This document shows, piece after piece, positions 1 to 64,000 of a stretch of 64,000 nt of DNA. The DNA is taken from IMG/VR virus record IMGVR_UViG_3300027777_000023, positions 1 through 64,000 of that record; one strand, 5' to 3'. The translations under genes and the position numbers were made by a program. The first letter of the stretch is position 1. Each line of letters opens with the position of its first letter. Source of the DNA: a virus. The notes under the pieces were generated by a model. It did no database searches and was not told where the DNA came from. It was given only the letters and a program-made list of their open reading frames with translations.

Positions 1-1821
1 TTGATCAGCAACAACCCCCGGATTCGTAATATGAATTCCGCCGCTGTGGCAAAGATGTCTGTGGATGCTATAAATAAAGCTGCCGACATGAGCAGTAGTA
101 TGGGTGCTCGTGATTATCGTGAGTTTGGCGGCAGTCAGGAGCAAGCAGCCAGAGACATACAGGAAAAAACAAATTTTGCCTCCTCAGGGTTGGGAGGTTT
201 TGGTGCGGCTTTGTTGGCCAAGGCGGGTGAAGGCACAACAGAATACGAGCAACTTCAGACCTTTTTTAAGGCAGGAGGGCTTACAGCCAAATCTCTAGGT
301 TCTGGGGGCACACAGAAAATTGCAGACATATTGCACACCACTACCGGAGACGTTAATCAGATTGGCGGTAATAGACTGCTTCAGCGTGATGCTATGAAGC
401 AGGAAGGCATTGTTAACACTCTAAATGAGATACATACGCAAACAGCTGTAAGATCTTTTTGGGATTATGCTAAAGCTACTGGATTGGATGAAAAGGAGCA
501 TAAGGCGAAATTTGCAGAGTACATGAAGAAAAACCCCAAAGGCAGTGTTGAAGAGTATTTCAATAAGAACATTAAGGAGCGCCTTGGTGAAGTCGGACAA
601 TCGATATATGAAAGCCAGCAGCAGACCATTAAAATGGATTTCTTGGACTCGCTACGTACCCCAGAAGAGAAGAAAAGATATCAGGCAGCCTTGAGTGAAG
701 ATAAGGCCAGAAGCATAGCGCTATCCGAGAAGTACGCTAGCGCCAATGCCCCAATACTCACACAGGCAATTAGTGCGTTAGCCGAGGGTAAAGATTTTAA
801 AGGTACGGCTCAGGCACTGTCAGGCATACTAGCAGTCAGCACCGACAAGAAGGCTTTGACCGCCGACCAGCAGGCTGCAATAACCAACGCAGCGACCGCT
901 GGCGAGGATCTCGGTAAAAAATTAAGCACAGCCAGAGGCAGCAATGAGGCCTTCAAGGCAGGTGCCCTAGAGGATATCAATAAGTTGAATGCGGGTATAA
1001 AGACTGCCGCACTGTTGGATGCAGAAAAAGCAGGAGGTATAACTACCGAGGAAGGTAGACGTAAATTAGGCGACGCTAAGGATCTTGGAGACGTCTCTAG
1101 GGAGGAATTAGAGGATCTTGCCAAGTACGGACCAAACATGGGCTTTACTAGCGCCAAGAAGTCTGAAGGAGACCTCAACGATCTTGAGGCCAAGCAACAA
1201 ACCGGTAAAAAACTAACGTCTACCGAACAAACGCAGATGAAGCAGCTACAAACAATCCGTAAGATAACAGGCTTCCGCAGTGATAAGTCTGTGGAGATGG
1301 CGCTCAAAGGTGATCTTGGTAATGTAGCTGCAAGTATGATTCAGGGACAGAAGGACGCCATCGCTGAAGATCAAATCAGCGAAAGTAAAAAAGAACGCAC
1401 TTCACAGCTATCAAAAACGCTTGATCTTCGACAAACTGAAAAATCTCCTGCAGCGGCGGCCGATGCAGCCGAGATAAAAGCGGCAAGGGATTATTTCAAA
1501 GACAAGGGTGGCGATGAGGCGATGCTTGCTCAGTGGAAAGACTCGTCGTTAGGAGGCAAAGACAATTACTTCTCAAACAAAAAAGACCCAATCACAAAAA
1601 AACCAAAGAATTGGGGAGCACTTGGAAACACACTAGCAAACACAGCAGCTGAAATCGATAAGGACACACTGGCAGCCAGGGCGGGCGCAGGCGACAAGCC
1701 GCCAACAGCCGAAGAAAAATCCAAGAAAGATTTGATTGACGCCATGGGTAAGCTGACCACTGCCTTGAATAGTGGCGAGGCAGTCACCGCACTTACCAGC
1801 CTTGCAAATGCGCTGAAATAA
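1..1821 (+). CDS. Putative tape-measure or large tail structural protein, C-terminal part (5' end outside window)
   Basis: The frame is open from the first base of the window, so the TTG there is probably an internal codon. The visible 606 residues are rich in Ala, Lys, Glu and Gln, predicted mostly helical, without Cys or a clear membrane segment. That composition, and its place just before a run of baseplate genes on the same strand, fits the C-terminal end of a tail tape-measure protein. No motif proves this, and an internal virion protein is possible. The next ATG follows the stop after 18 bases. Confidence 0.45.
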   Translation: MISNNPRIRNMNSAAVAKMSVDAINKAADMSSSMGARDYREFGGSQEQAARDIQEKTNFASSGLGGFGAALLAKAGEGTTEYEQLQTFFKAGGLTAKSLGSGGTQKIADILHTTTGDVNQIGGNRLLQRDAMKQEGIVNTLNEIHTQTAVRSFWDYAKATGLDEKEHKAKFAEYMKKNPKGSVEEYFNKNIKERLGEVGQSIYESQQQTIKMDFLDSLRTPEEKKRYQAALSEDKARSIALSEKYASANAPILTQAISALAEGKDFKGTAQALSGILAVSTDKKALTADQQAAITNAATAGEDLGKKLSTARGSNEAFKAGALEDINKLNAGIKTAALLDAEKAGGITTEEGRRKLGDAKDLGDVSREELEDLAKYGPNMGFTSAKKSEGDLNDLEAKQQTGKKLTSTEQTQMKQLQTIRKITGFRSDKSVEMALKGDLGNVAASMIQGQKDAIAEDQISESKKERTSQLSKTLDLRQTEKSPAAAADAAEIKAARDYFKDKGGDEAMLAQWKDSSLGGKDNYFSNKKDPITKKPKNWGALGNTLANTAAEIDKDTLAARAGAGDKPPTAEEKSKKDLIDAMGKLTTALNSGEAVTALTSLANALK

Positions 1822-1839
1822 CCCAAACACACAAATTAT

Positions 1840-2286
1840 ATGCCAGCATCAATGATTAACGCCGTCGGCGGGGACGTATTTAAAAGCGGAGGCGGAGGGG
1901 CCGCAGGACTCATCCGTATTCCTGGAGTAGACTCATTGGTTGGCGCAGGCTTGCTGGCCGTGTACGATAGTGTTAGCGTCCAATTAACCGAGACCACGCA
2001 ATTTTTCCTCACATGTGACGACATCGTAAAATTTACCCATTTTGGTATGGGTGTGGGTACGGTTATAGCTGAAGGTACCATGTACTCCACATGTAACGGC
2101 AATTTGCCGGCAGCCTCTAGGTTTTCACGGGCTGTGAGTAGTATGCGAGGTAAGCCCATGTCTGCCATGGTGGGAGGTACCACAGTCACTGTAGTATTAA
2201 ATAGTGCGCAGCTTACGATTGTTGGTGAGCCTGACACTATGGGGCACTTTGTATTTAATTTGGCTGTTATAGGTGAAGGAGTATAA
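1840..2286 (+). CDS. Unknown virion-type protein, 148 aa
   Basis: A 148-residue protein rich in Gly, Val and Thr, probably all-beta, with a Gly run near residue 20. It lies between the tape-measure-like gene and baseplate genes, two bases before the next start, so it is probably a small tail-tip or tube component. I recognise no family. The start has no Shine-Dalgarno sequence, only an AT-rich stretch before ATG. Confidence 0.6.
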   Translation: MPASMINAVGGDVFKSGGGGAAGLIRIPGVDSLVGAGLLAVYDSVSVQLTETTQFFLTCDDIVKFTHFGMGVGTVIAEGTMYSTCNGNLPAASRFSRAVSSMRGKPMSAMVGGTTVTVVLNSAQLTIVGEPDTMGHFVFNLAVIGEGV

Positions 2287-2288
2287 AT

Positions 2289-3245
2289 ATGGTTAATCAC
2301 TCTGCATCATTGCTTGTTAATTTAAATTTAAACGCCACAGATTTCACGACGCCTGACTTTTTTTCGCTGGCCGGAAGCACAAGCTCGGTGATAGCTAACG
2401 AATTGGGTGTGCCACTAGCCACCACCGACACATACACATCATTACGAACATACGCACGTTCTAGTTTGTTTGTGGCTAGAAATTATACTCAATTGAAATT
2501 GCCTAAAGAGTTGAGTAATTTTTACGATATCCTTTTTCCTTCGGGTAGCTCTGATTACTACAAGGAGTTTTTATTGTATTGTTACCTCCAACTCGTGAAC
2601 AGTACGGATAGATACAAGGATATCCTAGCTTACGACAATAGAATATCGTACGCATTGCACGAGATCCGTGAGTATTTTAAATTTTCTGGAAACGCACACA
2701 CATCGTCTAATTCAAAAGATTTTGAGTTGCTGGTCGACGGCGAGATAAAAAATTCTCCTGACATCAATTCAGCAACAACCTATTTTAATGTATGGCAATT
2801 AGGAAATACAAACACTGTATTGATATACTCTCCAACAAACAAAAAGTATTATAAGCCGGGCGCACCTGCACGCACGAACAGCGACAACATGCAGATTGTC
2901 GTGGAAGGCTCTCCTGGAAGCCCAACAACATCAAACACAATAGTAATGGGCGATTCTGGGCTGACCTGCACCATATCTGGAGATCTCCCAAATTTTACAA
3001 CACTAGGCAACAAGTATTGGTCATTCAACTCAACAGCTCCTCTGGTCTTTGATTTTACGGCAAAGTTAGCGGAGCTTTCCAACAGAGTCATGGTAGTAGA
3101 CGCTATGCTAGAACATAACAGAGAGCTGTGCTCTAGCTCTTATGAAAATTTATGGAGATTACACTATAACGATGTATACAAAGTGACAGGTTTACTGTTA
3201 GCTTATATAGAGAGAGTTAATTTAATATGGCAGCAAAAGATGTAA
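2289..3245 (+). CDS. Unknown tail or baseplate protein, 318 aa
   Basis: The 318-residue product has mixed composition and no recognisable motif. It sits in the tail operon: GGAG lies 5 bases before its ATG, one of few clear ribosome sites here, and its last 19 bases overlap the next gene. The residues near 100-130 (many Tyr and Asp, SSDYYKEF) look helical and the middle looks beta-rich. A baseplate or tail-hub accessory role is inferred only from position. Confidence 0.6.
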   Translation: MVNHSASLLVNLNLNATDFTTPDFFSLAGSTSSVIANELGVPLATTDTYTSLRTYARSSLFVARNYTQLKLPKELSNFYDILFPSGSSDYYKEFLLYCYLQLVNSTDRYKDILAYDNRISYALHEIREYFKFSGNAHTSSNSKDFELLVDGEIKNSPDINSATTYFNVWQLGNTNTVLIYSPTNKKYYKPGAPARTNSDNMQIVVEGSPGSPTTSNTIVMGDSGLTCTISGDLPNFTTLGNKYWSFNSTAPLVFDFTAKLAELSNRVMVVDAMLEHNRELCSSSYENLWRLHYNDVYKVTGLLLAYIERVNLIWQQKM

Positions 3246-4855
3246 AAATTAAATGCAGTTTGGGGGACGCTAATGGGGCAACACTCACGTATCAGGTTGG
3301 TAGCATACCCACAGCCACCGTGAGTTTAATTCCTCCTGGAGGATTTGCAGTGGAAGGGTTTCAACTCACGGACGTGGAAGGACAGAAACGTGGAGGCACA
3401 CACTTCATAGATATTTCTGTAAAAGCTCACGCAGCTCTTGGCAGTACCTCAAGGAAAGCTCTTTTTATTGGTACCCTGGACGGTATGAGCGTCAACCAAA
3501 CTTTCGGCAGCGCGCGGTATGAGGCGGTAATAAAGAACAAGGCACAAGTTCTGGCTGAGTTAACCACTATGACTCCAGGGCTGTATCCGGCAGGAGTTAA
3601 CATATATAAAAACCCAGGCTGGTCTTCAATTATAAATAACCAGGAAGATGGAAAGGTGGAGCAGTGGGGTATGATGAGTGAGGCTCCCGAAGTATTCAAT
3701 CATCCACCCATTAAGGCGTATACTGAAATAATTAAATGGGTCCTAGGTAAGCAGAAAAGCGGCTGGGAGAATTATGTGGGTATAGATAAAGATTTGACGG
3801 GAGGTACGCCATTCGATGGAATATTTACTGACGGACGATATTCAAAAGCTTTAGATGAGGCTATAAGAATTTTTGACACTATAGATCTTGATGCTGTTAC
3901 TGGCGGAGCGCAGGCGGGTATAAACTGCACTGACGCTGTTATCACAGACTCCATGGGTTCTTTGTTTAAGTCAGGTCCAAGCGTGCTGCTTGAGAACTAT
4001 CTTGGGTTTCTGAGTTTCATGGGCTGCACAATGATTTTTAGTAATAATAAAGCTTACGTTGTACCAATGAACTCAGCACTCAAGCAGGGAGGTTCGGCGC
4101 CAGGCAAAGGACAGACCCAAGGGTCACCAAATATTGCGGGTCCCGTAGATTACAACAACTACGTTTATAATGATATTGGCTACCGCGATATTGCCTGTGT
4201 GGCTGTTGTGATTGACGCGGGGCCTGGAGGACCCAATCTAGGTAGTGCGACATGGGACACCGGAGGTGCTGCCTACTATTGCGAAAAACAAGGAGCATCG
4301 AAAGCTTCTGGTGTATATGTTGTTCGTGCACACCCATTCATGGCCTTGTCGGCAACACGAGCATTAAACGATACTGCGGAGTTTGCAGATCGAATCGATG
4401 GAGGCACTGACTCGCTACATAAAGCCAAAATTTCATTTGATGCGGCTGCAACAGCTTCAGGTAAGGGTCACGCCGCGCGCGCCAACGCCAAGGTCAAGAC
4501 CGCCCGAACCAAATACGGCAAAGCACTGCAAAGTTTTGCCGAGAATAGGTTTTATCAAGCAAGGTATGGAGACAGGCAAGGTTCAATATTGTTGGATTTT
4601 AACCCCCAGTGGTGTCCAGGCACAGGGGGTGTGTTGTTTATGAAGGGTACGGGTATGGCTGTGGAGTTTTATGTCACATCAGTATCTCATCATGTGGGTG
4701 TTAATTCTCCGGCAGAAGGAACGGCAATAACAACAGTTAATTTTAGTTGTGGTAGGCTAGGTAAGCCGCCTTCTGGTATGTCCTTTGACGCTTTTTTGGG
4801 TTATAGTAGAGGCAAAGAAAAAGGCATTCAGGCGAGCTTTGTTGGAGACACATAA
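3227..4855 (+). CDS. Putative baseplate hub-like protein, 542 aa
   Basis: The start overlaps the upstream gene by 19 bases. The last quarter (about residues 440-515) reads as a beta-rich segment with a ring of Gly and Val followed by a NFSCGRLGKPP end. This resembles the closing part of tail hub (gpD or gp27-like) proteins, which often end with a repeated S-x-x-H...T-x-V pattern. An Ala- and Lys-rich helical insert lies near residues 400-440. Together with position after a tape-measure-like gene and before gp25- and gp6-like genes, a hub role is reasonable but not proven by a motif. Confidence 0.4.
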   Translation: MAAKDVKIKCSLGDANGATLTYQVGSIPTATVSLIPPGGFAVEGFQLTDVEGQKRGGTHFIDISVKAHAALGSTSRKALFIGTLDGMSVNQTFGSARYEAVIKNKAQVLAELTTMTPGLYPAGVNIYKNPGWSSIINNQEDGKVEQWGMMSEAPEVFNHPPIKAYTEIIKWVLGKQKSGWENYVGIDKDLTGGTPFDGIFTDGRYSKALDEAIRIFDTIDLDAVTGGAQAGINCTDAVITDSMGSLFKSGPSVLLENYLGFLSFMGCTMIFSNNKAYVVPMNSALKQGGSAPGKGQTQGSPNIAGPVDYNNYVYNDIGYRDIACVAVVIDAGPGGPNLGSATWDTGGAAYYCEKQGASKASGVYVVRAHPFMALSATRALNDTAEFADRIDGGTDSLHKAKISFDAAATASGKGHAARANAKVKTARTKYGKALQSFAENRFYQARYGDRQGSILLDFNPQWCPGTGGVLFMKGTGMAVEFYVTSVSHHVGVNSPAEGTAITTVNFSCGRLGKPPSGMSFDAFLGYSRGKEKGIQASFVGDT

Positions 4856-4856
4856 T

Positions 4857-5489
4857 ATGAACACGGTGGAACAACTAATTAAGGATAACAAAAAGCTTAT
4901 TGAACTTGAGGTAAGCCGATACGCAACTAACGTACCACACATCACGATACAGTTAGAGGCATATCGCCTGGCTAGAGAAGCCGCCAGAACATTCAATCCA
5001 GCTCTTGGGTATAAGTTCAGCACACATTTAATGAATAACTTGAAGAAGCTATCCAGAATATCAACACAGTATGGCAGCGTATTACGTATACCAGAAAACA
5101 CCCAATTCGGTATCAACAAACTGCAGAAGATAGAAAAAGACCTAGAACACACACTAGGGCGCCCACCTACTCTCGATGAACTAGCACATCACACTGGTGT
5201 AAGCATGAAGTCTATTTCCAATACCCTAAATAATCGTAAGGTCAGCTCAGGAATATCTTCTTTGTTTGAGTCTCCCGAGCTTCTTGATGGTGCCAACTCA
5301 GAATGGGTACAGTTTGTGTATCACGATCTGTCAGATAAAGATAAGATAATTTTTGAGCATATGACCGGGTTTGGAGGCAAAAAAATATTACCAAATGGTG
5401 AGATTGCACACAAATTAAATTTGTCTATAGGCACATTAAATAATAGAATAAAGTTGATAACCACGACACTTTCGAAAGGTTGGAAATGA
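4857..5489 (+). CDS. Sigma-70-like RNA polymerase factor inside the tail operon, 210 aa
   Basis: The ATG at 4857 follows the upstream stop directly; an earlier in-frame start at 4785 would overlap the hub gene by 70 bases and is less likely. The order of segments matches sigma factors: a region-2-like part (AREAARTFNPALGYKFSTHL, about residues 40-60), R-x-P and a region-3-like part (LGRPPTLDELAHHTGVS, about 97-113), and a region-4-like helix-turn-helix near the C-terminus (LSDKDKIIFEH then GEIAHKLNLSIGTLNNRI). Phage-encoded sigma factors redirect host polymerase to late genes. Here it would be made with baseplate proteins. DNA or polymerase binding is inferred from the pattern only. Confidence 0.7.
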   Translation: MNTVEQLIKDNKKLIELEVSRYATNVPHITIQLEAYRLAREAARTFNPALGYKFSTHLMNNLKKLSRISTQYGSVLRIPENTQFGINKLQKIEKDLEHTLGRPPTLDELAHHTGVSMKSISNTLNNRKVSSGISSLFESPELLDGANSEWVQFVYHDLSDKDKIIFEHMTGFGGKKILPNGEIAHKLNLSIGTLNNRIKLITTTLSKGWK

Positions 5490-5896
5490 AATCTATTGAA
5501 GAAATACTAAAAACACTCAATGAGTGGTGCACCGCATTCATACCAACGTACAGACTGACCAATGACACTGGCGGTCGTCCGTGGTATATTGAGGCCACTG
5601 ATTTTCAAGGACCTTTTAAACTGAAGGAATTAAGTAATGTCACAGACCGAGACACACTGAACCAAGATTTCAAGCAACGCTTTTTTGAAAAAGACGTTAA
5701 AGCGAAGAAAGGTGTAAGCGCAATTAAACTGGAAATCTCCGCAATGTATAGCTATAACAAATGCTTTGTTCAAAGATACAAAGGAAGACTGCACTTTTAT
5801 CGCGACGACCTTTCACAAAAAGGTGCCAGAATAATGGTCGCTGCTGGGCAGTCTCACGGTTTATTCAAAGAGTTTAAGAAAAATATGGATTCATAA
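5486..5896 (+). CDS. Unknown protein, 136 aa
   Basis: ATG at 5486 overlaps the sigma-like gene's stop as ATGA, which suggests translational coupling; a TTG two codons upstream is a weaker option. The product is basic in its C-terminal half (Lys-rich, ending FKEFKKNMDS) and has no motif I recognise. The position between sigma-like and gp25-like genes makes a virion or late-regulation role possible. Confidence 0.6.
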   Translation: MKSIEEILKTLNEWCTAFIPTYRLTNDTGGRPWYIEATDFQGPFKLKELSNVTDRDTLNQDFKQRFFEKDVKAKKGVSAIKLEISAMYSYNKCFVQRYKGRLHFYRDDLSQKGARIMVAAGQSHGLFKEFKKNMDS

Positions 5897-5907
5897 CAAC
5901 TCAAAGT

Positions 5908-6387
5908 ATGGCTGTAGCAACAATATCTTCTAATTATACGGGCAGGCGCAAAGACATCAGTATTTTACAATACCCTGACGCCTCCACAGCTTCCACACAG
6001 ACAATGTTTCCTGTGTTCGGTAAGACCACCAGAATGTGTGCTGGCGTGCAGAAATTGGTACAAAAATACGCTATAATTTTATTAACTAATATAAATTCTC
6101 AAGAAACTTTTCCATTGTTCGGTACTGATTTTTTATATCCGCTGCGTGCAGGTATATCTCCTGTAGATAATTTACAAGCTACTCAGCTCTTTAATCTGGC
6201 AAGTTACGCGGCAGTCAACACACTAAAGCGTTATCAGATAGATAATCCGGATATTCCAGCAGACGAAACAATCACCACAGCCGAGCTCACGAACATCAGT
6301 GTGTATGGAGGTTCTGCAAGTTTTGAGGTGACGATTAAAACTGAAGCAGGTGACACTATAGATTTTGTTGTGCCTATACCTAAATAA
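5908..6387 (+). CDS. Putative gp25-like baseplate wedge protein, 159 aa
   Basis: The segment around residues 50-80 reads LLTNINSQETFPLFGTDFLYP, which matches the gp25/GpW pattern of a helix, I-L-L-T, a short loop, then F-G-T/S. Length and position immediately before a Baseplate_J protein agree with the usual gp25-gp6 order in contractile-tail phages. gp25 forms part of the inner wedge ring and contacts the sheath. The match is one motif and context. Confidence 0.5.
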   Translation: MAVATISSNYTGRRKDISILQYPDASTASTQTMFPVFGKTTRMCAGVQKLVQKYAIILLTNINSQETFPLFGTDFLYPLRAGISPVDNLQATQLFNLASYAAVNTLKRYQIDNPDIPADETITTAELTNISVYGGSASFEVTIKTEAGDTIDFVVPIPK

Positions 6388-6392
6388 ATATT

Positions 6393-8009
6393 ATGCCAGA
6401 AATACTAGAAAATACAGTAGCAAGATTGGCGACGTTTATATCTGAAAACTATTCAGATATTGAAACAGGTCCAGGCTCTGTCATCAACGAGCTTTTAATT
6501 AAAGTAGCCTCTGCCGTACAAAACAAACAATATAATCTGATATCTGACCTGGCCCAGAGCAACACCATCTCTGCTGTTCTATCCAGCGACACCGATACCT
6601 ATTCTCCAATACTAGACAGCATCGCCTCTAACTATAATACTGCCAGACACGAAGGAGTTACTGTGACAGGTAAGCTTAAAATAACTGTAAGCTCTGATGC
6701 TGGGCATATTCTTCGAGCAGGATTTAGATTTCTACAGCCGGCACTAAATCTGGAATACCATCTATTAAATGAAACGCGGGTAAGTTCTGACCCAGACCCG
6801 GTATTAGATGAATTGCAGTTATTTTCAGCTAATGGTTTATATTACTTCATAGTTGATGTTGTGGCCAGTGGTGTGGGTGCTGAATACCAGGTGTCTTCTG
6901 GTACGGTGTTCACACTCTACTCCACAAATTTTATATCTGGGCTTGTTAAAATAGAGGCGTATGGGAGCTTTTCTTCTGGTGCCTCCCGAGAGACTGACCG
7001 GGAATTGGTGATGAGATTTAAAAGCAGTCTAGGAAACACACGTTTTGAGTCTGCTGCAGGTATCGCAAACAATTTTAAAAATACGTTTGCAGGCTTTCAG
7101 ACTTTGTCGGTTTGTGGAGCCAATGATACAGAAATGTTACGCTCAAAACAGAACGCGCTAGGAATAGCCACTTTTGGAAAAGCTGATGTATATGTAAGAT
7201 CTGTTGTAGGGTTAGAAACCTTCCACATCACCAAGACAGCTACTAAAATAGCCGACAATACTTGGCAGGTGGTTATAGATAACTCCGATGCTCCGGGATT
7301 TTATACAGTAAAGTCTATTGTGCCGGCAATTGTAGATGTAAGCCTTGGTGGTACTTTGGTACCAACCAAGGTGGATTTTGACTGGGCTATTTATAGTGGT
7401 CAGCGAAACAACGATATAAACTCTCGTAGTGAAGCCAGGTTTACAAAATATCAAAACGCAACCGTCACCTTTTCGTACACAGAAGCACCTACAGTTCCAG
7501 TGCACTCTAAGGCGTTATTTGAGCTAAGTCTCACAGGGCAGCCAAATATTATGAAAATGCAAGATCTCTTGCTTGGTGATGCTCAGCGGCTGGCTTGTTC
7601 AGACTATCTAGTTAAATCTGCGGTGCCTTGCATGGTGTCGTTAAATATTTCATTAGCCAAAAAAACAGCGGTAGACACTTACGAGTCTTTGAATTTACAG
7701 CAGCTTAAAAAAGACATATTCATGTATATTAATACTCTACCCTTTGGTTCTGAGTTGCAGGCTTCAAATATTGTGGATATCTGTCACAACTATAAAATTA
7801 AGCGAGTCAATTTGCCTATACATATGACGGGTGTTATAGTCTCACCAGAAGGTGCACCAATAACAATTACCAGCACAGATGTGCTCAGTATTCCTGATAT
7901 GCCTGAGATAGGTGTGACTCCAAAGACTACGCTTTATTTCACAGATTACTATAGGATTGAGGCCGGTGTGGTTAATCCCATAGACAATATAGGTCTGAAT
8001 ATCGCGTAA
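6393..8009 (+). CDS. Baseplate wedge protein, Baseplate_J / T4 gp6-like, 538 aa
   Basis: The N-terminus has the family's GxGSVINELL region (about residues 28-40). The central SGASRETDRELVMRFKSSL (about 196-214) matches the conserved G-x-D/S-x-E-T/S-D-x-E-L-x-x-R-x-x signature of Baseplate_J proteins. The C-terminal half is beta-rich. These proteins form the inner baseplate ring that triggers sheath contraction. The start follows the gp25-like stop after 5 bases and lacks a Shine-Dalgarno sequence. Confidence 0.75.
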   Translation: MPEILENTVARLATFISENYSDIETGPGSVINELLIKVASAVQNKQYNLISDLAQSNTISAVLSSDTDTYSPILDSIASNYNTARHEGVTVTGKLKITVSSDAGHILRAGFRFLQPALNLEYHLLNETRVSSDPDPVLDELQLFSANGLYYFIVDVVASGVGAEYQVSSGTVFTLYSTNFISGLVKIEAYGSFSSGASRETDRELVMRFKSSLGNTRFESAAGIANNFKNTFAGFQTLSVCGANDTEMLRSKQNALGIATFGKADVYVRSVVGLETFHITKTATKIADNTWQVVIDNSDAPGFYTVKSIVPAIVDVSLGGTLVPTKVDFDWAIYSGQRNNDINSRSEARFTKYQNATVTFSYTEAPTVPVHSKALFELSLTGQPNIMKMQDLLLGDAQRLACSDYLVKSAVPCMVSLNISLAKKTAVDTYESLNLQQLKKDIFMYINTLPFGSELQASNIVDICHNYKIKRVNLPIHMTGVIVSPEGAPITITSTDVLSIPDMPEIGVTPKTTLYFTDYYRIEAGVVNPIDNIGLNIA

Positions 8010-8013
8010 TATT

Positions 8014-9864
8014 ATGACTCTAGATTTTCTACCTTCAACGTTCCCAGCAGGAGATGTCACAGACGGTCAATACCTATATCGGTCACTAGGTTCGTTTTGG
8101 ACGCAGGTATTTCAAGATAAGAACGCATTGAAGGGATACACTATAGGAATGGCGGAAGAACTAGCGCAGTCTTATCTAAAATTGGTCGAGACCATCAACC
8201 AATACTCAATTAAAAATATAGATACACTGCATACGGAAAAATGGCTTCCGCTAACGATTAAGAAATCAGAATTTAATAGAGTTCCTTTTGTCTTTACTCC
8301 TGGTGGGGCCGTGTTCGGTCGGCAGCCATCAACTGATACTCTGTACGCTTCTCAATTATTCCGTTTCGGGCAGCCCAAGACAGGCACCACAACCCATGCC
8401 TATAGTTTTGCCCCAAAAATAAATTTGCGGGAATTTGGTGTTATAGCCAACAGGATAATATCGCCATCTTTAACTCTTTTGCCTGGTGTAGATGTCCGTT
8501 ATGAGGGTGGGTTGATGTATTTTAATGCTGACTTATTTGATAACGAGTATATTCCAAAAGCCGCCGTATTAACCGAGGGAGGAACTGTCAGCACATTTCA
8601 AGATATTGATGGTCGCACGGTGAGGGATGAATTTATCGTACTGTGGCTTTACATGGCTAAAGTAGATGAGGCCACCATATACAAAAATTTTGGGGTGTTG
8701 CTTGACCTTAAGCTGGACACCTCCGAAGACTATAAAACTTTATTGGGTGCAATCATAAACCTCGCCGTCGAGGGCCCGACAATAGCTGCAATTCGTGCAG
8801 CTTGCTGTGCGTTACTAGGTGCTCCTTTAATAATTGAGCCGTCGGAAGTTGTTGAGGATGTTTATGACTTTGCGTCTTGGAAGTATATCATTACAGATAA
8901 AAATACATATAGATTTCCTAGTTCGGTTGAGTTAGATCGTGCAGTGAGAATCGACAGCAAGCTGTACGCAGGGCAGTCTCTTTCTTCCAGTGTTAGTGTG
9001 GTCGATTTGGTTATGGATCCTGTCTGGTGGCAACGAGAAATTTCTTCAGGAAAAGTCGGGTTCGCTTCTCATTTATTTGCAGCAGGACCAAAAAATCAAC
9101 TTTTTTTCGAGAACAAGCGGCGCACTATAAATTATGATGGAATGCGTTTAACTTTTCCTGTTCTAGGTGACCCTGCAGATGTTCTTATTTTCAACAACTA
9201 TTTAAATCACCCCAGCAGACAGCCAGCCATACTTAACGCACTACACATCACCCCCGGAGCTGCAGAGACCACGACCGCTAATCCTCTAGACTTTGTATTT
9301 AATAACTTTTTTAAAAATAACTGTTTATTGTTAAAGCTGGTTTTTCATACCGATCAGCAGCTCAGGCGATTCTTCGCTTTACTGCCGTACCTTCAGAGTT
9401 ACTTTCCGCCACACGTATACATTATAACTTATGTGAATTTAAATTTATCGATTGACTCTATAGATAATTTAAATAATGGCCTAACTATCCCTCAGGCTCC
9501 AGGCCAATTGTTCAGCTTGGACGGTTCAAATATTTTAACAGGTTCTCGACCAACCATACTTTCTACAACCACAAGCAGAGACGACGATTACTATAAAGAT
9601 TATATAAATCGCATGTTTTGCATAGCTGTGGGTCCCTATAGAAATCCAGTTCCTCCTCATCATCCTAGTATGGTACCTAGTGAGCAGGACAAGCCGCTAC
9701 ACTCTTCAGATAATCTTGACGAGTTGTCCGCTAATACCGTTGATGGTATAACCTGTGGAACGCTGCGTACATACATTCCAGTAACAGTAACACCTCCAGG
9801 CCAGGATACGCCTCGCCGCCCATCTACCAAAGAAGTCCCGGCGATCTTATTAATAGACTTTTAA
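8014..9864 (+). CDS. Baseplate- or tail-associated structural protein, 616 aa
   Basis: Begins 4 bases after the gp6-like gene and closes the baseplate run. The N-terminal 75 residues are helical and include a FWTQVFQDKNALKGYTIG region. The middle alternates beta strands and loops, and the C-terminus is Pro-rich and acidic-polar. It does not show motifs of T4 gp7, gp8 or gp10 that I can recognise. From position it is probably a wedge component or an adaptor to the tail fibres that follow. Confidence 0.55.
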   Translation: MTLDFLPSTFPAGDVTDGQYLYRSLGSFWTQVFQDKNALKGYTIGMAEELAQSYLKLVETINQYSIKNIDTLHTEKWLPLTIKKSEFNRVPFVFTPGGAVFGRQPSTDTLYASQLFRFGQPKTGTTTHAYSFAPKINLREFGVIANRIISPSLTLLPGVDVRYEGGLMYFNADLFDNEYIPKAAVLTEGGTVSTFQDIDGRTVRDEFIVLWLYMAKVDEATIYKNFGVLLDLKLDTSEDYKTLLGAIINLAVEGPTIAAIRAACCALLGAPLIIEPSEVVEDVYDFASWKYIITDKNTYRFPSSVELDRAVRIDSKLYAGQSLSSSVSVVDLVMDPVWWQREISSGKVGFASHLFAAGPKNQLFFENKRRTINYDGMRLTFPVLGDPADVLIFNNYLNHPSRQPAILNALHITPGAAETTTANPLDFVFNNFFKNNCLLLKLVFHTDQQLRRFFALLPYLQSYFPPHVYIITYVNLNLSIDSIDNLNNGLTIPQAPGQLFSLDGSNILTGSRPTILSTTTSRDDDYYKDYINRMFCIAVGPYRNPVPPHHPSMVPSEQDKPLHSSDNLDELSANTVDGITCGTLRTYIPVTVTPPGQDTPRRPSTKEVPAILLIDF

Positions 9865-9881
9865 AGCTGTATAGGTATAAT
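9854..9881 (+). promoter_or_regulatory. Sigma70-type promoter, leaderless geometry
   Basis: TATAAT at 9876-9881 is preceded, after 16 bp, by a weak -35 (TAGACT, 9854-9859). The ATG at 9889 begins 7 bases after the -10, so the expected start of transcription falls at or next to the start codon. Confidence 0.5.
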
Positions 9882-9888
9882 ATAACTT

Positions 9889-10476
9889 ATGGGAACAATA
9901 GAAACTTTAAACGTAACGCACGGGCTTGCTGGATTTGTAAAGATTTGGCGTACAGATATAAAGACTGGTGAGGTTGTTTTGCTTGTAGATAAGCAGAATA
10001 AAATTCTTAAGCAGGGAGCCAAAATTATTTCGCAGCTGCTTGGAGGCAAACCAGAATCAAAAATTTGGGGAATGTATATCGGATACAACAATGATCCTAG
10101 CTATGAGCTGACTAACGCCCCAACGATAGACGTAGACTACTCTCATCCATTTTCACAGTTTTCTGAAAATCCTGGAAGTATGTTTGGTTATCTTAGAGAA
10201 CCACTAACATTCACACCGAACTATCTATCTTCTACCTCTTACGAAGACAATACTGTTCTATTCTCCACGATGATCACCTCGGCTAATTCTGTGGGAGGCG
10301 CAGAATTTATCACAGGAACAAGTAATATTTATGAGGTGGCGCTTATTGCCGCACCGGCTTTGAACGACGTCACCAAAGACTTGGTTTTTTCTCGCACAAA
10401 TTTTAATCCTGTTCAGTACAATTCCAGTTACAACTTCACGATTACTTGGGGAGTGAGAATTCTGGTTCCTGCATAA
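9889..10476 (+). CDS. Unknown tail protein, 195 aa
   Basis: A 195-residue protein rich in beta-forming and aromatic residues. The internal piece KTGEVVLLVDKQNKILKQGAK resembles the start of many phage tail-fibre or assembly proteins that begin with a short sandwich domain. It heads the fibre block downstream of its own -10 box and ends 4 bases before the next start. No enzyme motif is seen. Confidence 0.55.
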   Translation: MGTIETLNVTHGLAGFVKIWRTDIKTGEVVLLVDKQNKILKQGAKIISQLLGGKPESKIWGMYIGYNNDPSYELTNAPTIDVDYSHPFSQFSENPGSMFGYLREPLTFTPNYLSSTSYEDNTVLFSTMITSANSVGGAEFITGTSNIYEVALIAAPALNDVTKDLVFSRTNFNPVQYNSSYNFTITWGVRILVPA

Positions 10477-10480
10477 ACAT

Positions 10481-12751
10481 ATGAGCTTAACTCCTTGGGT
10501 ACCTACGGTAAGAAGAATTAGAGACGGTGAGTTGGTGGATCAGGCTACGGTAAACGTACCCATTGACCAGATGACTCAGCGTGAACAGCACTTGTATGAA
10601 AAATTTGAAGAGCTCTCCGGTAAGTCAGTATTGATCAGCTTTGGTCAGCCTATCCACCCAACAGAGCCTGCATGGGGCACCGGAGAGCTTAATATAGTTT
10701 ATTTTAAGAGCGATAGTCATGGTGACGGCTTGTCTCGCAGCGTCACAGGATTTTCTTCTAATTCGACCTCATCAATGTTTCAACCTAAGAACTCAAACTA
10801 CGCGTTTGGGTTGGTTAAAACAAACTACCCACAAAGTAAAACGGCAGATTTGTACACTGAAGGTTTATGTGAGTTGTCGGTGGACATTAATCACCCTACA
10901 CTTGGGTTGATTCCTCCAAAGGCAAATGGCGACCCCACTGATTTTGTTGTTGGACCATACTTTTTATCTGCAAAAGTCCCAGGGAAGATTACACAGGATC
11001 CTTCAGGCATCCCTGTCTATGTAGGCTACGCTATCAGTCCCAGACGCTTTTTATTGCACACTAACGTGGATGAGTTTTCTCAGTTTTTTATAAACTACAG
11101 ATATCACGTGCTTGATCGTGTGGCTGGTAAGCCCGTGCGCACACCGACGACCACAGAAACGTTCACAGGCTCAATCTCTGTGGCAACCGCAGCGAGTCCG
11201 GTATCGATACTGACTATAACTGCAGCAGTTCCCTCACTAAGTGTTGGATCTATTTTAAGTGGGACTAATGTGGCAGCCACGACAGCTGTAGTTTCGTTAA
11301 TAACTGGCACCTTTGGTGCAGCAGGCAGCACGTACACACTGTCACTACCAAACACAACAACAGTGACGTCGCAGTTAATCACCGCTGTAAGCCCTACAGG
11401 GATCTGGAGCATAACCGACACAAACACCGACATCTTAGGTTGGGTGCCTGTGAGTGTGTTGCCTGCGAGTATATCTCGACCTGCCGGCGCTGTTTTTTAT
11501 TATAATATACCAAAAGCTCCAACCATAGATGCAGACACAGGACTTGATTCGGCGGACTTTGAAAAAGAAGAAGCGCTGGAGTTATCCGGGTTCCTACCTC
11601 CTGTTCCAGCAAACTTCGTACAACTATACGTTGATGGTGCGCTCGTTCGCTATAAAGACTCAAAAGATCTAGGAGGTTGGTACAGTATTAATGAATACGG
11701 CTTGTGGTGGCACACTGATAAGGATGGAGAACAGCCGTGGGCTGCCGACTATCCAAGTAATCAGCAACCTTCTAGTTGGTACAGTATCATCAAACCTGGA
11801 ATTACGCGCCGGCGTGTATTTATTAGTTTTTCCAAGTTTAATCCTGCGCTACGTACGCAGTTGGTTAGCTCTTTACGCGCCTACGACAAAACAGGCAAAA
11901 ATAAATCTTCTAACTTCATTAAATTTTTAAACGCAGACAACCTTAGCGAAGAATCGCATACGGGTGATCTGATTGTGTCAATAGATCCGCAAATTAGGTT
12001 ATCCGGTGTAAGTGTAGACGACGCCGGCTTTACATATCCTGCAGGTCTTGATGTTGGTTATACGGCAAACAGAGCCGTAGCAGGCATCAAATACTCTAAA
12101 GAAGAAGGTGAATTTAAGGCAGCATTAACGCCTGTGGTAGCTAAGATAAATGGTGTCAACGGTATTGTCGCGAAAGAATCGGCAGCAGGAGTGTGGGACG
12201 TTGGTTATGGTGTAGGCAGTATTTCCGGTCAGGTCGACTCAATAGAACCTATTAACGCCAGATTAGAATTTATAGAGTTATCTTCATACATCAAACTACC
12301 TCCACCAACCACAACAAAATTTGGGTTGATAGGAAAGATAGTGCTGCCGAGTAATTACCCAAACAACAGACCGCTTAATCTGGCGTTTCATTTGTTTGGA
12401 GATGCAGACGTTGACACAGGTGATGCAGCTAACAATCGCGCAGCTTTTCTTTTCGTATATTCTAGTGTATCTGCATCGAATGTGTCGAGGGCAGCCAATT
12501 ACACAACCATCAATACTCAAACATATCCCAATACTACGAACACGGTAGAGTTTTCATTAGCTGCTGACGCGGCATATACAGCTAGAACAGCGTTAAAAAT
12601 AGCGAACGCCAATTTCAGTATACCTGCAGATTTTGTGCGCGAAGATTCTATTATTAATTTTAAAATACTGCGAGTTTCTCCGACTGCTCGGAGTTATGCC
12701 GGTAATATCGGTTTGCTCGGAGTATATTGGGAAATTCCCACAACCGCCTAA
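10481..12751 (+). CDS. Large tail fibre or baseplate-peripheral protein, 756 aa
   Basis: The N-terminal 50 residues (VPTVRRIRDGELVDQATVN then PIDQMTQREQHLYEKFEEL) form a helical segment of a kind used to attach fibres to the baseplate. A Thr/Ser/Ala-rich beta insert lies at about residues 222-305 (about 11143-11394) and looks added to an older fold. The C-terminal 200 residues are a jelly-roll-like beta region. A virion surface role fits, and no catalytic motif is visible. Confidence 0.55.
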   Translation: MSLTPWVPTVRRIRDGELVDQATVNVPIDQMTQREQHLYEKFEELSGKSVLISFGQPIHPTEPAWGTGELNIVYFKSDSHGDGLSRSVTGFSSNSTSSMFQPKNSNYAFGLVKTNYPQSKTADLYTEGLCELSVDINHPTLGLIPPKANGDPTDFVVGPYFLSAKVPGKITQDPSGIPVYVGYAISPRRFLLHTNVDEFSQFFINYRYHVLDRVAGKPVRTPTTTETFTGSISVATAASPVSILTITAAVPSLSVGSILSGTNVAATTAVVSLITGTFGAAGSTYTLSLPNTTTVTSQLITAVSPTGIWSITDTNTDILGWVPVSVLPASISRPAGAVFYYNIPKAPTIDADTGLDSADFEKEEALELSGFLPPVPANFVQLYVDGALVRYKDSKDLGGWYSINEYGLWWHTDKDGEQPWAADYPSNQQPSSWYSIIKPGITRRRVFISFSKFNPALRTQLVSSLRAYDKTGKNKSSNFIKFLNADNLSEESHTGDLIVSIDPQIRLSGVSVDDAGFTYPAGLDVGYTANRAVAGIKYSKEEGEFKAALTPVVAKINGVNGIVAKESAAGVWDVGYGVGSISGQVDSIEPINARLEFIELSSYIKLPPPTTTKFGLIGKIVLPSNYPNNRPLNLAFHLFGDADVDTGDAANNRAAFLFVYSSVSASNVSRAANYTTINTQTYPNTTNTVEFSLAADAAYTARTALKIANANFSIPADFVREDSIINFKILRVSPTARSYAGNIGLLGVYWEIPTTA

Positions 12752-12765
12752 CAAGCACATAGTAT

Positions 12766-13653
12766 ATGCCATGGATAGATAGCCTAGATTGGTCATCTTT
12801 AAACGCTTTGCGTAGATATCCCTTACGCGAAGGCGTGAGTGCGCTCAGCAACGATGAGTTATTCAGTATTCCTGATACACTGATTGTGGACTTCACGCTG
12901 TGTGCCACTAGCGATGTTTCTCGCAGATTCTATGTATCAAAAATCTTTAATAGAATAACATCTGTCACAATAGATATCAGCGATAATCAGGATGTTGTTG
13001 TGGGTAGCGTTGTGATCGACATGGATACGCATATACAGGATGCCGATTATTATCTAGCCGTCTCGGACAATTACGTTGGGGCAAACGGTAAAATCACGAT
13101 AGGTTCTCTGGACGATTTGACAACTCAGCCGGCAGGTATATTTAATTTCACGATCACTGCTGCTGAGTTTGAACCCCGAACCATAGTCCCTGGTTTGCAG
13201 GGCGTGGATAGAATAACTTTCCTCGATAGTTCTAATGGGCAGCAAAGCGTGTCCGGTGACGTCGTGCTTACATCCAGGAATAATCTACGTTTTTCTTATG
13301 CCAGCGAGCATGTGTTGCTTGATGCTGGAGATAATCTCGGATTGAACAAAGCTTGCGTTGTAACGCAATGTATTCAAAGCATCAATGGTGTTGTACCAGA
13401 CCCGCTCTCAGGTAATGTAAATTTGCTAGGCATGAACTGTCTAAGCGTCACAAGTGCGACACAATATACGTTGAACTTGACAGATACGTGTTGTACACCG
13501 TGCTCTGGTTGCAACGACCTCGAAGACTTGACAGGAAGACTCACCTCACTAGAGAATAAGTTCTTAGACCTGAAAGGTAGCTATAATAGTGTTAATACTC
13601 AGCTGACAAACTATCTGTCCACCATAAACTCCAATTGCGCCTGTCCTGCGTAG
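12766..13653 (+). CDS. Virion protein with shared YPL N-terminal domain, 295 aa
   Basis: The N-terminus reads L-N-A-L-R-R-Y-P-L, then IPDTLIVDFTL and a Y-V-S-K-I strand. The same pattern opens the proteins at 13672, 28015, 29077 and 29803, so this is one member of a paralog family. A later block INGVVPDPLSGNVNLL recurs in changed form in the 28015 and 29803 products. The C-terminus has a Cys-rich segment (CCTPCSGC) and then a heptad-like helix, which suggests oligomerisation. Likely a tail-surface protein. Confidence 0.6.
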   Translation: MPWIDSLDWSSLNALRRYPLREGVSALSNDELFSIPDTLIVDFTLCATSDVSRRFYVSKIFNRITSVTIDISDNQDVVVGSVVIDMDTHIQDADYYLAVSDNYVGANGKITIGSLDDLTTQPAGIFNFTITAAEFEPRTIVPGLQGVDRITFLDSSNGQQSVSGDVVLTSRNNLRFSYASEHVLLDAGDNLGLNKACVVTQCIQSINGVVPDPLSGNVNLLGMNCLSVTSATQYTLNLTDTCCTPCSGCNDLEDLTGRLTSLENKFLDLKGSYNSVNTQLTNYLSTINSNCACPA

Positions 13654-13663
13654 CTGTTAGAAT
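13635..13663 (+). promoter_or_regulatory. Sigma70-type promoter for the giant Fn3 gene
   Basis: TTGCGC (13635-13640), a 17-bp spacer, then TAGAAT (13658-13663) preceded by TG at the extended -10 position. The ATG at 13672 begins 8 bases after the -10, again giving almost no leader. It overlaps the end of the upstream coding region. Confidence 0.45.
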
Positions 13664-13671
13664 AACGTGAT

Positions 13672-16600
13672 ATGGCCTCACAGGAGTATCTAACAGCTAA
13701 CAGTTTAACATCGTACCCTTTCAAGACTCGTCGGCCTACGTCTCTTGTAGGTCACCCGATCGAGGACGACTGGTTTTATGACATTCAGTTTACGTCATTC
13801 GTCCCAGGTATACGTCAAGTTTATGTTGCTAGTATAGAAAAGACTTTATCTGGTGAATTAATAGTTTCTTTTGGTAACGCAGAAACCGACGAAATCATAC
13901 CGCAACCTGTGGAGATCGCTTCGGTAGAGTTGGTCAATCACTATAGAAATTCTGTAAAGAGCTTCGCGTCATCAACAGGCGCTAGATTCGCAGTAAAACT
14001 AATATTTGGTCCTGGGCTTTTAGAGAAGACAGCATTTAATCAGACATATACAAAAGCTGAAGCAGAGTTAACTTCTGCAGCTGTCGTACTATCAGCCCCT
14101 CGAGTCAATAGTCTATCGTTTAAAGCGTATGACGGTGGAGAGCTTCTGCATGTGGCCTCATACATGTTTCCGGAGGTTCCATATGTGCAGCCAAGGTACA
14201 ATAGCACCTTTACACTATATTCGATACACTCTGGCGACTTGTCTGTGGATGCAGATTCTGGTGCGGGGTTGTATGATGCTTGTCCTGCACCCGGAGCAAT
14301 TACTGATGTATATACCATAAACACTATAACACCAAACGATACTGGTGCGTTGTTTATAAATACATCACCGTGCTATACGCTTAATACATTAACCAGTAAC
14401 GATGAAATTTTGCTCGGCGAGTATTTGACACCGTATCGCGATTTCACAATACATACCGGACCCACAACTACAGATACGTTTGATGCTGTAGACGCAGAGC
14501 ATTCACTAGTACTACAAAATTTTTGTAAGCCCAAATGTCCTCCAGAAAATTTGGCTGCCTTTGCGTATTATTTAAATCGTGTTACTGACGGCGCCGCGGA
14601 ATTAACCAAGATAGCCACAAGTAATGTAGAGACACGAGGACGGGGTAGAAGCAATGTTCAAATATTTACCGCTGACGCTTTTTGTGTTAACGGTGATGAT
14701 ACGTTTGTTAGATGCTCTGATCCAGCAATCACTGAGAGCTATATTTCGTGTGGTGCAAAATTCATAAAATATTTTCACGAGGCCCGCACACTCCAAATTT
14801 CTTACGACAACGTTACCGTCAGAAATTACACTATTGTTGAGGTCTTGGACGACAATTCGGTAAGGTTATCATCTTCACCAACACAATCAGGGAATGCATT
14901 ATCTTTTAGGGTCATAGATAACGGTGTGATCAGCAACATGAATTGTGCTGCCGCTGGATATAACAGTGACGCACAGACGTATCTGCAGCCGTATTTTAAG
15001 GTAAAGCACACAACCTCAGAAGCGTTCAACTCTGCGGGGGAATATGTCACATATCTAGCAGTTTCTGTGGTATTATTCAATCCCAGTAAGCAGACAGCAC
15101 AGCTACAAGTCTTCACAGACTCAGGCGTATCTCCGTTAACTAGACAGGGAAATTTTAAAATACGTACCTCACAGACGGTAACAAGTTCAACGTCAGGAAT
15201 TGTTTCAATCGGTTGTAGGGATTATGCTTTTGTTGAGGTTGTTTACTACATACCGTGCGGTGTATCAGGAGGGTCACTGGCTGTTAATGTTTTTGATATA
15301 ACTTCATCAACACATACGCAGGTAGGATCGTCGTACAGTTTAAATAATATAGCTGGTGCACCGTGTCTAGGTACAACTCTAGGAGAAACAACTCTACTAA
15401 GAGTAACCCAACCTAACAGTGGTAGTTTTAGTGCTGAAGTAAATTTGGCTGCTGGAGTTAACTCTGTGACATTCTACGGCGATACCGTGGACTGGTTAGA
15501 ATTTACACCAAATTACACTGAGGGCAAAATAAGAATAACTGCTAAACATGCTAGTTCGATAGCAAGCAGTAAGCGTTACAGTGTCATATATAGAAGTTTT
15601 GGTGGAGATGTCTCTGGAGTCGTTTCAAACATCGTAATAGATTATGTCGCTCTTCCGGAGATATTGTCCCCGATAGCAGCAACCTTTTCATCGCAATCTC
15701 CTCTACGGTTGAGTAGGAAATTAAACTACACTGACACATCACCCATTTTGCAGATTTCTGCCGATAACATGTTATCGTTATCTAGCGACTTTCCGTCAGA
15801 TGTTTTTGAGTATACCTCATCCTCTTTACCTGACGGATTAGTATTAGACGCTACAACTGGAAAGCTTACAGGGCAGCTCACAGACCCGGAAATTCTTGGA
15901 GGACATAATTTTACTCTTACGGTCTCAGCGTCTAACCCTGCTGGTGCAGCGGTAAATCCTCAATTGATATATTTTTTGGTGGTTGCGGATGACCGTCCGT
16001 CGTTGTCTTTTGCAAATCCGCCGGAGAACAATGTTTTCGCTCTCGATAACATTACAATCTATGGTGATGTTATACAACCTTTCACACTGACTACGACGGG
16101 TGGACCAATAACACACTTCTCACTTTATGGAGATATTCCGGCGGGGCTAACATTCAATACATCTACAGGCAGAATTTTAGGGAAAATACTAGCAACTTCT
16201 TCTGGAAGCAGAGATCTTCAGATCACGGCATCTAACGTATACGGGACCTCAAATAGTCTAAGTTTTACGCTAGACTATACAATTTATAAATCTCCAGAAA
16301 TTGTCTCACCGACTTCACACACCTCACTGGTATTGTCGGCTGTCGATGAATCTACCACTGTAACTCCAACACTTACCGTAGTTGCTACCCAGGTTTATGG
16401 TGGCACTGATAACTATGCGGTTGGTTTGGTTGACGCAGTCAGAAATCATTTCTCTAGCACGAGTCTACCTCCAGGATTTCAGATAGGATTATATACAGGT
16501 AAAATATACGGAAAACTGACACCTGGCACTATACCAACTGACTCAGTAAAAGCTAAAAACTATGCTTGTGAGGTTCTGGTGAGTAACCCTATAGGTGTGT

Positions 16601-19600
16601 CTTCCCTTTACATCAATTTTTCTTTCTTTAATGCTGGATTACGTCCTGTAATAAATAACCTAATATCAGGACAGGTTATCTCACTTTCTAGAAATCGTGT
16701 GTATAGCTCGTCTGACCCACTATACCGAGTAGCGGCCATCAATAGTCCAACGTCCTTTGATGTGGTGGGTTTGCCTGCGGGACTAGCAATCAATGCCACA
16801 GGAGCCCTTATAGGTATGGTCGACACATCCGCATACGGCGGAGATTATTCTTTAACTGTAACAGCCATAAATGCTACAGGTATCAGCGACGAGGTACATA
16901 TACAATTACGTATACCTGTAAACATTTTGAGCCCTGTGGACGGAGGTTCAATTGTTCTAACCGTCAATCAAGCTATATCAAGCAGTGTTGAAATATTGAC
17001 GTGCCAGTTCAATGATTTCACCACAGCAACTATAACCACATCCACCCTACCTGCAGGGTTGTCACTATCAGGCACTTCTATAACTGGCACACCTTCGGCG
17101 TTAGGTACGTCTTTTGTTAAACTATACGCAACCACAGAAAATTACGGTACAGCGCAAATAACTGTGCAGGTTAAGGTAGTGGACGTCAGTTATTCTATAT
17201 CGGGCAATGTATCTGTTTTGGGTGGCGCTCCAGTTGCCGGTGTGTTGATAACAGATGGCAATACGTCTGCCACCACACGAGATGATGGCTCATATACACT
17301 TAACAACTGTGTAGTGGGCAGCTACAACATCACTGCGTCTAAACCCAAGCACATACTTACTCCAAGATACAGACCGGTCACAGTAACTAGCGCAAATTTA
17401 TATAATGTTAATTTTACGATTGAAGGTCCGCTGAGAACTGTATTTGGATCTGTGTTAAACACCGACAACCTACCTGTTTTTGGTGTATTAATTTCGGAAG
17501 GATCCCATACAACCAAAACAGACAGCTTTGGGCAGTACGCGCTGAGTGTGTCTAGGGTCGGCGCAGCTCCTATAACTGCCTCTTTGCCCTATAGCATAGC
17601 AATACCAGCATCGATAGCTTTGGATGATGGTGTAGTTGATTTATTTGACCAAAACTTTGTAGTAGCCATCGCATCGCCGCCAAAGGCCCCCACCCTTAAT
17701 TCTATAACTCTTGAAGATAGGAAGTTTGTAGTCAATTTTACTCCACCCGCAGACGACGGCGGTTATGCTATCACAAACTATCTCTACAATTTAAATAATA
17801 CGGGTTATCGTTCTGCCAATCCAATAACTACCGCAAGCCCAGTGGAAATCTCTGGATTGACTCCAGGTACAACGTATACGGTATCGTTGCGTGCTTTTAG
17901 TCAGATAGGTTCAGGAGCAGACTCTAATTCTTTGACGGCTACAGCTGTAGGTGCAGCCAGTGCGCCAACTATAAACCTGATAACTTCTTCTGGTCCTACG
18001 TCGTTAAGAGTGCAGTTTACCTCACCAGCAAACGACGGGGGATATGCTGTTGTGGGTTACAGATATAGATTAGACTCTGGAGATTTTGTGGATGTGTCTG
18101 ACCTGGCCGAAAACTCTTTCACGATTTCTGGTCTGTCTGGTGGTGTGAGATACAGTGTAATTCTAGCTGCGGTAACAAGTGTAGGTATAGGTGATTCATC
18201 TGCACCGTACGCAGGTGTACCTTTGGATGTGCCACATGCCCCAACCATAGCAAGCATAACATCAGCGTCTGGCCAACTTTTTGTGAATTTGGTTCCTCCC
18301 GCCAACAATGGTGGTTCCCCAATAATTAACTATAGATATACTTTGAACGGCGGCGAAGGGTTCATAGCTACCCGAGACAATTCAAGTATAGTGAGTATAG
18401 TGGGACTTATGGATGGTGTAAGTTATAGTGTGACGGTAGCCGCCGTAAACGCGCAAGGGGCTGGTCCATTTTCTGCGTCTGTGGCTGCTGTGCCGCAACA
18501 ATCACCGTATGCCCCAATATTGACCAGTATTGACGCCGGGGATACGACACTCGTAGTCAATTTTACACCACCTGTTTTAGGTGCGTCGTCTGTGGTTAGT
18601 TATAGTTACAGCTTAGATGACGGCAGCACATACCAAGAATGTATTCCTCCAGGTACGCTTTCTCCTGTACGTATATATGGACTGACAAATGGGACCAGCT
18701 ATGCGGTAAGGCTAAGACCCACATACAGTGACCTGACCTATGGAGCAACCTCCAATACGCTCAGTTCCATACCATTCACATTTCCCAGTGCGCCGACAAT
18801 AGATTCAATTAGGCCAAACAATAATGCGCTTGTTGTAAGCTACACTGCCGGCGATATTATTGGTGGGTTACCATTGACTAATTATCAATATAGTTTAGAC
18901 GCTGGCACTACGTGGATTTCCCGCTCACCTGCATCCACTCTGTCGCCGCTAACAATCTCAAATCTATTAAACGGTACAAGCTACGACGTGCAATTGAGGG
19001 CGCTAAATTCCGAAGGTCGTGGCGCAGCCTCAGCGACAACTACAGCCACACCATACACGTTACCTGCGGCTCCTGTACTAAATTCTGTGCTGATTTCAAG
19101 CAACGCTTTTGTTGTGGAGGCTATCGCACCAAACAATGGTGGAGCCGCTATAACTAATTACGCTTATAGTCTGGATAATGGTTTTAATTTTATTGTTTTT
19201 GCCCCAGCTGTATCCGCTCCACCATTTACGTTACCCATAGCAGATGCTTTAGTGGGCACAGCTTGCCGTATACGATTGCGGGCTATAAATGTGTTAGGAC
19301 AGGGTCCATCGTCCAACACTCTGACAGCCACATTTATCACAGTTCCCGCAGCTCCAACTATATCCGTAATAGCTCCAGGTAATGAATTAGCTGTGGTTAA
19401 TTTTGTGCCGCGCAGTACCGGAGGCTCTACAATAACCGATTACGAATATTCGATAGACAATTCACCGTTTATTTCTGGAGACAAAACAACCAGTCCTATC
19501 ATAATAAACGATCTTGTGAACGGCAGGTTGTATAGCATACGAGTTCGCGCGACAAATATTAAAGGAGCTGGCTTTGCTTCGCAGGCTGTCAGTGTTACTC

Positions 19601-22600
19601 CACGCAAAGCTCCGGATGCGCCACATATAGCCGCAGTAACTCCAGGCGACAGCTCGCTATCAATAACATTCACAGCCCCTAATGACAACGGTTCTCCTAT
19701 AACAAAATACGCTTACAGTATTAATAATGGGGCAACCTATACAGAGTTGCCCCCAGAAAGTGTGAATTCCCCGATAGTTAGATCGTCTCTAATTAATGGT
19801 AAGAACTACACAGTGAAAGTTAAAGCTTACAATGAGGCAGGTTTCGGCACACCCTCAACTGGCTACATTGTTGCGCCCGCAGGCCCTGCCTATGCACCCA
19901 GTTTAACCACGCTAATTCCAGGTAACGGTAGTTTGACACTAGCATTTAATGCTCCGACTAACAACGGCGGATCAGCTGTAGTGGGTTACCAGTATAGTTT
20001 GAATGGGGACCCTTTCATAGCCTCGGCACGTTTGGCAAATTCTATAACTATACCTGGCCTGGTTAATGGCCGGAGTTACAGTGTAACCCTTCGCGCTATT
20101 ACATCCTATGGCCCTGGCGCGACCTCCTTGGCACTCTCAGCTATACCTAGAACCACGCCAGACGCCCCAGTCATTACCGAATTGCTTGATTTTAGTCGTG
20201 GACTTGGGAGCACAGAATATAACATACCTGTGGGTAGTAAAGCTTTTGTAATTAAGTTCACTGCTCCGGCTGACGGAGGTTCACCCATAACAAACTATAA
20301 ATACACTCTTGATGCTGCAGCCACTGAGTTTAACCCTGCCAAGACCACAGACGCCCCGTTCGTTATACTTGACAGCAGTATAGCGGAAGGATTCCCGTAC
20401 AGCGTCACTATTTTCGCCAGGAACAGTCTTGGGTATGGTCCCGTTTCAAACACAGTCACATACACACCAGGCACACCTTCAGCACCAGCAATAACTTCTA
20501 TAGTTGCCGAAAATAATCAATTAAAGATATACTTTACACCACCAGTGTCAGACGGCGGCTCCTCAATACTCACCTATTCCTATAAGCTGACTCCTGAGCA
20601 GTATCCTCAGCGAATATATCCATTTAATACAACTAGTCCGATCACACTAAACATAGGGGACGCATTTTTCTTTTTAGGTACAACCTTCAATATCAGTATA
20701 GCTGCCACTAATAATTTGGGTTTTGGCAAATTTTCTAATGTAGTAGCTGCTACAGCGGGCCTACCCGGAGCTGTGCGTATTGATAATGTTGACGCCTTAA
20801 CAGATGGCCTTAAAATATACTTTACTCCTCCAGCAGATAATGGGAATGCTGCTGTCATAAATCATGAGTACAGTATTAACTCGTCCAGCTATATCTTGCT
20901 AGACCCACCGCAGGCAGCTATCCCTGGAGTATTTACAATAACCGGCTTAGTCAAAAATACTGTGTACAGTATATCTCTCAGGGCACGTAACAGTGTAGGT
21001 GTGGGCAAGGAAACCACCATCACAGCCACTCCAGGGGCCGCCTCACCACCAACACTAACTTACGTTACAGCCGCAGGTTCAGGCAAATTGATAATTAATT
21101 TTATTCCTCCAATCACCGACGGTGGAAGCAAAATTGTGAACTACCAATATAGTTTGGATGGTGGTGCCTATGTATCCGTGTCTCCTCCGGATGTGACAAA
21201 CTATATCACAATCACTGGACTCACGAACGGAACCAATTATGCTATTAGACTGCGTGCGGTGAATGAGTATGGTGGTTTTGGTATCGCGTCTACGCCCATC
21301 GCAGGTATTCCGATTGCGTCACCATCCAGTCCAATAATAGCCTCCGTAGAGTCGATAACCGCTTTCAGTATAGCTATTAATTTTACACCACCAACAGACA
21401 CCGGCGGCACAGCGATAACTAATTACGAGTATTCGCTGGATGGCGGCAACACATTCACATCCTATGAATCGATTACGAGTCCTATAGTTGTGACAGGTCT
21501 TGATATTTGCTCAGAAATTGATGTAGTGCTCCAGGCCACAAATATTGTAGGTACAGGACCAAACTCCAATACAGTGCATGTGTTCGCTGGCAGATTCCTT
21601 GCACCCAGATTGCTTGACATATATACAATATACGAGCCAACTGGGGCAGGCGTCCCAGACTCAATATTTATCTGGGAAAACCCACCATATAATGGGTTGG
21701 ATGTAACACTTGATCGTAATCAGCTAGACTACTCGATAGATGGTGGTGTTAATTGGTTAGCCTACGGTAATTATTATGGCGGCACACTTATCCAAAATTC
21801 CAACTTTCAACCCGCCCCCGAAGGAAGCGATGTTTTAATCCGTTTGAGCTACTCCAACTATCCTGTTGGCTTGTGCCCGGGATTACCATCAATTTCAGGC
21901 GTTTATTACAAAATCGGAACACCAAATTCTCCCACCATCAACAGTGTGGTAGTGTCGAACGAAGCACTCACCGTTAATTTCTCATTTAATTTAAAATATT
22001 CTTGGGAGGAGCCGACACCTGTCACAGATGTAGCCTACTCTTTAAATGGTGTGGATTACGTATCCTCAGGCACAGTCACCGGCCCGATAACAATTTCTGG
22101 ACTAACTAACCTAGTAACATATAATATCACACTTCGCGGAGTGAATGCTCAGGGCGTAGGCCGACCTTCACAAACAACCTCAGCAATTTTATTGCCTGCC
22201 CCCACCGTAGTCAGTGTGACATCCCCATCAGTCTCAAGCCTAATCGTCAACTTTACTGCTCCTATAGATCCTAATGGTGTAATAACAAATTACGAATATT
22301 CGACAGACGGAGGATCGACATGGGTGTTAGCCGGGAAAATCACAAGTCCTATAACTATAACTGAACTGACACTAGGCACTTCATATGATGTATGTCTTCG
22401 TGCACTGGCCTTGCACGGTACAAGCCTTCCATCAATCATTACTCAGGCGATCCCAGGCAGTCCCTCTGCACCAGTTCTACTATCTGTTGACAATGTCGGT
22501 GACCTAGGTTTGTTTTTAAACTTTACACCTCCAGTGAGCTTTGGACCTTTACCGCTGGCATACTATGAGTATGAGATTGAGGATCTGGGGACATACACCG

Positions 22601-22878
22601 ACACAGCCACAGCAAAAGCTGACTATTGGGGACGAACTCATGATGGTCAATACCTAACATCTGGCAGGTATTATTATGGAGGCTACTACGTCTTTGGGTT
22701 GGATGGCTACAATTATGTAGTTGATGCGTACGTGAATAGCGGCACACCGATCGACATTGCTCGAGCTGACTACTGGGGACTAACTCATGATGGGCAGTTT
22801 GAATCATCGGACAGATGGTATTGTGGTGGAATTTATGTCGGTAATAGCAATGACTATTTGACTAGCTCCTGCGGATAA
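13672..22878 (+). CDS. Giant multidomain virion adhesin with Ig-like, CarboxypepD-like and Fn3 repeats, 3068 aa
   Basis: Residues 1-330 begin with the shared YPF/YPL domain. About 664-1165 hold five putative-Ig (He_PIG-type) repeats, each with LP-x-GL...TG-x-I/L-x-G. About 1173-1340 are two CarboxypepD-regulatory-like modules (PVAGVLI...T-x-DDGSYTL). From about 1337 there are some 17 fibronectin type III repeats with APTI-S-I, NGG-ITNYEYS and GLTNGT-Y-V-LRA-N-x-G. The last Fn3 copy breaks off and is followed by two YWG/THDGQ repeats and a TAA. These modules are typical of surface-binding virion proteins. The next ORF continues in the same frame with the missing half of the Fn3 module. Confidence 0.8.
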   Translation: MASQEYLTANSLTSYPFKTRRPTSLVGHPIEDDWFYDIQFTSFVPGIRQVYVASIEKTLSGELIVSFGNAETDEIIPQPVEIASVELVNHYRNSVKSFASSTGARFAVKLIFGPGLLEKTAFNQTYTKAEAELTSAAVVLSAPRVNSLSFKAYDGGELLHVASYMFPEVPYVQPRYNSTFTLYSIHSGDLSVDADSGAGLYDACPAPGAITDVYTINTITPNDTGALFINTSPCYTLNTLTSNDEILLGEYLTPYRDFTIHTGPTTTDTFDAVDAEHSLVLQNFCKPKCPPENLAAFAYYLNRVTDGAAELTKIATSNVETRGRGRSNVQIFTADAFCVNGDDTFVRCSDPAITESYISCGAKFIKYFHEARTLQISYDNVTVRNYTIVEVLDDNSVRLSSSPTQSGNALSFRVIDNGVISNMNCAAAGYNSDAQTYLQPYFKVKHTTSEAFNSAGEYVTYLAVSVVLFNPSKQTAQLQVFTDSGVSPLTRQGNFKIRTSQTVTSSTSGIVSIGCRDYAFVEVVYYIPCGVSGGSLAVNVFDITSSTHTQVGSSYSLNNIAGAPCLGTTLGETTLLRVTQPNSGSFSAEVNLAAGVNSVTFYGDTVDWLEFTPNYTEGKIRITAKHASSIASSKRYSVIYRSFGGDVSGVVSNIVIDYVALPEILSPIAATFSSQSPLRLSRKLNYTDTSPILQISADNMLSLSSDFPSDVFEYTSSSLPDGLVLDATTGKLTGQLTDPEILGGHNFTLTVSASNPAGAAVNPQLIYFLVVADDRPSLSFANPPENNVFALDNITIYGDVIQPFTLTTTGGPITHFSLYGDIPAGLTFNTSTGRILGKILATSSGSRDLQITASNVYGTSNSLSFTLDYTIYKSPEIVSPTSHTSLVLSAVDESTTVTPTLTVVATQVYGGTDNYAVGLVDAVRNHFSSTSLPPGFQIGLYTGKIYGKLTPGTIPTDSVKAKNYACEVLVSNPIGVSSLYINFSFFNAGLRPVINNLISGQVISLSRNRVYSSSDPLYRVAAINSPTSFDVVGLPAGLAINATGALIGMVDTSAYGGDYSLTVTAINATGISDEVHIQLRIPVNILSPVDGGSIVLTVNQAISSSVEILTCQFNDFTTATITTSTLPAGLSLSGTSITGTPSALGTSFVKLYATTENYGTAQITVQVKVVDVSYSISGNVSVLGGAPVAGVLITDGNTSATTRDDGSYTLNNCVVGSYNITASKPKHILTPRYRPVTVTSANLYNVNFTIEGPLRTVFGSVLNTDNLPVFGVLISEGSHTTKTDSFGQYALSVSRVGAAPITASLPYSIAIPASIALDDGVVDLFDQNFVVAIASPPKAPTLNSITLEDRKFVVNFTPPADDGGYAITNYLYNLNNTGYRSANPITTASPVEISGLTPGTTYTVSLRAFSQIGSGADSNSLTATAVGAASAPTINLITSSGPTSLRVQFTSPANDGGYAVVGYRYRLDSGDFVDVSDLAENSFTISGLSGGVRYSVILAAVTSVGIGDSSAPYAGVPLDVPHAPTIASITSASGQLFVNLVPPANNGGSPIINYRYTLNGGEGFIATRDNSSIVSIVGLMDGVSYSVTVAAVNAQGAGPFSASVAAVPQQSPYAPILTSIDAGDTTLVVNFTPPVLGASSVVSYSYSLDDGSTYQECIPPGTLSPVRIYGLTNGTSYAVRLRPTYSDLTYGATSNTLSSIPFTFPSAPTIDSIRPNNNALVVSYTAGDIIGGLPLTNYQYSLDAGTTWISRSPASTLSPLTISNLLNGTSYDVQLRALNSEGRGAASATTTATPYTLPAAPVLNSVLISSNAFVVEAIAPNNGGAAITNYAYSLDNGFNFIVFAPAVSAPPFTLPIADALVGTACRIRLRAINVLGQGPSSNTLTATFITVPAAPTISVIAPGNELAVVNFVPRSTGGSTITDYEYSIDNSPFISGDKTTSPIIINDLVNGRLYSIRVRATNIKGAGFASQAVSVTPRKAPDAPHIAAVTPGDSSLSITFTAPNDNGSPITKYAYSINNGATYTELPPESVNSPIVRSSLINGKNYTVKVKAYNEAGFGTPSTGYIVAPAGPAYAPSLTTLIPGNGSLTLAFNAPTNNGGSAVVGYQYSLNGDPFIASARLANSITIPGLVNGRSYSVTLRAITSYGPGATSLALSAIPRTTPDAPVITELLDFSRGLGSTEYNIPVGSKAFVIKFTAPADGGSPITNYKYTLDAAATEFNPAKTTDAPFVILDSSIAEGFPYSVTIFARNSLGYGPVSNTVTYTPGTPSAPAITSIVAENNQLKIYFTPPVSDGGSSILTYSYKLTPEQYPQRIYPFNTTSPITLNIGDAFFFLGTTFNISIAATNNLGFGKFSNVVAATAGLPGAVRIDNVDALTDGLKIYFTPPADNGNAAVINHEYSINSSSYILLDPPQAAIPGVFTITGLVKNTVYSISLRARNSVGVGKETTITATPGAASPPTLTYVTAAGSGKLIINFIPPITDGGSKIVNYQYSLDGGAYVSVSPPDVTNYITITGLTNGTNYAIRLRAVNEYGGFGIASTPIAGIPIASPSSPIIASVESITAFSIAINFTPPTDTGGTAITNYEYSLDGGNTFTSYESITSPIVVTGLDICSEIDVVLQATNIVGTGPNSNTVHVFAGRFLAPRLLDIYTIYEPTGAGVPDSIFIWENPPYNGLDVTLDRNQLDYSIDGGVNWLAYGNYYGGTLIQNSNFQPAPEGSDVLIRLSYSNYPVGLCPGLPSISGVYYKIGTPNSPTINSVVVSNEALTVNFSFNLKYSWEEPTPVTDVAYSLNGVDYVSSGTVTGPITISGLTNLVTYNITLRGVNAQGVGRPSQTTSAILLPAPTVVSVTSPSVSSLIVNFTAPIDPNGVITNYEYSTDGGSTWVLAGKITSPITITELTLGTSYDVCLRALALHGTSLPSIITQAIPGSPSAPVLLSVDNVGDLGLFLNFTPPVSFGPLPLAYYEYEIEDLGTYTDTATAKADYWGRTHDGQYLTSGRYYYGGYYVFGLDGYNYVVDAYVNSGTPIDIARADYWGLTHDGQFESSDRWYCGGIYVGNSNDYLTSSCG

Positions 22879-25800
22879 TAGATAATTTTTAATTATATGA
22901 GTTTCGAAATAATCAATGCTCCGTGGGCGGTACCCGATTTAGTTGAGGGGCACACATATTTGATACGTATGCGGGCCATTAATACTGGTGGGTACGCTGG
23001 ACCAGTTTCCTCTGACGGCTTTGGTGTTGTTGTGTTGGCTGCTTCTGCCCCAACAATAACTTCAGTCGTGGAAGCTGACCACCAGTTAACTATAAATTTT
23101 GACGCTCCCACAGATAACGGCAACCACGCTATAACCAACTATGAGTATAGCTTGGACGGAGGCATTACATACAGACCTTTCTCGCCTGCAAAGACCACTA
23201 GCCCATATACAATAACAGGGCTCACAAACTGGACGACTTATCTGATAAACCTTCGGGCGGTCAACTCTATAGGTTCAGGTAGAGCCTCAGAGCAGGCGCA
23301 CGGTCAGCCAGGACAACTACCTCCAACACCTACAATAACTAAAATAGAGGCCCGAGCCTATTATGGGTATTATCCTTTTTTTAATATATATTTCACACTA
23401 CCTGGCGATAACTTCGGAGGGAGTGTGTGGTATTACGAATATGCTATAAATGGTGGTCCCTTTTTATCTGGGGGGCTATATAGCGAATTGCATACTGCTA
23501 GCCCAATGACTGGGATATGGAAGATAGCCGGGCAGAGCTTGCTTGCATGTACAGATTATAGTATTGTTGTTCGCGGCGTGAACGGTTACGGGCCAGGGCA
23601 GGCATCCTCCGCAGTTGAGGTTAAGACTGCAGTACCTGCAGGTGCGCCGCAAATTACAAGTATTGTTGGTAGTGAGCATAAGATAACGGTGTATTTCACA
23701 CCCGGTGAGTTTGATTCGGTCTGTAATTCCTCGATTACTAATTATTCGTATAGCCTCGACGACGGAGCCACATTTATAGACCTAGACCCTGCCAGTGTTA
23801 TAAATCCTATCGTTATCGGAGGATTGCAGAATAGTGTATCTTATCCTGTACGCCTACGTAGTTTTAGTGTGGCTGGTTACAGTGAAGCGTCCGATACGGT
23901 TTATGGTGTACCTAATACACAATCAGGTCCCCCAGTAATAACATCTGCAGATGTCTCAGATACTTATGCGCTGATTTATTTTGATGCTCCTACTGATAAT
24001 GGTGGTGCCCCTATAGATGCCTACGAATATTCTATAGATGGTGGGTATACGTTTCATGCCAACAGCTCAGCAACAACTTCAAGCCCATTTAATATTGAGA
24101 AGCTTCAAAAAACTTCAACATATGGAGTACGTATTAGGGCTATAACCGCTGCAGGTCCTGGGATACCTTCAGAACTGTTCAGTATTACCACAATCACCAA
24201 ACCTGAGGCACCCACAATACTTAGTGTCACCCCAGGCGATCAATCCATAACTGTGGCCTTTAAAGAAGTAGCTAGCAGTGGAGGAGCCCCACTGACCGGA
24301 TACAAGTGTGTAATACATTCTCCGGGTTTAACTGGAGACCAGACTGTGATTGTTAACAGTATAACGAGCCCGATCGTGATTAATTCTGCTGCGAGCGTTT
24401 ATCTTGTGAATAGTCAAACATATACAATTAAGTTGTACGCCAGAAGCAAGGCGGGGTTTGGTGTAGGTGTTGACGGACCCGATGTAGTACCAGCAAGACC
24501 ACCAACAGCCCCAACAATAACAAACATATCTCAAGACAGCGGACATGTTAATATAACTTTCACACCGCCATCGTCCAACGGAGGTTCAATTATCACAGGG
24601 TATAAATACACCATCGATGACGGTACGACTTTTACTAATGTTATATATGGTACCCCAGGAGGACCAACAGGTAACGACGCATCTCTTTACACTATGGTGA
24701 AAATAGATTTATTGCCAAGAAATGCGGCGTATTCTGTTAAGATTGCGGCGGTCAATGGTGCAGGTATAGGCACGAACTCTAACTCTGCGGACATCACAGT
24801 GCTCTCTGTGCCATATTCTCCGAGAGACTTAGTACTTACCGTACTGAGCTCCTCATCAGTCAGTATAGGCTTTAACGCTCCATCAAATGACGGAGGTTCA
24901 GCCATAACAAACTATGAGTATAGTTTGAATAGAGGTATAGCGCCATTCATACCTGTCAGCCCTGCAACTGCAACCAGCCCCATCATTATAACTGGGCTGA
25001 CACAAGGAACCACATATAGCACAGTTATACGCGCTGTGAATAGTGTTGGAGCAGGCTATGTATCCAGTCCAATCGATATCAAGGCTGGTACGACCCCACA
25101 GGCACCAACAATAACAGCGGTGTCCAGTAATCTACCAACACTGCAGGTTAGTTTCACTGCACCTGTAGACGGTGGAGGATACACTATAAATAATTATCAG
25201 TACAGTATTGATGGCGGAAATACATACGCCACGCTATCCCCAGCAAATAATATATCTCCATTAACTATCACAAATGTTACAGTAGGTAATTCCTACACCG
25301 TCAAATTAAAGGCTGTTAACGCTCTAGGTGTTGGTCTGGCCTCGAACGGTATCACAGGAAAAGCCATATCTGCGCCGAGTGCACCTACGATAACCTCTGT
25401 AGTTGCGATTAATACACAATTAGCTATAAACTTCACACAACCAGCTAGCGATGGAGGAAGCACTATCACCAACTACGAGTATAGCTTGGATAACGGACTT
25501 ACATACTTAGACGCGGCCACATACGCAGCCTGGACCGGCCTCCCAAATCCTATAAATGTCTCTAATCTCAGGAATGGTGTCACGTACTCGGTACGTATCA
25601 GAGGCCGTAATGTGGGAGGCATTGGTGCTTTGTCGAACACAGTTACAGCCACACCAGCAACACTACCAAAAGCACCCAGGATCACTTCAACTTTGCCCAG
25701 TAACGGTAGAATAACTTTGAACATACAACCTCCAGCAGACACAGGTGGTGCCTCAATATTAGGATACAAGTACAGCTTATCTCCAGGTCCGGCGTCAGAA

Positions 25801-27170
25801 AAGATGCCATATATAATAACGTCTCCCATCAGCCTTCCAGGCACCAATGGACAAGCTTATGACATAAAAATTTGGGCGGTTAACCGTATGGGTGATAGTG
25901 TTGACTTTGCTTCCACCACCGCCACACCATTGTCAGCCTCGATTAACGCACCAACCATAACAAATATTGCTGCTGGTGACGGAAGTATTGTTGTGACCTA
26001 TTCGATGGTTGCAGGAACTTTGGAGGGGACACCACTAACGAACTACAAGTATAGTGTTGACGGTGGGACTACATACACAGCCCTCAACCCATCAAACGCA
26101 GCGCTATCAGGATCATTCACAGTGTCAGGTCTCAACAATGAAGCCGTATATACTGTAAAGATGCGGGCAGTCAATGCCGCCGGTGACGGAGTACAATCAG
26201 CTGGAGTTCAGGCTACCCCCAGAGGAGCACCCTCAACACCAACAATAACTAGTGTGGTTGCCGGAAATCAGTCACTCGCATTAAATTTTACACAGCCCGC
26301 GTCTCCAAAAGCTGCCGTTACGAACTATGAGTATAGTTTAAACGGAGGCGATACATACATTGCGCGCTCCCCGGCATCTATCTTGTCGCCCTTAGTCATT
26401 ACCGGATTAACAAATGGCGTTACATGTGTTGTAAGACTTCGGTCTCTAAACGCTAACGGATTACCGAGCGCCACGGCAGCCGAACCTCCAACAAATGCAA
26501 ATGATTGCAAACCAGGAACAGCGCTAACTCTTACCGATATTCCAGAAATAACGGCCATAGCGGCTGACGAGCATCAGCTTACTATAACCTACAGTATGCC
26601 TCAGCTGCTTGTAACTGTAGCAAACATATTAAACCATAAATATAGTTTAGATAATGGTGTAACTTGGACAGCCTTAGCGCCAGCAAGAACCGCACTCACA
26701 GACACATTTACCGTAACCGGGTTGATAAATTTTAAAGACTATGAGCCAAGAATGAAGGCTGTGAACGCTTTGGGTGACGGTTATATGTCGGTGGGGTATT
26801 GGCTAAAGCGCCCAACTGGACCGCCACCTGTCTATGAAACAATAACAAACGATAACTACGGTACCGTGTATCGCAGATTTAATAACGCCGTATCGGGACA
26901 ACCTCCGTTCTTTTTGATTGAGATTACACTGAAGCCGTTTGAGTATCCTGGAGCAATCAAAACTTCAGAGATCAGTTTGGACGGTGGTACAACTTGGCGT
27001 ACCATACTACCATTCACAAATCAAACCGGGACTACCTATTATTTGGCTCAATACGACTCTCGCAGCCCTTATCAGTATGCATATATCACTGACCCTGACC
27101 CAGAAGCTGTTCGTAGAATTGGTCTACGCACAATTAACGACAAGGGCACCTCAGCTGCACTATACGTAGA
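17680..27170 (+). repeat. Tandem Fn3-coding repeat array across two ORFs
   Basis: About 30 modules of roughly 270 bases follow one another in the ORFs at 13672 and 22897. Short DNA words recur in each, such as those encoding ITNYEYSLDGG and GLTNGTTY. Copies differ at the base level, so the array looks old rather than freshly amplified. The modules near 21600-21900 and 26800-27200 are degenerate. Confidence 0.8.
22618..22878 (+). repeat. Two-copy YWG/THDGQ repeat, 147-bp period
   Basis: The ADYWG-x-THDGQ...R-Y/W-Y-x-GG-x-Y block begins at 22618 and again at 22765, a spacing of 49 codons. It interrupts the last Fn3 module of the 3068-residue protein and ends at its stop codon. The two DNA copies share long identical words with scattered changes. 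Confidence 0.75.
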
Positions 27171-27966
27171 TATTACAGAACCGCTCACCTACGCACCCTT
27201 CCCTACAATACTTGGGACGCGCTGGGAAATTCCTGCAGGTGCAGCTGCGTTAGAGCAGTTGGTTGTCAGCGTGGACCTTGGCGACTCGCAGCTAACCCGA
27301 TTAACAAAACTTAAAGACTGCTACTTGCGCGTTGTGCGGCAGAACGGTAATTACACATTACCATGGCCGTGGCCAGACCCAGCTGTTTTCCTATCGCTAG
27401 AAAATCGCAAACTTGGAAGCGCAGAAACCCGCATAGATTTGCCTCCGCTAACCGCAGCAAAAGATAGAGTCATTACAGGCCTCTACATACGGGCAACCAG
27501 TCATAACGAGCGGGGCTACTCCCATACCGCGACGTATCCTCTCCCGGCAGATTTACCATGGATGCAGCGTCCCGTATTTGTGGTATCCAGACCAAATGCC
27601 GCAGGTTCAAGTTTGGTCTCTTTTACGCAAATACTGAATGGTGTTCAGATATATCCATTCACAGTTGCTTCGTATACGATAGTGTATTCCGTTGATGGTG
27701 GTCCTTGGTTAAATTTCCGAGCCAACCCCACATTTTCCGTGTCGGCTAATTCTTCACACATCATAAGGACAGCTATATTTGAAAATGGTCAACCGTCTTG
27801 TCACGTAATCGCCTGCGTATTACCTGCACCAGACGGAATTATGAGCTACCCTCAAGGATATGTTTCGCCACGCATCTGGAGCAATTATCCAGAGCCCGCA
27901 ATGCTCACACCGTCCAACGTCATCGACAATTATATTCCATTCAATCCATTTGATTTATCGACCTAG
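22897..27966 (+). CDS. Large Fn3-repeat virion protein, 1689 aa (probable continuation of upstream ORF)
   Basis: The protein opens with the second half of an Fn3 module (LVEGHTYLIRMRAINTGG-Y), which has no first half in this ORF. It then carries about 13 further Fn3 repeats and two degenerate ones, ending in a distinct C-terminal beta region (about residues 1320-1689). It is in the same reading frame as the 3068-residue ORF, separated by TAA, TAG and five sense codons. The parts could be one ancestral protein of about 4760 residues now made as two chains, or joined by readthrough. ATG at 22897 has no Shine-Dalgarno sequence. Confidence 0.75.
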   Translation: MSFEIINAPWAVPDLVEGHTYLIRMRAINTGGYAGPVSSDGFGVVVLAASAPTITSVVEADHQLTINFDAPTDNGNHAITNYEYSLDGGITYRPFSPAKTTSPYTITGLTNWTTYLINLRAVNSIGSGRASEQAHGQPGQLPPTPTITKIEARAYYGYYPFFNIYFTLPGDNFGGSVWYYEYAINGGPFLSGGLYSELHTASPMTGIWKIAGQSLLACTDYSIVVRGVNGYGPGQASSAVEVKTAVPAGAPQITSIVGSEHKITVYFTPGEFDSVCNSSITNYSYSLDDGATFIDLDPASVINPIVIGGLQNSVSYPVRLRSFSVAGYSEASDTVYGVPNTQSGPPVITSADVSDTYALIYFDAPTDNGGAPIDAYEYSIDGGYTFHANSSATTSSPFNIEKLQKTSTYGVRIRAITAAGPGIPSELFSITTITKPEAPTILSVTPGDQSITVAFKEVASSGGAPLTGYKCVIHSPGLTGDQTVIVNSITSPIVINSAASVYLVNSQTYTIKLYARSKAGFGVGVDGPDVVPARPPTAPTITNISQDSGHVNITFTPPSSNGGSIITGYKYTIDDGTTFTNVIYGTPGGPTGNDASLYTMVKIDLLPRNAAYSVKIAAVNGAGIGTNSNSADITVLSVPYSPRDLVLTVLSSSSVSIGFNAPSNDGGSAITNYEYSLNRGIAPFIPVSPATATSPIIITGLTQGTTYSTVIRAVNSVGAGYVSSPIDIKAGTTPQAPTITAVSSNLPTLQVSFTAPVDGGGYTINNYQYSIDGGNTYATLSPANNISPLTITNVTVGNSYTVKLKAVNALGVGLASNGITGKAISAPSAPTITSVVAINTQLAINFTQPASDGGSTITNYEYSLDNGLTYLDAATYAAWTGLPNPINVSNLRNGVTYSVRIRGRNVGGIGALSNTVTATPATLPKAPRITSTLPSNGRITLNIQPPADTGGASILGYKYSLSPGPASEKMPYIITSPISLPGTNGQAYDIKIWAVNRMGDSVDFASTTATPLSASINAPTITNIAAGDGSIVVTYSMVAGTLEGTPLTNYKYSVDGGTTYTALNPSNAALSGSFTVSGLNNEAVYTVKMRAVNAAGDGVQSAGVQATPRGAPSTPTITSVVAGNQSLALNFTQPASPKAAVTNYEYSLNGGDTYIARSPASILSPLVITGLTNGVTCVVRLRSLNANGLPSATAAEPPTNANDCKPGTALTLTDIPEITAIAADEHQLTITYSMPQLLVTVANILNHKYSLDNGVTWTALAPARTALTDTFTVTGLINFKDYEPRMKAVNALGDGYMSVGYWLKRPTGPPPVYETITNDNYGTVYRRFNNAVSGQPPFFLIEITLKPFEYPGAIKTSEISLDGGTTWRTILPFTNQTGTTYYLAQYDSRSPYQYAYITDPDPEAVRRIGLRTINDKGTSAALYVDITEPLTYAPFPTILGTRWEIPAGAAALEQLVVSVDLGDSQLTRLTKLKDCYLRVVRQNGNYTLPWPWPDPAVFLSLENRKLGSAETRIDLPPLTAAKDRVITGLYIRATSHNERGYSHTATYPLPADLPWMQRPVFVVSRPNAAGSSLVSFTQILNGVQIYPFTVASYTIVYSVDGGPWLNFRANPTFSVSANSSHIIRTAIFENGQPSCHVIACVLPAPDGIMSYPQGYVSPRIWSNYPEPAMLTPSNVIDNYIPFNPFDLST

Positions 27967-27979
27967 TCTTCTCCTGTAC

Positions 27980-28007
27980 TTGACCTGGAACTGCACGATG
28001 CTATAAT
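27980..28007 (+). promoter_or_regulatory. Strong sigma70-type promoter with leaderless geometry
   Basis: TTGACC (27980-27985), 16-bp spacer, TATAAT (28002-28007) with an extended -10 TG. This is the best consensus match seen here. The ATG at 28015 lies 7 bases beyond the -10, so the transcript would start at the initiation codon. Confidence 0.7.
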
Positions 28008-28014
28008 TTGACTT

Positions 28015-29064
28015 ATGGCGATTATCGCACTACATCCTAATAATAAAAATCAGTATAGAAAGTATCCACTGAAACAAGGAAGTGACTTTGTTTCCACTGA
28101 TGGGTATGTTGTTCCTGACGATCTGGTAGTCAATTGCTCCATAACATCAATCTACGGAAAGCACAGGGTTTACATAAAACAAATAATGTTTAAAGAACTT
28201 GTCGCCCGTATAGCTGTGGCGTCTGTTCTGGACGATGTGTTGCTTGGTGTTTTTTCTGGAGAAGTTTCAGACGACTTCACTACTATAACTCTTCAACCGT
28301 TTGTTCGGTTTGTATTTGGTACTATTACATTAGGCTCATTAACCTCACTAACCGCAATAACAAGAGTTCTAAATTTCAGCAATCCTCTCATGGGTGGAAA
28401 ATCTGAGCTAGAAGAGTCTACAATATTTTGTTATACTCCGCCCGCAGTCAAAAGTATTCGAGATAAAAAGAATAACGAGCTTAGAGGAGACGTCAACTTC
28501 GGTGTGTTGACCTCGTTAACAAAAACTACAGATCAGCAAACAAAATCCACAAAGTTTACAGCATTGTATCCTGACACAGTATTTAATCTGTCTGATAAGT
28601 CTTCATATATAGGCACATGCCCTAACCCCGTAATTAAAAACATTAACGGAGTTGAGCCGCACCCTTCAGGAGTCGCGAGCCCAGTTAATGACGGTAACAT
28701 ATACATTGTTGGTGTTAAACCTGTGATCTTTTATGGTGTCGCTGGGGAGTTAGATGCCGGTACCGCAGGCGGCACTGTTCGTGTTGTTACGGATGGCGTC
28801 ACACTCGACAGCTTGTGTACGCAACGCCACAAGCTGCTTCCTCCTGTAGATGTTTCAGGTTTTACGTTGGACACTTCTGAGTTTAAAAATAAATATTATA
28901 GCAAACCTAATTTACCGGCGCACCCAGAAGGCTCAGCAAATTATCCATTACCGAGACCTGCACGCCTGGCCAGTAATTTTAACGCTACCACAAAACCCGA
29001 ATACTATTACTGGCCGCAATTTGTAAAACCAGAGTATTATCAGTATTGGGTTTCTGAGGAATAA
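28015..29064 (+). CDS. Virion protein with shared YPL N-terminal domain, 349 aa
   Basis: Starts HPNNKNQYRKYPLKQGSDF, then VPDDLVVNCSI and HRVYIKQI, the same order of elements as in the 12766, 29077 and 29803 products. The block IKNINGVEPHPSG (about residues 206-218) matches INGVVPDPLSG of the 12766 protein. The C-terminal 60 residues are rich in Tyr and Pro. Its own promoter restarts transcription after the giant ORFs. Probably a tail-surface component. Confidence 0.6.
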   Translation: MAIIALHPNNKNQYRKYPLKQGSDFVSTDGYVVPDDLVVNCSITSIYGKHRVYIKQIMFKELVARIAVASVLDDVLLGVFSGEVSDDFTTITLQPFVRFVFGTITLGSLTSLTAITRVLNFSNPLMGGKSELEESTIFCYTPPAVKSIRDKKNNELRGDVNFGVLTSLTKTTDQQTKSTKFTALYPDTVFNLSDKSSYIGTCPNPVIKNINGVEPHPSGVASPVNDGNIYIVGVKPVIFYGVAGELDAGTAGGTVRVVTDGVTLDSLCTQRHKLLPPVDVSGFTLDTSEFKNKYYSKPNLPAHPEGSANYPLPRPARLASNFNATTKPEYYYWPQFVKPEYYQYWVSEE

Positions 29065-29076
29065 TTAATACCTTAT

Positions 29077-29796
29077 ATGTCTATCTATAATCCATTATCG
29101 TGGCAGAGCGAACATGCGCTGTCCGGCTTCCCATTTGATGTTGAGCTGGATATCCGTGACTTTATAGTGGACGCACAATTTGTACAATTTGATGGATTTA
29201 TACCTGTATTGAATTACGCGTATGTAGAGTTAGATAGAATTAGGCTGTCGATAACATTCGATAGTGGTACGCAATCGTCTATAGAGTTTTTAAGGGCAGC
29301 TTATTTGCGCGATGGAGGTTATCGCAGTCTTCGCATATACACAACTAGCGGAGATCGATATCTGGGCACAATTACCTTTGGATCCGGGGCCTCTGTACTT
29401 TGGGAAAACTATATAGGACAAAAGCTGACATACGATCAGAGTTTTACAGTTAGCACTGTTCGTGGTATACCATCAAGAGATGCCGTCTACGCTCTCGACG
29501 GCAACTACGGAGACATCACCTTAGGTAGGACATATCAGGATTCCACTATATTCTATAATGTGAGTGAGGATTTAAACGCTGTAACATTTAATGCTGTTGG
29601 AGGACACTCCGTTGCTGACGACGCAAAACCTGAAGGATTAAGAAAAATAAATCTAGTTACACCCTTAAACAATAATATCAATCTAGCATCAAACGATGTA
29701 ATCAAAATATCTTCGTTTAATTCTCAGTCTTTAACTGTCGATCTTGTGTCGGGTAGCGTATCGAAAGCGTTTGCCGTACCTTCACTAGTAACTTAA
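29077..29796 (+). CDS. Virion protein with shared N-terminal domain, 239 aa
   Basis: The N-terminus (NPLSWQSEHALSGFPFDVELDIRDFIVDAQF) is a divergent form of the shared domain, with FPF in place of YPL. The middle has VYALDGNYGDITLG, which parallels the INGV...L block of its paralogs. Beta-rich throughout, no enzymatic motif. It is 12 bases after the previous stop and 6 before the next start. Confidence 0.6.
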   Translation: MSIYNPLSWQSEHALSGFPFDVELDIRDFIVDAQFVQFDGFIPVLNYAYVELDRIRLSITFDSGTQSSIEFLRAAYLRDGGYRSLRIYTTSGDRYLGTITFGSGASVLWENYIGQKLTYDQSFTVSTVRGIPSRDAVYALDGNYGDITLGRTYQDSTIFYNVSEDLNAVTFNAVGGHSVADDAKPEGLRKINLVTPLNNNINLASNDVIKISSFNSQSLTVDLVSGSVSKAFAVPSLVT

Positions 29797-29802
29797 TATT
29801 TT

Positions 29803-30717
29803 ATGGAACAAGTTTTAGATTGGTTGAATGAAAATGAGGTCAGGGCTTACCCTTTGCTGGGGGACGCCAGTAAAAATGTAACTGCGTTAACGTGGAATTA
29901 TAGCTTACCTGACAATTTTTTATTGGATTTACAGTTATTGTCTACAGTGAGCCTCACAGTCGTAGACCCGCAATTGGGACCATTACCTGCACCAGTGTCA
30001 CTTTCAGGTTTATTGTATGCTTCAGGAGACCTGACGGTGACATTTAGCGCAGCCGAAAATATCATCACAACCTTTGTAGTTGTTAATGCGGCTCACGCGA
30101 TTTATCCCTATTATGTACGGAATGCTGACGGTTGCCTTGCAGTATTCGGTGCCGGTACACAAACACTTGTAACCTCAGGCATACCTGTCGACCAGCTTGT
30201 CGTGGTAGACATATCGACTGAACCTACTGTTTGCGTACAATTCAATGATACTTGGCTTGGTGTGAGTGGTATCAGCGTATCACCTGAAAAAAAGACAGTT
30301 GCTCCTGGTTATGCGCCTCGACTACCTATTGAGCCTAACCCTACCGTAAGCAAATTGACTGGTGATGTTAAATTTTTAGAGGGCTATAATTTTAGGGTAA
30401 ACATCGCAAACAATCTGATTGACTTGGAGATTAGCTCAAGTTATGGTTTGATTATGAACTGCAGTACATCTTTCCTGCCCGCAAGGTACTTAGATTGCTC
30501 TGAGCTTGTTTCGTATATTAACGGTGTGCCCCCAGACACGCACGGTAAATTTACATTAAACCCAGGTAATAATATAAACATACCCACAGGTGATGTGTTG
30601 AGTGCGTTTGCAGATCCTTTAGAGGAGTCCGCAAATACTCATTCGTTATTTGTGGGTCTAACGTTCCAGTCGACAGATTTGTGCGCTCCAGTCAATATCA
30701 CACCATCTATAACGTAA
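29803..30717 (+). CDS. Virion protein with shared YPL N-terminal domain, 304 aa
   Basis: Opens WLNENEVRAYPLLGDA and LPDNFLLDLQL, the family pattern. SYINGVPPDTHGKFTL (about residues 234-249) is the counterpart of the INGV block. Its stop shares an A with the next gene's ATG (TAATG), which suggests coupled translation. Function is inferred from its paralogs and the virion gene neighbourhood. Confidence 0.6.
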   Translation: MEQVLDWLNENEVRAYPLLGDASKNVTALTWNYSLPDNFLLDLQLLSTVSLTVVDPQLGPLPAPVSLSGLLYASGDLTVTFSAAENIITTFVVVNAAHAIYPYYVRNADGCLAVFGAGTQTLVTSGIPVDQLVVVDISTEPTVCVQFNDTWLGVSGISVSPEKKTVAPGYAPRLPIEPNPTVSKLTGDVKFLEGYNFRVNIANNLIDLEISSSYGLIMNCSTSFLPARYLDCSELVSYINGVPPDTHGKFTLNPGNNINIPTGDVLSAFADPLEESANTHSLFVGLTFQSTDLCAPVNITPSIT

Positions 30718-31046
30718 TGCAACAAAATAGACCTAGAAGACTGGTACTTACCAGTGTAAATCAAGTAATAACTTTAGTTAGAGGGAATCCCAAACTAGCT
30801 GAACTGATGCCCAAGCTTTCAGCCCTGGATAATATGGAGTTGAGCACTGCACCTAAGAAATCTTGTAACTGTGGCGGCAAGCAAAACTTCACAACCCCAG
30901 ATGTAAATAAGCAAACCACAGAAAACATACTGTCTTCGATGGGTGCCGCAGACTTTTTACAAATTAAAAACATTTTAGAATTAACTGAGTTGTGCTATTA
31001 TAAAAGAAACACAGAACTGAATAAACTGGAAATGATTTGCGTTTAA
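30717..31046 (+). CDS. Small unknown protein with Cys motif, 109 aa
   Basis: ATG at 30717 overlaps the upstream stop; an earlier in-frame start would intrude 36 bases into the upstream gene. The segment KKSCNCGGKQ resembles half of a zinc or metal knuckle, and the rest is helical. No known family seen. It may be a chaperone or small structural partner of the fibre proteins. Confidence 0.55.
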   Translation: MQQNRPRRLVLTSVNQVITLVRGNPKLAELMPKLSALDNMELSTAPKKSCNCGGKQNFTTPDVNKQTTENILSSMGAADFLQIKNILELTELCYYKRNTELNKLEMICV

Positions 31047-31047
31047 T

Positions 31048-31728
31048 ATGATTGACGAGACTGCGCCACAATTTTTTATGCCTGATGCTTCAGGCGACAG
31101 TCAACAGGTGTACAAAACTGTGATTGACGGACTTGAAGCTCTTCAAGCATCACAGATAATTGCACGGCGCAGTCAGTCACCGTCAGTGCACGAGTCCACA
31201 CTTACCATAGATGGTATTCCAGGCATTCCTTTTGAGAAAGGCATACCTAATCCAGATGTGTTCTATCAGGGTGAAGATATCGTATATGACCTCTTTTTAT
31301 TCCACGAAGGATCCGCAGTTTCTACAGATGATTTTGATGTTAAGGTATTGGTTAAAACTAGCAGCAGAGCAGGTAACGTAGCTTGGGAGGGAATTCTTGA
31401 AGATGGAGTATATCCGAAACCAAATCAATCAGGATATTATGAAATCTGGATTCCATCTAATGCTACCGCCAGCTTGCTTGCAGGAACATATTATCTGCAG
31501 GTGTTACTACAGGAGCGTGTTGGTGCCGGTAAAGGAAAGTATGATAGAAAATATGTGATACTTCAGAACTGCTTTAATATAGAATATAGTAATTTCTCAG
31601 AACATCCAGAGACCGCATCTAAAACCGCTAAAGGTTTGACTCGTGGTGACGCAGAAGCAACATGGCCTAATACGCCAAATACCATCGGTCAACAGGCACA
31701 TACGCCTACCGCACTATACTTAAATTAA
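31048..31728 (+). CDS. Unknown virion-associated protein, 226 aa
   Basis: Last gene of the virion block, starting one base after the upstream stop. Residues 60-170 look like a beta sandwich (DIVYDLFLFHEGSAV, then SGYYEIWIPSNAT and GTYYLQVLL), a pattern common in fibre and collar accessory domains. The C-terminal 50 residues are polar and Thr/Pro-rich. No specific family recognised. Confidence 0.55.
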   Translation: MIDETAPQFFMPDASGDSQQVYKTVIDGLEALQASQIIARRSQSPSVHESTLTIDGIPGIPFEKGIPNPDVFYQGEDIVYDLFLFHEGSAVSTDDFDVKVLVKTSSRAGNVAWEGILEDGVYPKPNQSGYYEIWIPSNATASLLAGTYYLQVLLQERVGAGKGKYDRKYVILQNCFNIEYSNFSEHPETASKTAKGLTRGDAEATWPNTPNTIGQQAHTPTALYLN

Positions 31729-31754
31729 TTTCAGTGTTTTTGCCATTTTTATGG

Positions 31755-31760
31755 TATAAT
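31755..31760 (+). promoter_or_regulatory. Extended -10 promoter before the RNA locus
   Basis: TATAAT preceded by TGG, an extended -10. No clear -35 at the right spacing. Transcription would start near 31767, just before a hairpin with a T-tract, and could serve the structured leader, tmRNA and tRNA. Confidence 0.5.
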
Positions 31761-31767
31761 ATCTTGA

Positions 31768-31801
31768 ATAGCGCGAATTAGCTTTTGCTGACGCTATTTT
31801 T
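31768..31801 (+). terminator. Rho-independent terminator after the virion gene block
   Basis: ATAGCG (31768-31773) pairs with CGCTAT (31792-31797), and inside it TTAGC pairs with GCTGA around a TTTT loop; five T follow. It would end the late transcript. It starts only 8 bases after the TATAAT box above, so it could also act as an attenuator of that promoter. Confidence 0.55.
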
Positions 31802-31885
31802 ACGTTGCGGTAACCACAAACCCACTGGTAGTAGGTTTTCTTGTAATTGGAAAGTAGCAAGATAGAAACCCTGCCGCAACGTAAA
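31799..31885 (+). ncRNA. Structured RNA of unknown class upstream of tmRNA
   Basis: A perfect 12-bp stem joins 31799-31810 (TTTACGTTGCGG) with 31874-31885. Inside, ACCA/TGGT (31813-31816 with 31826-31829) and a longer arm (31834-31843 with 31858-31870, a three-base bulge) would form a three-way junction. No ORF or ribosome site is present and I recognise no named RNA family. A T-rich tract follows before the tmRNA at 31899. It could be a leader, a small RNA or a processing element. Confidence 0.5.
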
Positions 31886-31898
31886 TTCTTTCTTTTAT

Positions 31899-32312
31899 GG
31901 GCCCGTACTGGTTTCGACTGAGAGTTGGAACTATAGACTGCACGTCGAGGAAGCCTGGTTGGCCTCGTTAAAACACCTAGGCAAAGCTAGTCGTCAATAA
32001 CATTGACTTCGCCCCTTCGGTTGAAGAAGCTGATGCAGTCCTCGCCACCTTCGGGTACGCGGACGCTGATGCGATCCTCGCTGCCTAAGGAGTGCCTGGA
32101 ATTGATTGTCTGCTATTTTCCAGGGTAACACGCAGCAGACTGGTTTGTGGGAGTATTGAATCCTACTCCACATAACGAGATAATGGATAATCGAGAAGTC
32201 GTAGCCTGCTTGTTGGCGCCGTCTTCTCTAAATAAAAATAACATAGCTAAACGTGTAGAGGTTTATAGTGAAGGCGTTCAGGACAGGGGTTCAACTCCCC
32301 TCGGGTCCACCA
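31899..32312 (+). ncRNA. ssrA: Phage-encoded tmRNA (one-piece) with 31-residue tag
   Basis: The 5' end (GGGCCCG then TACTGGTTTCGAC) and the 3' end (CGGGTCC, A, CCA) pair over 7 bp as the tRNA-like acceptor stem. The T-arm AGGGG-TTCAACT-CCCCT is canonical and CCA is encoded. After TAGTC, which usually precedes the resume codon, an open frame runs from 31993 to a TAA at 32086-32088 and ends in ...ADADAILAA, like normal proteolysis tags. tmRNA frees stalled ribosomes and tags the product for ClpXP. The tag contains a near-duplicate unit. The phage copy could act on host or phage messages. Confidence 0.9.
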
Positions 32313-32317
32313 CTTTT

Positions 32318-32585
32318 AGGGGTGAAGCTTAATGGTATAAGCAGGCGACTCATAAAAATTGTGCATTATAACGAGAAATCATATAATGAATGATGTCAAA
32401 TTCGGTGAAACCTAAAACAGAAATGTTAAGGCAACGCCGAGCGAAGCCTCGAAAGAGGAACGTGTAGAGACTTGACGGCATCCTCCTAAGGCGCAAGCTA
32501 AGGAGAAGACAAAGTCCAGGGAGTGAGGAAACTCACACAAACCTAAATCGCTCGACAGTGGGTTCGATCCCCATCACCCCTACCA
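32318..32585 (+). tRNA. tRNA-Ile2(CAU), interrupted by a group I intron
   Basis: Exons 32318-32353 and 32546-32585 join to a 76-base tRNA with CCA encoded. Acceptor AGGGGTG/CACCCCT, D-arm GCTT/AAGC with GG, anticodon arm GGCGA-CTCATAA-TCGCT and T-arm GTGGG-TTCGATC-CCCAT all pair. The anticodon arm equals that of E. coli tRNA-Ile2, and the initiator hallmarks (three G-C pairs, 1:72 mismatch) are absent. So it is probably the lysidine-modified Ile tRNA reading AUA rather than Met. It begins 5 bases after the tmRNA. Confidence 0.88.
32354..32545 (+). ncRNA. Group I intron (IC3, Azoarcus-like) in the tRNA anticodon loop, 192 bases
   Basis: The intron enters after CAU of the anticodon. Anticodon CAU pairs with guide GTG (32361-32363) with the U-G wobble at the splice site, and AAT of the 3' exon can pair as P10. 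P2 is CATTATA/TATAATG; CAAATTCGGTGAAACC, GGCAACGCCGAGC, GTGTAGAGACTTGACGG and AAGACAAAGTCC are the P, Q, R and S core elements; a GAAA-capped P9 hairpin is at 32523-32536. The order and many words match the Azoarcus tRNA-Ile intron. The last base is A, not the expected omega-G. It has no ORF. Confidence 0.88.
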
Positions 32586-33097
32586 TTTATCTCGCCTAAC
32601 GTGAGCAGATTGTGGTCAAATTCCCAATGACAGTTAGGACACAGGAATAGTATGTTTTCCCTGGCGTTAACTGTCTTTAGTTTGGTTTTTTTGGGAAAAG
32701 AAGAAATAGGGCGGATATGACAAATCTCGATATGTTTGTTGTAGCCGCACCGCTGGCACAAAGGATTGGTCTTCTCTGCTTTATATAGGCTATTGGCATG
32801 ACCTCGAATTTGATCATAGTGGTTCGCTCCTTTTCTTGCCGCGATTTCTTCTATGGTTGCTTCATTTCTATCTTTACCTTGTAGATGCTTTTTGTGTGCG
32901 ATACAGGCATCGCAAAAGACATTAAGTCTACCGTATTTGTTCGGGTACAAGATAATTTCACAACCTTTACAAATCTTAGACCGAGTTGACCGTCTTTTTG
33001 GTTTAATTGTATTGTTGTGTCTAGCGGCACAGCGCCTACTACAAAACTTTTTTTGATCTCTGGTCTTTAACTTTGTGGTGCAGGTGATGCAATTCAT
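32543..33097 (-). CDS. HNH endonuclease, 184 aa, antisense to the tRNA 3' exon
   Basis: Three paired Cys sites occur: C-x2-C near residues 3-6 with CSRRC, C-x2-C near 43-46 and C-x2-C near 60-63. The HNH core is CQRCGYNKHIEICHI (about residues 113-127) and ENILFLCPNCHWEFDH (about 147-162), with the usual H and N. Such free-standing HNH proteins are often homing enzymes beside introns. The last 13 or so residues are encoded on the strand opposite the tRNA 3' exon, and the stop overlaps the last three intron bases. The C-terminus is therefore probably constrained by the tRNA. Confidence 0.75.
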   Translation of the reverse strand: MNCITCTTKLKTRDQKKFCSRRCAARHNNTIKPKRRSTRSKICKGCEIILYPNKYGRLNVFCDACIAHKKHLQGKDRNEATIEEIAARKGANHYDQIRGHANSLYKAEKTNPLCQRCGYNKHIEICHIRPISSFPKKTKLKTVNARENILFLCPNCHWEFDHNLLTLGEINGRGDGDRTHCRAI

Positions 33098-33127
33098 ATA
33101 ATTATTTATTATTTGGGTTAGGGTTGC

Positions 33128-33169
33128 CCCAACTACTTCACTATATTTGTGAGGTAGTTGGGGTTTTTC
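33128..33169 (+). terminator. Strong intrinsic terminator, plus strand
   Basis: CCCCAACTAC-TTCAC pairs with GTGA-GGTAGTTGGGG (33128-33164), followed by TTTTT. On the minus strand no T-tract follows. It therefore serves plus-strand transcripts from the RNA locus that would run through the HNH gene antisense. Confidence 0.75.
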
Positions 33170-34467
33170 TAGACCTCATTTTCTTTAGCTGGTGCCTGTG
33201 CAACGATTTTTACGTTGTGGCAGGTGAGCTGAATCATAGTCATTAGTTGTCTAATGTACTTCTCATTTATGAACGGTATACCTATACCTAGATTAAGAAA
33301 CATCTTTCGTATGCCTTTAGCAAACAGAAAACAACTCACAAAATATCTATCCTCCATCTCAAACGGTACAGCATGCTCTTCAAAATAGACCATGCCGCAC
33401 CAAACAAACTCATCCTCATTTTTTTTACGTATCTCTTTAATATCTAATGTGAAGTTTGTGAGTTGTTCTTCTTCACGTTTACCTACAAGGAAATAGGCTT
33501 TGTCTCTTTTAATATATGTTCTGCCTTGCACAGTAAATTGCTGTTCTCGGCTTTTCATCCAGCTGTCCATCAGTTTTTGCCCACTCAGTTTTTCAAGTTC
33601 TAATACTTGGCTGTAGTTGAGCATTTGTAGATGGTTTCGCAAATCATCATTTCCTTGTTTGCCTATAAGCAACTCGGTAAGATCTTCAGTAAATAAAGAA
33701 TGATTGTTCTCACTCCAGATTTTGATTAGCTGTTCTGTAGTAAGCATAGTGGATAATTTGACCGGTGTGTTGTTCCAGTAGTCGTTTTTATAGTTCCATG
33801 TATTGCCCTGCTTTATTTTAAGCTCTTCAATATTACGAACGATCTCAACGCCGGATTTACCATACCAGCCATATTCACAGTTTAGAAACAATGTTTCACG
33901 CTCATTCATATCGTTTAGCTTGGCGAGCTCTAAAGAGCAAATATGCTTGGGTGAACAGAACGAGGGTATAACTATAGTCTTTTTGTATTTATACTTTCGA
34001 TCCAAAGACAAGTTAGGAAAAGCTTTTAGAACTTTTTCAGTGATATAGCCAATCTTATTGTTCAGCAGCTCAGGCATACCCATATCGTTCAAGATGTCTC
34101 TAAAATACAAAACTTTATCATGGTATCTCGCCCGGCTGGTCTGCGCTTCCTGAGCACTCATCAACCACAAGGCCTGATACTGCATTATTCTGGTCTGATC
34201 TTTAAAAAGATTCTTTTCAGCATACTCACTATAGGGTAAACTGAAGTCAAAACAATCACTGAAGTCTCTGCATATTATTCGATACAATCTGCTCCAATCA
34301 CCTATAGGAAAAAAATCGAATATGTTTCCAACAAAATCACTGGTCTTGGAACGAGCATACCAACCAAACATAGGCACACGAACGAAATCAAAATCGGCCG
34401 AACTTCCACCTAGTTTAGACACAACACTAGGTAGGTTTATTTTTGAATTGAAAGAATTTAACAACAT
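33169..34467 (-). CDS. Unknown protein, 432 aa, minus strand
   Basis: A 432-residue protein, Lys- and Asn-rich in parts, with GWYARSK near residue 35 and a later CEYGWYGKSGVEIVRN segment. No Walker, zinc or nuclease motif is evident, and I do not recognise the family. It is transcribed in the same direction as the HNH gene and diverges from 34486. A T-rich tract (TATACT) lies right before its ATG. Confidence 0.6.
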   Translation of the reverse strand: MLLNSFNSKINLPSVVSKLGGSSADFDFVRVPMFGWYARSKTSDFVGNIFDFFPIGDWSRLYRIICRDFSDCFDFSLPYSEYAEKNLFKDQTRIMQYQALWLMSAQEAQTSRARYHDKVLYFRDILNDMGMPELLNNKIGYITEKVLKAFPNLSLDRKYKYKKTIVIPSFCSPKHICSLELAKLNDMNERETLFLNCEYGWYGKSGVEIVRNIEELKIKQGNTWNYKNDYWNNTPVKLSTMLTTEQLIKIWSENNHSLFTEDLTELLIGKQGNDDLRNHLQMLNYSQVLELEKLSGQKLMDSWMKSREQQFTVQGRTYIKRDKAYFLVGKREEEQLTNFTLDIKEIRKKNEDEFVWCGMVYFEEHAVPFEMEDRYFVSCFLFAKGIRKMFLNLGIGIPFINEKYIRQLMTMIQLTCHNVKIVAQAPAKENEV

Positions 34468-34475
34468 AGTATAAT
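34448..34475 (+). promoter_or_regulatory. Sigma70-type promoter, nearly leaderless
   Basis: TTGAAA (34448-34453), 16-bp spacer, TATAAT (34470-34475). ATG at 34486 begins 10 bases beyond the -10. It lies partly inside the divergent upstream gene. Confidence 0.55.
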
Positions 34476-34485
34476 AAAATTAATT

Positions 34486-35547
34486 ATGAGTATTTACAAC
34501 TTTGATGCAAGCACAGACTATTCAGGCAAAGAACTATACAACATCACAGCCCATGTAGACTTACCTGAGTACGTTAAGACTGCAGAGGTAGACGACAGCG
34601 TCGAGCTTCGGAAGCTACCTAAAACGGCTTTTGCTGATAGTGAGCGGATGATATATCCCATTAATAGTCCATCTAGAGTTTATGTGAGTAACGCTTACTT
34701 CATGAATAAGCGCGCTGATATAGTTAAACTATACGGAGAAGACTATGCAGGTCAACTACAAAGCAACATTGAAAAGGCTGCTGAGATCTTTGAAATCTCT
34801 GAAGATTTGGTAGATTACAATCGCAGCTTTAATGAGAAGCAAGCATCTGACTATGTGGAAAACTACATGGTAGATTTTAATGTTTCTGGTATGAGTGTCC
34901 CTGTGCAGCTTTATCCTGTAAAGACTGCGCAAGATCTTTCTGAGTCTGCCGAAGCATTCACCAAGAACATCAGCAAATTCCCGTTCGACATCAGGGTTAA
35001 ATCTGCTGAAAACTTTGTCAAGGCAGCCGGAGAACTAGGAGTTGATGATTTGCCTGAGCTGCTTTTGAAGTATGCTGGGATGTATTATCCTGACCTCACC
35101 AATCTGTCTAACGAAATTTGGCGTAGAAGCACAAAGCTCACTAAAGAAGCCCATAAGAAGGTTTATGAAAGCATAAGCAAAGACCTCAGCAACATGACAG
35201 ACCTGAAAGAAGTGATGAAGGTCGCTGAAGTGCTTTTCGACATCGAGAACATGGAAGGTCTTTACGACAATGTAAAAGTTGCACAGATTCTTGGAGACCC
35301 TGTGGATCGTATCTTCACAGAACAGATCACTAAGATTGCATCAGATTTGAGCTACGTCGAGGTTCATGGTGATAAGTATAAGCTGGACGATCTCACAAAG
35401 ATCAGCAAAGATCAGTATGAAGAAGCATTCGGCGATTGTGGAATTGACCCCTCGAGCCCAGAGAAGATCGCAGACATTCTTCCTACAATGCCAAGAAGCG
35501 ATGTAAAGCTTCTTGAAGAAATTACAGGACTTCGACCAATTAACTAA
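34486..35547 (+). CDS. Unknown protein, 353 aa
   Basis: An acidic, mostly helical protein with no recognisable motif. Helical segments with regular Leu/Val spacing occupy much of residues 95-300. It and the small gene after it form a two-gene unit ending before the terminator at 35803. This composition is compatible with an internal head or virion protein, but nothing here proves it. Confidence 0.6.
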   Translation: MSIYNFDASTDYSGKELYNITAHVDLPEYVKTAEVDDSVELRKLPKTAFADSERMIYPINSPSRVYVSNAYFMNKRADIVKLYGEDYAGQLQSNIEKAAEIFEISEDLVDYNRSFNEKQASDYVENYMVDFNVSGMSVPVQLYPVKTAQDLSESAEAFTKNISKFPFDIRVKSAENFVKAAGELGVDDLPELLLKYAGMYYPDLTNLSNEIWRRSTKLTKEAHKKVYESISKDLSNMTDLKEVMKVAEVLFDIENMEGLYDNVKVAQILGDPVDRIFTEQITKIASDLSYVEVHGDKYKLDDLTKISKDQYEEAFGDCGIDPSSPEKIADILPTMPRSDVKLLEEITGLRPIN

Positions 35548-35553
35548 TCATAT

Positions 35554-35778
35554 ATGCCAAATCCGGATCCTCAATATGTTGCAGCATTTAAAGCCAGTTC
35601 TAAAAGATATGGTGCTAGTGAAGAGCAGATTACAGAATTGTTGAACGCCACACTAGCTATGCATGAAAAGCTGCTAGAGATGGAGCATCTTTCTGTACCG
35701 GTTACACCCCACGAAGAAACATCCACATCAATTCCTGTAGCTGTAGAAACTGCGGAAACGTCGCACCAGGACATATAA
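35554..35778 (+). CDS. Small unknown protein, 74 aa
   Basis: Starts 6 bases after the upstream stop. The first 45 residues look helical, the rest is Thr/Val/Glu-rich and probably disordered. It may partner the 353-residue protein. No family recognised. Confidence 0.45.
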   Translation: MPNPDPQYVAAFKASSKRYGASEEQITELLNATLAMHEKLLEMEHLSVPVTPHEETSTSIPVAVETAETSHQDI

Positions 35779-35784
35779 ACTAGC

Positions 35785-35790
35785 TATAAT
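35785..35790 (+). promoter_or_regulatory. TATAAT box before terminator and gene at 35832
   Basis: A perfect -10 hexamer without a clear -35 or TG extension. The expected start point (about 35797) is just upstream of a terminator hairpin, the same arrangement as at 31755. Confidence 0.35.
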
Positions 35791-35802
35791 ATTAACTTAA
35801 CA

Positions 35803-35831
35803 AGCCCGGACTAATCCTCCGGGCTTTTTTT
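35803..35831 (+). terminator. Intrinsic terminator
   Basis: AGCCCGGA (35803-35810) pairs with TCCGGGCT (35818-35825), and the T run continues to 35831. The ATG of the next gene begins immediately after the T-tract. Confidence 0.75.
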
Positions 35832-36389
35832 ATGTTTACGAAAGACGACGTACACCTACTCTGGCAAGAAAGTAAATACCTAAAGAAACGCGGAATCGAG
35901 CCGCATGGACATCACAATCAAACAACGATGTATAACGAGGCGATGCGTACAGGAAAACCTGTAATCGTCAATGTTAGTAATTTGGTAAGATACACAAGAC
36001 AATATCTGAAGCGTTTTGAATTTAATTTTTTTATTTTGAGAAGATACTTTGATGACGAACCCCGGACCGTTGTTGACAGAAATGATTATCGGATCACGGC
36101 AACAAATCCTATATTAGCACTATACAGACCATCACTAGAATTCAGCTCGATCAAGATCGTGCAGCCGTTGGAAGAGCAGATAATAGATGAAACCCAATGG
36201 GCGCATACCTCACCGCACACGATATCAAGAAAACCCCGAGTAACGTTAAAACCACCATTTGGTGTGGACTATCGAACTAGAGCAGAAGATAGTATACCGA
36301 TCGAACACGTCATGACATGGATGCCTACTATTAACACTGCATATGAGGCGGTAGCCGCCCAATTCTTCAAGGATGGGGTGCTGGTGTAG
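35832..36389 (+). CDS. Unknown protein, 185 aa
   Basis: Basic protein with a His-rich GHHNQT stretch near residue 26 and many Arg. The ATG directly follows the terminator T-tract, so little or no leader is possible if transcription starts within the hairpin. No family recognised. A DNA- or RNA-binding role is only suggested by charge. Confidence 0.5.
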   Translation: MFTKDDVHLLWQESKYLKKRGIEPHGHHNQTTMYNEAMRTGKPVIVNVSNLVRYTRQYLKRFEFNFFILRRYFDDEPRTVVDRNDYRITATNPILALYRPSLEFSSIKIVQPLEEQIIDETQWAHTSPHTISRKPRVTLKPPFGVDYRTRAEDSIPIEHVMTWMPTINTAYEAVAAQFFKDGVLV

Positions 36390-36404
36390 CAGGGATATTC
36401 CAGG

Positions 36405-36433
36405 TAGACCTAGGGGTCATAACAAACTATAAT
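36405..36433 (+). promoter_or_regulatory. Sigma70-type promoter, leaderless geometry
   Basis: TAGACC (36405-36410), 17-bp spacer, TATAAT (36428-36433). ATG at 36440 begins 6 bases later, where transcription should start. AAGG just before ATG might be a weak ribosome site only if transcription starts further upstream. Confidence 0.55.
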
Positions 36434-36439
36434 TAAAGG

Positions 36440-36988
36440 ATGAAGACTAAAAAAGAAATACTATCCGACGACAAATCACCAGCCATCGCACTCCTTCGAT
36501 TAACGATCAAGGAATACGGTAACGAATGCTTTGAGTGGGAACCTTTGGTTTTGAAAGCTGAACTGCAGCGTGATTTTGATTGCGAACTATCAGACACGCA
36601 ATCAGATAAGCTGCAGGCAGCAATCACACTTCTCACAACAGACACCTATGAGAATTTCATAAGTGTGTTTGAGACGTTCAACCATTTGTTCAATCATCAG
36701 CATGCTCACCTGGAAGAGTTAGACCCATTAGAAGCTGAGGAGCTGATACTGGGACTCACAGAGGCATATTTGATTCGTGGTGAATCTTTAGACTTTTCTC
36801 CCGAAGTTAGAGTGTACGCTGGTCAAATATTCCACGACTATGGAATGCATAAACCTCCAACATTATTCCCAGAAGCAATTATGCGGGAGCGTGATGGTAG
36901 CGATACAGAAAAGAACGAAGCTCTTCAAGAGATCTTCGATGAAAAAATCAAAATAGTAGAAGCATATTTAAAACAATGCACAAATTAA
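36440..36988 (+). CDS. Unknown protein, 182 aa
   Basis: Acidic, mostly helical, no motif recognised. It overlaps the following AAA+ gene by 13 bases, so the two are probably co-translated and may work together. A small adaptor for the ATPase is conceivable. Confidence 0.6.
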   Translation: MKTKKEILSDDKSPAIALLRLTIKEYGNECFEWEPLVLKAELQRDFDCELSDTQSDKLQAAITLLTTDTYENFISVFETFNHLFNHQHAHLEELDPLEAEELILGLTEAYLIRGESLDFSPEVRVYAGQIFHDYGMHKPPTLFPEAIMRERDGSDTEKNEALQEIFDEKIKIVEAYLKQCTN

Positions 36989-38130
36989 ACAATCGTGAAA
37001 CTATAGGCAACAGCTTTTATGCAAAGCCTGGAGACTCACATTCAAAGAGACTAGAGTATGTATACAACCATATTCATGGCGTTCTTCCAACAATGCTTAG
37101 TTTTTCTGATGAGTTCGAGATGACTTGTCTGGCACCTATTGAGGAAAACTTTGAATTGTTCTGCTCTACACTAAATAAAGTGGGAGACAGGCTATTAGAG
37201 GAAGGTGTATGGATAGGTAAAGACGATACAATATACGAGGGTATTTTCCTGAACATAGCCTATAAAACCCAAGATGGGCATAGATTATTCTACGACAATA
37301 CCATAATCATGCACGGAGGACCGGTACTATCAGACAAGGAAAAGGCTCTACAAGACCTTACTGTGGGTGTGCGTGTGGCATGTCGTGATAAAGAGCATAC
37401 AAAGGTAATCATCGACTTGCTTGAGCAGCATAAGCTTAAAGATAAGGCAAAGATATATATGCTCGCCAACAGTTATGGTGACCTAGCATTCACTGCGCTA
37501 CCCATGCCTGAGGTTTCTATGAATCTTGAGTTAAACTATGGGGAAAGTTTCCCAGAGCTGCATGAGAAGATTGTGAATAGTCTGAATAACGATAAGTCTG
37601 GCTTGTACCTATTCCATGGCCCTCCAGGCACAGGCAAGTCCTCTTATGTGAAGCATCTGTTGTCTGGTGAGGTAAAAAGAAAGATTGCCTATATCCCTGT
37701 GGGTATGATTAATCAGTTGGTAAGCCCAGACATGATTCCTCTGCTTATGGAAAACAAGGATATTATTCTTGTGATTGAAGATGCCGAGAAAGCATTATTG
37801 TCCAGAGAGACATCTGAGAACTCAGACGTTGTATCCACGATTCTGAATCTCACAGACGGCTTCATCGGTAATGCACTAAACATCAGTGTCGTCGCTACCT
37901 TTAACGTAGAAAAGGAAAAGCTCGATGCTGCGTTGTTGCGTAAGGGTAGATTGCGGCATAGCTATGAGTTCAAAAAGCTCACGGTAGAACAATCCAAACG
38001 TCTGGCAGAGTCCATTGGTGCAGACAGCAGCAAAGTAACAGAAGACAGTACACTAGCAGACATCTACAATATGGAAGTAGATACAGGCTACGTTGCACCT
38101 GTAGTGCGTCGGGTGGGCTTTGGGGCCTAG
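36976..38130 (+). CDS. AAA+ ATPase, 384 aa
   Basis: HGPPGTGKSS at about residues 214-223 is the Walker A motif and IILVIEDAEK near 262-271 is the Walker B. NISVVATFN near 309 is sensor 1 and RKGRLRHSYEF near 326 is the second region of homology with its arginines. About 200 residues of unknown fold precede the ATPase. The pattern resembles AAA (BCS1/CbxX-like) proteins found in large phages; the substrate is unknown. The C-terminus ends 3 bases over the convergent terminase stop. Confidence 0.8.
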   Translation: MHKLNNRETIGNSFYAKPGDSHSKRLEYVYNHIHGVLPTMLSFSDEFEMTCLAPIEENFELFCSTLNKVGDRLLEEGVWIGKDDTIYEGIFLNIAYKTQDGHRLFYDNTIIMHGGPVLSDKEKALQDLTVGVRVACRDKEHTKVIIDLLEQHKLKDKAKIYMLANSYGDLAFTALPMPEVSMNLELNYGESFPELHEKIVNSLNNDKSGLYLFHGPPGTGKSSYVKHLLSGEVKRKIAYIPVGMINQLVSPDMIPLLMENKDIILVIEDAEKALLSRETSENSDVVSTILNLTDGFIGNALNISVVATFNVEKEKLDAALLRKGRLRHSYEFKKLTVEQSKRLAESIGADSSKVTEDSTLADIYNMEVDTGYVAPVVRRVGFGA

Positions 38131-39851
38131 CCGTTAAGGAACATATCGTTCGACGACGAGCTTGGGCCGGTGAGACCAGCATCCCCAATAGCCATATATG
38201 CCGCGCATAGTGAAAATACAAGGCTGTGCATAGCATCATCTGGCTGTTTGGGGTGATGGTCGTAGACTAGTTCTTGACCATACAGACCGTCCCGGACTTC
38301 GATAAATACGTTCATAATGTCTTGCATATAGTCAGACACATCATCCCATTGTGGGAATAGTATTTTGCCTGCTTTAAGCTGGCGAATAACTAGTGATATA
38401 ACGTCTGATCTGTGCAGCACCCAGCGGTTCTGTCTCCAGTCGTATTTGCCCGAGTCAAAATACTGCACAACCTTACTGCGTCTATAGGCAGCTAATTGAG
38501 ATCTCTGAGGACTTGTGAGTTCACATAGCTTGATTCCTCGTATAGGGTCAGGACCTGAGTCACTAACACAAAAGGCACCTACACCATTAGCCCGGTCAGC
38601 AATGTCTCTGATGTGTGCCTCATGATCAAACCCTCGATATACTTTAGCGAAAAAAACCTCAAATACTCCATCAGAACGAACTGCCCCCATGGTCGCAACT
38701 GTACGAGATTGTGCCATACTAACCCCCCAGTCGACCCCCATAGTATAAACACGATAATCGCTTTTATTTTTATTTAAAATAGTTAAGTTGTTTTCGTTAC
38801 CAGCCTCAAATTGTGGACCTAGCACGCAGAGCTTAAGTAGCTCCTCTTTCGCGATTGGTTTTGATCCTATATCATATGTGAGGCCGAAAGTTTCATTCAT
38901 GATCACGCGCATCTCGTTTTTACCGCTATGCACCTTTTCATAGATTTCCTTCCATTCTTTGGGGTCTTCGTTGAAATGAGGCAACAAGGGTTGAGCAAGA
39001 TGATAGCCAGTTAACAAAGAATTGCTAGGATTCATACTCACCCATTCACCATCTCTAGAACTTATAATCTTACTACACTTACTGCAACTAAACCCGTGAG
39101 GCTGAATCATCTTTAATGGATCATTACCTTCCGTTAAAGAATTCCAATGATTGCATCCTGTGCACTTCATCATCCATTCAAGTTGATTGCTTGAGTTCCA
39201 TATTCTCTGAATTGTATTTGTAGAATCCAGTGGGGTTCCTGCAAATATTTCTCGTTTGTATGGACTCATCGCCATCGTTTCTTGAATGATCGGTATTTGA
39301 TCATATTCAATGTTTTGAATTTCGTCGTACACGACCTCATCAATAGCCGGACCACGAGTTCTTGTAGCATCATCACTTACATATCTAAACAACACACTAC
39401 TATGCGTATCATCCAAAATCTTTTCAAACACATCATTTTTAAACCATCCTTTTACCAACAAATTTTTAATCTTTGGGCTCTCAAACCTGGGAGGAATATA
39501 ATTACTTGAGAAATACTTAGTAGTTAGCTCCTGGGGCCCGACGTACATCATTTTAAAATAATTCCATCTAATCAAATTAAGACAAATAATGTTACTAATC
39601 AGTGTACTCTTTAGAGTTTTACGACTGCATTTAAGTAACAACTTCTGAGGCATATTATCATAAATATGCTTTAGCATCGGGAAAGCATCCAATTTTTGCA
39701 GCCGCCCTTCATTATCATACAAGTAGTTCTCGACAAAATGAGAGGGAGGCAGTACCGAGAAAATAAGCTGTCGAGCAAGAAACGCAGACTTCGGATTATT
39801 TTTCCGAAGCAGTTTCTCAATAGTGTCTGTAATTTTATTATGGGTAGTCAT
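38127..39851 (-). CDS. terL: Terminase large subunit, 574 aa
   Basis: The motor uses ATP to package DNA and its nuclease cuts the concatemer. Walker A is the variant CSRKTLKST (about residues 75-83), Walker B is EVVYDEIQ (about 173-180). Zinc-ribbon-like C-x2-C pairs lie near residues 252-280. The nuclease domain has GVDWG (about 370), SDSGPD (about 427) and PDDAMHS (about 537), giving the acidic triad. The ATG at 39851 is chosen; upstream ATG would add a 13-residue hydrophobic tail. The gene lies alone on the minus strand among plus-strand genes. Confidence 0.9.
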   Translation of the reverse strand: MTTHNKITDTIEKLLRKNNPKSAFLARQLIFSVLPPSHFVENYLYDNEGRLQKLDAFPMLKHIYDNMPQKLLLKCSRKTLKSTLISNIICLNLIRWNYFKMMYVGPQELTTKYFSSNYIPPRFESPKIKNLLVKGWFKNDVFEKILDDTHSSVLFRYVSDDATRTRGPAIDEVVYDEIQNIEYDQIPIIQETMAMSPYKREIFAGTPLDSTNTIQRIWNSSNQLEWMMKCTGCNHWNSLTEGNDPLKMIQPHGFSCSKCSKIISSRDGEWVSMNPSNSLLTGYHLAQPLLPHFNEDPKEWKEIYEKVHSGKNEMRVIMNETFGLTYDIGSKPIAKEELLKLCVLGPQFEAGNENNLTILNKNKSDYRVYTMGVDWGVSMAQSRTVATMGAVRSDGVFEVFFAKVYRGFDHEAHIRDIADRANGVGAFCVSDSGPDPIRGIKLCELTSPQRSQLAAYRRSKVVQYFDSGKYDWRQNRWVLHRSDVISLVIRQLKAGKILFPQWDDVSDYMQDIMNVFIEVRDGLYGQELVYDHHPKQPDDAMHSLVFSLCAAYMAIGDAGLTGPSSSSNDMFLNG

Positions 39852-40013
39852 TATCGCAACAGGAAAAAAAATAACAAAGAAATCAACCAAACCGCGCCGA
39901 ATGCGCTGTTCGACTTTTTCGCAGGCTCACTAGATGCTCTAGCCAGTATCTTTTATAGTGGAGATAACAGCAAGATAAAAAAGCATTATAGGGTCTACAA
40001 GCCGAAACGTTAG
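39840..40013 (+). CDS. Small basic protein, 57 aa
   Basis: Basic N- and C-termini flank a hydrophobic helix (ALFDFFAGSLDALASIF). The gene is divergent from the terminase and overlaps its 5' end by 12 bases. I do not recognise it, and confidence is limited by its size. Confidence 0.45.
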   Translation: MGSHYRNRKKNNKEINQTAPNALFDFFAGSLDALASIFYSGDNSKIKKHYRVYKPKR

Positions 40014-40022
40014 TGCTATAAT
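39994..40022 (+). promoter_or_regulatory. Sigma70-type promoter for the Ycf46-like operon
   Basis: TCTACA (39994-39999), 17-bp spacer, TATAAT (40017-40022) with extended -10 TGC. ATG at 40032 begins 9 bases later. It lies at the end of the preceding small gene. Confidence 0.55.
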
Positions 40023-40031
40023 GGTCCTATC

Positions 40032-40214
40032 ATGAGTAAGACCATTCGCAAATATCAAGTTAGAGATAAAAGCAAACGCTACGAACGCGTCGAAAAAGTT
40101 GAATTCGAGGGCCGGTATTACACCGATGTAGCAAAATCACATGACAGGAAAATTAGAAAAAAGGGGCTTGAAAACAGCCGTACCGAGGACGAAGCAGAGT
40201 ACCCTGAAGACTAG
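40032..40214 (+). CDS. Small charged protein, 60 aa
   Basis: Highly charged (Lys, Arg, Glu, Asp) with no motif. First gene after the promoter at 39994, overlapping the AT-hook gene by 74 bases in another frame. Could be a small regulator or an artefact-like leader peptide; size limits confidence. Confidence 0.45.
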   Translation: MSKTIRKYQVRDKSKRYERVEKVEFEGRYYTDVAKSHDRKIRKKGLENSRTEDEAEYPED

Positions 40215-40629
40215 CATTCAGCAGATTAAAAGTAGGGGCCGGCCAAAGGGAGCAAAAAACAAACCTAAGTCGCCCGCAGCTCCAGCAGCCGCCATTGTGA
40301 TCAAGCACAGAGGCAGACCAAAAGGAGCTAAGAACAAACCTAAAGCGGCTAGGACTGAAAAAAGTCCGCAAGCAAAAAAGCCGGAGGAGGTAAAACCGCC
40401 ACCTCCAGCAGAGCACGTATTGCTTACTGCAGTACGCTGGATAGAAAAGAATATGCACCCGTCTCAGGTGCAATATTACAGAGCCAGAGCAAGCAGAGCT
40501 GGCATAACGATACATCACTCGATGATATCAGACATTCTGGGCTTCTTTAACGTCCAAGAATGCGAACTATCAAAGCAGATCAAGAAAAATAACTTCATAG
40601 CATCCACACAAAATCATGAACTTCATTAA
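40141..40629 (+). CDS. Double AT-hook protein, 162 aa
   Basis: Two copies of RGRPKGAKNKPK occur at about residues 32-43 and 57-68. These are AT-hook-type motifs with the GRP core that fits the minor groove of AT-rich DNA. The linker and flank are rich in Pro, Ala and Lys. The last 70 residues are a separate helical domain. It overlaps the Ycf46-like ATPase start by 14 bases, so it is translated with it. A DNA-binding role is supported by the motif, the target is unknown. Confidence 0.65.
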   Translation: MTGKLEKRGLKTAVPRTKQSTLKTSIQQIKSRGRPKGAKNKPKSPAAPAAAIVIKHRGRPKGAKNKPKAARTEKSPQAKKPEEVKPPPPAEHVLLTAVRWIEKNMHPSQVQYYRARASRAGITIHHSMISDILGFFNVQECELSKQIKKNNFIASTQNHELH

Positions 40630-41467
40630 TAAACTAGCAAACTATCACAAAGCCTCATATCCTGGTCTTTTCGTTCTTACCCACGAAGAAAGCCGACTCA
40701 CTCAAGAGGTCACAAGTATGGTATCCACGCACCCACGAGTCTCTGTGCATGTTTGGGACGCTCAACGAGGCTTGCAGCATCATGCAGGGGTTAACGACAC
40801 TCCACACCCAGCAAGCACAGCAACCTCCACAGATCTATTAGAGTATCTGTCCAGGTATCGACAAGAGAACAACATCTTTATTCTAAAAGATTTTCATCTT
40901 CACTTTGACAAGGTGATCAATATCCGACTTCTCAGGAATGCTTGGAATTGGTTGAAAAGTTTGAATAATATGGTTGTGTTTGTAGGGCATAAATTCAATG
41001 TGCCTGGGGAGCTAATAAAGGAGATTCAATTACTAGACTATAGCCTACCTGACTCCGAAGCTGTTCGTGAGCGCTTGGACTATATTGTAGGTTCTGTTAA
41101 TGGTGGCCGCGCTGCCGCAGAAAAGCCTGAATTACTATTAACTGAGAGCGTTGCGGAAGCGGCTGTAGAGGCTGCAAAAGGCATGACTCACTGCGAGGTT
41201 GAGAACGCTTTCTCGCTAGGCATCATCACTGCTAAAGAATTCAATCAAGAGTTCGTGAATGCAGTGTTCCAGGAAAAGATCGCTCAACTTAAAAAAGGCG
41301 GACTGCTTACATATATGGAGCCTAACGTATCGTTTGATAATGTTGGCGGTATGCAAGGATTGAAGAAGTGGCTCACGGCCCGTAAAGATGGTTATTCCAA
41401 AGAAGCTAGGGAATATAATCTACCAATGCCTAAAGGTATGCTGTTGGCAAGTGTTCCTGGTACCGGT
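40616..41467 (+). CDS. Ycf46-like AAA+ ATPase, exon 1 (residues 1-284)
   Basis: Exon 1 gives the N-terminal domain with ILKDFHLHFDK, VFVGHKFNVPGELIKEIQLLDYSLPD and a VGGMQGLKKWL block, the order seen in Ycf46-family proteins of cyanobacteria, plastids and other bacteria. It stops in the Walker A: S-V-P-G-T-G. The first residue is Ser where Gly is usual. Without splicing, translation ends at a TAA at 41480-41482 and gives a protein lacking the catalytic Lys. Spliced to 42562 it becomes 527 residues. Starts with a 14-base overlap of the AT-hook gene. Confidence 0.85.
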
Positions 41468-41476
41468 AATATTTTG

Positions 41477-41504
41477 TTGTAATTTGCAAAAGCTAAGCTA
41501 TACT
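41477..41504 (+). promoter_or_regulatory. Promoter inside the intron for the endonuclease
   Basis: TTGTAA (41477-41482), 16-bp spacer, TATACT (41499-41504). ATG at 41510 begins 5 bases later, so the message would be leaderless. It allows expression independent of the ATPase operon. Confidence 0.45.
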
Positions 41505-41509
41505 TAGGT

Positions 41510-42361
41510 ATGGCTAAAAGAATATCCAATATAGAAGAACTTAAGAAAGACTATTTAGCAGGCAATTCATTAACCAAGCTGCAAGATAAGTACGGGTTTG
41601 AAAGGCATGCATTGGCAAGAGCGCTCAAGGCATCCGGAATAACTATTGTACAGAATAATCAAAAGCATGACTATAACAGCGAGCTTTTTAATGAGATCCG
41701 AAGCGAAGCAAGTGCTTACTGGTTAGGTTTTCTATATGCCGACGGCTCCCTAGACTTAAAAAAACCTCAAGTAGAGTTATCTTTAAAGTCTACAGACATT
41801 GCACATATGGTAAAACTGAGGGATTTAGTATGTACGACTTTACCTATAGCATATAAAGAAATTAAAACTAAAGGTAAAGTATATCAAGCTGTACGGATTA
41901 GCTTATCGAATCAGTGCATATACTCACAGCTAATTGCCTTAGGTTGTCCTCCTAGAAAATCATTGACGCTATCGTTCCCAACAAAAGAACAAGTGCCACA
42001 CAACCTACACAACCATTTTATCCGTGGTTATTTTGACGGTGATGGTAGTGTAGGTGTATATACCTATAATGATAAAGAACCTCAAATTCGTTGTAGTTTT
42101 GAAGGAACTGAAGCTATGCTAAGAGGTATACAGGCAGTGTTTTGCGACAACATTTCAAATTACACTGCGGTGGGTGTTTCGCAAAGGGCGAAGCAAAAAT
42201 CTTGTGTTCTTCAGAAGGGGGGAAACGCTAGTGTTGAAGGATTATATGACTATATGTATAAAGACGCGACCGTCTTTCTTGAGAGAAAAAAGGATATTTT
42301 TGATGGCTTTTATAAAAAAACAATTTGCCGCGCAATAGAGCAATCTGTTGCTGATAATTGA
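41510..42361 (+). CDS. LAGLIDADG homing endonuclease, 283 aa
   Basis: Two LAGLIDADG helices are present: YWLGFLYADGS (about residues 71-81) and FIRGYFDGDGS (about 169-179), each with the catalytic Asp. The N-terminal 40 residues resemble a helix-turn-helix (LQDKYGFERHALARALKASG), usual in such intron proteins. It would cut intronless alleles of the ATPase gene and so spread the intron. The two motifs suggest a monomeric enzyme. Confidence 0.85.
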   Translation: MAKRISNIEELKKDYLAGNSLTKLQDKYGFERHALARALKASGITIVQNNQKHDYNSELFNEIRSEASAYWLGFLYADGSLDLKKPQVELSLKSTDIAHMVKLRDLVCTTLPIAYKEIKTKGKVYQAVRISLSNQCIYSQLIALGCPPRKSLTLSFPTKEQVPHNLHNHFIRGYFDGDGSVGVYTYNDKEPQIRCSFEGTEAMLRGIQAVFCDNISNYTAVGVSQRAKQKSCVLQKGGNASVEGLYDYMYKDATVFLERKKDIFDGFYKKTICRAIEQSVADN

Positions 42362-42561
42362 GGAAAAAATCTGGAAGGCTGAAATGCTAATCAGAGGTGA
42401 AGGTGTAGCAAAGCTGCACCAGCCGCAACGCATAGGAAGTGAAAAGATATAATCTTCCCAAGAGGCCTCAACATCCCAAGTGGATGAAAAGATATGCTGA
42501 GCTATATCGAATAGTAAGATATAGAACTATGGGATAAAAAGCCCATAGGATAACAATACTG

Positions 42562-43293
42562 AAAAGCCTTATTTGTAAAGCAATCGCAAAGGAATTTGAT
42601 TGTCCTTTGTTTGCATTGGATATCGGTAGTATGTTTGACTCACTGGTAGGTAACAGCGAGAAGAATATGCGTGAGATGATCAAGACGGTTGAGAGTATTG
42701 GTAAGTGTGTCATTTTGATCGATGAAATTGAGAAGTCGTTGAGTAACAACGCAGTAAGCGGTGGCGGAGACTCAGGCGTAAGCTCAAGGATCTTTGGCAC
42801 TTTTCTTACTTGGCTAAATGACCGCAAGAATCCAGCATTCATTGTAGCAACCACAAACAATCACACACTATTGCCTCCAGCGTTGATTCGTAAGGGGCGC
42901 TTCGACCAGCTGTTCTGGGTAGACCTTCCTACAGCCGAAGAGCGTCGAGAGATCTTTAATGTGGTGATCAAAAAGTATGGGCGCGATCCATTGAACTTCA
43001 GCCTGAAGACACTTGTTAACGGAGCTGAAAACTTCACTGGTGCAGAAATCGAAGAAGTGTTCAAGGATGCCTTGTACAAGGCGTTTGATAACAAAGAAGA
43101 AGTAACAGACAGTCATGTCATGGAAGTATTAGCGGAATTTATTCCGTTTGCAGTGAGCCATGAAGAAGACCTAAAAATGATGCGTAAACAGGCACAAGGT
43201 AAGCTTGTGATGGTTACGAGTAAAGGAGATCCTGTGGCGGATGTCCAGAAAACAATGCGCAAGCTAAGTATTGCAATTGGTAACGAAGAATAA
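42562..43293 (+). CDS. Ycf46-like AAA+ ATPase, exon 2 (residues 285-527)
   Basis: Begins KSLICKAIAKEFDCPLFALDIG, completing the Walker A. CVILIDEIEKS is the Walker B, FIVATTNN sensor 1, and LIRKGRFDQLFWVDLP has the arginines of the second region of homology. An ATG at 42631 could yield a shorter product lacking Walker A, but the reading frame continues upstream to the splice site. Stop is followed at once by the next ATG (43295). ATPase activity depends on splicing. Confidence 0.85.
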   Translation, partial: KSLICKAIAKEFDCPLFALDIGSMFDSLVGNSEKNMREMIKTVESIGKCVILIDEIEKSLSNNAVSGGGDSGVSSRIFGTFLTWLNDRKNPAFIVATTNNHTLLPPALIRKGRFDQLFWVDLPTAEERREIFNVVIKKYGRDPLNFSLKTLVNGAENFTGAEIEEVFKDALYKAFDNKEEVTDSHVMEVLAEFIPFAVSHEEDLKMMRKQAQGKLVMVTSKGDPVADVQKTMRKLSIAIGNEE

Positions 43294-43294
43294 T

Positions 43295-44299
43295 ATGAGT
43301 AACGAGTACAAAATTACGGAAACCCTCCAAAACTACTATGACAAAGTATTTCAGGACGGAAGACTTACACTAATTCACATCGGCATGTGGGGAATGAGTT
43401 ACAACCTCACCGAAGAGGACATCAAGCTTGACAAGCAACTACCCGAGACGATCAAGCTCGGGAAGAAAATGCTAATCAAGCCAGCAGTATACAACAAGTT
43501 CAAGACCTTTGAGCAAAAGGCTAGGAAGTATCTATACAGCAATTCGTTTGATTTTCCTCTAGTCAACCAGGCGCACTTTGTGCCGAAGACAAAGTATATC
43601 GAGGTGTTCACTAAATTGACTGAGATGAAGGCAGAGTACACGCAGATGGTGGACGAGTTTATTGAAAAATATGAAGACTATAAAGCTGAGGCTCTTGAGT
43701 ACTACAAAGGACACACAGACACTGTCAATATTGAGAATCTTGAAAGCTACTATCCCAGTGTAGCAAATCTCAAGAAGAAGTTTCATTTTGATATTGTGTC
43801 CTTTGAGATTGCCCTGCCGTCAGAGTTTAAAGAAATTGATCTGCAGGGTGAGATCGATCGTGAACAAGCTGTGGCTGTGGTGAAACAAGAAGCATTGACT
43901 GCGCACAAGGAAGAGTACAAGAAGCAGCTCGATACACACATGAGCAAGATTCATGACTTTGTGGGCGAGGTGACAAACACGCTTCGCTCTAAAGTTGTAG
44001 AGCACTGCTCGGTAGCCTTGAATAAGATCAACAAGCGTGAGGTAGTGTCTGAAACCAACATTAAGACATTGCTAAAGCAAATTCAAGAGTTCAGAGATAT
44101 GAACTTTGTGGATGACAAAGCTATCGAAACAGAACTAGCTAAAGTCGAGAAAATGCTCAACGGTGAACATAATTTCGACAAAGACAAGGATGCGTTGGGA
44201 CTGCTCCGGCAGCACCTATCATCTGTAGTTGATCAGGCTAAGAGCCTCTCCGACGTAGCAAACGTATCTGGAGAATATTTCCGTAAACTAGAAATCTAA
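43295..44299 (+). CDS. DUF3150-like protein, 334 aa
   Basis: The N-terminal half (MWGMSYNLTEEDIKLDKQL, KLGKKMLIKPAVYNKFKTFEQKARKYL, a FVP segment, then helices with FIEKYEDYK) follows the DUF3150 pattern of short conserved blocks and coiled coil. The C-terminal half is a long coiled-coil-rich helix region. DUF3150 proteins often lie beside AAA ATPases, as here. Starts one base after the ATPase stop. The match was made by eye. Confidence 0.55.
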   Translation: MSNEYKITETLQNYYDKVFQDGRLTLIHIGMWGMSYNLTEEDIKLDKQLPETIKLGKKMLIKPAVYNKFKTFEQKARKYLYSNSFDFPLVNQAHFVPKTKYIEVFTKLTEMKAEYTQMVDEFIEKYEDYKAEALEYYKGHTDTVNIENLESYYPSVANLKKKFHFDIVSFEIALPSEFKEIDLQGEIDREQAVAVVKQEALTAHKEEYKKQLDTHMSKIHDFVGEVTNTLRSKVVEHCSVALNKINKREVVSETNIKTLLKQIQEFRDMNFVDDKAIETELAKVEKMLNGEHNFDKDKDALGLLRQHLSSVVDQAKSLSDVANVSGEYFRKLEI

Positions 44300-44605
44300 A
44301 TGTACAACAACGACGAAGAAGACAGTCTACTTGCAGAGCCTCCACGCTATGACACACTCTCTGTAAAATTCAGAGGAGACAGCTATGAAATCGTATTGCC
44401 ATACATCGAGGTGGCAAACGGCGACATTGTTCACATATCTGAGACAGAAATTGAAATCATGCTGATAAAAGATAACGTGCAAGACGTAACCAAGATGACC
44501 TACAATGACTTTGCAAAGCTTGTGGAGACTACGTTCGACACAAAAGAAGTAGTCGAACTCAAACTTCAGCTTGCAGGCACCTACGACAAAATAACAATAC
44601 TATGA
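44300..44605 (+). CDS. Unknown protein, 101 aa
   Basis: Acidic N-terminus followed by a beta-strand pattern and an acidic helical C-terminus. Follows the DUF3150-like gene with no gap and overlaps the DUF1257-like start by 4 bases (ATGA). It may be part of the same complex. Family not recognised. Confidence 0.6.
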   Translation: MYNNDEEDSLLAEPPRYDTLSVKFRGDSYEIVLPYIEVANGDIVHISETEIEIMLIKDNVQDVTKMTYNDFAKLVETTFDTKEVVELKLQLAGTYDKITIL

Positions 44606-44988
44606 GTCACGCAGTAAATATCAAAACAGCGTTCACTAACATCTCAAATCTACTAGCCCAGTTCGAGCAGCGTGGTTGGAAGATTGTAGAGAATGAGAAA
44701 TGCAATACGTATCCTAGTGATCCTCGACGAAATGAGGTGCACCAGTACGTAGCTAAAAATCCAACGCCTGGAGGTTATGATGTCGGTGTCAATGTTGACT
44801 CTGACGGGACGACCTACTTTGTTTGCGATTTCTTTGATCGCAGCATCGGACAGCAGCTTGGTAGTAATCTAAAAGACATCAAGCAAGGGTATGCTCTAAG
44901 CGAGCTGCAAAAACAGCTAAAGTATGAGGACTTATCTTATAAAGTCTCAGAACTAGCGTCAGGTGAATTAGTGGTAGTAGCGGAATAA
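44602..44988 (+). CDS. DUF1257 / Ycf35-like protein, 128 aa
   Basis: The start SHAVNIKTAFTNISNLLAQFEQRGW, then GGYDVGVNVDSDGTTYFVCDFFD, then IKQGYALSELQ and GELVVVAE match the DUF1257 family: an SH-start, a Y-D-V/I-G-F-like strand, an aromatic-Asp strand and the Q-x-Y-A helix. The cyanobacterial and plastid relatives are Ycf35. Function is not known. Its place near a Ycf46-like ATPase and DUF2997-like gene matches associations of these families in bacteria. Confidence 0.65.
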   Translation: MSHAVNIKTAFTNISNLLAQFEQRGWKIVENEKCNTYPSDPRRNEVHQYVAKNPTPGGYDVGVNVDSDGTTYFVCDFFDRSIGQQLGSNLKDIKQGYALSELQKQLKYEDLSYKVSELASGELVVVAE

Positions 44989-44992
44989 TAAT

Positions 44993-45283
44993 ATGGCAAT
45001 CTTACTTAACAAAGACTTCGATGGTCTCAAATCAAAATTGGCTCGTTCGATTAAAGAAACATTAGCGCGAGACTGTGAAACGCCGTCAGGTGAAAAACCT
45101 ATGCGATGGGAAATGCACATCCCATATCATCAGATCGTGCCTTCTGAAGAAGACAATAATACAGCTACCGCGGTGGTAACATACATTGTGCAGTGTCCTA
45201 GAGAGAAATCACACACAGTGCGTATCAAATTCGCATACGACAGCACAGGACGCTTCTTGAAAGAATCAATGCTATATGTCTAA
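44993..45283 (+). CDS. Unknown protein, 96 aa
   Basis: Between the DUF1257- and DUF2997-like genes, overlapping the latter's start by 8 bases. Alternating strands suggest a small beta sandwich (VVTYIVQCP, HTVRIKFAYD). No family recognised. The overlap suggests it belongs to the same complex. Confidence 0.6.
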   Translation: MAILLNKDFDGLKSKLARSIKETLARDCETPSGEKPMRWEMHIPYHQIVPSEEDNNTATAVVTYIVQCPREKSHTVRIKFAYDSTGRFLKESMLYV

Positions 45284-45476
45284 GAAAATGACGTTTAAAA
45301 TCGACAAGGAAGGAAATGTACTTGTTGAAAAAGTTGAAGGCTACGGTTCCTCGTGTTTGGAAGTTACAAGGAACCTTGAACGGGCTCTGGGTAATGCTGA
45401 CGAAAGCACTAGAGTACTCACAGACGAGATCAACAAACCAGTTGAGCTCGACAATAGAGAACGGTCAACTCACTAA
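45276..45476 (+). CDS. DUF2997-like protein, 66 aa
   Basis: FKIDKEGNVLVEKVEGYGSS-C-x-E...L-ERALG follows the DUF2997 pattern (strand, G-x-V, G-x-G-x-x-C, helix, L-G). It is the usual small neighbour of DUF1257 proteins. Length fits. Role unknown. Confidence 0.6.
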   Translation: MSKKMTFKIDKEGNVLVEKVEGYGSSCLEVTRNLERALGNADESTRVLTDEINKPVELDNRERSTH

Positions 45477-45482
45477 AATAAA

Positions 45483-45746
45483 ATGGCATCTGTAATATAC
45501 ATCAGCAAAGAAGGAAATATTAGCGGTCTTGCAGACAATCTGCTAGACAAGCTTACGTCACTAGGGCCTAAGAAAGTTCAGCGTGTTTCACATGTTGACT
45601 TCGATGAAGGCCTGCAATGTTGGGTAGCTACAGATCTCGAGGGCAATGTGATCGCAGCTAACTCAATTCGCAGTAAAGTAATCGAAGCCGAGCGTGAATA
45701 TCTTAACAAGAAGATAGAGGCAGAGTTTGCAACGAAGCCAGTATAA
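45483..45746 (+). CDS. Unknown protein, 87 aa
   Basis: Contains a beta-hairpin-like segment (VSHVDFDEGLQCWVATDLEGN) and a C-terminal helix. Starts 6 bases after the DUF2997-like gene. Probably part of the same operon; no known family. Confidence 0.55.
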   Translation: MASVIYISKEGNISGLADNLLDKLTSLGPKKVQRVSHVDFDEGLQCWVATDLEGNVIAANSIRSKVIEAEREYLNKKIEAEFATKPV

Positions 45747-45750
45747 AGAC

Positions 45751-46110
45751 ATGAAAATTACACTAGCAACACTACAGGAAGCCTCAGCGCAAGAGGTATT
45801 TGACCAGGTGGTAACCCATCTACTAGAGCAGAAAAAGAAGGCCGTAGACGGTAACGATGTGTGCTCATACCGGGCAGATGGGGGATTAAAGTGTGCAGCG
45901 GGCTGTTTGATTGCAGATGCGGAGTACCTAGAAGAGTTTGAAGGTCGGGCCTGGCACGGACTGGTAGATACAGCCAGAGTTCCAGCCACACACAAGCTAC
46001 TCGTAGGCGACTTGCAATATCTTCACGACCACACAAAGCCTGAGACATGGCAAGCTGGACTGGAGAAACTGGCTAAATTGCATACGTTGAGTATGCCTGC
46101 GGTGAATTAA
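45751..46110 (+). CDS. Unknown protein of a two-copy phage family, 119 aa
   Basis: ATG at 45751 is preferred, in line with its paralog at 48274. Both share ATAQEVFDQV-type starts, then C-x-YR-x-D-x-GLKCAAGCLI and D-E-Y. The invariant cysteines could bind a metal, but no match to a known fold was recognised. Last gene before the terminator at 46126. Confidence 0.6.
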   Translation: MKITLATLQEASAQEVFDQVVTHLLEQKKKAVDGNDVCSYRADGGLKCAAGCLIADAEYLEEFEGRAWHGLVDTARVPATHKLLVGDLQYLHDHTKPETWQAGLEKLAKLHTLSMPAVN

Positions 46111-46125
46111 GCATCACATACTACA

Positions 46126-46160
46126 GGGTGCCCACTAGTAATTTGGTGGGCACCCTTTTT
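46126..46160 (+). terminator. Intrinsic terminator, end of Ycf46-like operon
   Basis: GGGTGCCCAC (46126-46135) pairs with GTGGGCACCC (46146-46155), then TTTTT. The next ATG is 5 bases after the T-tract, so that gene needs a promoter inside this structure or readthrough. Confidence 0.8.
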
Positions 46161-46164
46161 ATTT

Positions 46165-46521
46165 ATGATCAGAGCAAATCTAGAGATTTTACATCATCAA
46201 GATCAGGATAAGGTTTATATCGTCGAAATTCTGGAAGACGAAGGCATGTTTCATGTGTACGCCCACTATGGACGCAGAGCACAAGAAGTGCTTACTCGGC
46301 GACACAGAATGAAGACAGAGCACATCGAGTTTGCAGAGACGATGTTTGAGGCTATTGTGGCCGGAAAATGCAAGGACGGCTATGGTTTCCCTGATGACGG
46401 CGACAACATCGACATACCTGCATTGGCTAGTATTTTTGCAAGTACTGCACCAAAACCCAAGAAGAAGGAAAAGGCTGCGCCTTGCGCGCTCGCCGAACAA
46501 CCTAGAAAGTTGGACATATGA
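46165..46521 (+). CDS. WGR-domain-like protein, 118 aa
   Basis: The stretch KVYIVEILEDEGMFHVYAHYGRRAQ, a helix with AETMFEAIVAGKCKDGYGF, matches the WGR order: strand, strand, YGR in place of WGR, then a helix and K-x-GY. WGR domains bind nucleic-acid ends in PARPs and in bacterial DNA-processing proteins. The C-terminal 30 residues are Lys/Pro/Ala-rich. The YGR variant lowers certainty. Confidence 0.5.
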   Translation: MIRANLEILHHQDQDKVYIVEILEDEGMFHVYAHYGRRAQEVLTRRHRMKTEHIEFAETMFEAIVAGKCKDGYGFPDDGDNIDIPALASIFASTAPKPKKKEKAAPCALAEQPRKLDI

Positions 46522-47057
46522 TTAAATCAATAAAGATTACGACACTGAGTGAGGCAAAAGATCTGCCTTTTAAAGCTGGGGTAGCGCAGAATCTCTGGAT
46601 TTCCGCTGTCGACCCCGAGGACGAGCAGACCGTCAAAAAACTGTGCCTGCGCTTTGGTAAGATAGGAATGAAGCATTTCTATCAAATATTTAGAGACTGG
46701 AGCGAAGAAGATGGTAGCCCCCACATACAAAAAAATATCGAAGAACAAGGACCAGGAGAACGACATGTCAACAACATCATTTCTTTTCTGGAGCCTTTTG
46801 TTGCTACTCCTCACGAGTACAATCTCGGAGTCAATTGCTTTGCTGGTATCAGTCGAAGTACAGCCATTGGCATAATCGCCTGGGTAATGCAGGGAAAGAC
46901 ACCCGAGCAGGCTCTAAACGACATTCTAGATGTTCGTTCGTTTGCATGGCCCAATCTACGAATATTAAGATTTGCATCACAAAGATTAGGTGTAGACATT
47001 TACACAGTTGTTAAAGCCTGGAAAGATGCAATCCTAGCAGAAGGGATAATCCCATAA
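46518..47057 (+). CDS. Dual-specificity / tyrosine phosphatase-like protein, 179 aa
   Basis: The loop VNCFAGISRSTA at about residues 111-122 fits the catalytic P-loop C-x5-R-S, with Cys as nucleophile and Arg binding phosphate. A helix follows, as in the family. The general acid Asp is not certain. It is short but in range for small phage phosphatases. Overlaps the WGR-like gene by 4 bases (ATGA). The substrate is unknown. Confidence 0.65.
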   Translation: MIKSIKITTLSEAKDLPFKAGVAQNLWISAVDPEDEQTVKKLCLRFGKIGMKHFYQIFRDWSEEDGSPHIQKNIEEQGPGERHVNNIISFLEPFVATPHEYNLGVNCFAGISRSTAIGIIAWVMQGKTPEQALNDILDVRSFAWPNLRILRFASQRLGVDIYTVVKAWKDAILAEGIIP

Positions 47058-47221
47058 TGAAAGAATCAATTATAGTGGTTATACTTACCGCTATGCTTAT
47101 ATTTTTGGGTGCATGGACACAGCACATAGCGGAGCAGAGAAAGGCTATTAAAGCTGGAGTAGCCTACTACGCATCAGACGAGCTAGGCTATAGCGTGTTC
47201 AAATATATCACAGAAAAATAA
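47057..47221 (+). CDS. Small membrane protein, 54 aa
   Basis: Residues 4-20 (SIIVVILTAMLIFLGAW) form one membrane helix, then a polar tail. ATG overlaps the phosphatase stop (TAATG). A product this small could act in lysis or superinfection, but nothing specific shows this. Confidence 0.5.
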   Translation: MKESIIVVILTAMLIFLGAWTQHIAEQRKAIKAGVAYYASDELGYSVFKYITEK

Positions 47222-47222
47222 A

Positions 47223-47333
47223 ATGAGATTTTTAAACATTGGCGAAACAATCCGAAAGGGAGACGAAGTAAATGTTCAACCATTTACAGGCGAACACTGG
47301 ACACCAATTTGGATCAAAGTTTCTTGCTCGTGA
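47223..47333 (+). CDS. Small protein, 36 aa
   Basis: Reads MRFLNIGETIRKGDEV and ends WTPIWIKVSCS. Starts one base after the previous stop. The G-E-x-I-x-x-G-D-E pattern is common in small SH3-like phage proteins. Support is weak because of length. Confidence 0.4.
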   Translation: MRFLNIGETIRKGDEVNVQPFTGEHWTPIWIKVSCS

Positions 47334-47365
47334 GGTTGTAAAGAAGTACGCTTACATTGACTAAT

Positions 47366-47677
47366 ATGACAGATCAAGAAATCAATAAAGCTATTGCAGA
47401 ATACTGTGGATGGACGGAATGTAGATTAACGATCAAAGGTGCTGGCGGAGGCACTGTATTTGAAACTGCATATGGTAAACCTCCAAATCGTAAGTATGAA
47501 GCACCTTGTCCAGATTATACGGGTTGTTTAAATGCAATGCATGAGGCAGAGAAGAACTTGAAAGAAAAACATACGCATGCATACGCATGCAACTTAAATC
47601 AAGCAGTTTGGTACTGGGGACTAATTCACTCGACAGCTAAACAAAGAGCAGAAGCTTTTTTAAAGACAATTAATTGA
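47366..47677 (+). CDS. Small protein, ABA-sandwich-like family copy 1, 103 aa
   Basis: INKAIAEYCGW, then P-D-Y-x-x-C/D-LNAMHEAE and TAKQRAEAFLKT. The same frame of motifs occurs in the products at 49516 and 54809, and resembles phage ABA-sandwich-domain proteins of unknown role. ATG at 47366 chosen over TTG. A 10-base tandem repeat (CATACGCATG twice) lies near 47572. Confidence 0.55.
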   Translation: MTDQEINKAIAEYCGWTECRLTIKGAGGGTVFETAYGKPPNRKYEAPCPDYTGCLNAMHEAEKNLKEKHTHAYACNLNQAVWYWGLIHSTAKQRAEAFLKTIN

Positions 47678-47695
47678 CAGTATATAGTAGATAAT

Positions 47696-47887
47696 ATGGA
47701 ACCAACAATAAAACTAACAGACGAACAAAAAGTATTGCTTGATAGAATTGCAAAAGTACTTGAAAGTGATATAGAAGATCATTGCGCTCATCATGAAATA
47801 TTAGATCCATACGATGGTCGTGAATTCGACAATAACAAGTTTACTGCAATGGTGTGGTATATTGGAGATAAGTTATCATCTTATTAA
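47696..47887 (+). CDS. Small protein, two-copy family, 63 aa
   Basis: IKLTDEQKVLLDRIA, IEDHCAHH, then D-NNKFTAMVWYIGDKL. The 49048 gene has the same words, so the two are duplicates. A TATAGT (47683-47688) ends 7 bases before the ATG. Role unknown. Confidence 0.55.
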   Translation: MEPTIKLTDEQKVLLDRIAKVLESDIEDHCAHHEILDPYDGREFDNNKFTAMVWYIGDKLSSY

Positions 47888-47890
47888 TTT

Positions 47891-48268
47891 ATGGAAGAAT
47901 ATAAAATTAACCTACTAAAACTAGCAGCAGAGTATGATTTCCGAGAAGATCTTTATTGGAACAAAGATCTTCGTTTTCTTATCATGTGTAGTGATGTTTT
48001 TGCTTGGGGATATGCAGATCTTGAAAGTATTACTAGTCAAGAAGATGTAGATTTGCTAGAGCAATGTATTAAAGATTGTCAAGTGGCAGGACAATTTGGT
48101 GAAGTTTATGCGTCTCAATTGTACTGTGCAAAGAAACGGAAAATGCGACCTCAAGGGGCTTACTACAAACATATAGAAGTCAAGGAGTTATGGCCTTTGT
48201 TTGATGCTTGTGGACCAGAAAGAGAAGTGAACTTCGGTAATCCTAAACCTCGTCCTTCAGAAAAATAA
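47891..48268 (+). CDS. Unknown protein, 125 aa
   Basis: Starts 3 bases after the preceding stop. CSDVFAWGYADLE and CIKDCQVAGQFGEVYASQLYCAKKRKMRPQGAYY are its notable segments, with a Cys-rich helix. Similar small proteins occur in many large phages, but no function is known to me. Confidence 0.5.
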   Translation: MEEYKINLLKLAAEYDFREDLYWNKDLRFLIMCSDVFAWGYADLESITSQEDVDLLEQCIKDCQVAGQFGEVYASQLYCAKKRKMRPQGAYYKHIEVKELWPLFDACGPEREVNFGNPKPRPSEK

Positions 48269-48273
48269 CCTTA

Positions 48274-48678
48274 ATGAAGACTAGAATAACACTAAAAACA
48301 CTGGAACAAGCAACCGCTCAGGAAGTATTTGATCAGGTTGCCGAGCATATGTTAACGCAGGACGAACTGTCGATACTCAATGGTACTTGCATGTATAGAG
48401 GAGATAATGGACTCAAATGCGCTGCAGGTTGTCTTATCGGTGATGACGAGTATAACAACGAGCTGATGGAAGGATGTCCATGGGCTGACATGCTCGATAG
48501 ATTAGATGTTGGAATTTCAACCAAGCACAATAAACTTATTTCAAAATTACAGAATATACACGACAGAATTAAGTGCGATCTGTGGTTGGACCACCTGCAG
48601 GGCGTGGCAACCGCCTTCGAACTCAGCGATAAAGTAATTACGGAGTATGAAAGAAAAATACACTGCTTATCAAAATAA
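48274..48678 (+). CDS. Unknown protein of a two-copy phage family, 134 aa
   Basis: Paralog of the 45751 product. TAQEVFDQVAEH, C-MYRGDNGLKCAAGCLI and D-D-E-Y are shared. The pair sits on either side of the WGR-like/phosphatase genes, which suggests a local duplication. Overlaps the next gene by 32 bases. Confidence 0.55.
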   Translation: MKTRITLKTLEQATAQEVFDQVAEHMLTQDELSILNGTCMYRGDNGLKCAAGCLIGDDEYNNELMEGCPWADMLDRLDVGISTKHNKLISKLQNIHDRIKCDLWLDHLQGVATAFELSDKVITEYERKIHCLSK

Positions 48679-48907
48679 GAAGACTCATAGATGGTTAATC
48701 TTTAACCCCAGCATTAAAATATACTATGAAAGATACGGATACGGGCATTCGCTCTATGACGCATTTGACAAATCTGTATTGTATTGTGTTAGGAATATTA
48801 TTGAAGAAGATTTCTCTAAAACTAAATTAGAGAACAGAGAAGATTGGCAGTTGATGGAAGTTGATATTGAGTATAACTTTAATAGTGTAGTAAGAAATGA
48901 AATTTAA
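48647..48907 (+). CDS. Unknown protein, 86 aa
   Basis: Aromatic, basic N-terminus with YERYGYGHSLYDAFDKS; C-terminal acidic part. Overlaps the previous gene by 32 bases. No motif recognised. Confidence 0.45.
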   Translation: MKEKYTAYQNKKTHRWLIFNPSIKIYYERYGYGHSLYDAFDKSVLYCVRNIIEEDFSKTKLENREDWQLMEVDIEYNFNSVVRNEI

Positions 48908-48908
48908 T

Positions 48909-49046
48909 ATGGGAATTAACCAAGAATTTCTCAGCTGGTTTAAAAATCGCTTAAACAAGAACCTACATATTGATGAGTGGCAGAGACCTATTCTTGTGAG
49001 CCTTCTTGATACCTTGACTAGAAATAATGTTAGCAAAGAACTGTAA
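48909..49046 (+). CDS. Small protein, 45 aa
   Basis: Helical, with FLSWFKNRLNKNLHIDEW. One base after the upstream stop and one before the next ATG. Too short to classify. Confidence 0.4.
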   Translation: MGINQEFLSWFKNRLNKNLHIDEWQRPILVSLLDTLTRNNVSKEL

Positions 49047-49047
49047 T

Positions 49048-49245
49048 ATGGGACACTCAAACTATAAACTAACAGACGAGCAAAAGAGAGTGCTTGGCAC
49101 CATCGCAGACAGTATTGCAATCGCAATCGAAGATCACTGCAGAGATCACGAAACCGACACGTATGATACCGCTGACGGTAAATTTGACGACAACAAGTTC
49201 TCGGCGGCAGTATGGTATATCGGAGATCAACTAAGTGCATATTGA
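49048..49245 (+). CDS. Small protein, two-copy family, 65 aa
   Basis: Shares LTDEQK, IEDHC, then DDNKFSAAVWYIGDQL with the 47696 product. ATG at 49048 fits the conserved N-terminus better than the upstream start. Role unknown. Confidence 0.55.
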   Translation: MGHSNYKLTDEQKRVLGTIADSIAIAIEDHCRDHETDTYDTADGKFDDNKFSAAVWYIGDQLSAY

Positions 49246-49246
49246 T

Positions 49247-49549
49247 ATGAAATTTGACCGAGACAAACTAGAAGAAGAAGTTCTCAAAAAAGTTAAAGAA
49301 GTTAATGAGGAGTCGGGCTACCGTCCTTACTTTGAGCTGCCCGAATATGTGCACATCGTCGCTTCTATCATGGAAGATAAGTTTAAAGTTGAGTATGATG
49401 ATTTTGTGAATCAAATACATCTACTTTCCAAAGAACTAGACAAAGCTCAGATCAAAGCAGAAAATTTAGAAGAAGAGTTAATCCAATTAAAAGGAGACAT
49501 GGATGTGATAACCTTATGGCTGAAGAACACAAAATCAATATTGCGCTAG
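49247..49549 (+). CDS. Coiled-coil protein, 100 aa
   Basis: Residues 50-95 form a coiled-coil pattern (LSKELDKAQIKAENLEEELIQL). ATG at 49247 is one base after the preceding stop. It overlaps the next gene by 34 bases. Probably an oligomer; partner unknown. Confidence 0.5.
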   Translation: MKFDRDKLEEEVLKKVKEVNEESGYRPYFELPEYVHIVASIMEDKFKVEYDDFVNQIHLLSKELDKAQIKAENLEEELIQLKGDMDVITLWLKNTKSILR

Positions 49550-49854
49550 CCGAATTGTATGGCTGGACAGATATTCAAATAAGTACAGACTATAGGGGTT
49601 CCTATGGTTTGGATGAACAAGGTAGACTTCGTTTGCTTCCTAAATACTGGGAAGACGCTTATACATTTGAAGAACTTTGGCCTAAGCTGACTGACGAAAA
49701 GAAAATGAGATTCACTAATGAACTTTGCTCTATTATTGATCGTGAAGACTATCCAACAAGATACATAGGAGGCGGCTGTTCAGCTTTCTTTGCTACAGCA
49801 AGACAAAGAGCAGAAGCTATGTTGAGAACATTTGATAATTGGAAAGAAGAATAA
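49516..49854 (+). CDS. Small protein, ABA-sandwich-like family copy 2, 112 aa
   Basis: INIALAELYGWTD at the start and ATARQRAEAMLRTFDNWK at the end match the 47366 and 54809 products. The middle is divergent and longer than in its relatives. Stop is one base before the Mre11-like ATG. Confidence 0.5.
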   Translation: MAEEHKINIALAELYGWTDIQISTDYRGSYGLDEQGRLRLLPKYWEDAYTFEELWPKLTDEKKMRFTNELCSIIDREDYPTRYIGGGCSAFFATARQRAEAMLRTFDNWKEE

Positions 49855-49855
49855 T

Positions 49856-50968
49856 ATGACATTTATTGCATTCAGCGATCAGCATCTGGAAAGCAAACTA
49901 TACAATATTCCAGAACTCGAGAAAGACAACAGAACCCTATTCAGCCTTGTAATCGACACTGCTATCGAGCGAGAAGTTGATTATCTTGTGAGTGTAGGTG
50001 ACTTGTTCGACAACAATAAGCCTAGCAGCGATACGATTAGATTCGTCACAGGTGAGCTAGAGCGATTAAAAAAACACAACGTAAAGCCTGTAGCAATTGC
50101 TGGCGACCATAGCAAGCCTGTCTATGGCAGTACCTGGGAGCAGGTATGTGGGTTTGAGGATATCAACACCGTGGCTGAGTTTGCTGGTGTGGACTATAGC
50201 GACAATCCGCAGGATGTAGTCGAACTGCTCAACCATGAATTAAACAAACGCGATAAAGACACGGTCGAGTTCCTATTCATGCATCAGCAAATCCCTGAAC
50301 TCTGGCCGTTCTGCGACGAGAAGAAAAAGATCTCGTTAAAAGATCTAGATCTAGGCAATCACTGCGGCTCGATGCAGGGTGTGTTTCTTGGCGATATTCA
50401 TATTCGTCGAGAAATGCGCTATCATGACATAGCCTGCGATAAAGAGCTATTCGTGGGCTATTGTGGCAGTCTTGGTGTAACCGCAGCCAACGAAACAGAA
50501 AAACCTGGCTTGTACTACTATGATGGTGAAAAGCTGAAGACAATCAAGTATGACTTGCCTCGCCAGTATGTAACCCTCAACGTTACCCCAGACAACCTTG
50601 AAGAGACTGCCCGCACCTGTAGGTATGACATCTATAAGTTGGGCGACACAGGCCGTAGTAAGCCTGTGCTTCTTGTGAAGCTGTACAACGGAGTTGAGAT
50701 TGAGGGTAAACTAAACTTCCTCTACGACATCGGTCATGTAAAGATGACCAGAGTACGCTCTGATGCCGAAGGTAAGGAAGAGTTGGTAAACATTCGATCT
50801 GAGATTAAAACCATGGACAGGTTTAGTGGAGTTCTCAGAGACCTTACAAACGGTATCGAAAACAGTGAAACTGTATACGACCTAGCATACAAACTGCTCA
50901 CATCAGCAGACCCTAAAAGTGAACTAGACACGTTCAAAGCATCAGTATATGAGCCACAAATTAACTAA
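49856..50968 (+). CDS. Mre11/SbcD-like nuclease (T4 gp47-like), 370 aa
   Basis: Calcineurin-type phosphoesterase motifs: FSDQHLE (about residues 6-12), GDLFDNNKPSS (about 50-60), AGDHSKP in place of GNHD (about 89), FLGDIHIR (about 179) and GYCGSLG. Works with the Rad50-like ATPase at 55090 in end resection and recombination-dependent replication. Here eleven small genes separate the pair. The GNHD Asn is Asp, the catalytic His is kept. ATG at 49856 is preferred to an earlier start overlapping the previous gene. Confidence 0.8.
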   Translation: MTFIAFSDQHLESKLYNIPELEKDNRTLFSLVIDTAIEREVDYLVSVGDLFDNNKPSSDTIRFVTGELERLKKHNVKPVAIAGDHSKPVYGSTWEQVCGFEDINTVAEFAGVDYSDNPQDVVELLNHELNKRDKDTVEFLFMHQQIPELWPFCDEKKKISLKDLDLGNHCGSMQGVFLGDIHIRREMRYHDIACDKELFVGYCGSLGVTAANETEKPGLYYYDGEKLKTIKYDLPRQYVTLNVTPDNLEETARTCRYDIYKLGDTGRSKPVLLVKLYNGVEIEGKLNFLYDIGHVKMTRVRSDAEGKEELVNIRSEIKTMDRFSGVLRDLTNGIENSETVYDLAYKLLTSADPKSELDTFKASVYEPQIN

Positions 50969-51206
50969 ACAGCAGAAGCAGATCATCCTAGATGCAAGAA
51001 AATGTATCATGGAACATTATAAAGTTGTTGATGAGATTGAAAAGAAAGTTCTCGAGGGTTTAGGAATTAAGGAAGATAGTAATGCTCATTGCGAATTGAT
51101 AGACATCTTTCACAATCAATCTGTAGTAGCATTCGAAGGCATGGATAGATTATTAGAATTGGTTGCTCTTTATATGGAACAAGATAAACAAAAAGAACTA
51201 GAATAA
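50949..51206 (+). CDS. Unknown helical protein, 85 aa
   Basis: Overlaps the Mre11-like gene by 20 bases. Helical and acidic with ARKCIMEHYKVVDEIEKKVLEG. No family recognised. Confidence 0.5.
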   Translation: MSHKLTKQQKQIILDARKCIMEHYKVVDEIEKKVLEGLGIKEDSNAHCELIDIFHNQSVVAFEGMDRLLELVALYMEQDKQKELE

Positions 51207-51209
51207 ACT

Positions 51210-51530
51210 ATGAACGCTAAACAAGAATTACTACATCGTTTAGAAGAACCCTGCGCCAGGCTCTTGTGTGCTTATATCCAATATGGTGCAGACTGGGAGG
51301 AGCCTCGTACACTTATAACTCTTAAGGTTGGATACGATTCAGCAGAATTAGAAAGCTTTTTGAATAAGCTAAATTTTGGCTATGATAGTGGTTTCGGTGC
51401 TCAAGAATTGTTTGGTGTGGTTTGGTTGGAAGATGGTACGTGGTTGAGTAGAGAAGAATATGATGGTAGTGAATGGTGGCAGCATAACAAGCTTCCTCAT
51501 ATTCCAATAGAGTGTTTAAGAGTGCAATAA
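51210..51530 (+). CDS. Unknown protein, 106 aa
   Basis: Acidic and Trp-rich in the C-terminal half (EDGTWLSREEYDGSEWWQHNKL). Starts 3 bases after the preceding stop. Looks like a small mixed alpha/beta phage protein of unknown role. Confidence 0.5.
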   Translation: MNAKQELLHRLEEPCARLLCAYIQYGADWEEPRTLITLKVGYDSAELESFLNKLNFGYDSGFGAQELFGVVWLEDGTWLSREEYDGSEWWQHNKLPHIPIECLRVQ

Positions 51531-51533
51531 ATT

Positions 51534-52109
51534 ATGAAAGAATATAAAAAAATTGTTGAAAAATATCCTGAGTTGTTTGGTGCTACCGATAAACGCTCAC
51601 CATACGCTATGTTTGGCTTTGAGTGCGGAATTGGCTGGTATGACATTATCGAAAATGCCTGCTTTGTCTTATACCAACGATACGCTAATGCAAAATGGTA
51701 TCTAAATATTATCGAGCAGCAGCTGGAAGATGTGCCTGGGTACGCCAAGAGAACAAGCTACGGAGACAAAGTTGTTTCCGAAGAAGAAGCACAGACTGAG
51801 CTGGAAAAGCAAAAAGCTAAATGTGTGGTTAAGCTAGAGGAGGCAAAAGAAAACCTACCCAAAGTGGCGCAAATCAAAGAGAAGTTCGGATCACTACGGT
51901 TCTATCTCTATAACGTGGACGATGTGAGCAACGCAGTCACAACATATGCTGAGGCCATGAGTACGAGCACTTGCGAAGACTGTGGGTGTCCAGGCAAAAC
52001 ATATCGTATGGGCTGGTATCGCACATTGTGTCCAGCACATGCAGCTGAGCAATACGATGCAGATCAACTAGCAAACTACGAGAAAGAACTAGAAGAAGAC
52101 GAGAAATAG
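51534..52109 (+). CDS. Zinc-binding-type unknown protein, 191 aa
   Basis: The C-terminal CEDCGCPGKTYRMGWYRTLC-P-x-H (about residues 143-166) resembles a zinc finger with C-x2-C and C...H. The central part is a helical coiled-coil region (EEEAQTELEKQKAK). No enzymatic motif. It may be a nucleic-acid-binding adaptor. Confidence 0.5.
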   Translation: MKEYKKIVEKYPELFGATDKRSPYAMFGFECGIGWYDIIENACFVLYQRYANAKWYLNIIEQQLEDVPGYAKRTSYGDKVVSEEEAQTELEKQKAKCVVKLEEAKENLPKVAQIKEKFGSLRFYLYNVDDVSNAVTTYAEAMSTSTCEDCGCPGKTYRMGWYRTLCPAHAAEQYDADQLANYEKELEEDEK

Positions 52110-52110
52110 T

Positions 52111-52242
52111 ATGACTGAATTAGAATATCAGCTGGCTAAAGACATATCGTTAAATCTTTGTATTACGGTATCGGGATTTATACTGGGATGGATATTAGGG
52201 TTAATATTTTTCCACTTCATTGGTGGATTATTTAAACGATAG
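52111..52242 (+). CDS. Small membrane protein, 43 aa
   Basis: A single hydrophobic helix (ITVSGFILGWILGLIFFHFIGG) after a polar N-terminus, and a basic end. The ATG follows the preceding TAG by one base. Could act in lysis or at the cell membrane, undetermined. Confidence 0.45.
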   Translation: MTELEYQLAKDISLNLCITVSGFILGWILGLIFFHFIGGLFKR

Positions 52243-52254
52243 GAGTATAAATTT

Positions 52255-52482
52255 ATGGCTACAATCAAAAGGTTCAAGATTCAGTTCATACTGGTGAAAG
52301 AAGCTATAAGACCCTATACCCGTAAACGCTGGAAAGATAAGACAGGCTGGTCGTATTGTACACTAGCTAACGCAACACAAGCCTTAGCAGAACTTAATAG
52401 CGCGTACGAGTTGTTAGGTAGAACCAAAACAGAAACATGGCGTATATACGACATGATTAACCACGAACCTCTAGTACTATGA
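52255..52482 (+). CDS. Unknown basic protein, 75 aa
   Basis: AGGAG lies 10 bases before ATG, one of the few ribosome-site-like sequences here. Basic in its first half. Overlaps the next start (ATGA). No family recognised. Confidence 0.45.
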   Translation: MATIKRFKIQFILVKEAIRPYTRKRWKDKTGWSYCTLANATQALAELNSAYELLGRTKTETWRIYDMINHEPLVL

Positions 52483-52700
52483 GTCTTGATAAAGCGATTA
52501 AATACTGCAAAGAACACAGAAAGAACTATACTGGCGCTGCTGCATGGGACGCCACCTGTAGACCTCATGGAGGATGTCCTTGGTGTGAAGATAATCGTAC
52601 ACATCAAGACAAGAAAGCCAGAGCAGCGGCAGATGAAGAACTAGAAAACTGGGAACCAGAACACAACGAACTGTGGACGCAGAACAGCAAAACACAATGA
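52479..52700 (+). CDS. Small Cys-rich protein, 73 aa
   Basis: CRPHGGCPWCEDNRTH (about residues 28-43) looks like a zinc knuckle. The rest is charged. Starts within the end of the previous gene. Function unknown. Confidence 0.45.
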   Translation: MSLDKAIKYCKEHRKNYTGAAAWDATCRPHGGCPWCEDNRTHQDKKARAAADEELENWEPEHNELWTQNSKTQ

Positions 52701-52924
52701 GCGAACCAATTCCAGAAAGCCACCGGAACGCATCAAGAATGTATAATTCTTTTTACGAGGCCATGATATTACCGGGCATATACAATAAAGAAGCTGTACA
52801 GCTACTTATCGCACAGATTGAGCACGACCTGCATACGTACAAAGAAGACTTTGACGATGTGGAGATGGCTTTGTATCGAAACTATATCCACTACCTAAAA
52901 ACACTTAAACATGAATCAAACTGA
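52697..52924 (+). CDS. Unknown helical protein, 75 aa
   Basis: ATG at 52697 overlaps the previous stop (ATGA); the upstream in-frame ATG is less likely. Helical and acidic, with no motif. Overlaps the next gene by 14 bases. Confidence 0.45.
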   Translation: MSEPIPESHRNASRMYNSFYEAMILPGIYNKEAVQLLIAQIEHDLHTYKEDFDDVEMALYRNYIHYLKTLKHESN

Positions 52925-53465
52925 CGAACACACAGACAAACTAGCAGCAAAACTAGAGAAGCTGAAAGAGCGAGCGCATTTCGCGCTAGACTGTGCATAC
53001 GAAGATCTACAAGAACTCGCGTTGTGTAGTGCAGCTTTTGCCGAGTTTATATACTACTTCACAGCGTACATAGCTGCAAATGAAACGGCAGCTTTTCAGC
53101 TCACAGATCCTGATATCGGCCGAGAACTATGGCTCTTTGTTAATGAAATATGTGAGGGCAACGGCATGGCAGATGATATAGATCATCCGACTAAATGGGT
53201 ATTTTGCTTGAATCAGTTTGCAGGCAACTATTTCTTTGATGACAACTGTTTCAGGTTTCGTCAGGAAAATTACGGAGTATTCAGCTTCTACTCTGATTAC
53301 GATCAAGGTTTTCATAATCCCAGGATTCTCATAGAGGCAGCTAAAGCAAACGTTGCATGGAAGAAAGAGCGCAAGAGTCGGGGCTGGATTACTGAAGCAG
53401 CCAAAGCAATTAAAGTAGACGGAAGTAAAGTATTAGAACTAGCAAAAAATGAGCATACTAGGTAA
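52911..53465 (+). CDS. Unknown protein, 184 aa
   Basis: Helical at the N-terminus, aromatic and Asp-rich in the centre (NYFFDDNCFRFRQENYGVFSFYSD), and lysine-rich at the C-terminus. No known family recognised. It overlaps both neighbours. Confidence 0.5.
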   Translation: MNQTDEHTDKLAAKLEKLKERAHFALDCAYEDLQELALCSAAFAEFIYYFTAYIAANETAAFQLTDPDIGRELWLFVNEICEGNGMADDIDHPTKWVFCLNQFAGNYFFDDNCFRFRQENYGVFSFYSDYDQGFHNPRILIEAAKANVAWKKERKSRGWITEAAKAIKVDGSKVLELAKNEHTR

Positions 53466-53640
53466 AAAGGGTTTAAAGCCTGAAATGGTGTTCAAGTGCA
53501 ACGACTGTGATCATACGACCACAGGACAAAACATTATCGACGGCGAGTATCTTTACATCGTACGTCGAAACACAGAAGTTCCCAATCTGTCAATATTCCG
53601 CTGTGAATCTTGTCAGGATGACCACGATGATCAGGAATAA
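53449..53640 (+). CDS. Small zinc-ribbon-like protein, 63 aa
   Basis: FKCNDCDH (C-x2-C) and FRCESCQDD (C-x2-C) form a zinc-ribbon-like pair around a beta core. Start overlaps the previous gene. Role unknown. Confidence 0.55.
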   Translation: MSILGKKGLKPEMVFKCNDCDHTTTGQNIIDGEYLYIVRRNTEVPNLSIFRCESCQDDHDDQE

Positions 53641-54529
53641 AGGCGTGTGCTGCATTGTTCTCGCACTAGAAGAGAACGACCCACCAGTAAAGTTCAAGAC
53701 AATCACATACAAGTCCTTCAGTGCTCTTCCTAGAGAAGCTGCACTGGAGAAACTTGGGGGTGTGATTGAGAATAACTTGAAGGTTACATGGGAAGCAGTT
53801 GAATATTGTGGATTGTCTGGACATAACTATAGACTTAGTTCCGACGTATTCCCGTTGATCACATACAAGGCAGCCGCAGTGAGTATAGAGGATCTGCCCA
53901 ATGTTGCCGGAATATGTGAATTGCTAGACATCATCAAAGACACAAGAAAGCGATATGGTGTACGCATTAGCTGTCATCCAGATCAGTTTAATGTGCTTGC
54001 CAGCGATAACACTGAAGCTGTGGCACGGTCCATTACTGAATTAAACTTTCAGGCATGGTTCATGACTCAGATAGGCTGTCCGTTAAATTATGATGCACCA
54101 CTAAACATACACATAAATAGGTCACATAAAGGCGATCTTGAAGGTATTGCTAGACTGTTTAACGACAGTTTCAAGCTACTCAGCGATGATGCTCGCCTTC
54201 GGCTAGTACTCGAAAACGACGACAAGCAGACTGGCTGGAGTGTGATGGACTTGTACAGGATGCAGCACATTCTTAATACTCCCATCACATTCGACTATCT
54301 GCATCACAAGTGTCACCCAGGAAACATGCCTGAGGACTCAGCATTAGTATTAGCCAGCCTTACATGGGGAGCGTACGTTCCCCTGTTTCATTATAGCGAA
54401 AGCATACCTGGACATAACAATCCAAGGAAGCACGCAGATTACGCCTCAAAGCTGCCAGAAACCTACAACAAAACCTTCGACCTCGACTTCGAGTTCAAGA
54501 TGAAGGAAAAATCATTCGAAAACTTATGA
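53627..54529 (+). CDS. uvsE: UV damage endonuclease, UvsE/UVDE-like, 300 aa
   Basis: RISCHPDQFNVLAS, LNIHINRSHKGD, LRLVLENDDKQTGWSVMDL, ITFDYLHHKCHPG and LFHYSESIPG are the conserved blocks of the UVDE TIM barrel, with metal-binding His and Glu. It nicks next to UV photoproducts. Two in-frame ATGs at 53618 and 53627 both suit; 53627 begins MIRNKGVCC, close to the family's start. It overlaps the zinc-ribbon-like gene. Confidence 0.85.
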   Translation: MIRNKGVCCIVLALEENDPPVKFKTITYKSFSALPREAALEKLGGVIENNLKVTWEAVEYCGLSGHNYRLSSDVFPLITYKAAAVSIEDLPNVAGICELLDIIKDTRKRYGVRISCHPDQFNVLASDNTEAVARSITELNFQAWFMTQIGCPLNYDAPLNIHINRSHKGDLEGIARLFNDSFKLLSDDARLRLVLENDDKQTGWSVMDLYRMQHILNTPITFDYLHHKCHPGNMPEDSALVLASLTWGAYVPLFHYSESIPGHNNPRKHADYASKLPETYNKTFDLDFEFKMKEKSFENL

Positions 54530-54816
54530 CGAAATATAAACTGTACAGAGTAACTGTCGAAAAAGAATTCGTGATAGCTGCTCCTGCAGAGGATGCGCTT
54601 GATATTGTGGAATCTAGCGTAAATAATATTATACGACTTCACTCAGACGATATGCGGAGCGAAGACCCTACACAAGTTACTGCAAAGGAAATCAAAGGTG
54701 TCAGTGACCTCCCTGACGGCTGGGTGCCTTCGTGTTTACCATACACAAACCACAGCCCTGCTAAAATACCGCGTGAGATAATAAATAAAACCATTAAAGA
54801 TTTCTTGAATGACTGA
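54526..54816 (+). CDS. Unknown protein, 96 aa
   Basis: Beta-alpha start (KLYRVTVEKEFVIAAPAEDALDIVE), which looks like a small ferredoxin-like fold; the rest is mixed. Starts in the uvsE stop (ATGA). No function known. Confidence 0.5.
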   Translation: MTKYKLYRVTVEKEFVIAAPAEDALDIVESSVNNIIRLHSDDMRSEDPTQVTAKEIKGVSDLPDGWVPSCLPYTNHSPAKIPREIINKTIKDFLND

Positions 54817-55108
54817 CGAACAAATTAACGCGGCGATTGCCGAGGCGTGTGGGTGGACCAACGTGCACCCAGCAAACAGGTCTGGCAAAGCGCCCGGGAC
54901 TGACTATACGAGCAATTACGAACACATTCCAGACTATTGCAACGACCTCAACGCAATGCACCAAGCTGAAGGAGCCCTGTCGGATGGCGACTTGTGGACA
55001 ATGAAATACAATTTACCGCTCCAGGGCGATCTTGAGTTTCGGTCAACAGCCAGACAGCGGGCAGAAGCATTTCTAAGAACACTAGACAAATGGAAATCAG
55101 AAAACTAA
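54809..55108 (+). CDS. Small protein, ABA-sandwich-like family copy 3, 99 aa
   Basis: INAAIAEACGW, PDYCNDLNAMHQAE and STARQRAEAFLRTLDKWK match the copies at 47366 and 49516. Overlaps the Rad50-like gene by 19 bases. Role unknown. Confidence 0.55.
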   Translation: MTDEQINAAIAEACGWTNVHPANRSGKAPGTDYTSNYEHIPDYCNDLNAMHQAEGALSDGDLWTMKYNLPLQGDLEFRSTARQRAEAFLRTLDKWKSEN

Positions 55109-57135
55109 TTCTTAAAAACTTCAGGTCTCATAGAGCACTAACACTAGACTTTGCTTCTGGTGTTACAGGCGTCTGTGGTGGTAATGGTAGTGGCAAGAGT
55201 AGTGTTGTTGAGGCGATAGTCTTTCTTCTTACAGGGGAAGGCTATGCTAAAAGCAAGAGCGACATGATCACTGTTGGACAAACAACAGGCTATGTCATAG
55301 GTCACTTACTCATTGACGGTAAAGAAGCCGTACTAGAACGCCACACAGACACTGCAAAGGTTAACTTCGTATACGATGGTGTGACATATAAGAAGAGTAG
55401 CGAGGTGAATGAGATTTGGGATAAACTATTTCAGATCGACAAACACATCCTTCAAAATGTAGTTGTAAGCAATCAGGGTGAAATAGCCCTACTGTTCAAC
55501 GGTGATGCAAGCACCAAGGAAAAGCTGTTTCAGAAGATCTTTATGGTGCCAAATACCACAAAGCTTCGAGATACGATCTGGAACAATTATATCAAGACTG
55601 CGCCTCCTGAATATCCAGTAAAGGACGAGACCTTGATTTCTAGCGAGATTCAGTGTGTTGAAAAGCTCATTGAAATGGCTACTGAAGAGTTGGCGACACA
55701 GCAGGTAAACGAAGACGAATACAACAAACTCATTGCTCGTAAAGCATACCTTGATAAAGTAGAAGAATCGCAGGCAGCACATAAACAGTTATCAGAAGAT
55801 ATCGATAAGTCTAACGAGGTAGTGGCAGCTAGTTCAAACGAGATAGCCTCACTACATACTAAGATGGCATCGATAGTTATAACTGACTATCGTGACTGCG
55901 TTGCTGCGCAGAAAGCTGCAAAGCCTATGCATGAGAACAAGCAAAGATGGCTAGCTAAAAAGGCCTCGTTGACTGCTCCGACGTGCGCAAAAGTAGATGA
56001 AACAGATATCGCCAAGCACAGAAATGCTGTAGCTGATCTGGAAGCAGAGCTGAAGACTAAGCGTGCGTCTGTGATTGAGCTTAATCGTAAACTGCAAGAG
56101 TACGAGAAGTCCGGGCTGAGTTCTGGTGTTTGTCCTACCTGCGGTACAGAGGTAGATAACATTGTAAAGCTCGTAGAGCATGTTAATAAAGAGTTGGAGC
56201 CTCTCATCGCAGAAGGTATAGCAATGAAATCCTCTCTAATAGCTGTCACAGCTGAAAGAGATAAAACTCTAGAGATGTTTAAACTGTGGGAAACCTACAG
56301 TAAAGCGCAGGCTGAAATTGACACAGCTCTGGACTCTATAGGAGAAGTTTTCTTCAATCAGGAAGACCTTGATCTGTGTCAGAGTGTTCTTGATAAATAC
56401 ACTGCATGGGAACTTGATCTAGCCTCACTACACAGAGGACACACGTCAGCACAGAGCAGAGTGAACGAGCAGACCCTGAAGCTCTCTTCGTTGACATCAT
56501 ATGATCGAGCTATGGACTCTTTCGAGGATGAGAGAAGGGCTGTAAATGATGTTTTGATTGTAGCGAGAGCGTCTAAGGAAAAAGCCAAAGCCCTAGAGAT
56601 CGAAATAGCTACCAACAAAGTATCATTAACCACAGCTCAGAAAGAACTGAAAGAAAACAGTGAATACATTGAAAAGAACAAGAAGCGAGAGGAATATGTG
56701 AGCGTATTGAATAGTTTGTACGAGCTGTTCCATACTTCTAAGTTTCCTCGCAGTCTCATTCAAACGTATGCCAGCACAGTTTCAGAGTATATGAATAGTG
56801 TGCTAGCTTCGTTTGACTTTCCATACACAGCCAAAGTAAACGAAAGTTTCGGGATTGATGTATTTAACGATGAAGGTCTGGAGTTGCCAGCTATATCAGG
56901 CGGCCAGCAAGTTATGGTCGGCTTTAGCTTACGTTTGGCCCTTCACAATATGTTTGTGGGAGCGTTCCCATTTATGATTGTTGACGAGGGGAGCTATGGA
57001 CTGAATAGTGAGAATGCAAAGAAGTACTTTGAAATTATTCGATCCCTAGGTAAAGATAGTAAGTTTAAACAAGTGATCGTTATCGACCATCATAACGAAC
57101 TCAGTGAATACGTAGACAACACCATTAATCTATGA
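55090..57135 (+). CDS. Rad50/SbcC-like ATPase (T4 gp46-like), 681 aa
   Basis: GGNGSGKSS (about residues 30-38) is Walker A. Long coiled coils flank CPTCG (about 347-351), the zinc hook. ISGGQQ (about 602-607) is the ABC signature, and FMIVDEGSYGLN (about 630) the Walker B. It partners the Mre11-like protein at 49856. The hook keeps one C-x2-C, and length fits phage members. The start overlaps the preceding gene by 19 bases. Confidence 0.88.
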   Translation: MEIRKLILKNFRSHRALTLDFASGVTGVCGGNGSGKSSVVEAIVFLLTGEGYAKSKSDMITVGQTTGYVIGHLLIDGKEAVLERHTDTAKVNFVYDGVTYKKSSEVNEIWDKLFQIDKHILQNVVVSNQGEIALLFNGDASTKEKLFQKIFMVPNTTKLRDTIWNNYIKTAPPEYPVKDETLISSEIQCVEKLIEMATEELATQQVNEDEYNKLIARKAYLDKVEESQAAHKQLSEDIDKSNEVVAASSNEIASLHTKMASIVITDYRDCVAAQKAAKPMHENKQRWLAKKASLTAPTCAKVDETDIAKHRNAVADLEAELKTKRASVIELNRKLQEYEKSGLSSGVCPTCGTEVDNIVKLVEHVNKELEPLIAEGIAMKSSLIAVTAERDKTLEMFKLWETYSKAQAEIDTALDSIGEVFFNQEDLDLCQSVLDKYTAWELDLASLHRGHTSAQSRVNEQTLKLSSLTSYDRAMDSFEDERRAVNDVLIVARASKEKAKALEIEIATNKVSLTTAQKELKENSEYIEKNKKREEYVSVLNSLYELFHTSKFPRSLIQTYASTVSEYMNSVLASFDFPYTAKVNESFGIDVFNDEGLELPAISGGQQVMVGFSLRLALHNMFVGAFPFMIVDEGSYGLNSENAKKYFEIIRSLGKDSKFKQVIVIDHHNELSEYVDNTINL

Positions 57136-57332
57136 GTACAGACGAGAAAATACAAAGCTTACGGACCATCTTAAAATGGTACAACAGAAGTCATCGTTGG
57201 TTGACAGGGAATACAGATGGTAAACCTTCGGATTACGAGCAAAAGCTAGCTCGCGAATTGACCCTAGAACTCAACGAGTACCTGGATATACAATCAAACG
57301 AACAATGTACACATACGCAAAAGACATCGTAG
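57132..57332 (+). CDS. Unknown protein, 66 aa
   Basis: Helical, ends in an unstructured Gln/Thr tail. Starts in the Rad50-like stop (ATGA) and overlaps the next gene by 28 bases. No family recognised. Confidence 0.45.
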   Translation: MSTDEKIQSLRTILKWYNRSHRWLTGNTDGKPSDYEQKLARELTLELNEYLDIQSNEQCTHTQKTS

Positions 57333-57517
57333 ATAAAGTTCGCATGACAAAGCTTCCGCCTTTTGGTCCTGGGTTTACAAAAGCACAGGCAGAAGAAGCA
57401 GCGACCATGGACGTATTATGCTCGTCGTTTAAAGACGACGGAGATGACTATACAGTGTTCGTATTAAAAAACAAAGATGGAAAAACCATCACAACAACAA
57501 GAGTAGACAACTATTAA
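57305..57517 (+). CDS. Unknown protein, 70 aa
   Basis: Basic N-terminus and an acidic, beta-type end (DDGDDYTVFVLKNKDGKTITT). One base before the next start. No family recognised. Confidence 0.45.
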   Translation: MYTYAKDIVDKVRMTKLPPFGPGFTKAQAEEAATMDVLCSSFKDDGDDYTVFVLKNKDGKTITTTRVDNY

Positions 57518-57518
57518 T

Positions 57519-57743
57519 ATGAGTAAAGAACCTAAAGACAACCTACTAATTCCACTATTGATAACTGCGGTGGCGGCTTATTTTGGACTTAAGGGTAGAA
57601 GTGAGAAGCTCGCAGAAATAGCGAAAGATCTCACGAACAGAGCCATCAATGACCAGGCTAGAGACAACCATAGAGACCGAGCAATTCGTCACCACGTTAA
57701 CCGCAAAGGTGCGCGAAGTCTGCAGGATAGATATTACGCATGA
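57519..57743 (+). CDS. Small membrane-type protein, 74 aa
   Basis: One hydrophobic segment (LLIPLLITAVAAYFGLKG, residues 8-25) with a basic C-terminal tail. Overlaps the helicase start by 4 bases. Function unknown. Confidence 0.45.
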   Translation: MSKEPKDNLLIPLLITAVAAYFGLKGRSEKLAEIAKDLTNRAINDQARDNHRDRAIRHHVNRKGARSLQDRYYA

Positions 57744-59203
57744 AAATAAAGATAACTAGGTTTGACGGAGGCCTAAAAATAAATCCCTGTCCTGCCTATT
57801 TATCTAAGTTTTTGCGCTATCACCATCGCGAGATGAAGAGCGTTCAGTATAAACGTGAGTGTGTTTTTACTGAACGCCTTCTCTACGCTACTGATGTGGA
57901 CGGCTCAATATTTACATTGCCTGGGCTCTACCAAGACATTGTAAAGCTGTTGAATAAAAACTTAGACACACTAGAGCTGGAAGACTATCGAACGCCAATG
58001 CCTGATCCTGATTGGAATGAGGTAAAGAAAATTAAACTCAGGGATTATCAGGTAGAGCCTGTACTTGATCTCTTGTTCAAGGGTAAAGAGGACAGCGGTG
58101 TAATCAACGCTACCGGTGGTTTCGGTAAAACTCACTGTCAGGCAGTTACTTACGCAGCTTGGCACAACCTAAATACAATTCTAGCAATCCCGCTAAAACA
58201 AGTGGTGTTGCAGACGTATGAAAAGTTTAAGCGCTGGTTCCCGCATAAACATATAGGTATCGTGGGTGACGGTAAACATGATGTGAGTAATGACATTACC
58301 ATCACCACATTCAGGTCTATGCAAAACTGCGCACTGGAAAAGTGTCAATTACTGTTGGTTGACGAAATGCAATCAGCAGGACAAGACACATTCCAGAATG
58401 CACTAAAGCAAATGAAGCCTGTGCGTATGTTTGGATTTAGTGCCACCACCGAGGGAATCTTCAATAATACTGACAAGCTAATTAAAGGCTTGTTTGGTGA
58501 GGATCTCATATACTTCCCATACGAAGATGCTGAGGGTGCAGGGGCAGTTGTCCCAGGCATGGTGTATATGGTCCGAATGCCTGACTATCTATTTATGGAG
58601 AATTACACCAGCTTTGACGCCAAGTTCAAGCACGGCATCAAAAGGTGTGATAAGCGTAATGAGATTATCGGCAGAGTATGTTCGTTGATACCTAAAGAAT
58701 GGCAGACGATCATCTTTATCGATCACGTCAAAGATCACTTGATTCCATTGTTCAAGTATCTACCTAAAGAAACGAGGTACCTGCATCGCGAGAGTAGCAA
58801 GAAGAATGTAGGAGCATTTGCACTAAGCGCAAAGCAGCAAAGCAAAACAATCGAGGAGTTCAGTAATAATGAATTTTCTCAGCTAGTCGCATCCGACGCT
58901 TTCCGCGCAGGAGTTGATATTCCTAACTGCCGTGTAGTGGTGCAAGCTAGTGGAGGCAGTAGTAAAGTTGAAGTATTACAGGAAGCCTATCGAGGTAGCC
59001 GTATTCTCACCAGCGAGCAGATGGAAACATTCGACCTACCGCCAAAAACACATTTTGTTCTGGTAGATTTCATGGACAACCACGATCCTACTCTAGAGGG
59101 AATGGCTAAAAAACGCATCAAGTATTATGAGGAACAAGGCTGGACAGTGAACATAGTAAATTCCCCAAAAGAAATATCCTGGTACGATTACCCTAAAAAA
59201 TAA
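57740..59203 (+). CDS. SF2 DNA helicase, UvsW/DEAD-like, 487 aa
   Basis: RDYQVEPVLDLL is the Q-like motif; ATGGFGKT (about residues 123-130) is Walker A; LLLVDEMQSA (about 207-216) is motif II in DEMQ form; GFSATTEG is motif III; ASDAFRAGVDIPNC and QEAYRGSR are motifs V and VI. UvsW-type helicases unwind R-loops and branched DNA. The DEMQ variant replaces the last two residues of DEAD/DEAH. Co-transcribed with the recombination genes. Confidence 0.82.
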   Translation: MKIKITRFDGGLKINPCPAYLSKFLRYHHREMKSVQYKRECVFTERLLYATDVDGSIFTLPGLYQDIVKLLNKNLDTLELEDYRTPMPDPDWNEVKKIKLRDYQVEPVLDLLFKGKEDSGVINATGGFGKTHCQAVTYAAWHNLNTILAIPLKQVVLQTYEKFKRWFPHKHIGIVGDGKHDVSNDITITTFRSMQNCALEKCQLLLVDEMQSAGQDTFQNALKQMKPVRMFGFSATTEGIFNNTDKLIKGLFGEDLIYFPYEDAEGAGAVVPGMVYMVRMPDYLFMENYTSFDAKFKHGIKRCDKRNEIIGRVCSLIPKEWQTIIFIDHVKDHLIPLFKYLPKETRYLHRESSKKNVGAFALSAKQQSKTIEEFSNNEFSQLVASDAFRAGVDIPNCRVVVQASGGSSKVEVLQEAYRGSRILTSEQMETFDLPPKTHFVLVDFMDNHDPTLEGMAKKRIKYYEEQGWTVNIVNSPKEISWYDYPKK

Positions 59204-59207
59204 TGTT

Positions 59208-59558
59208 ATGCTAAAAATAATAATCTGCTTGTTGTTGTTAACGACCACTGCTGCAAACGCCAAAATTTATCAAAGTGGTGTAGCCTCGTGGTATGGACGA
59301 GAAAACAAGATTTCCGCAGCAGGAAAAAAACTGCACAACGACACACCTGCTGCAGCACATAAAACATTACCTCTAGGGGCTAAAGTCAAAATTACATCAC
59401 TGAAGACTAAAAAGTCTGTCGTCGCTGTAATTGTCGATCGTGGACCATACACTAAAAACAGAATTATCGACGTGAATTTGCTTGCGGCTGTGCAGCTGGG
59501 TATGGTGAAATCAGGCACAGCGCGCGTAACAATCCAAAGACTAAACGAACATGAATAA
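59208..59558 (+). CDS. RlpA-like lytic enzyme with signal peptide, 116 aa
   Basis: Residues 1-18 form a signal peptide (ICLLLLTTTAANA). Then GVASWYGRE, AAHKTLPLGAKVKITS, DRGPYTKNRIIDV and AAVQLGM follow the RlpA double-psi beta-barrel pattern, including the Asp of the active-site DRGP. RlpA cuts naked glycan strands in Gram-negative cells. Here it could help wall lysis or entry, but it is embedded among replication genes. Only the single domain is present, without SPOR. Confidence 0.75.
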   Translation: MLKIIICLLLLTTTAANAKIYQSGVASWYGRENKISAAGKKLHNDTPAAAHKTLPLGAKVKITSLKTKKSVVAVIVDRGPYTKNRIIDVNLLAAVQLGMVKSGTARVTIQRLNEHE

Positions 59559-59754
59559 CAAAGTAGATGAGACATTGAAAGCTCTTGAAGAGTATTGGAG
59601 AGAACGCCCATATCTAAGACTTGGGCAGATTGTGTATAACGCCTGGAGGCTGCAGTCCAGGAGCGAGTCAGACGTATTCTATATGTCAGATGACACATTC
59701 ATAAAAGGGTTGCAGTTACTGGGCGAGAACGAGAAGTATGAATCAAAGGGTTAA
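59551..59754 (+). CDS. Unknown protein, 67 aa
   Basis: Helical and charged (WRERPYLRLGQIVYNAWRLQ). Overlaps the RlpA-like gene by 8 bases and the primase by 17. No family recognised. Confidence 0.5.
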   Translation: MNNKVDETLKALEEYWRERPYLRLGQIVYNAWRLQSRSESDVFYMSDDTFIKGLQLLGENEKYESKG

Positions 59755-60646
59755 AGCTCTTCTCAAAGCTAAGTTTGGAAAAGTCACAGCAGCGTCGGGC
59801 GGGAGCTATAGAATTCCTTGCCCGACCTGTGACCCCAAACATAGCAAGAAGATGAAGCGCTACGTAAGCCCTGGCTGGGCTGAGAGCAAATGCTTCATCT
59901 GCGAAGAATCAATACCTCTTTGTGAGTTGCTTGGTGAGAATGTTGTTTTTGAGCGTGGGCCTGATGACGACAAGGAAGTTGAGTACAAGTATGCCACGAT
60001 ACTGCCGTATAATGATGCTATCAAATTATCAGGGCTAGACAAAAGCGATCCTGCGATACAGTTTCTCACAAAAGATCATTTGTTTAATTTTGAGTATTAC
60101 GACAGTCTCGGTATAAGGTATATCCCCAGCACTGCTGGTATGAACATCCAGTTTGACAGCGGCTTTACAGTAAACACTGCAAATAGCTTGTTCTTTCCTG
60201 TGTTCGGTAAAGACGATCAATACGCAGGTTGGCAACTACGTTTCATACCAAACACATGGAACGGCGACCGCTTTCAGTTCATGCGCTACATGCACCTTTT
60301 TCCTAAAGGCAACCATCTATTCAATTATGCTTTTGCAAAACAGTATAAAGACGTGGTGGTTGTCGAGGGTGTAAAGAAAGCATTAAAACTAGGAAACGCT
60401 GTGGCTACACTAGGCAAAGGCATATCAACGAATCAAAAGCAACTCATTCAAGAGTGGAAAACAGTAACTCTAATACTCGACGGCGAGGACAGTACTCAGG
60501 AGCTTGCTAGAGAAATCCAGCAAGAGTTCAAAGCTAATGGCAGGAAGTGTGTTAATATCGACCTACGAAAGTATGGTTTTGAATCTCCCGACGACACAAC
60601 CACAGAACAGCTTCAAAGCATAATTCAACAAGAACACACAAGGTAA
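59738..60646 (+). CDS. DnaG-type primase with zinc ribbon and TOPRIM, 302 aa
   Basis: Zinc ribbon: CPTC (about residues 28-31) and CFIC (about 52-55). TOPRIM: VVVVEGVKKALKLG (about 206-219) with the Glu, then LILDGEDS (about 246-253) with the D-x-E-like acidic pair. This pattern fits phage primases that lack a helicase domain. A DnaB-like helicase lies two genes on. Starts overlap the previous gene by 17 bases. Confidence 0.78.
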   Translation: MNQRVKALLKAKFGKVTAASGGSYRIPCPTCDPKHSKKMKRYVSPGWAESKCFICEESIPLCELLGENVVFERGPDDDKEVEYKYATILPYNDAIKLSGLDKSDPAIQFLTKDHLFNFEYYDSLGIRYIPSTAGMNIQFDSGFTVNTANSLFFPVFGKDDQYAGWQLRFIPNTWNGDRFQFMRYMHLFPKGNHLFNYAFAKQYKDVVVVEGVKKALKLGNAVATLGKGISTNQKQLIQEWKTVTLILDGEDSTQELAREIQQEFKANGRKCVNIDLRKYGFESPDDTTTEQLQSIIQQEHTR

Positions 60647-60653
60647 ACTATAC

Positions 60654-61223
60654 ATGGGAATAATGAAAGAACCGCCCGATCAAAGAATATTTGAAGATAT
60701 CCTCGGTTATTATATTGAAAAGAAAAGATTAACAAACAAGAAATACTTGTATATTCCTGCAGACAAGTATCTAGAGAATTTTGCTGAAGCCACTAGGATT
60801 TGCGCTCGTCATGAGATGCATCCGGCAAAATATGTAAACGTCATATATGACAATCTCGAAAAGAAAGAGTTCTTCTCTCCATCTCACCTATGTGGTGCAG
60901 GTGCAGTTAAGGTTGTACAGAAAGTATTGGAATCGGGTAATGACTACAAAGTCGAAATTACAAATGCTACTATAGACTATGTTGACGTGTGGCAGCAGCA
61001 GCGAAATCTGGCTATGCTATATGTGAAGCATGGTGAAAGTGTGGAATCTGTTCTAATGGATTCTTCACTGAAATTCTTTGCCTGGTATCGAATCTTGTCG
61101 ACACCTGAAAAGAACATGGAGATAGTCAACAAGTATAAGCGGATAGCCCGTGACGAACTAAACCGGAGCCTCACAGAGTTTATAAAAGCTCAAGGGCTAG
61201 ACCTAGACAGAATAAAAGATTAA
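60654..61223 (+). CDS. Unknown protein, 189 aa
   Basis: Between primase and helicase, two bases before the helicase start. It is mostly helical, with YIPADKYLENFAEATRICARHEMHP and a C-terminal helix. Position suggests a helicase loader or partner; no AAA+ motif is present. ATG at 60663 is an alternative. Confidence 0.55.
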   Translation: MGIMKEPPDQRIFEDILGYYIEKKRLTNKKYLYIPADKYLENFAEATRICARHEMHPAKYVNVIYDNLEKKEFFSPSHLCGAGAVKVVQKVLESGNDYKVEITNATIDYVDVWQQQRNLAMLYVKHGESVESVLMDSSLKFFAWYRILSTPEKNMEIVNKYKRIARDELNRSLTEFIKAQGLDLDRIKD

Positions 61224-61225
61224 CT

Positions 61226-62629
61226 ATGAGCGATATATACAACGACGCAGACTATCTAGAGTTAACAATCAAATGCTTGTTCAAAGACAAAGCAACACTG
61301 CAGAAAGCGATTGAACTTGGTATAACCCCTAAAGATTTTGGTACTATTGAGGTATACCGGGCGTTTGTCTCGGTCGCCCTGAGTATTGCTTCCGCGCCGA
61401 TAGATCAACATCTCTGCTTACTTAAACTTAAAGCTGAATTGAAAGCCAGGGGTATCCTGCACCCGGAAGAGGCTCTTACTCTTTGGGAGTTCGTGTATCG
61501 AGGAGAGCCCCAAAACTCAGACTATGTAGCAAAGAATCTAGCAGACTTCATCAAGTTTCGCAGGTATCAGACCCTGAAAATCGACAAGCTCTCTAGTCCT
61601 GAGGAGCTGATCCATGAGGCGGCTCTTTTGGTGGCAGATATTGAATTGAAAAGTTCTTCCGGAGCAATCCGAGAATTCGATCCGTTTGAGAATCTGGTAC
61701 TGGTAGAGCACAAAGAAAGTCTTATGACAGGCTTTCCTCCTATTGACGCTGTGGCTCGGGGATTAAACTATCAGGAGTTTGGTATCATCCTAGGACATAG
61801 CGGTAGCGGGAAAACTGCGATGGGTGTATATTCTGCAGTACAGAACGCTAAGATGTACAAAAATGTATTGTATCTATCATTAGAGGAGCCTGCAGAGAAT
61901 ATTTGTAGTCGTGTGTATAGTAATATTTTTAGAATAAGCTACAGCGACCTACACAAAGGTTCTTCTTTTGCTCAGCAAGATCTCAAAGCGGCATGGGCCA
62001 ATATGAGCGATCGTGATCGAAAGGCGCTAAAGCATATAAAGATTCACGATATGCGCGAAGCCACGCCCTGCACCGCAAAATATATTCAGAACTATCTCGA
62101 TGATCTATATGAGCGCACAGGCTATCATCCTGACCTTGTGTATATCGACCAGATGGACTATCTAACTACGAGCGATAAAACAGACAGTGAATGGCAAAAA
62201 TACGGCAAAGTAGCTTTTGATGTGGATGATCTGACCAATCACCTTATCGGAGGCGAGCATATGTTCAGTGTGTGGTTATTGCACCAGGCTACAGGCAAGA
62301 TGACTCGTAAGTTCACTAACGGCGAAATCTCAGGCTTCAAGGGTATCATAAAGCCTGCAGACATGTGTCTGGCTATTGGTCGTGATAGCTCACAAGACAG
62401 TGTGGTAAGCATATTCTCCTTAAAGTCTCGACACGCTAAAAACTTCCAGTTCGACTTTCTTGCTGAGCTAGAGTTTATGAACTTTGAGCACCAGGATAAA
62501 GGTGCAGAAGCTCGAATGGCTGAAGAAGACAAAGATAAAAAGAAAACTAAAAAGAGTAACTTCAGCAACATACCTTGCAAGGCCGAGCTACTACCCTCAA
62601 CAACCTCAGGATTCAATGCAAGCACATGA
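61226..62629 (+). CDS. Replicative helicase, DnaB-like, 467 aa
   Basis: Helical N-terminal half, then GHSGSGKTAMG (about residues 191-201) as Walker A, LYLSLEEPAENICSR as the motif 1a-like piece and LVYIDQMDYL (about 304-313) as Walker B. HQATGKMTR and FSLKSRH are later family positions. RecA-type hexameric helicase for the phage fork. The C-terminus is Lys-rich. Its stop overlaps the sigma-factor start as ATGA. Confidence 0.82.
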   Translation: MSDIYNDADYLELTIKCLFKDKATLQKAIELGITPKDFGTIEVYRAFVSVALSIASAPIDQHLCLLKLKAELKARGILHPEEALTLWEFVYRGEPQNSDYVAKNLADFIKFRRYQTLKIDKLSSPEELIHEAALLVADIELKSSSGAIREFDPFENLVLVEHKESLMTGFPPIDAVARGLNYQEFGIILGHSGSGKTAMGVYSAVQNAKMYKNVLYLSLEEPAENICSRVYSNIFRISYSDLHKGSSFAQQDLKAAWANMSDRDRKALKHIKIHDMREATPCTAKYIQNYLDDLYERTGYHPDLVYIDQMDYLTTSDKTDSEWQKYGKVAFDVDDLTNHLIGGEHMFSVWLLHQATGKMTRKFTNGEISGFKGIIKPADMCLAIGRDSSQDSVVSIFSLKSRHAKNFQFDFLAELEFMNFEHQDKGAEARMAEEDKDKKKTKKSNFSNIPCKAELLPSTTSGFNAST

Positions 62630-63153
62630 CCATAACAGCTGAAGAGTTTACACGCGTATACAAAAGGTATTACCGTGTTCTCTTAAAAAATACTACCAGA
62701 CAGCTGAACAATCCAGACGAAGCTGCGGATGTTGTGCAGGACGTGTTTAAGGCATTGTTAAATCACCCAGACTACAGCAAACTTGAAAAAAATATTATGG
62801 GCTGGCTCACAACCTGCTGCAAAAACAAATGCTCCAATCTTGTGCATCGAGCAAAAACAAAAGCTAGATGCGCCAGTGCTCTTATGCGCGGATTAAACGT
62901 TTTTGCAGAAGAACCCAACCCGTTCGAGTACGCCTGTTTGCAGGAGCGAAACAATGAGTTACTGGAGACTATGGCTGACCTGAGCACTGCACAAGCAAAT
63001 GGGCTGCGTATGTATTATTTCAAACACATGACATATGAAGCCATCAGTGCGCAAACCAGAAAAAGCATAACAGCCGTGAGCACCCTACTAGAACGAGCAC
63101 GCAAAAAAATGAAGGTAAGACTGAAGGCACAAATACATGAGTTCCAATATTAA
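62626..63153 (+). CDS. ECF-like sigma factor, 175 aa
   Basis: Region 2: a helix with NPDEAADVVQDVFKALLNHP, then KNIMGWLTTCCKNKCSN. Region 4: LSTAQANGLRMYYFKHMTYEAISAQTRKSITAVSTLLERARKKMK with the recognition helix. This is the short two-domain ECF pattern, although the DNA contacts cannot be read here. Translation is coupled to the helicase. It overlaps the polymerase by 17 bases. It could drive middle or late phage promoters. Confidence 0.7.
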   Translation: MTITAEEFTRVYKRYYRVLLKNTTRQLNNPDEAADVVQDVFKALLNHPDYSKLEKNIMGWLTTCCKNKCSNLVHRAKTKARCASALMRGLNVFAEEPNPFEYACLQERNNELLETMADLSTAQANGLRMYYFKHMTYEAISAQTRKSITAVSTLLERARKKMKVRLKAQIHEFQY

Positions 63154-64000
63154 ATTAAAGATAGCTACACCTGTGGCTGAAGGATGTAAACCCGAGTTAC
63201 TCATCATATTCAGTCATCCAAACAAAGAAGACCTAGAGGCTAGAAAATTTGGTGTGGCCGGCTTTGCTACAACAGAAGTAAAGGCTGGACTAGCTGCTGC
63301 AGGTATACCCCTAGAAAAAGTGCATTTTACCGCTATGGTAAAGCACGGAATAGGCAGCAAAAGCAAGCCAAGTGCAGAAGACATTGAAGAGTTTGCACAA
63401 GAACTAGATAACGAGATAGAACAGATCAAGCCAAAGCTGATCATGCCTTTGGGTGCAGAGGTGTTTAAAAGGATAATGAAAGCTAACACAAAGATGGGCG
63501 ACTATCTTGGTGAGATCATTGATACCTCATACGGCAAAGCACTAGCAAACTACTCGCCAGGTATGATTGTAGCTATGGACCCTACAAAGCGTCCAGAGTT
63601 TAGAGATGTGTTTCTTCTCGCAAAGCGCGCACTAGACAACAATCTGAACTATGATAAATATCGATATATATTGGTAGATGATCCTGAAGTAAATAAAGCG
63701 ATACTTGAGAAGTATATCGAGCAGGAGAAATTTGACATTGGTTATGACGCTGAATGGTATACGGAGACCAAGTGGACAGATGATGAGGTAATGTATGAGT
63801 TTCAGTATAGTTGTGAAAAAGATGTAGCAATCATACTGAATATTAGTAAAGACGGCGTATCAGAGAATCGTGAGTTACTGGATACGATGAAGCTATTGCT
63901 AGAGCACCCAAAAGCTCGGCGTATGGGTTGGAATATCCGTGTGGACGATCTTCGACTTAGGCACAGAGGATTCGACCTACCAGACGAGACGCTGGCTTTC
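63137..64000 (+). CDS. Family A DNA polymerase, N-terminal part with UDG-like and 3'-5' exonuclease domains
   Basis: Runs off the window after 288 codons. Residues 15-150 read PELLIIFSHPNKED, FGVAGFATTEVKAGLAAAG and KPKLIMPLGAEVFKRIM, which resembles the uracil-DNA-glycosylase-fold domain fused to SPO1-type phage DNA polymerases. YDAEW (about 201) is exonuclease motif I with D-x-E, and GWNIRVDDLRL (about 266) fits motif II. The polymerase domain itself is outside. ATG overlaps the sigma gene by 17 bases. Confidence 0.72.
   Translation, partial: MSSNIKLKIATPVAEGCKPELLIIFSHPNKEDLEARKFGVAGFATTEVKAGLAAAGIPLEKVHFTAMVKHGIGSKSKPSAEDIEEFAQELDNEIEQIKPKLIMPLGAEVFKRIMKANTKMGDYLGEIIDTSYGKALANYSPGMIVAMDPTKRPEFRDVFLLAKRALDNNLNYDKYRYILVDDPEVNKAILEKYIEQEKFDIGYDAEWYTETKWTDDEVMYEFQYSCEKDVAIILNISKDGVSENRELLDTMKLLLEHPKARRMGWNIRVDDLRLRHRGFDLPDETLAF

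Follow-up and report, generated by a model that had tools for sequence, protein, structure and literature searches.

We describe here a phage tRNA(CAU) gene that is split by a group I intron of the bacterial tRNA-Ile type whose last base is A. The terminal G of group I introns, which the guanosine site reads in the second step of splicing, is treated as universal, and in the present intron this site is kept. Slower but working splicing appears to us the most likely outcome, with a probability of roughly 0.58 on the sequence features set out below. The tRNA, the intron and an antisense gene for a predicted HNH endonuclease together form one block that is about 99% identical in two phages whose flanks have diverged. 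Four points go beyond the original prediction: the recent transfer of this block, the sharing of one base pair between the HNH stop codon and the end of the intron, a published natural case of a terminal A, and a P9.0 with all three pairs. The window (the whole stretch analysed, 64,000 nucleotides) is part of the IMG/VR virus record IMGVR_UViG_3300027777_000023, which comprises 189,602 bases. The features to which the text refers are the following:

31899..32312, plus strand: tmRNA gene (ARAGORN; RF00023, 156.1 bits)
32282..33105, no strand assigned: near-identical block shared with contig L083 (8 mismatches in 824 bases, flanks about 71-74% identical)
32318..32353, plus strand: 5' exon of tRNA(CAU), its last bases being the anticodon CAU
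32351..32363, plus strand: P1, CAU 32351-32353 with GUG 32361-32363 (sequence; consensus fold)
32354..32545, plus strand: group I intron of the bacterial tRNA-Ile type, 192 nt, terminal A (RF00028; alignment with 90 other introns; consensus fold)
32358..32360, plus strand: 5' strand of P10, AUU, potential partner of AAU 32546-32548 in the 3' exon (sequence reading; AAU conserved in 90 of 90)
32462..32479, plus strand: R element and 5' strand of P7, with the guanosine-site G32469 and the bulged A32468 (bases unchanged, conserved in 90 of 90)
32511..32520, plus strand: S element and 3' strand of P7 (C32516 with G32469), then the 5' strand of P9.0, AGG 32518-32520
32542..32545, plus strand: 3' strand of P9.0, CCU 32542-32544, and the terminal base A32545
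32543..33097, minus strand: predicted HNH endonuclease ORF, 184 aa (HNH_2 PF13391, E 3.3e-8; phrog_1271, E 7.8e-12)
32546..32585, plus strand: 3' exon of tRNA(CAU), CCA encoded

The tRNA gene starts 5 nt downstream of the tmRNA gene and is split at 32353/32354 and 32545/32546, the insertion lying directly after CAU in the anticodon loop. The original prediction that removal of 192 bases rejoins the exons to a 76-base tRNA was borne out, as the exons spliced in silico give a 76-nt tRNA with anticodon CAU, called by ARAGORN only when they are joined. The best E. coli match of the tRNA body, at 77.8% identity over 54 nt, is annotated as tRNA-Ile, which lends support to a tentative assignment as Ile2, whose CAU would carry the lysidine modification made by TilS, rather than Met. 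In the long ORFs of the phage, AUA makes up 804 of the 2486 Ile codons (32%).

A search with the group I model had been proposed as a check on the intron. The RF00028 (Intron_gpI) covariance model of Rfam matched positions 32329-32538 with 68.7 bits (E 2.5e-15), above its gathering score of 50, and this is the top score among the relatives tested, which reached 54-64 bits. The intron also folds far better than its shuffled versions (z -3.5). The consensus fold computed from the window and four phage relatives retains P1, P2, P3, P4-P6, P8, P9.0 and P9, with compensated changes in 25 of its 61 pairs, and a U.G wobble between U32353, the end of the 5' exon, and G32361 marks the 5' splice site. 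In P7, the equivalents of the Tetrahymena pair 262-312, of A263 and of the pair G264-C311 are G32467-C32517, A32468 and G32469-C32516, respectively, all conserved in 90 of 90 introns. The conserved core and the CAU/GUG P1 of the original prediction likewise hold up in the alignment with the corresponding introns of bacterial tRNA-Ile genes. The class assignment is based on Rfam together with about 84 listed bacterial tRNA-Ile introns, mostly betaproteobacterial, that share site and fold; among the bacterial matches listed, 86 of the 88 resolved exon pairs show the loop CTCAT..AA. Intron decay was considered and rejected, given the highest Rfam score of the set.

P9.0, which in the Tetrahymena structure is formed by residues adjoining the terminal G (PMC10020454), covaries across viral introns (AGG/CC, AAG/CTT, AGA/TCT, GGA/TCT) and is therefore real. 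Its form in the window has three pairs (AGG/CCU), the third lying beside the terminal base. This third pair is found outside the A form too, as CCU followed by a terminal G occurs in three bacterial introns among the matches listed and in L297.

The terminal A at 32545 and the lack of any G in the 17 bases 32529-32545 (AAACTCACACAAACCTA), both noted at the outset, are read directly in the sequence. The P1, P10 and P9.0 pairings all point to 32545/32546 as the 3' splice site. A shifted boundary was rejected, as the first G of the 3' exon, 32550, lies within the anticodon stem and P10 fits 32545/32546 only; the earlier claim that no shift of the boundary rescues a terminal G is upheld. The original prediction had named a sequencing error at this base as its refutation. 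The same A is present in two further contigs: L024, with 100% identity across 2.9 kb, and L083, which carries the same intron between diverged flanks and has 8 other differences within the block. This recurrence rules out a single-read or assembly error, and the chance that 32545 is misread or misassembled, which would now take an error common to all three contigs, is negligible.

In the alignment, G occupies the terminal position of every one of the 90 further distinct, intact tRNA(CAU) introns, and the terminal base is the only departure at an active-site position in the window intron. The scan of bacterial genomes, with matches mostly from betaproteobacteria (Polynucleobacter, Limnohabitans and others), gave 120 G and 1 A among at least 121 distinct 3' ends. 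The A-ending match (L224) is a remnant with a damaged T-arm, in which ARAGORN and Rfam call neither tRNA nor intron and for which a 5' exon was sought and not found. A pattern scan of viral contigs recovered 96 stretches of the intron family, of which the tRNA(CAU) ones end in G save for the window's own family, and two further viral scans that accepted A or G at this position found real G-ending introns in roughly two dozen contigs, whereas L024 and L083 were the only contigs with real A-ending ones. Another 25 A-type pattern matches in viral contigs were discarded as chance, having no R or S element. The initial statement that group I introns nearly always end in G is thus supported by 90 of 90 introns in the alignment and by 120 to 1 among the bacterial matches listed. 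The search for relatives found no intronless or G-ending copy of the window's own tRNA; named phages gave partial core matches only and no relative of the intron with its tRNA, and the plasmids searched for intron relatives gave no match. As a side observation, the L224 remnant is a decayed tRNA-Ile intron of a Burkholderiales genome (pattern match 4736-4772, minus strand).

The block shared with L083 runs from the T-arm of the tmRNA, its left edge, through the tRNA and the intron to the HNH gene. The phage of L083 is not that of the window: in the matched parts, the tmRNAs are 71% and the next genes 74% identical. The block has evidently been exchanged recently between the two phage lineages. 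The two introns have 0 mismatches. The tRNAs show a single difference, at 32574 in the T stem, which turns G.U into G-C and so keeps the pairing. Outside the tRNA, the HNH genes differ by 6 silent changes and 1 replacement, and this mostly silent divergence suggests that the protein is maintained. Identity of the introns was rejected as proof of selection, since the blocks, which up to 32971 differ at 2 of about 690 bases, are too similar to show constraint.

The HNH ORF is antisense to the entire 3' exon of the tRNA, and its stop codon TAG occupies 32545-32543, so that the T of the stop lies opposite the terminal A of the intron; a G at 32545 would extend the HNH frame by 15 residues (Gln and 14 others) into the intron antisense. 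This HNH family sits among phage tRNA genes, where several members end at or inside a tRNA (L112, L116, L129), and many relatives end shortly after the conserved core. SegB of phage T4 is a homing endonuclease of the tRNA region, and this region is inherited preferentially in T4 crosses (PMC2988022). With this precedent, and with the HNH family found among phage tRNA genes, endonuclease-driven transfer is the natural reading: the tRNA-intron-HNH block would move between related phages by endonuclease-driven recombination. The HNH protein is a putative homing endonuclease; inheritance driven by its cutting of alleles that lack the element would agree with the block found in L083. The window resembles the systems of free-standing HNH/GIY-YIG homing endonucleases such as SegB in having an endonuclease gene beside phage tRNA genes, but its gene is a predicted HNH gene, runs antisense, overlaps the 3' exon of the tRNA and ends at the intron boundary. 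Separately, we observed that the HNH family related to P0001 recurs within phage tRNA arrays (L110-L139), and that in L112 and L116 the HNH C-terminus is encoded by tRNA sequence.

Use of adenosine in Tetrahymena was reportedly tied by Been and Perrotta in 1991 to changes of the P7 guanosine-site pair. A compensating A-U switch was considered for the window intron and is absent, G32469-C32516 being retained. Since the P7 G-C pair recognises the terminal G in step 2 (PMC5192423, PMC10020454), an A should weaken this step. In the slower splicing that we favour, step 1, the attack of an external guanosine on the 5' splice site, would proceed normally; step 2 would still take place, with the three-pair P9.0 (AGG/CCU) and P10 anchoring the 3' splice site in the active centre, and would be slower because A is a poor fit for the G-C guanosine site; the spliced tRNA would then provide AUA decoding. 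We favour working splicing over its loss because all else is intact, because AUA accounts for 32% of the Ile codons, and because the hexacoral mitochondrial ND5-717 intron, which has a terminal A, is excised with correct ligation of the exons in vivo (PMC6545197, PMC8146996), a precedent that may depend on mitochondrial proteins. The sound joined tRNA, the intact core with its top Rfam score, the pairing kept in the T stem, the covarying P9.0 and the A common to L024 and L083 also count for working splicing. Counting against it are the guanosine site without a matching change, the near-absolute G of the relatives, which indicates strong selection against A, and the fact that the sole other A among the matches listed belongs to a broken gene.

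These last points would suit a loss of step 2, which we regard as unlikely though deserving of serious weight: the 5' splice site would be cleaved and the exons left unligated, the tRNA would be a recent pseudogene, and the block would persist by travelling with the HNH homing endonuclease. The unbroken G of the 90 intact relatives, the decayed state of the other A-ending match among those listed and the uncompensated P7 are joined here by an HNH gene that looks selected (6 silent changes and 1 replacement against L083, outside the tRNA) and by relatives with no tRNA at all at the locus. If step 2 does fail, the locus would offer a snapshot of tRNA gene loss inside a mobile block. Yet the rest of the core is unbroken in three contigs, as are both tRNA exons, the A-ending coral intron does splice, and AUA is common in the phage. 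The exact placement of the HNH stop at 32545-32543, with the Gln and 14 further residues that a G would add, raises the idea that the A is favoured or held because its base pair gives the T of the antisense TAG, so that a single base would be contested between intron and endonuclease; the many HNH relatives that stop soon past the core, some of them at or inside a tRNA (L112, L116, L129), fit this, but the overlap is possibly fortuitous, the enzyme might tolerate a 15-residue tail, and the search gave no G-ending relative with the same HNH by which to order events, and we consider it improbable. Slightly less credible again is the joint proposal that a standard tRNA-Ile ribozyme splices with a terminal A and an unaltered G-C site, offset by the three-pair P9.0, the A having been fixed as the stop of the antisense endonuclease; were it true, the recognition of the last base would allow for exceptions, and a single base pair would work for a ribozyme as well as for a protein. 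Splicing might finally be slowed deliberately or made conditional on timing, ions or a helper protein, which would confine the appearance of mature tRNA to a certain phase of the infection. A weak terminal base facing an unchanged guanosine site would indeed make step 2 limiting, but the analysis identified neither a regulatory element nor a helper gene and the sequence does not call for regulation, which makes this very improbable.

Group I introns of tRNA-Ile are an already known kind, and the terminal A has one published precedent that we found, in coral mitochondria; as ND5-717 ends in A, the terminal G is near-universal without being strictly defining for group I introns. For a terminal A in a bacterial or phage tRNA intron we found no published report, within an incomplete coverage of the literature. 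The bacterial tRNA-Ile(CAU) introns of the Azoarcus BH72 type (subgroup IC3) share with the window intron the gene, the site after CAU, the CAU/GUG P1, the P, Q, R and S elements, the P7 guanosine site, P9, P9.0 and a similar length of about 190-220 nt, whereas the window intron has a terminal A instead of G, a phage host and a three-pair P9.0. Twelve phage tRNA(CAU) introns (L033, L036, L044, L018, L045, L070, L084, L299, L304, L307, L317, L319) are alike in site and fold but all end in G and lie in other tRNA bodies. ND5-717 is also an A-ending group I intron, and is spliced in vivo; it differs in that it lies in a mitochondrial protein gene and not in a tRNA gene, carries a giant P8 insert and has been proposed to undergo back-splicing (PMC6545197, PMC8146996). 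The Azoarcus tRNA-Ile intron is a structural model of the family, and its relative in the window differs at the terminal base with the site kept. Whether the ribozyme can work with an A and an unaltered P7 is directly testable, given the 192-nt length, easy transcription and a natural G-ending comparison intron, L084, that is about 85% identical.

The tmRNA upstream of the split tRNA has a long predicted tag of 31 residues, VNNIDFAPSVEEADAVLATFGYADADAILAA, and tags of about 30 residues also occur in most related phages with a called tmRNA. The site 3' of the tmRNA varies among relatives: L141 and L148 carry intronless, dissimilar tRNA(CAU) genes, and in L145, L146 and L149 no tRNA was seen downstream of the tmRNA. 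Between the tmRNA and the next gene, L141, L145, L146, L148 and L150 share another conserved element of hairpin-like form, GGTGGAGG.G.A..AGAAATCTT.C.CCC...CAGGCGTC, which was not seen in the window. In L148 (about 2880-2975) and L150 (about 3425-3530), as well as in L322 and L323, ARAGORN misses tRNA-like genes whose anticodon loop is enlarged by about 33 bases (CCCTCAYGGTKAAGG...GGGATA); a scan for the insert matched only the L148 and L150 phages.

Some of the partial core matches fall between annotated protein genes. In KT997847.1 (L002, match 1501-1586), an uncultured marine Autographiviridae phage, the match falls between two capsid-annotated ORFs and possibly represents an unannotated intron splitting the capsid gene. 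The Shewanella phages KJ018209.1 (L003) and KJ018211.1 (L004) have a short core match flanked by the tape measure gene and a gene annotated as HNH endonuclease; it may mark a group I intron of the tape measure gene that the annotation lacks.
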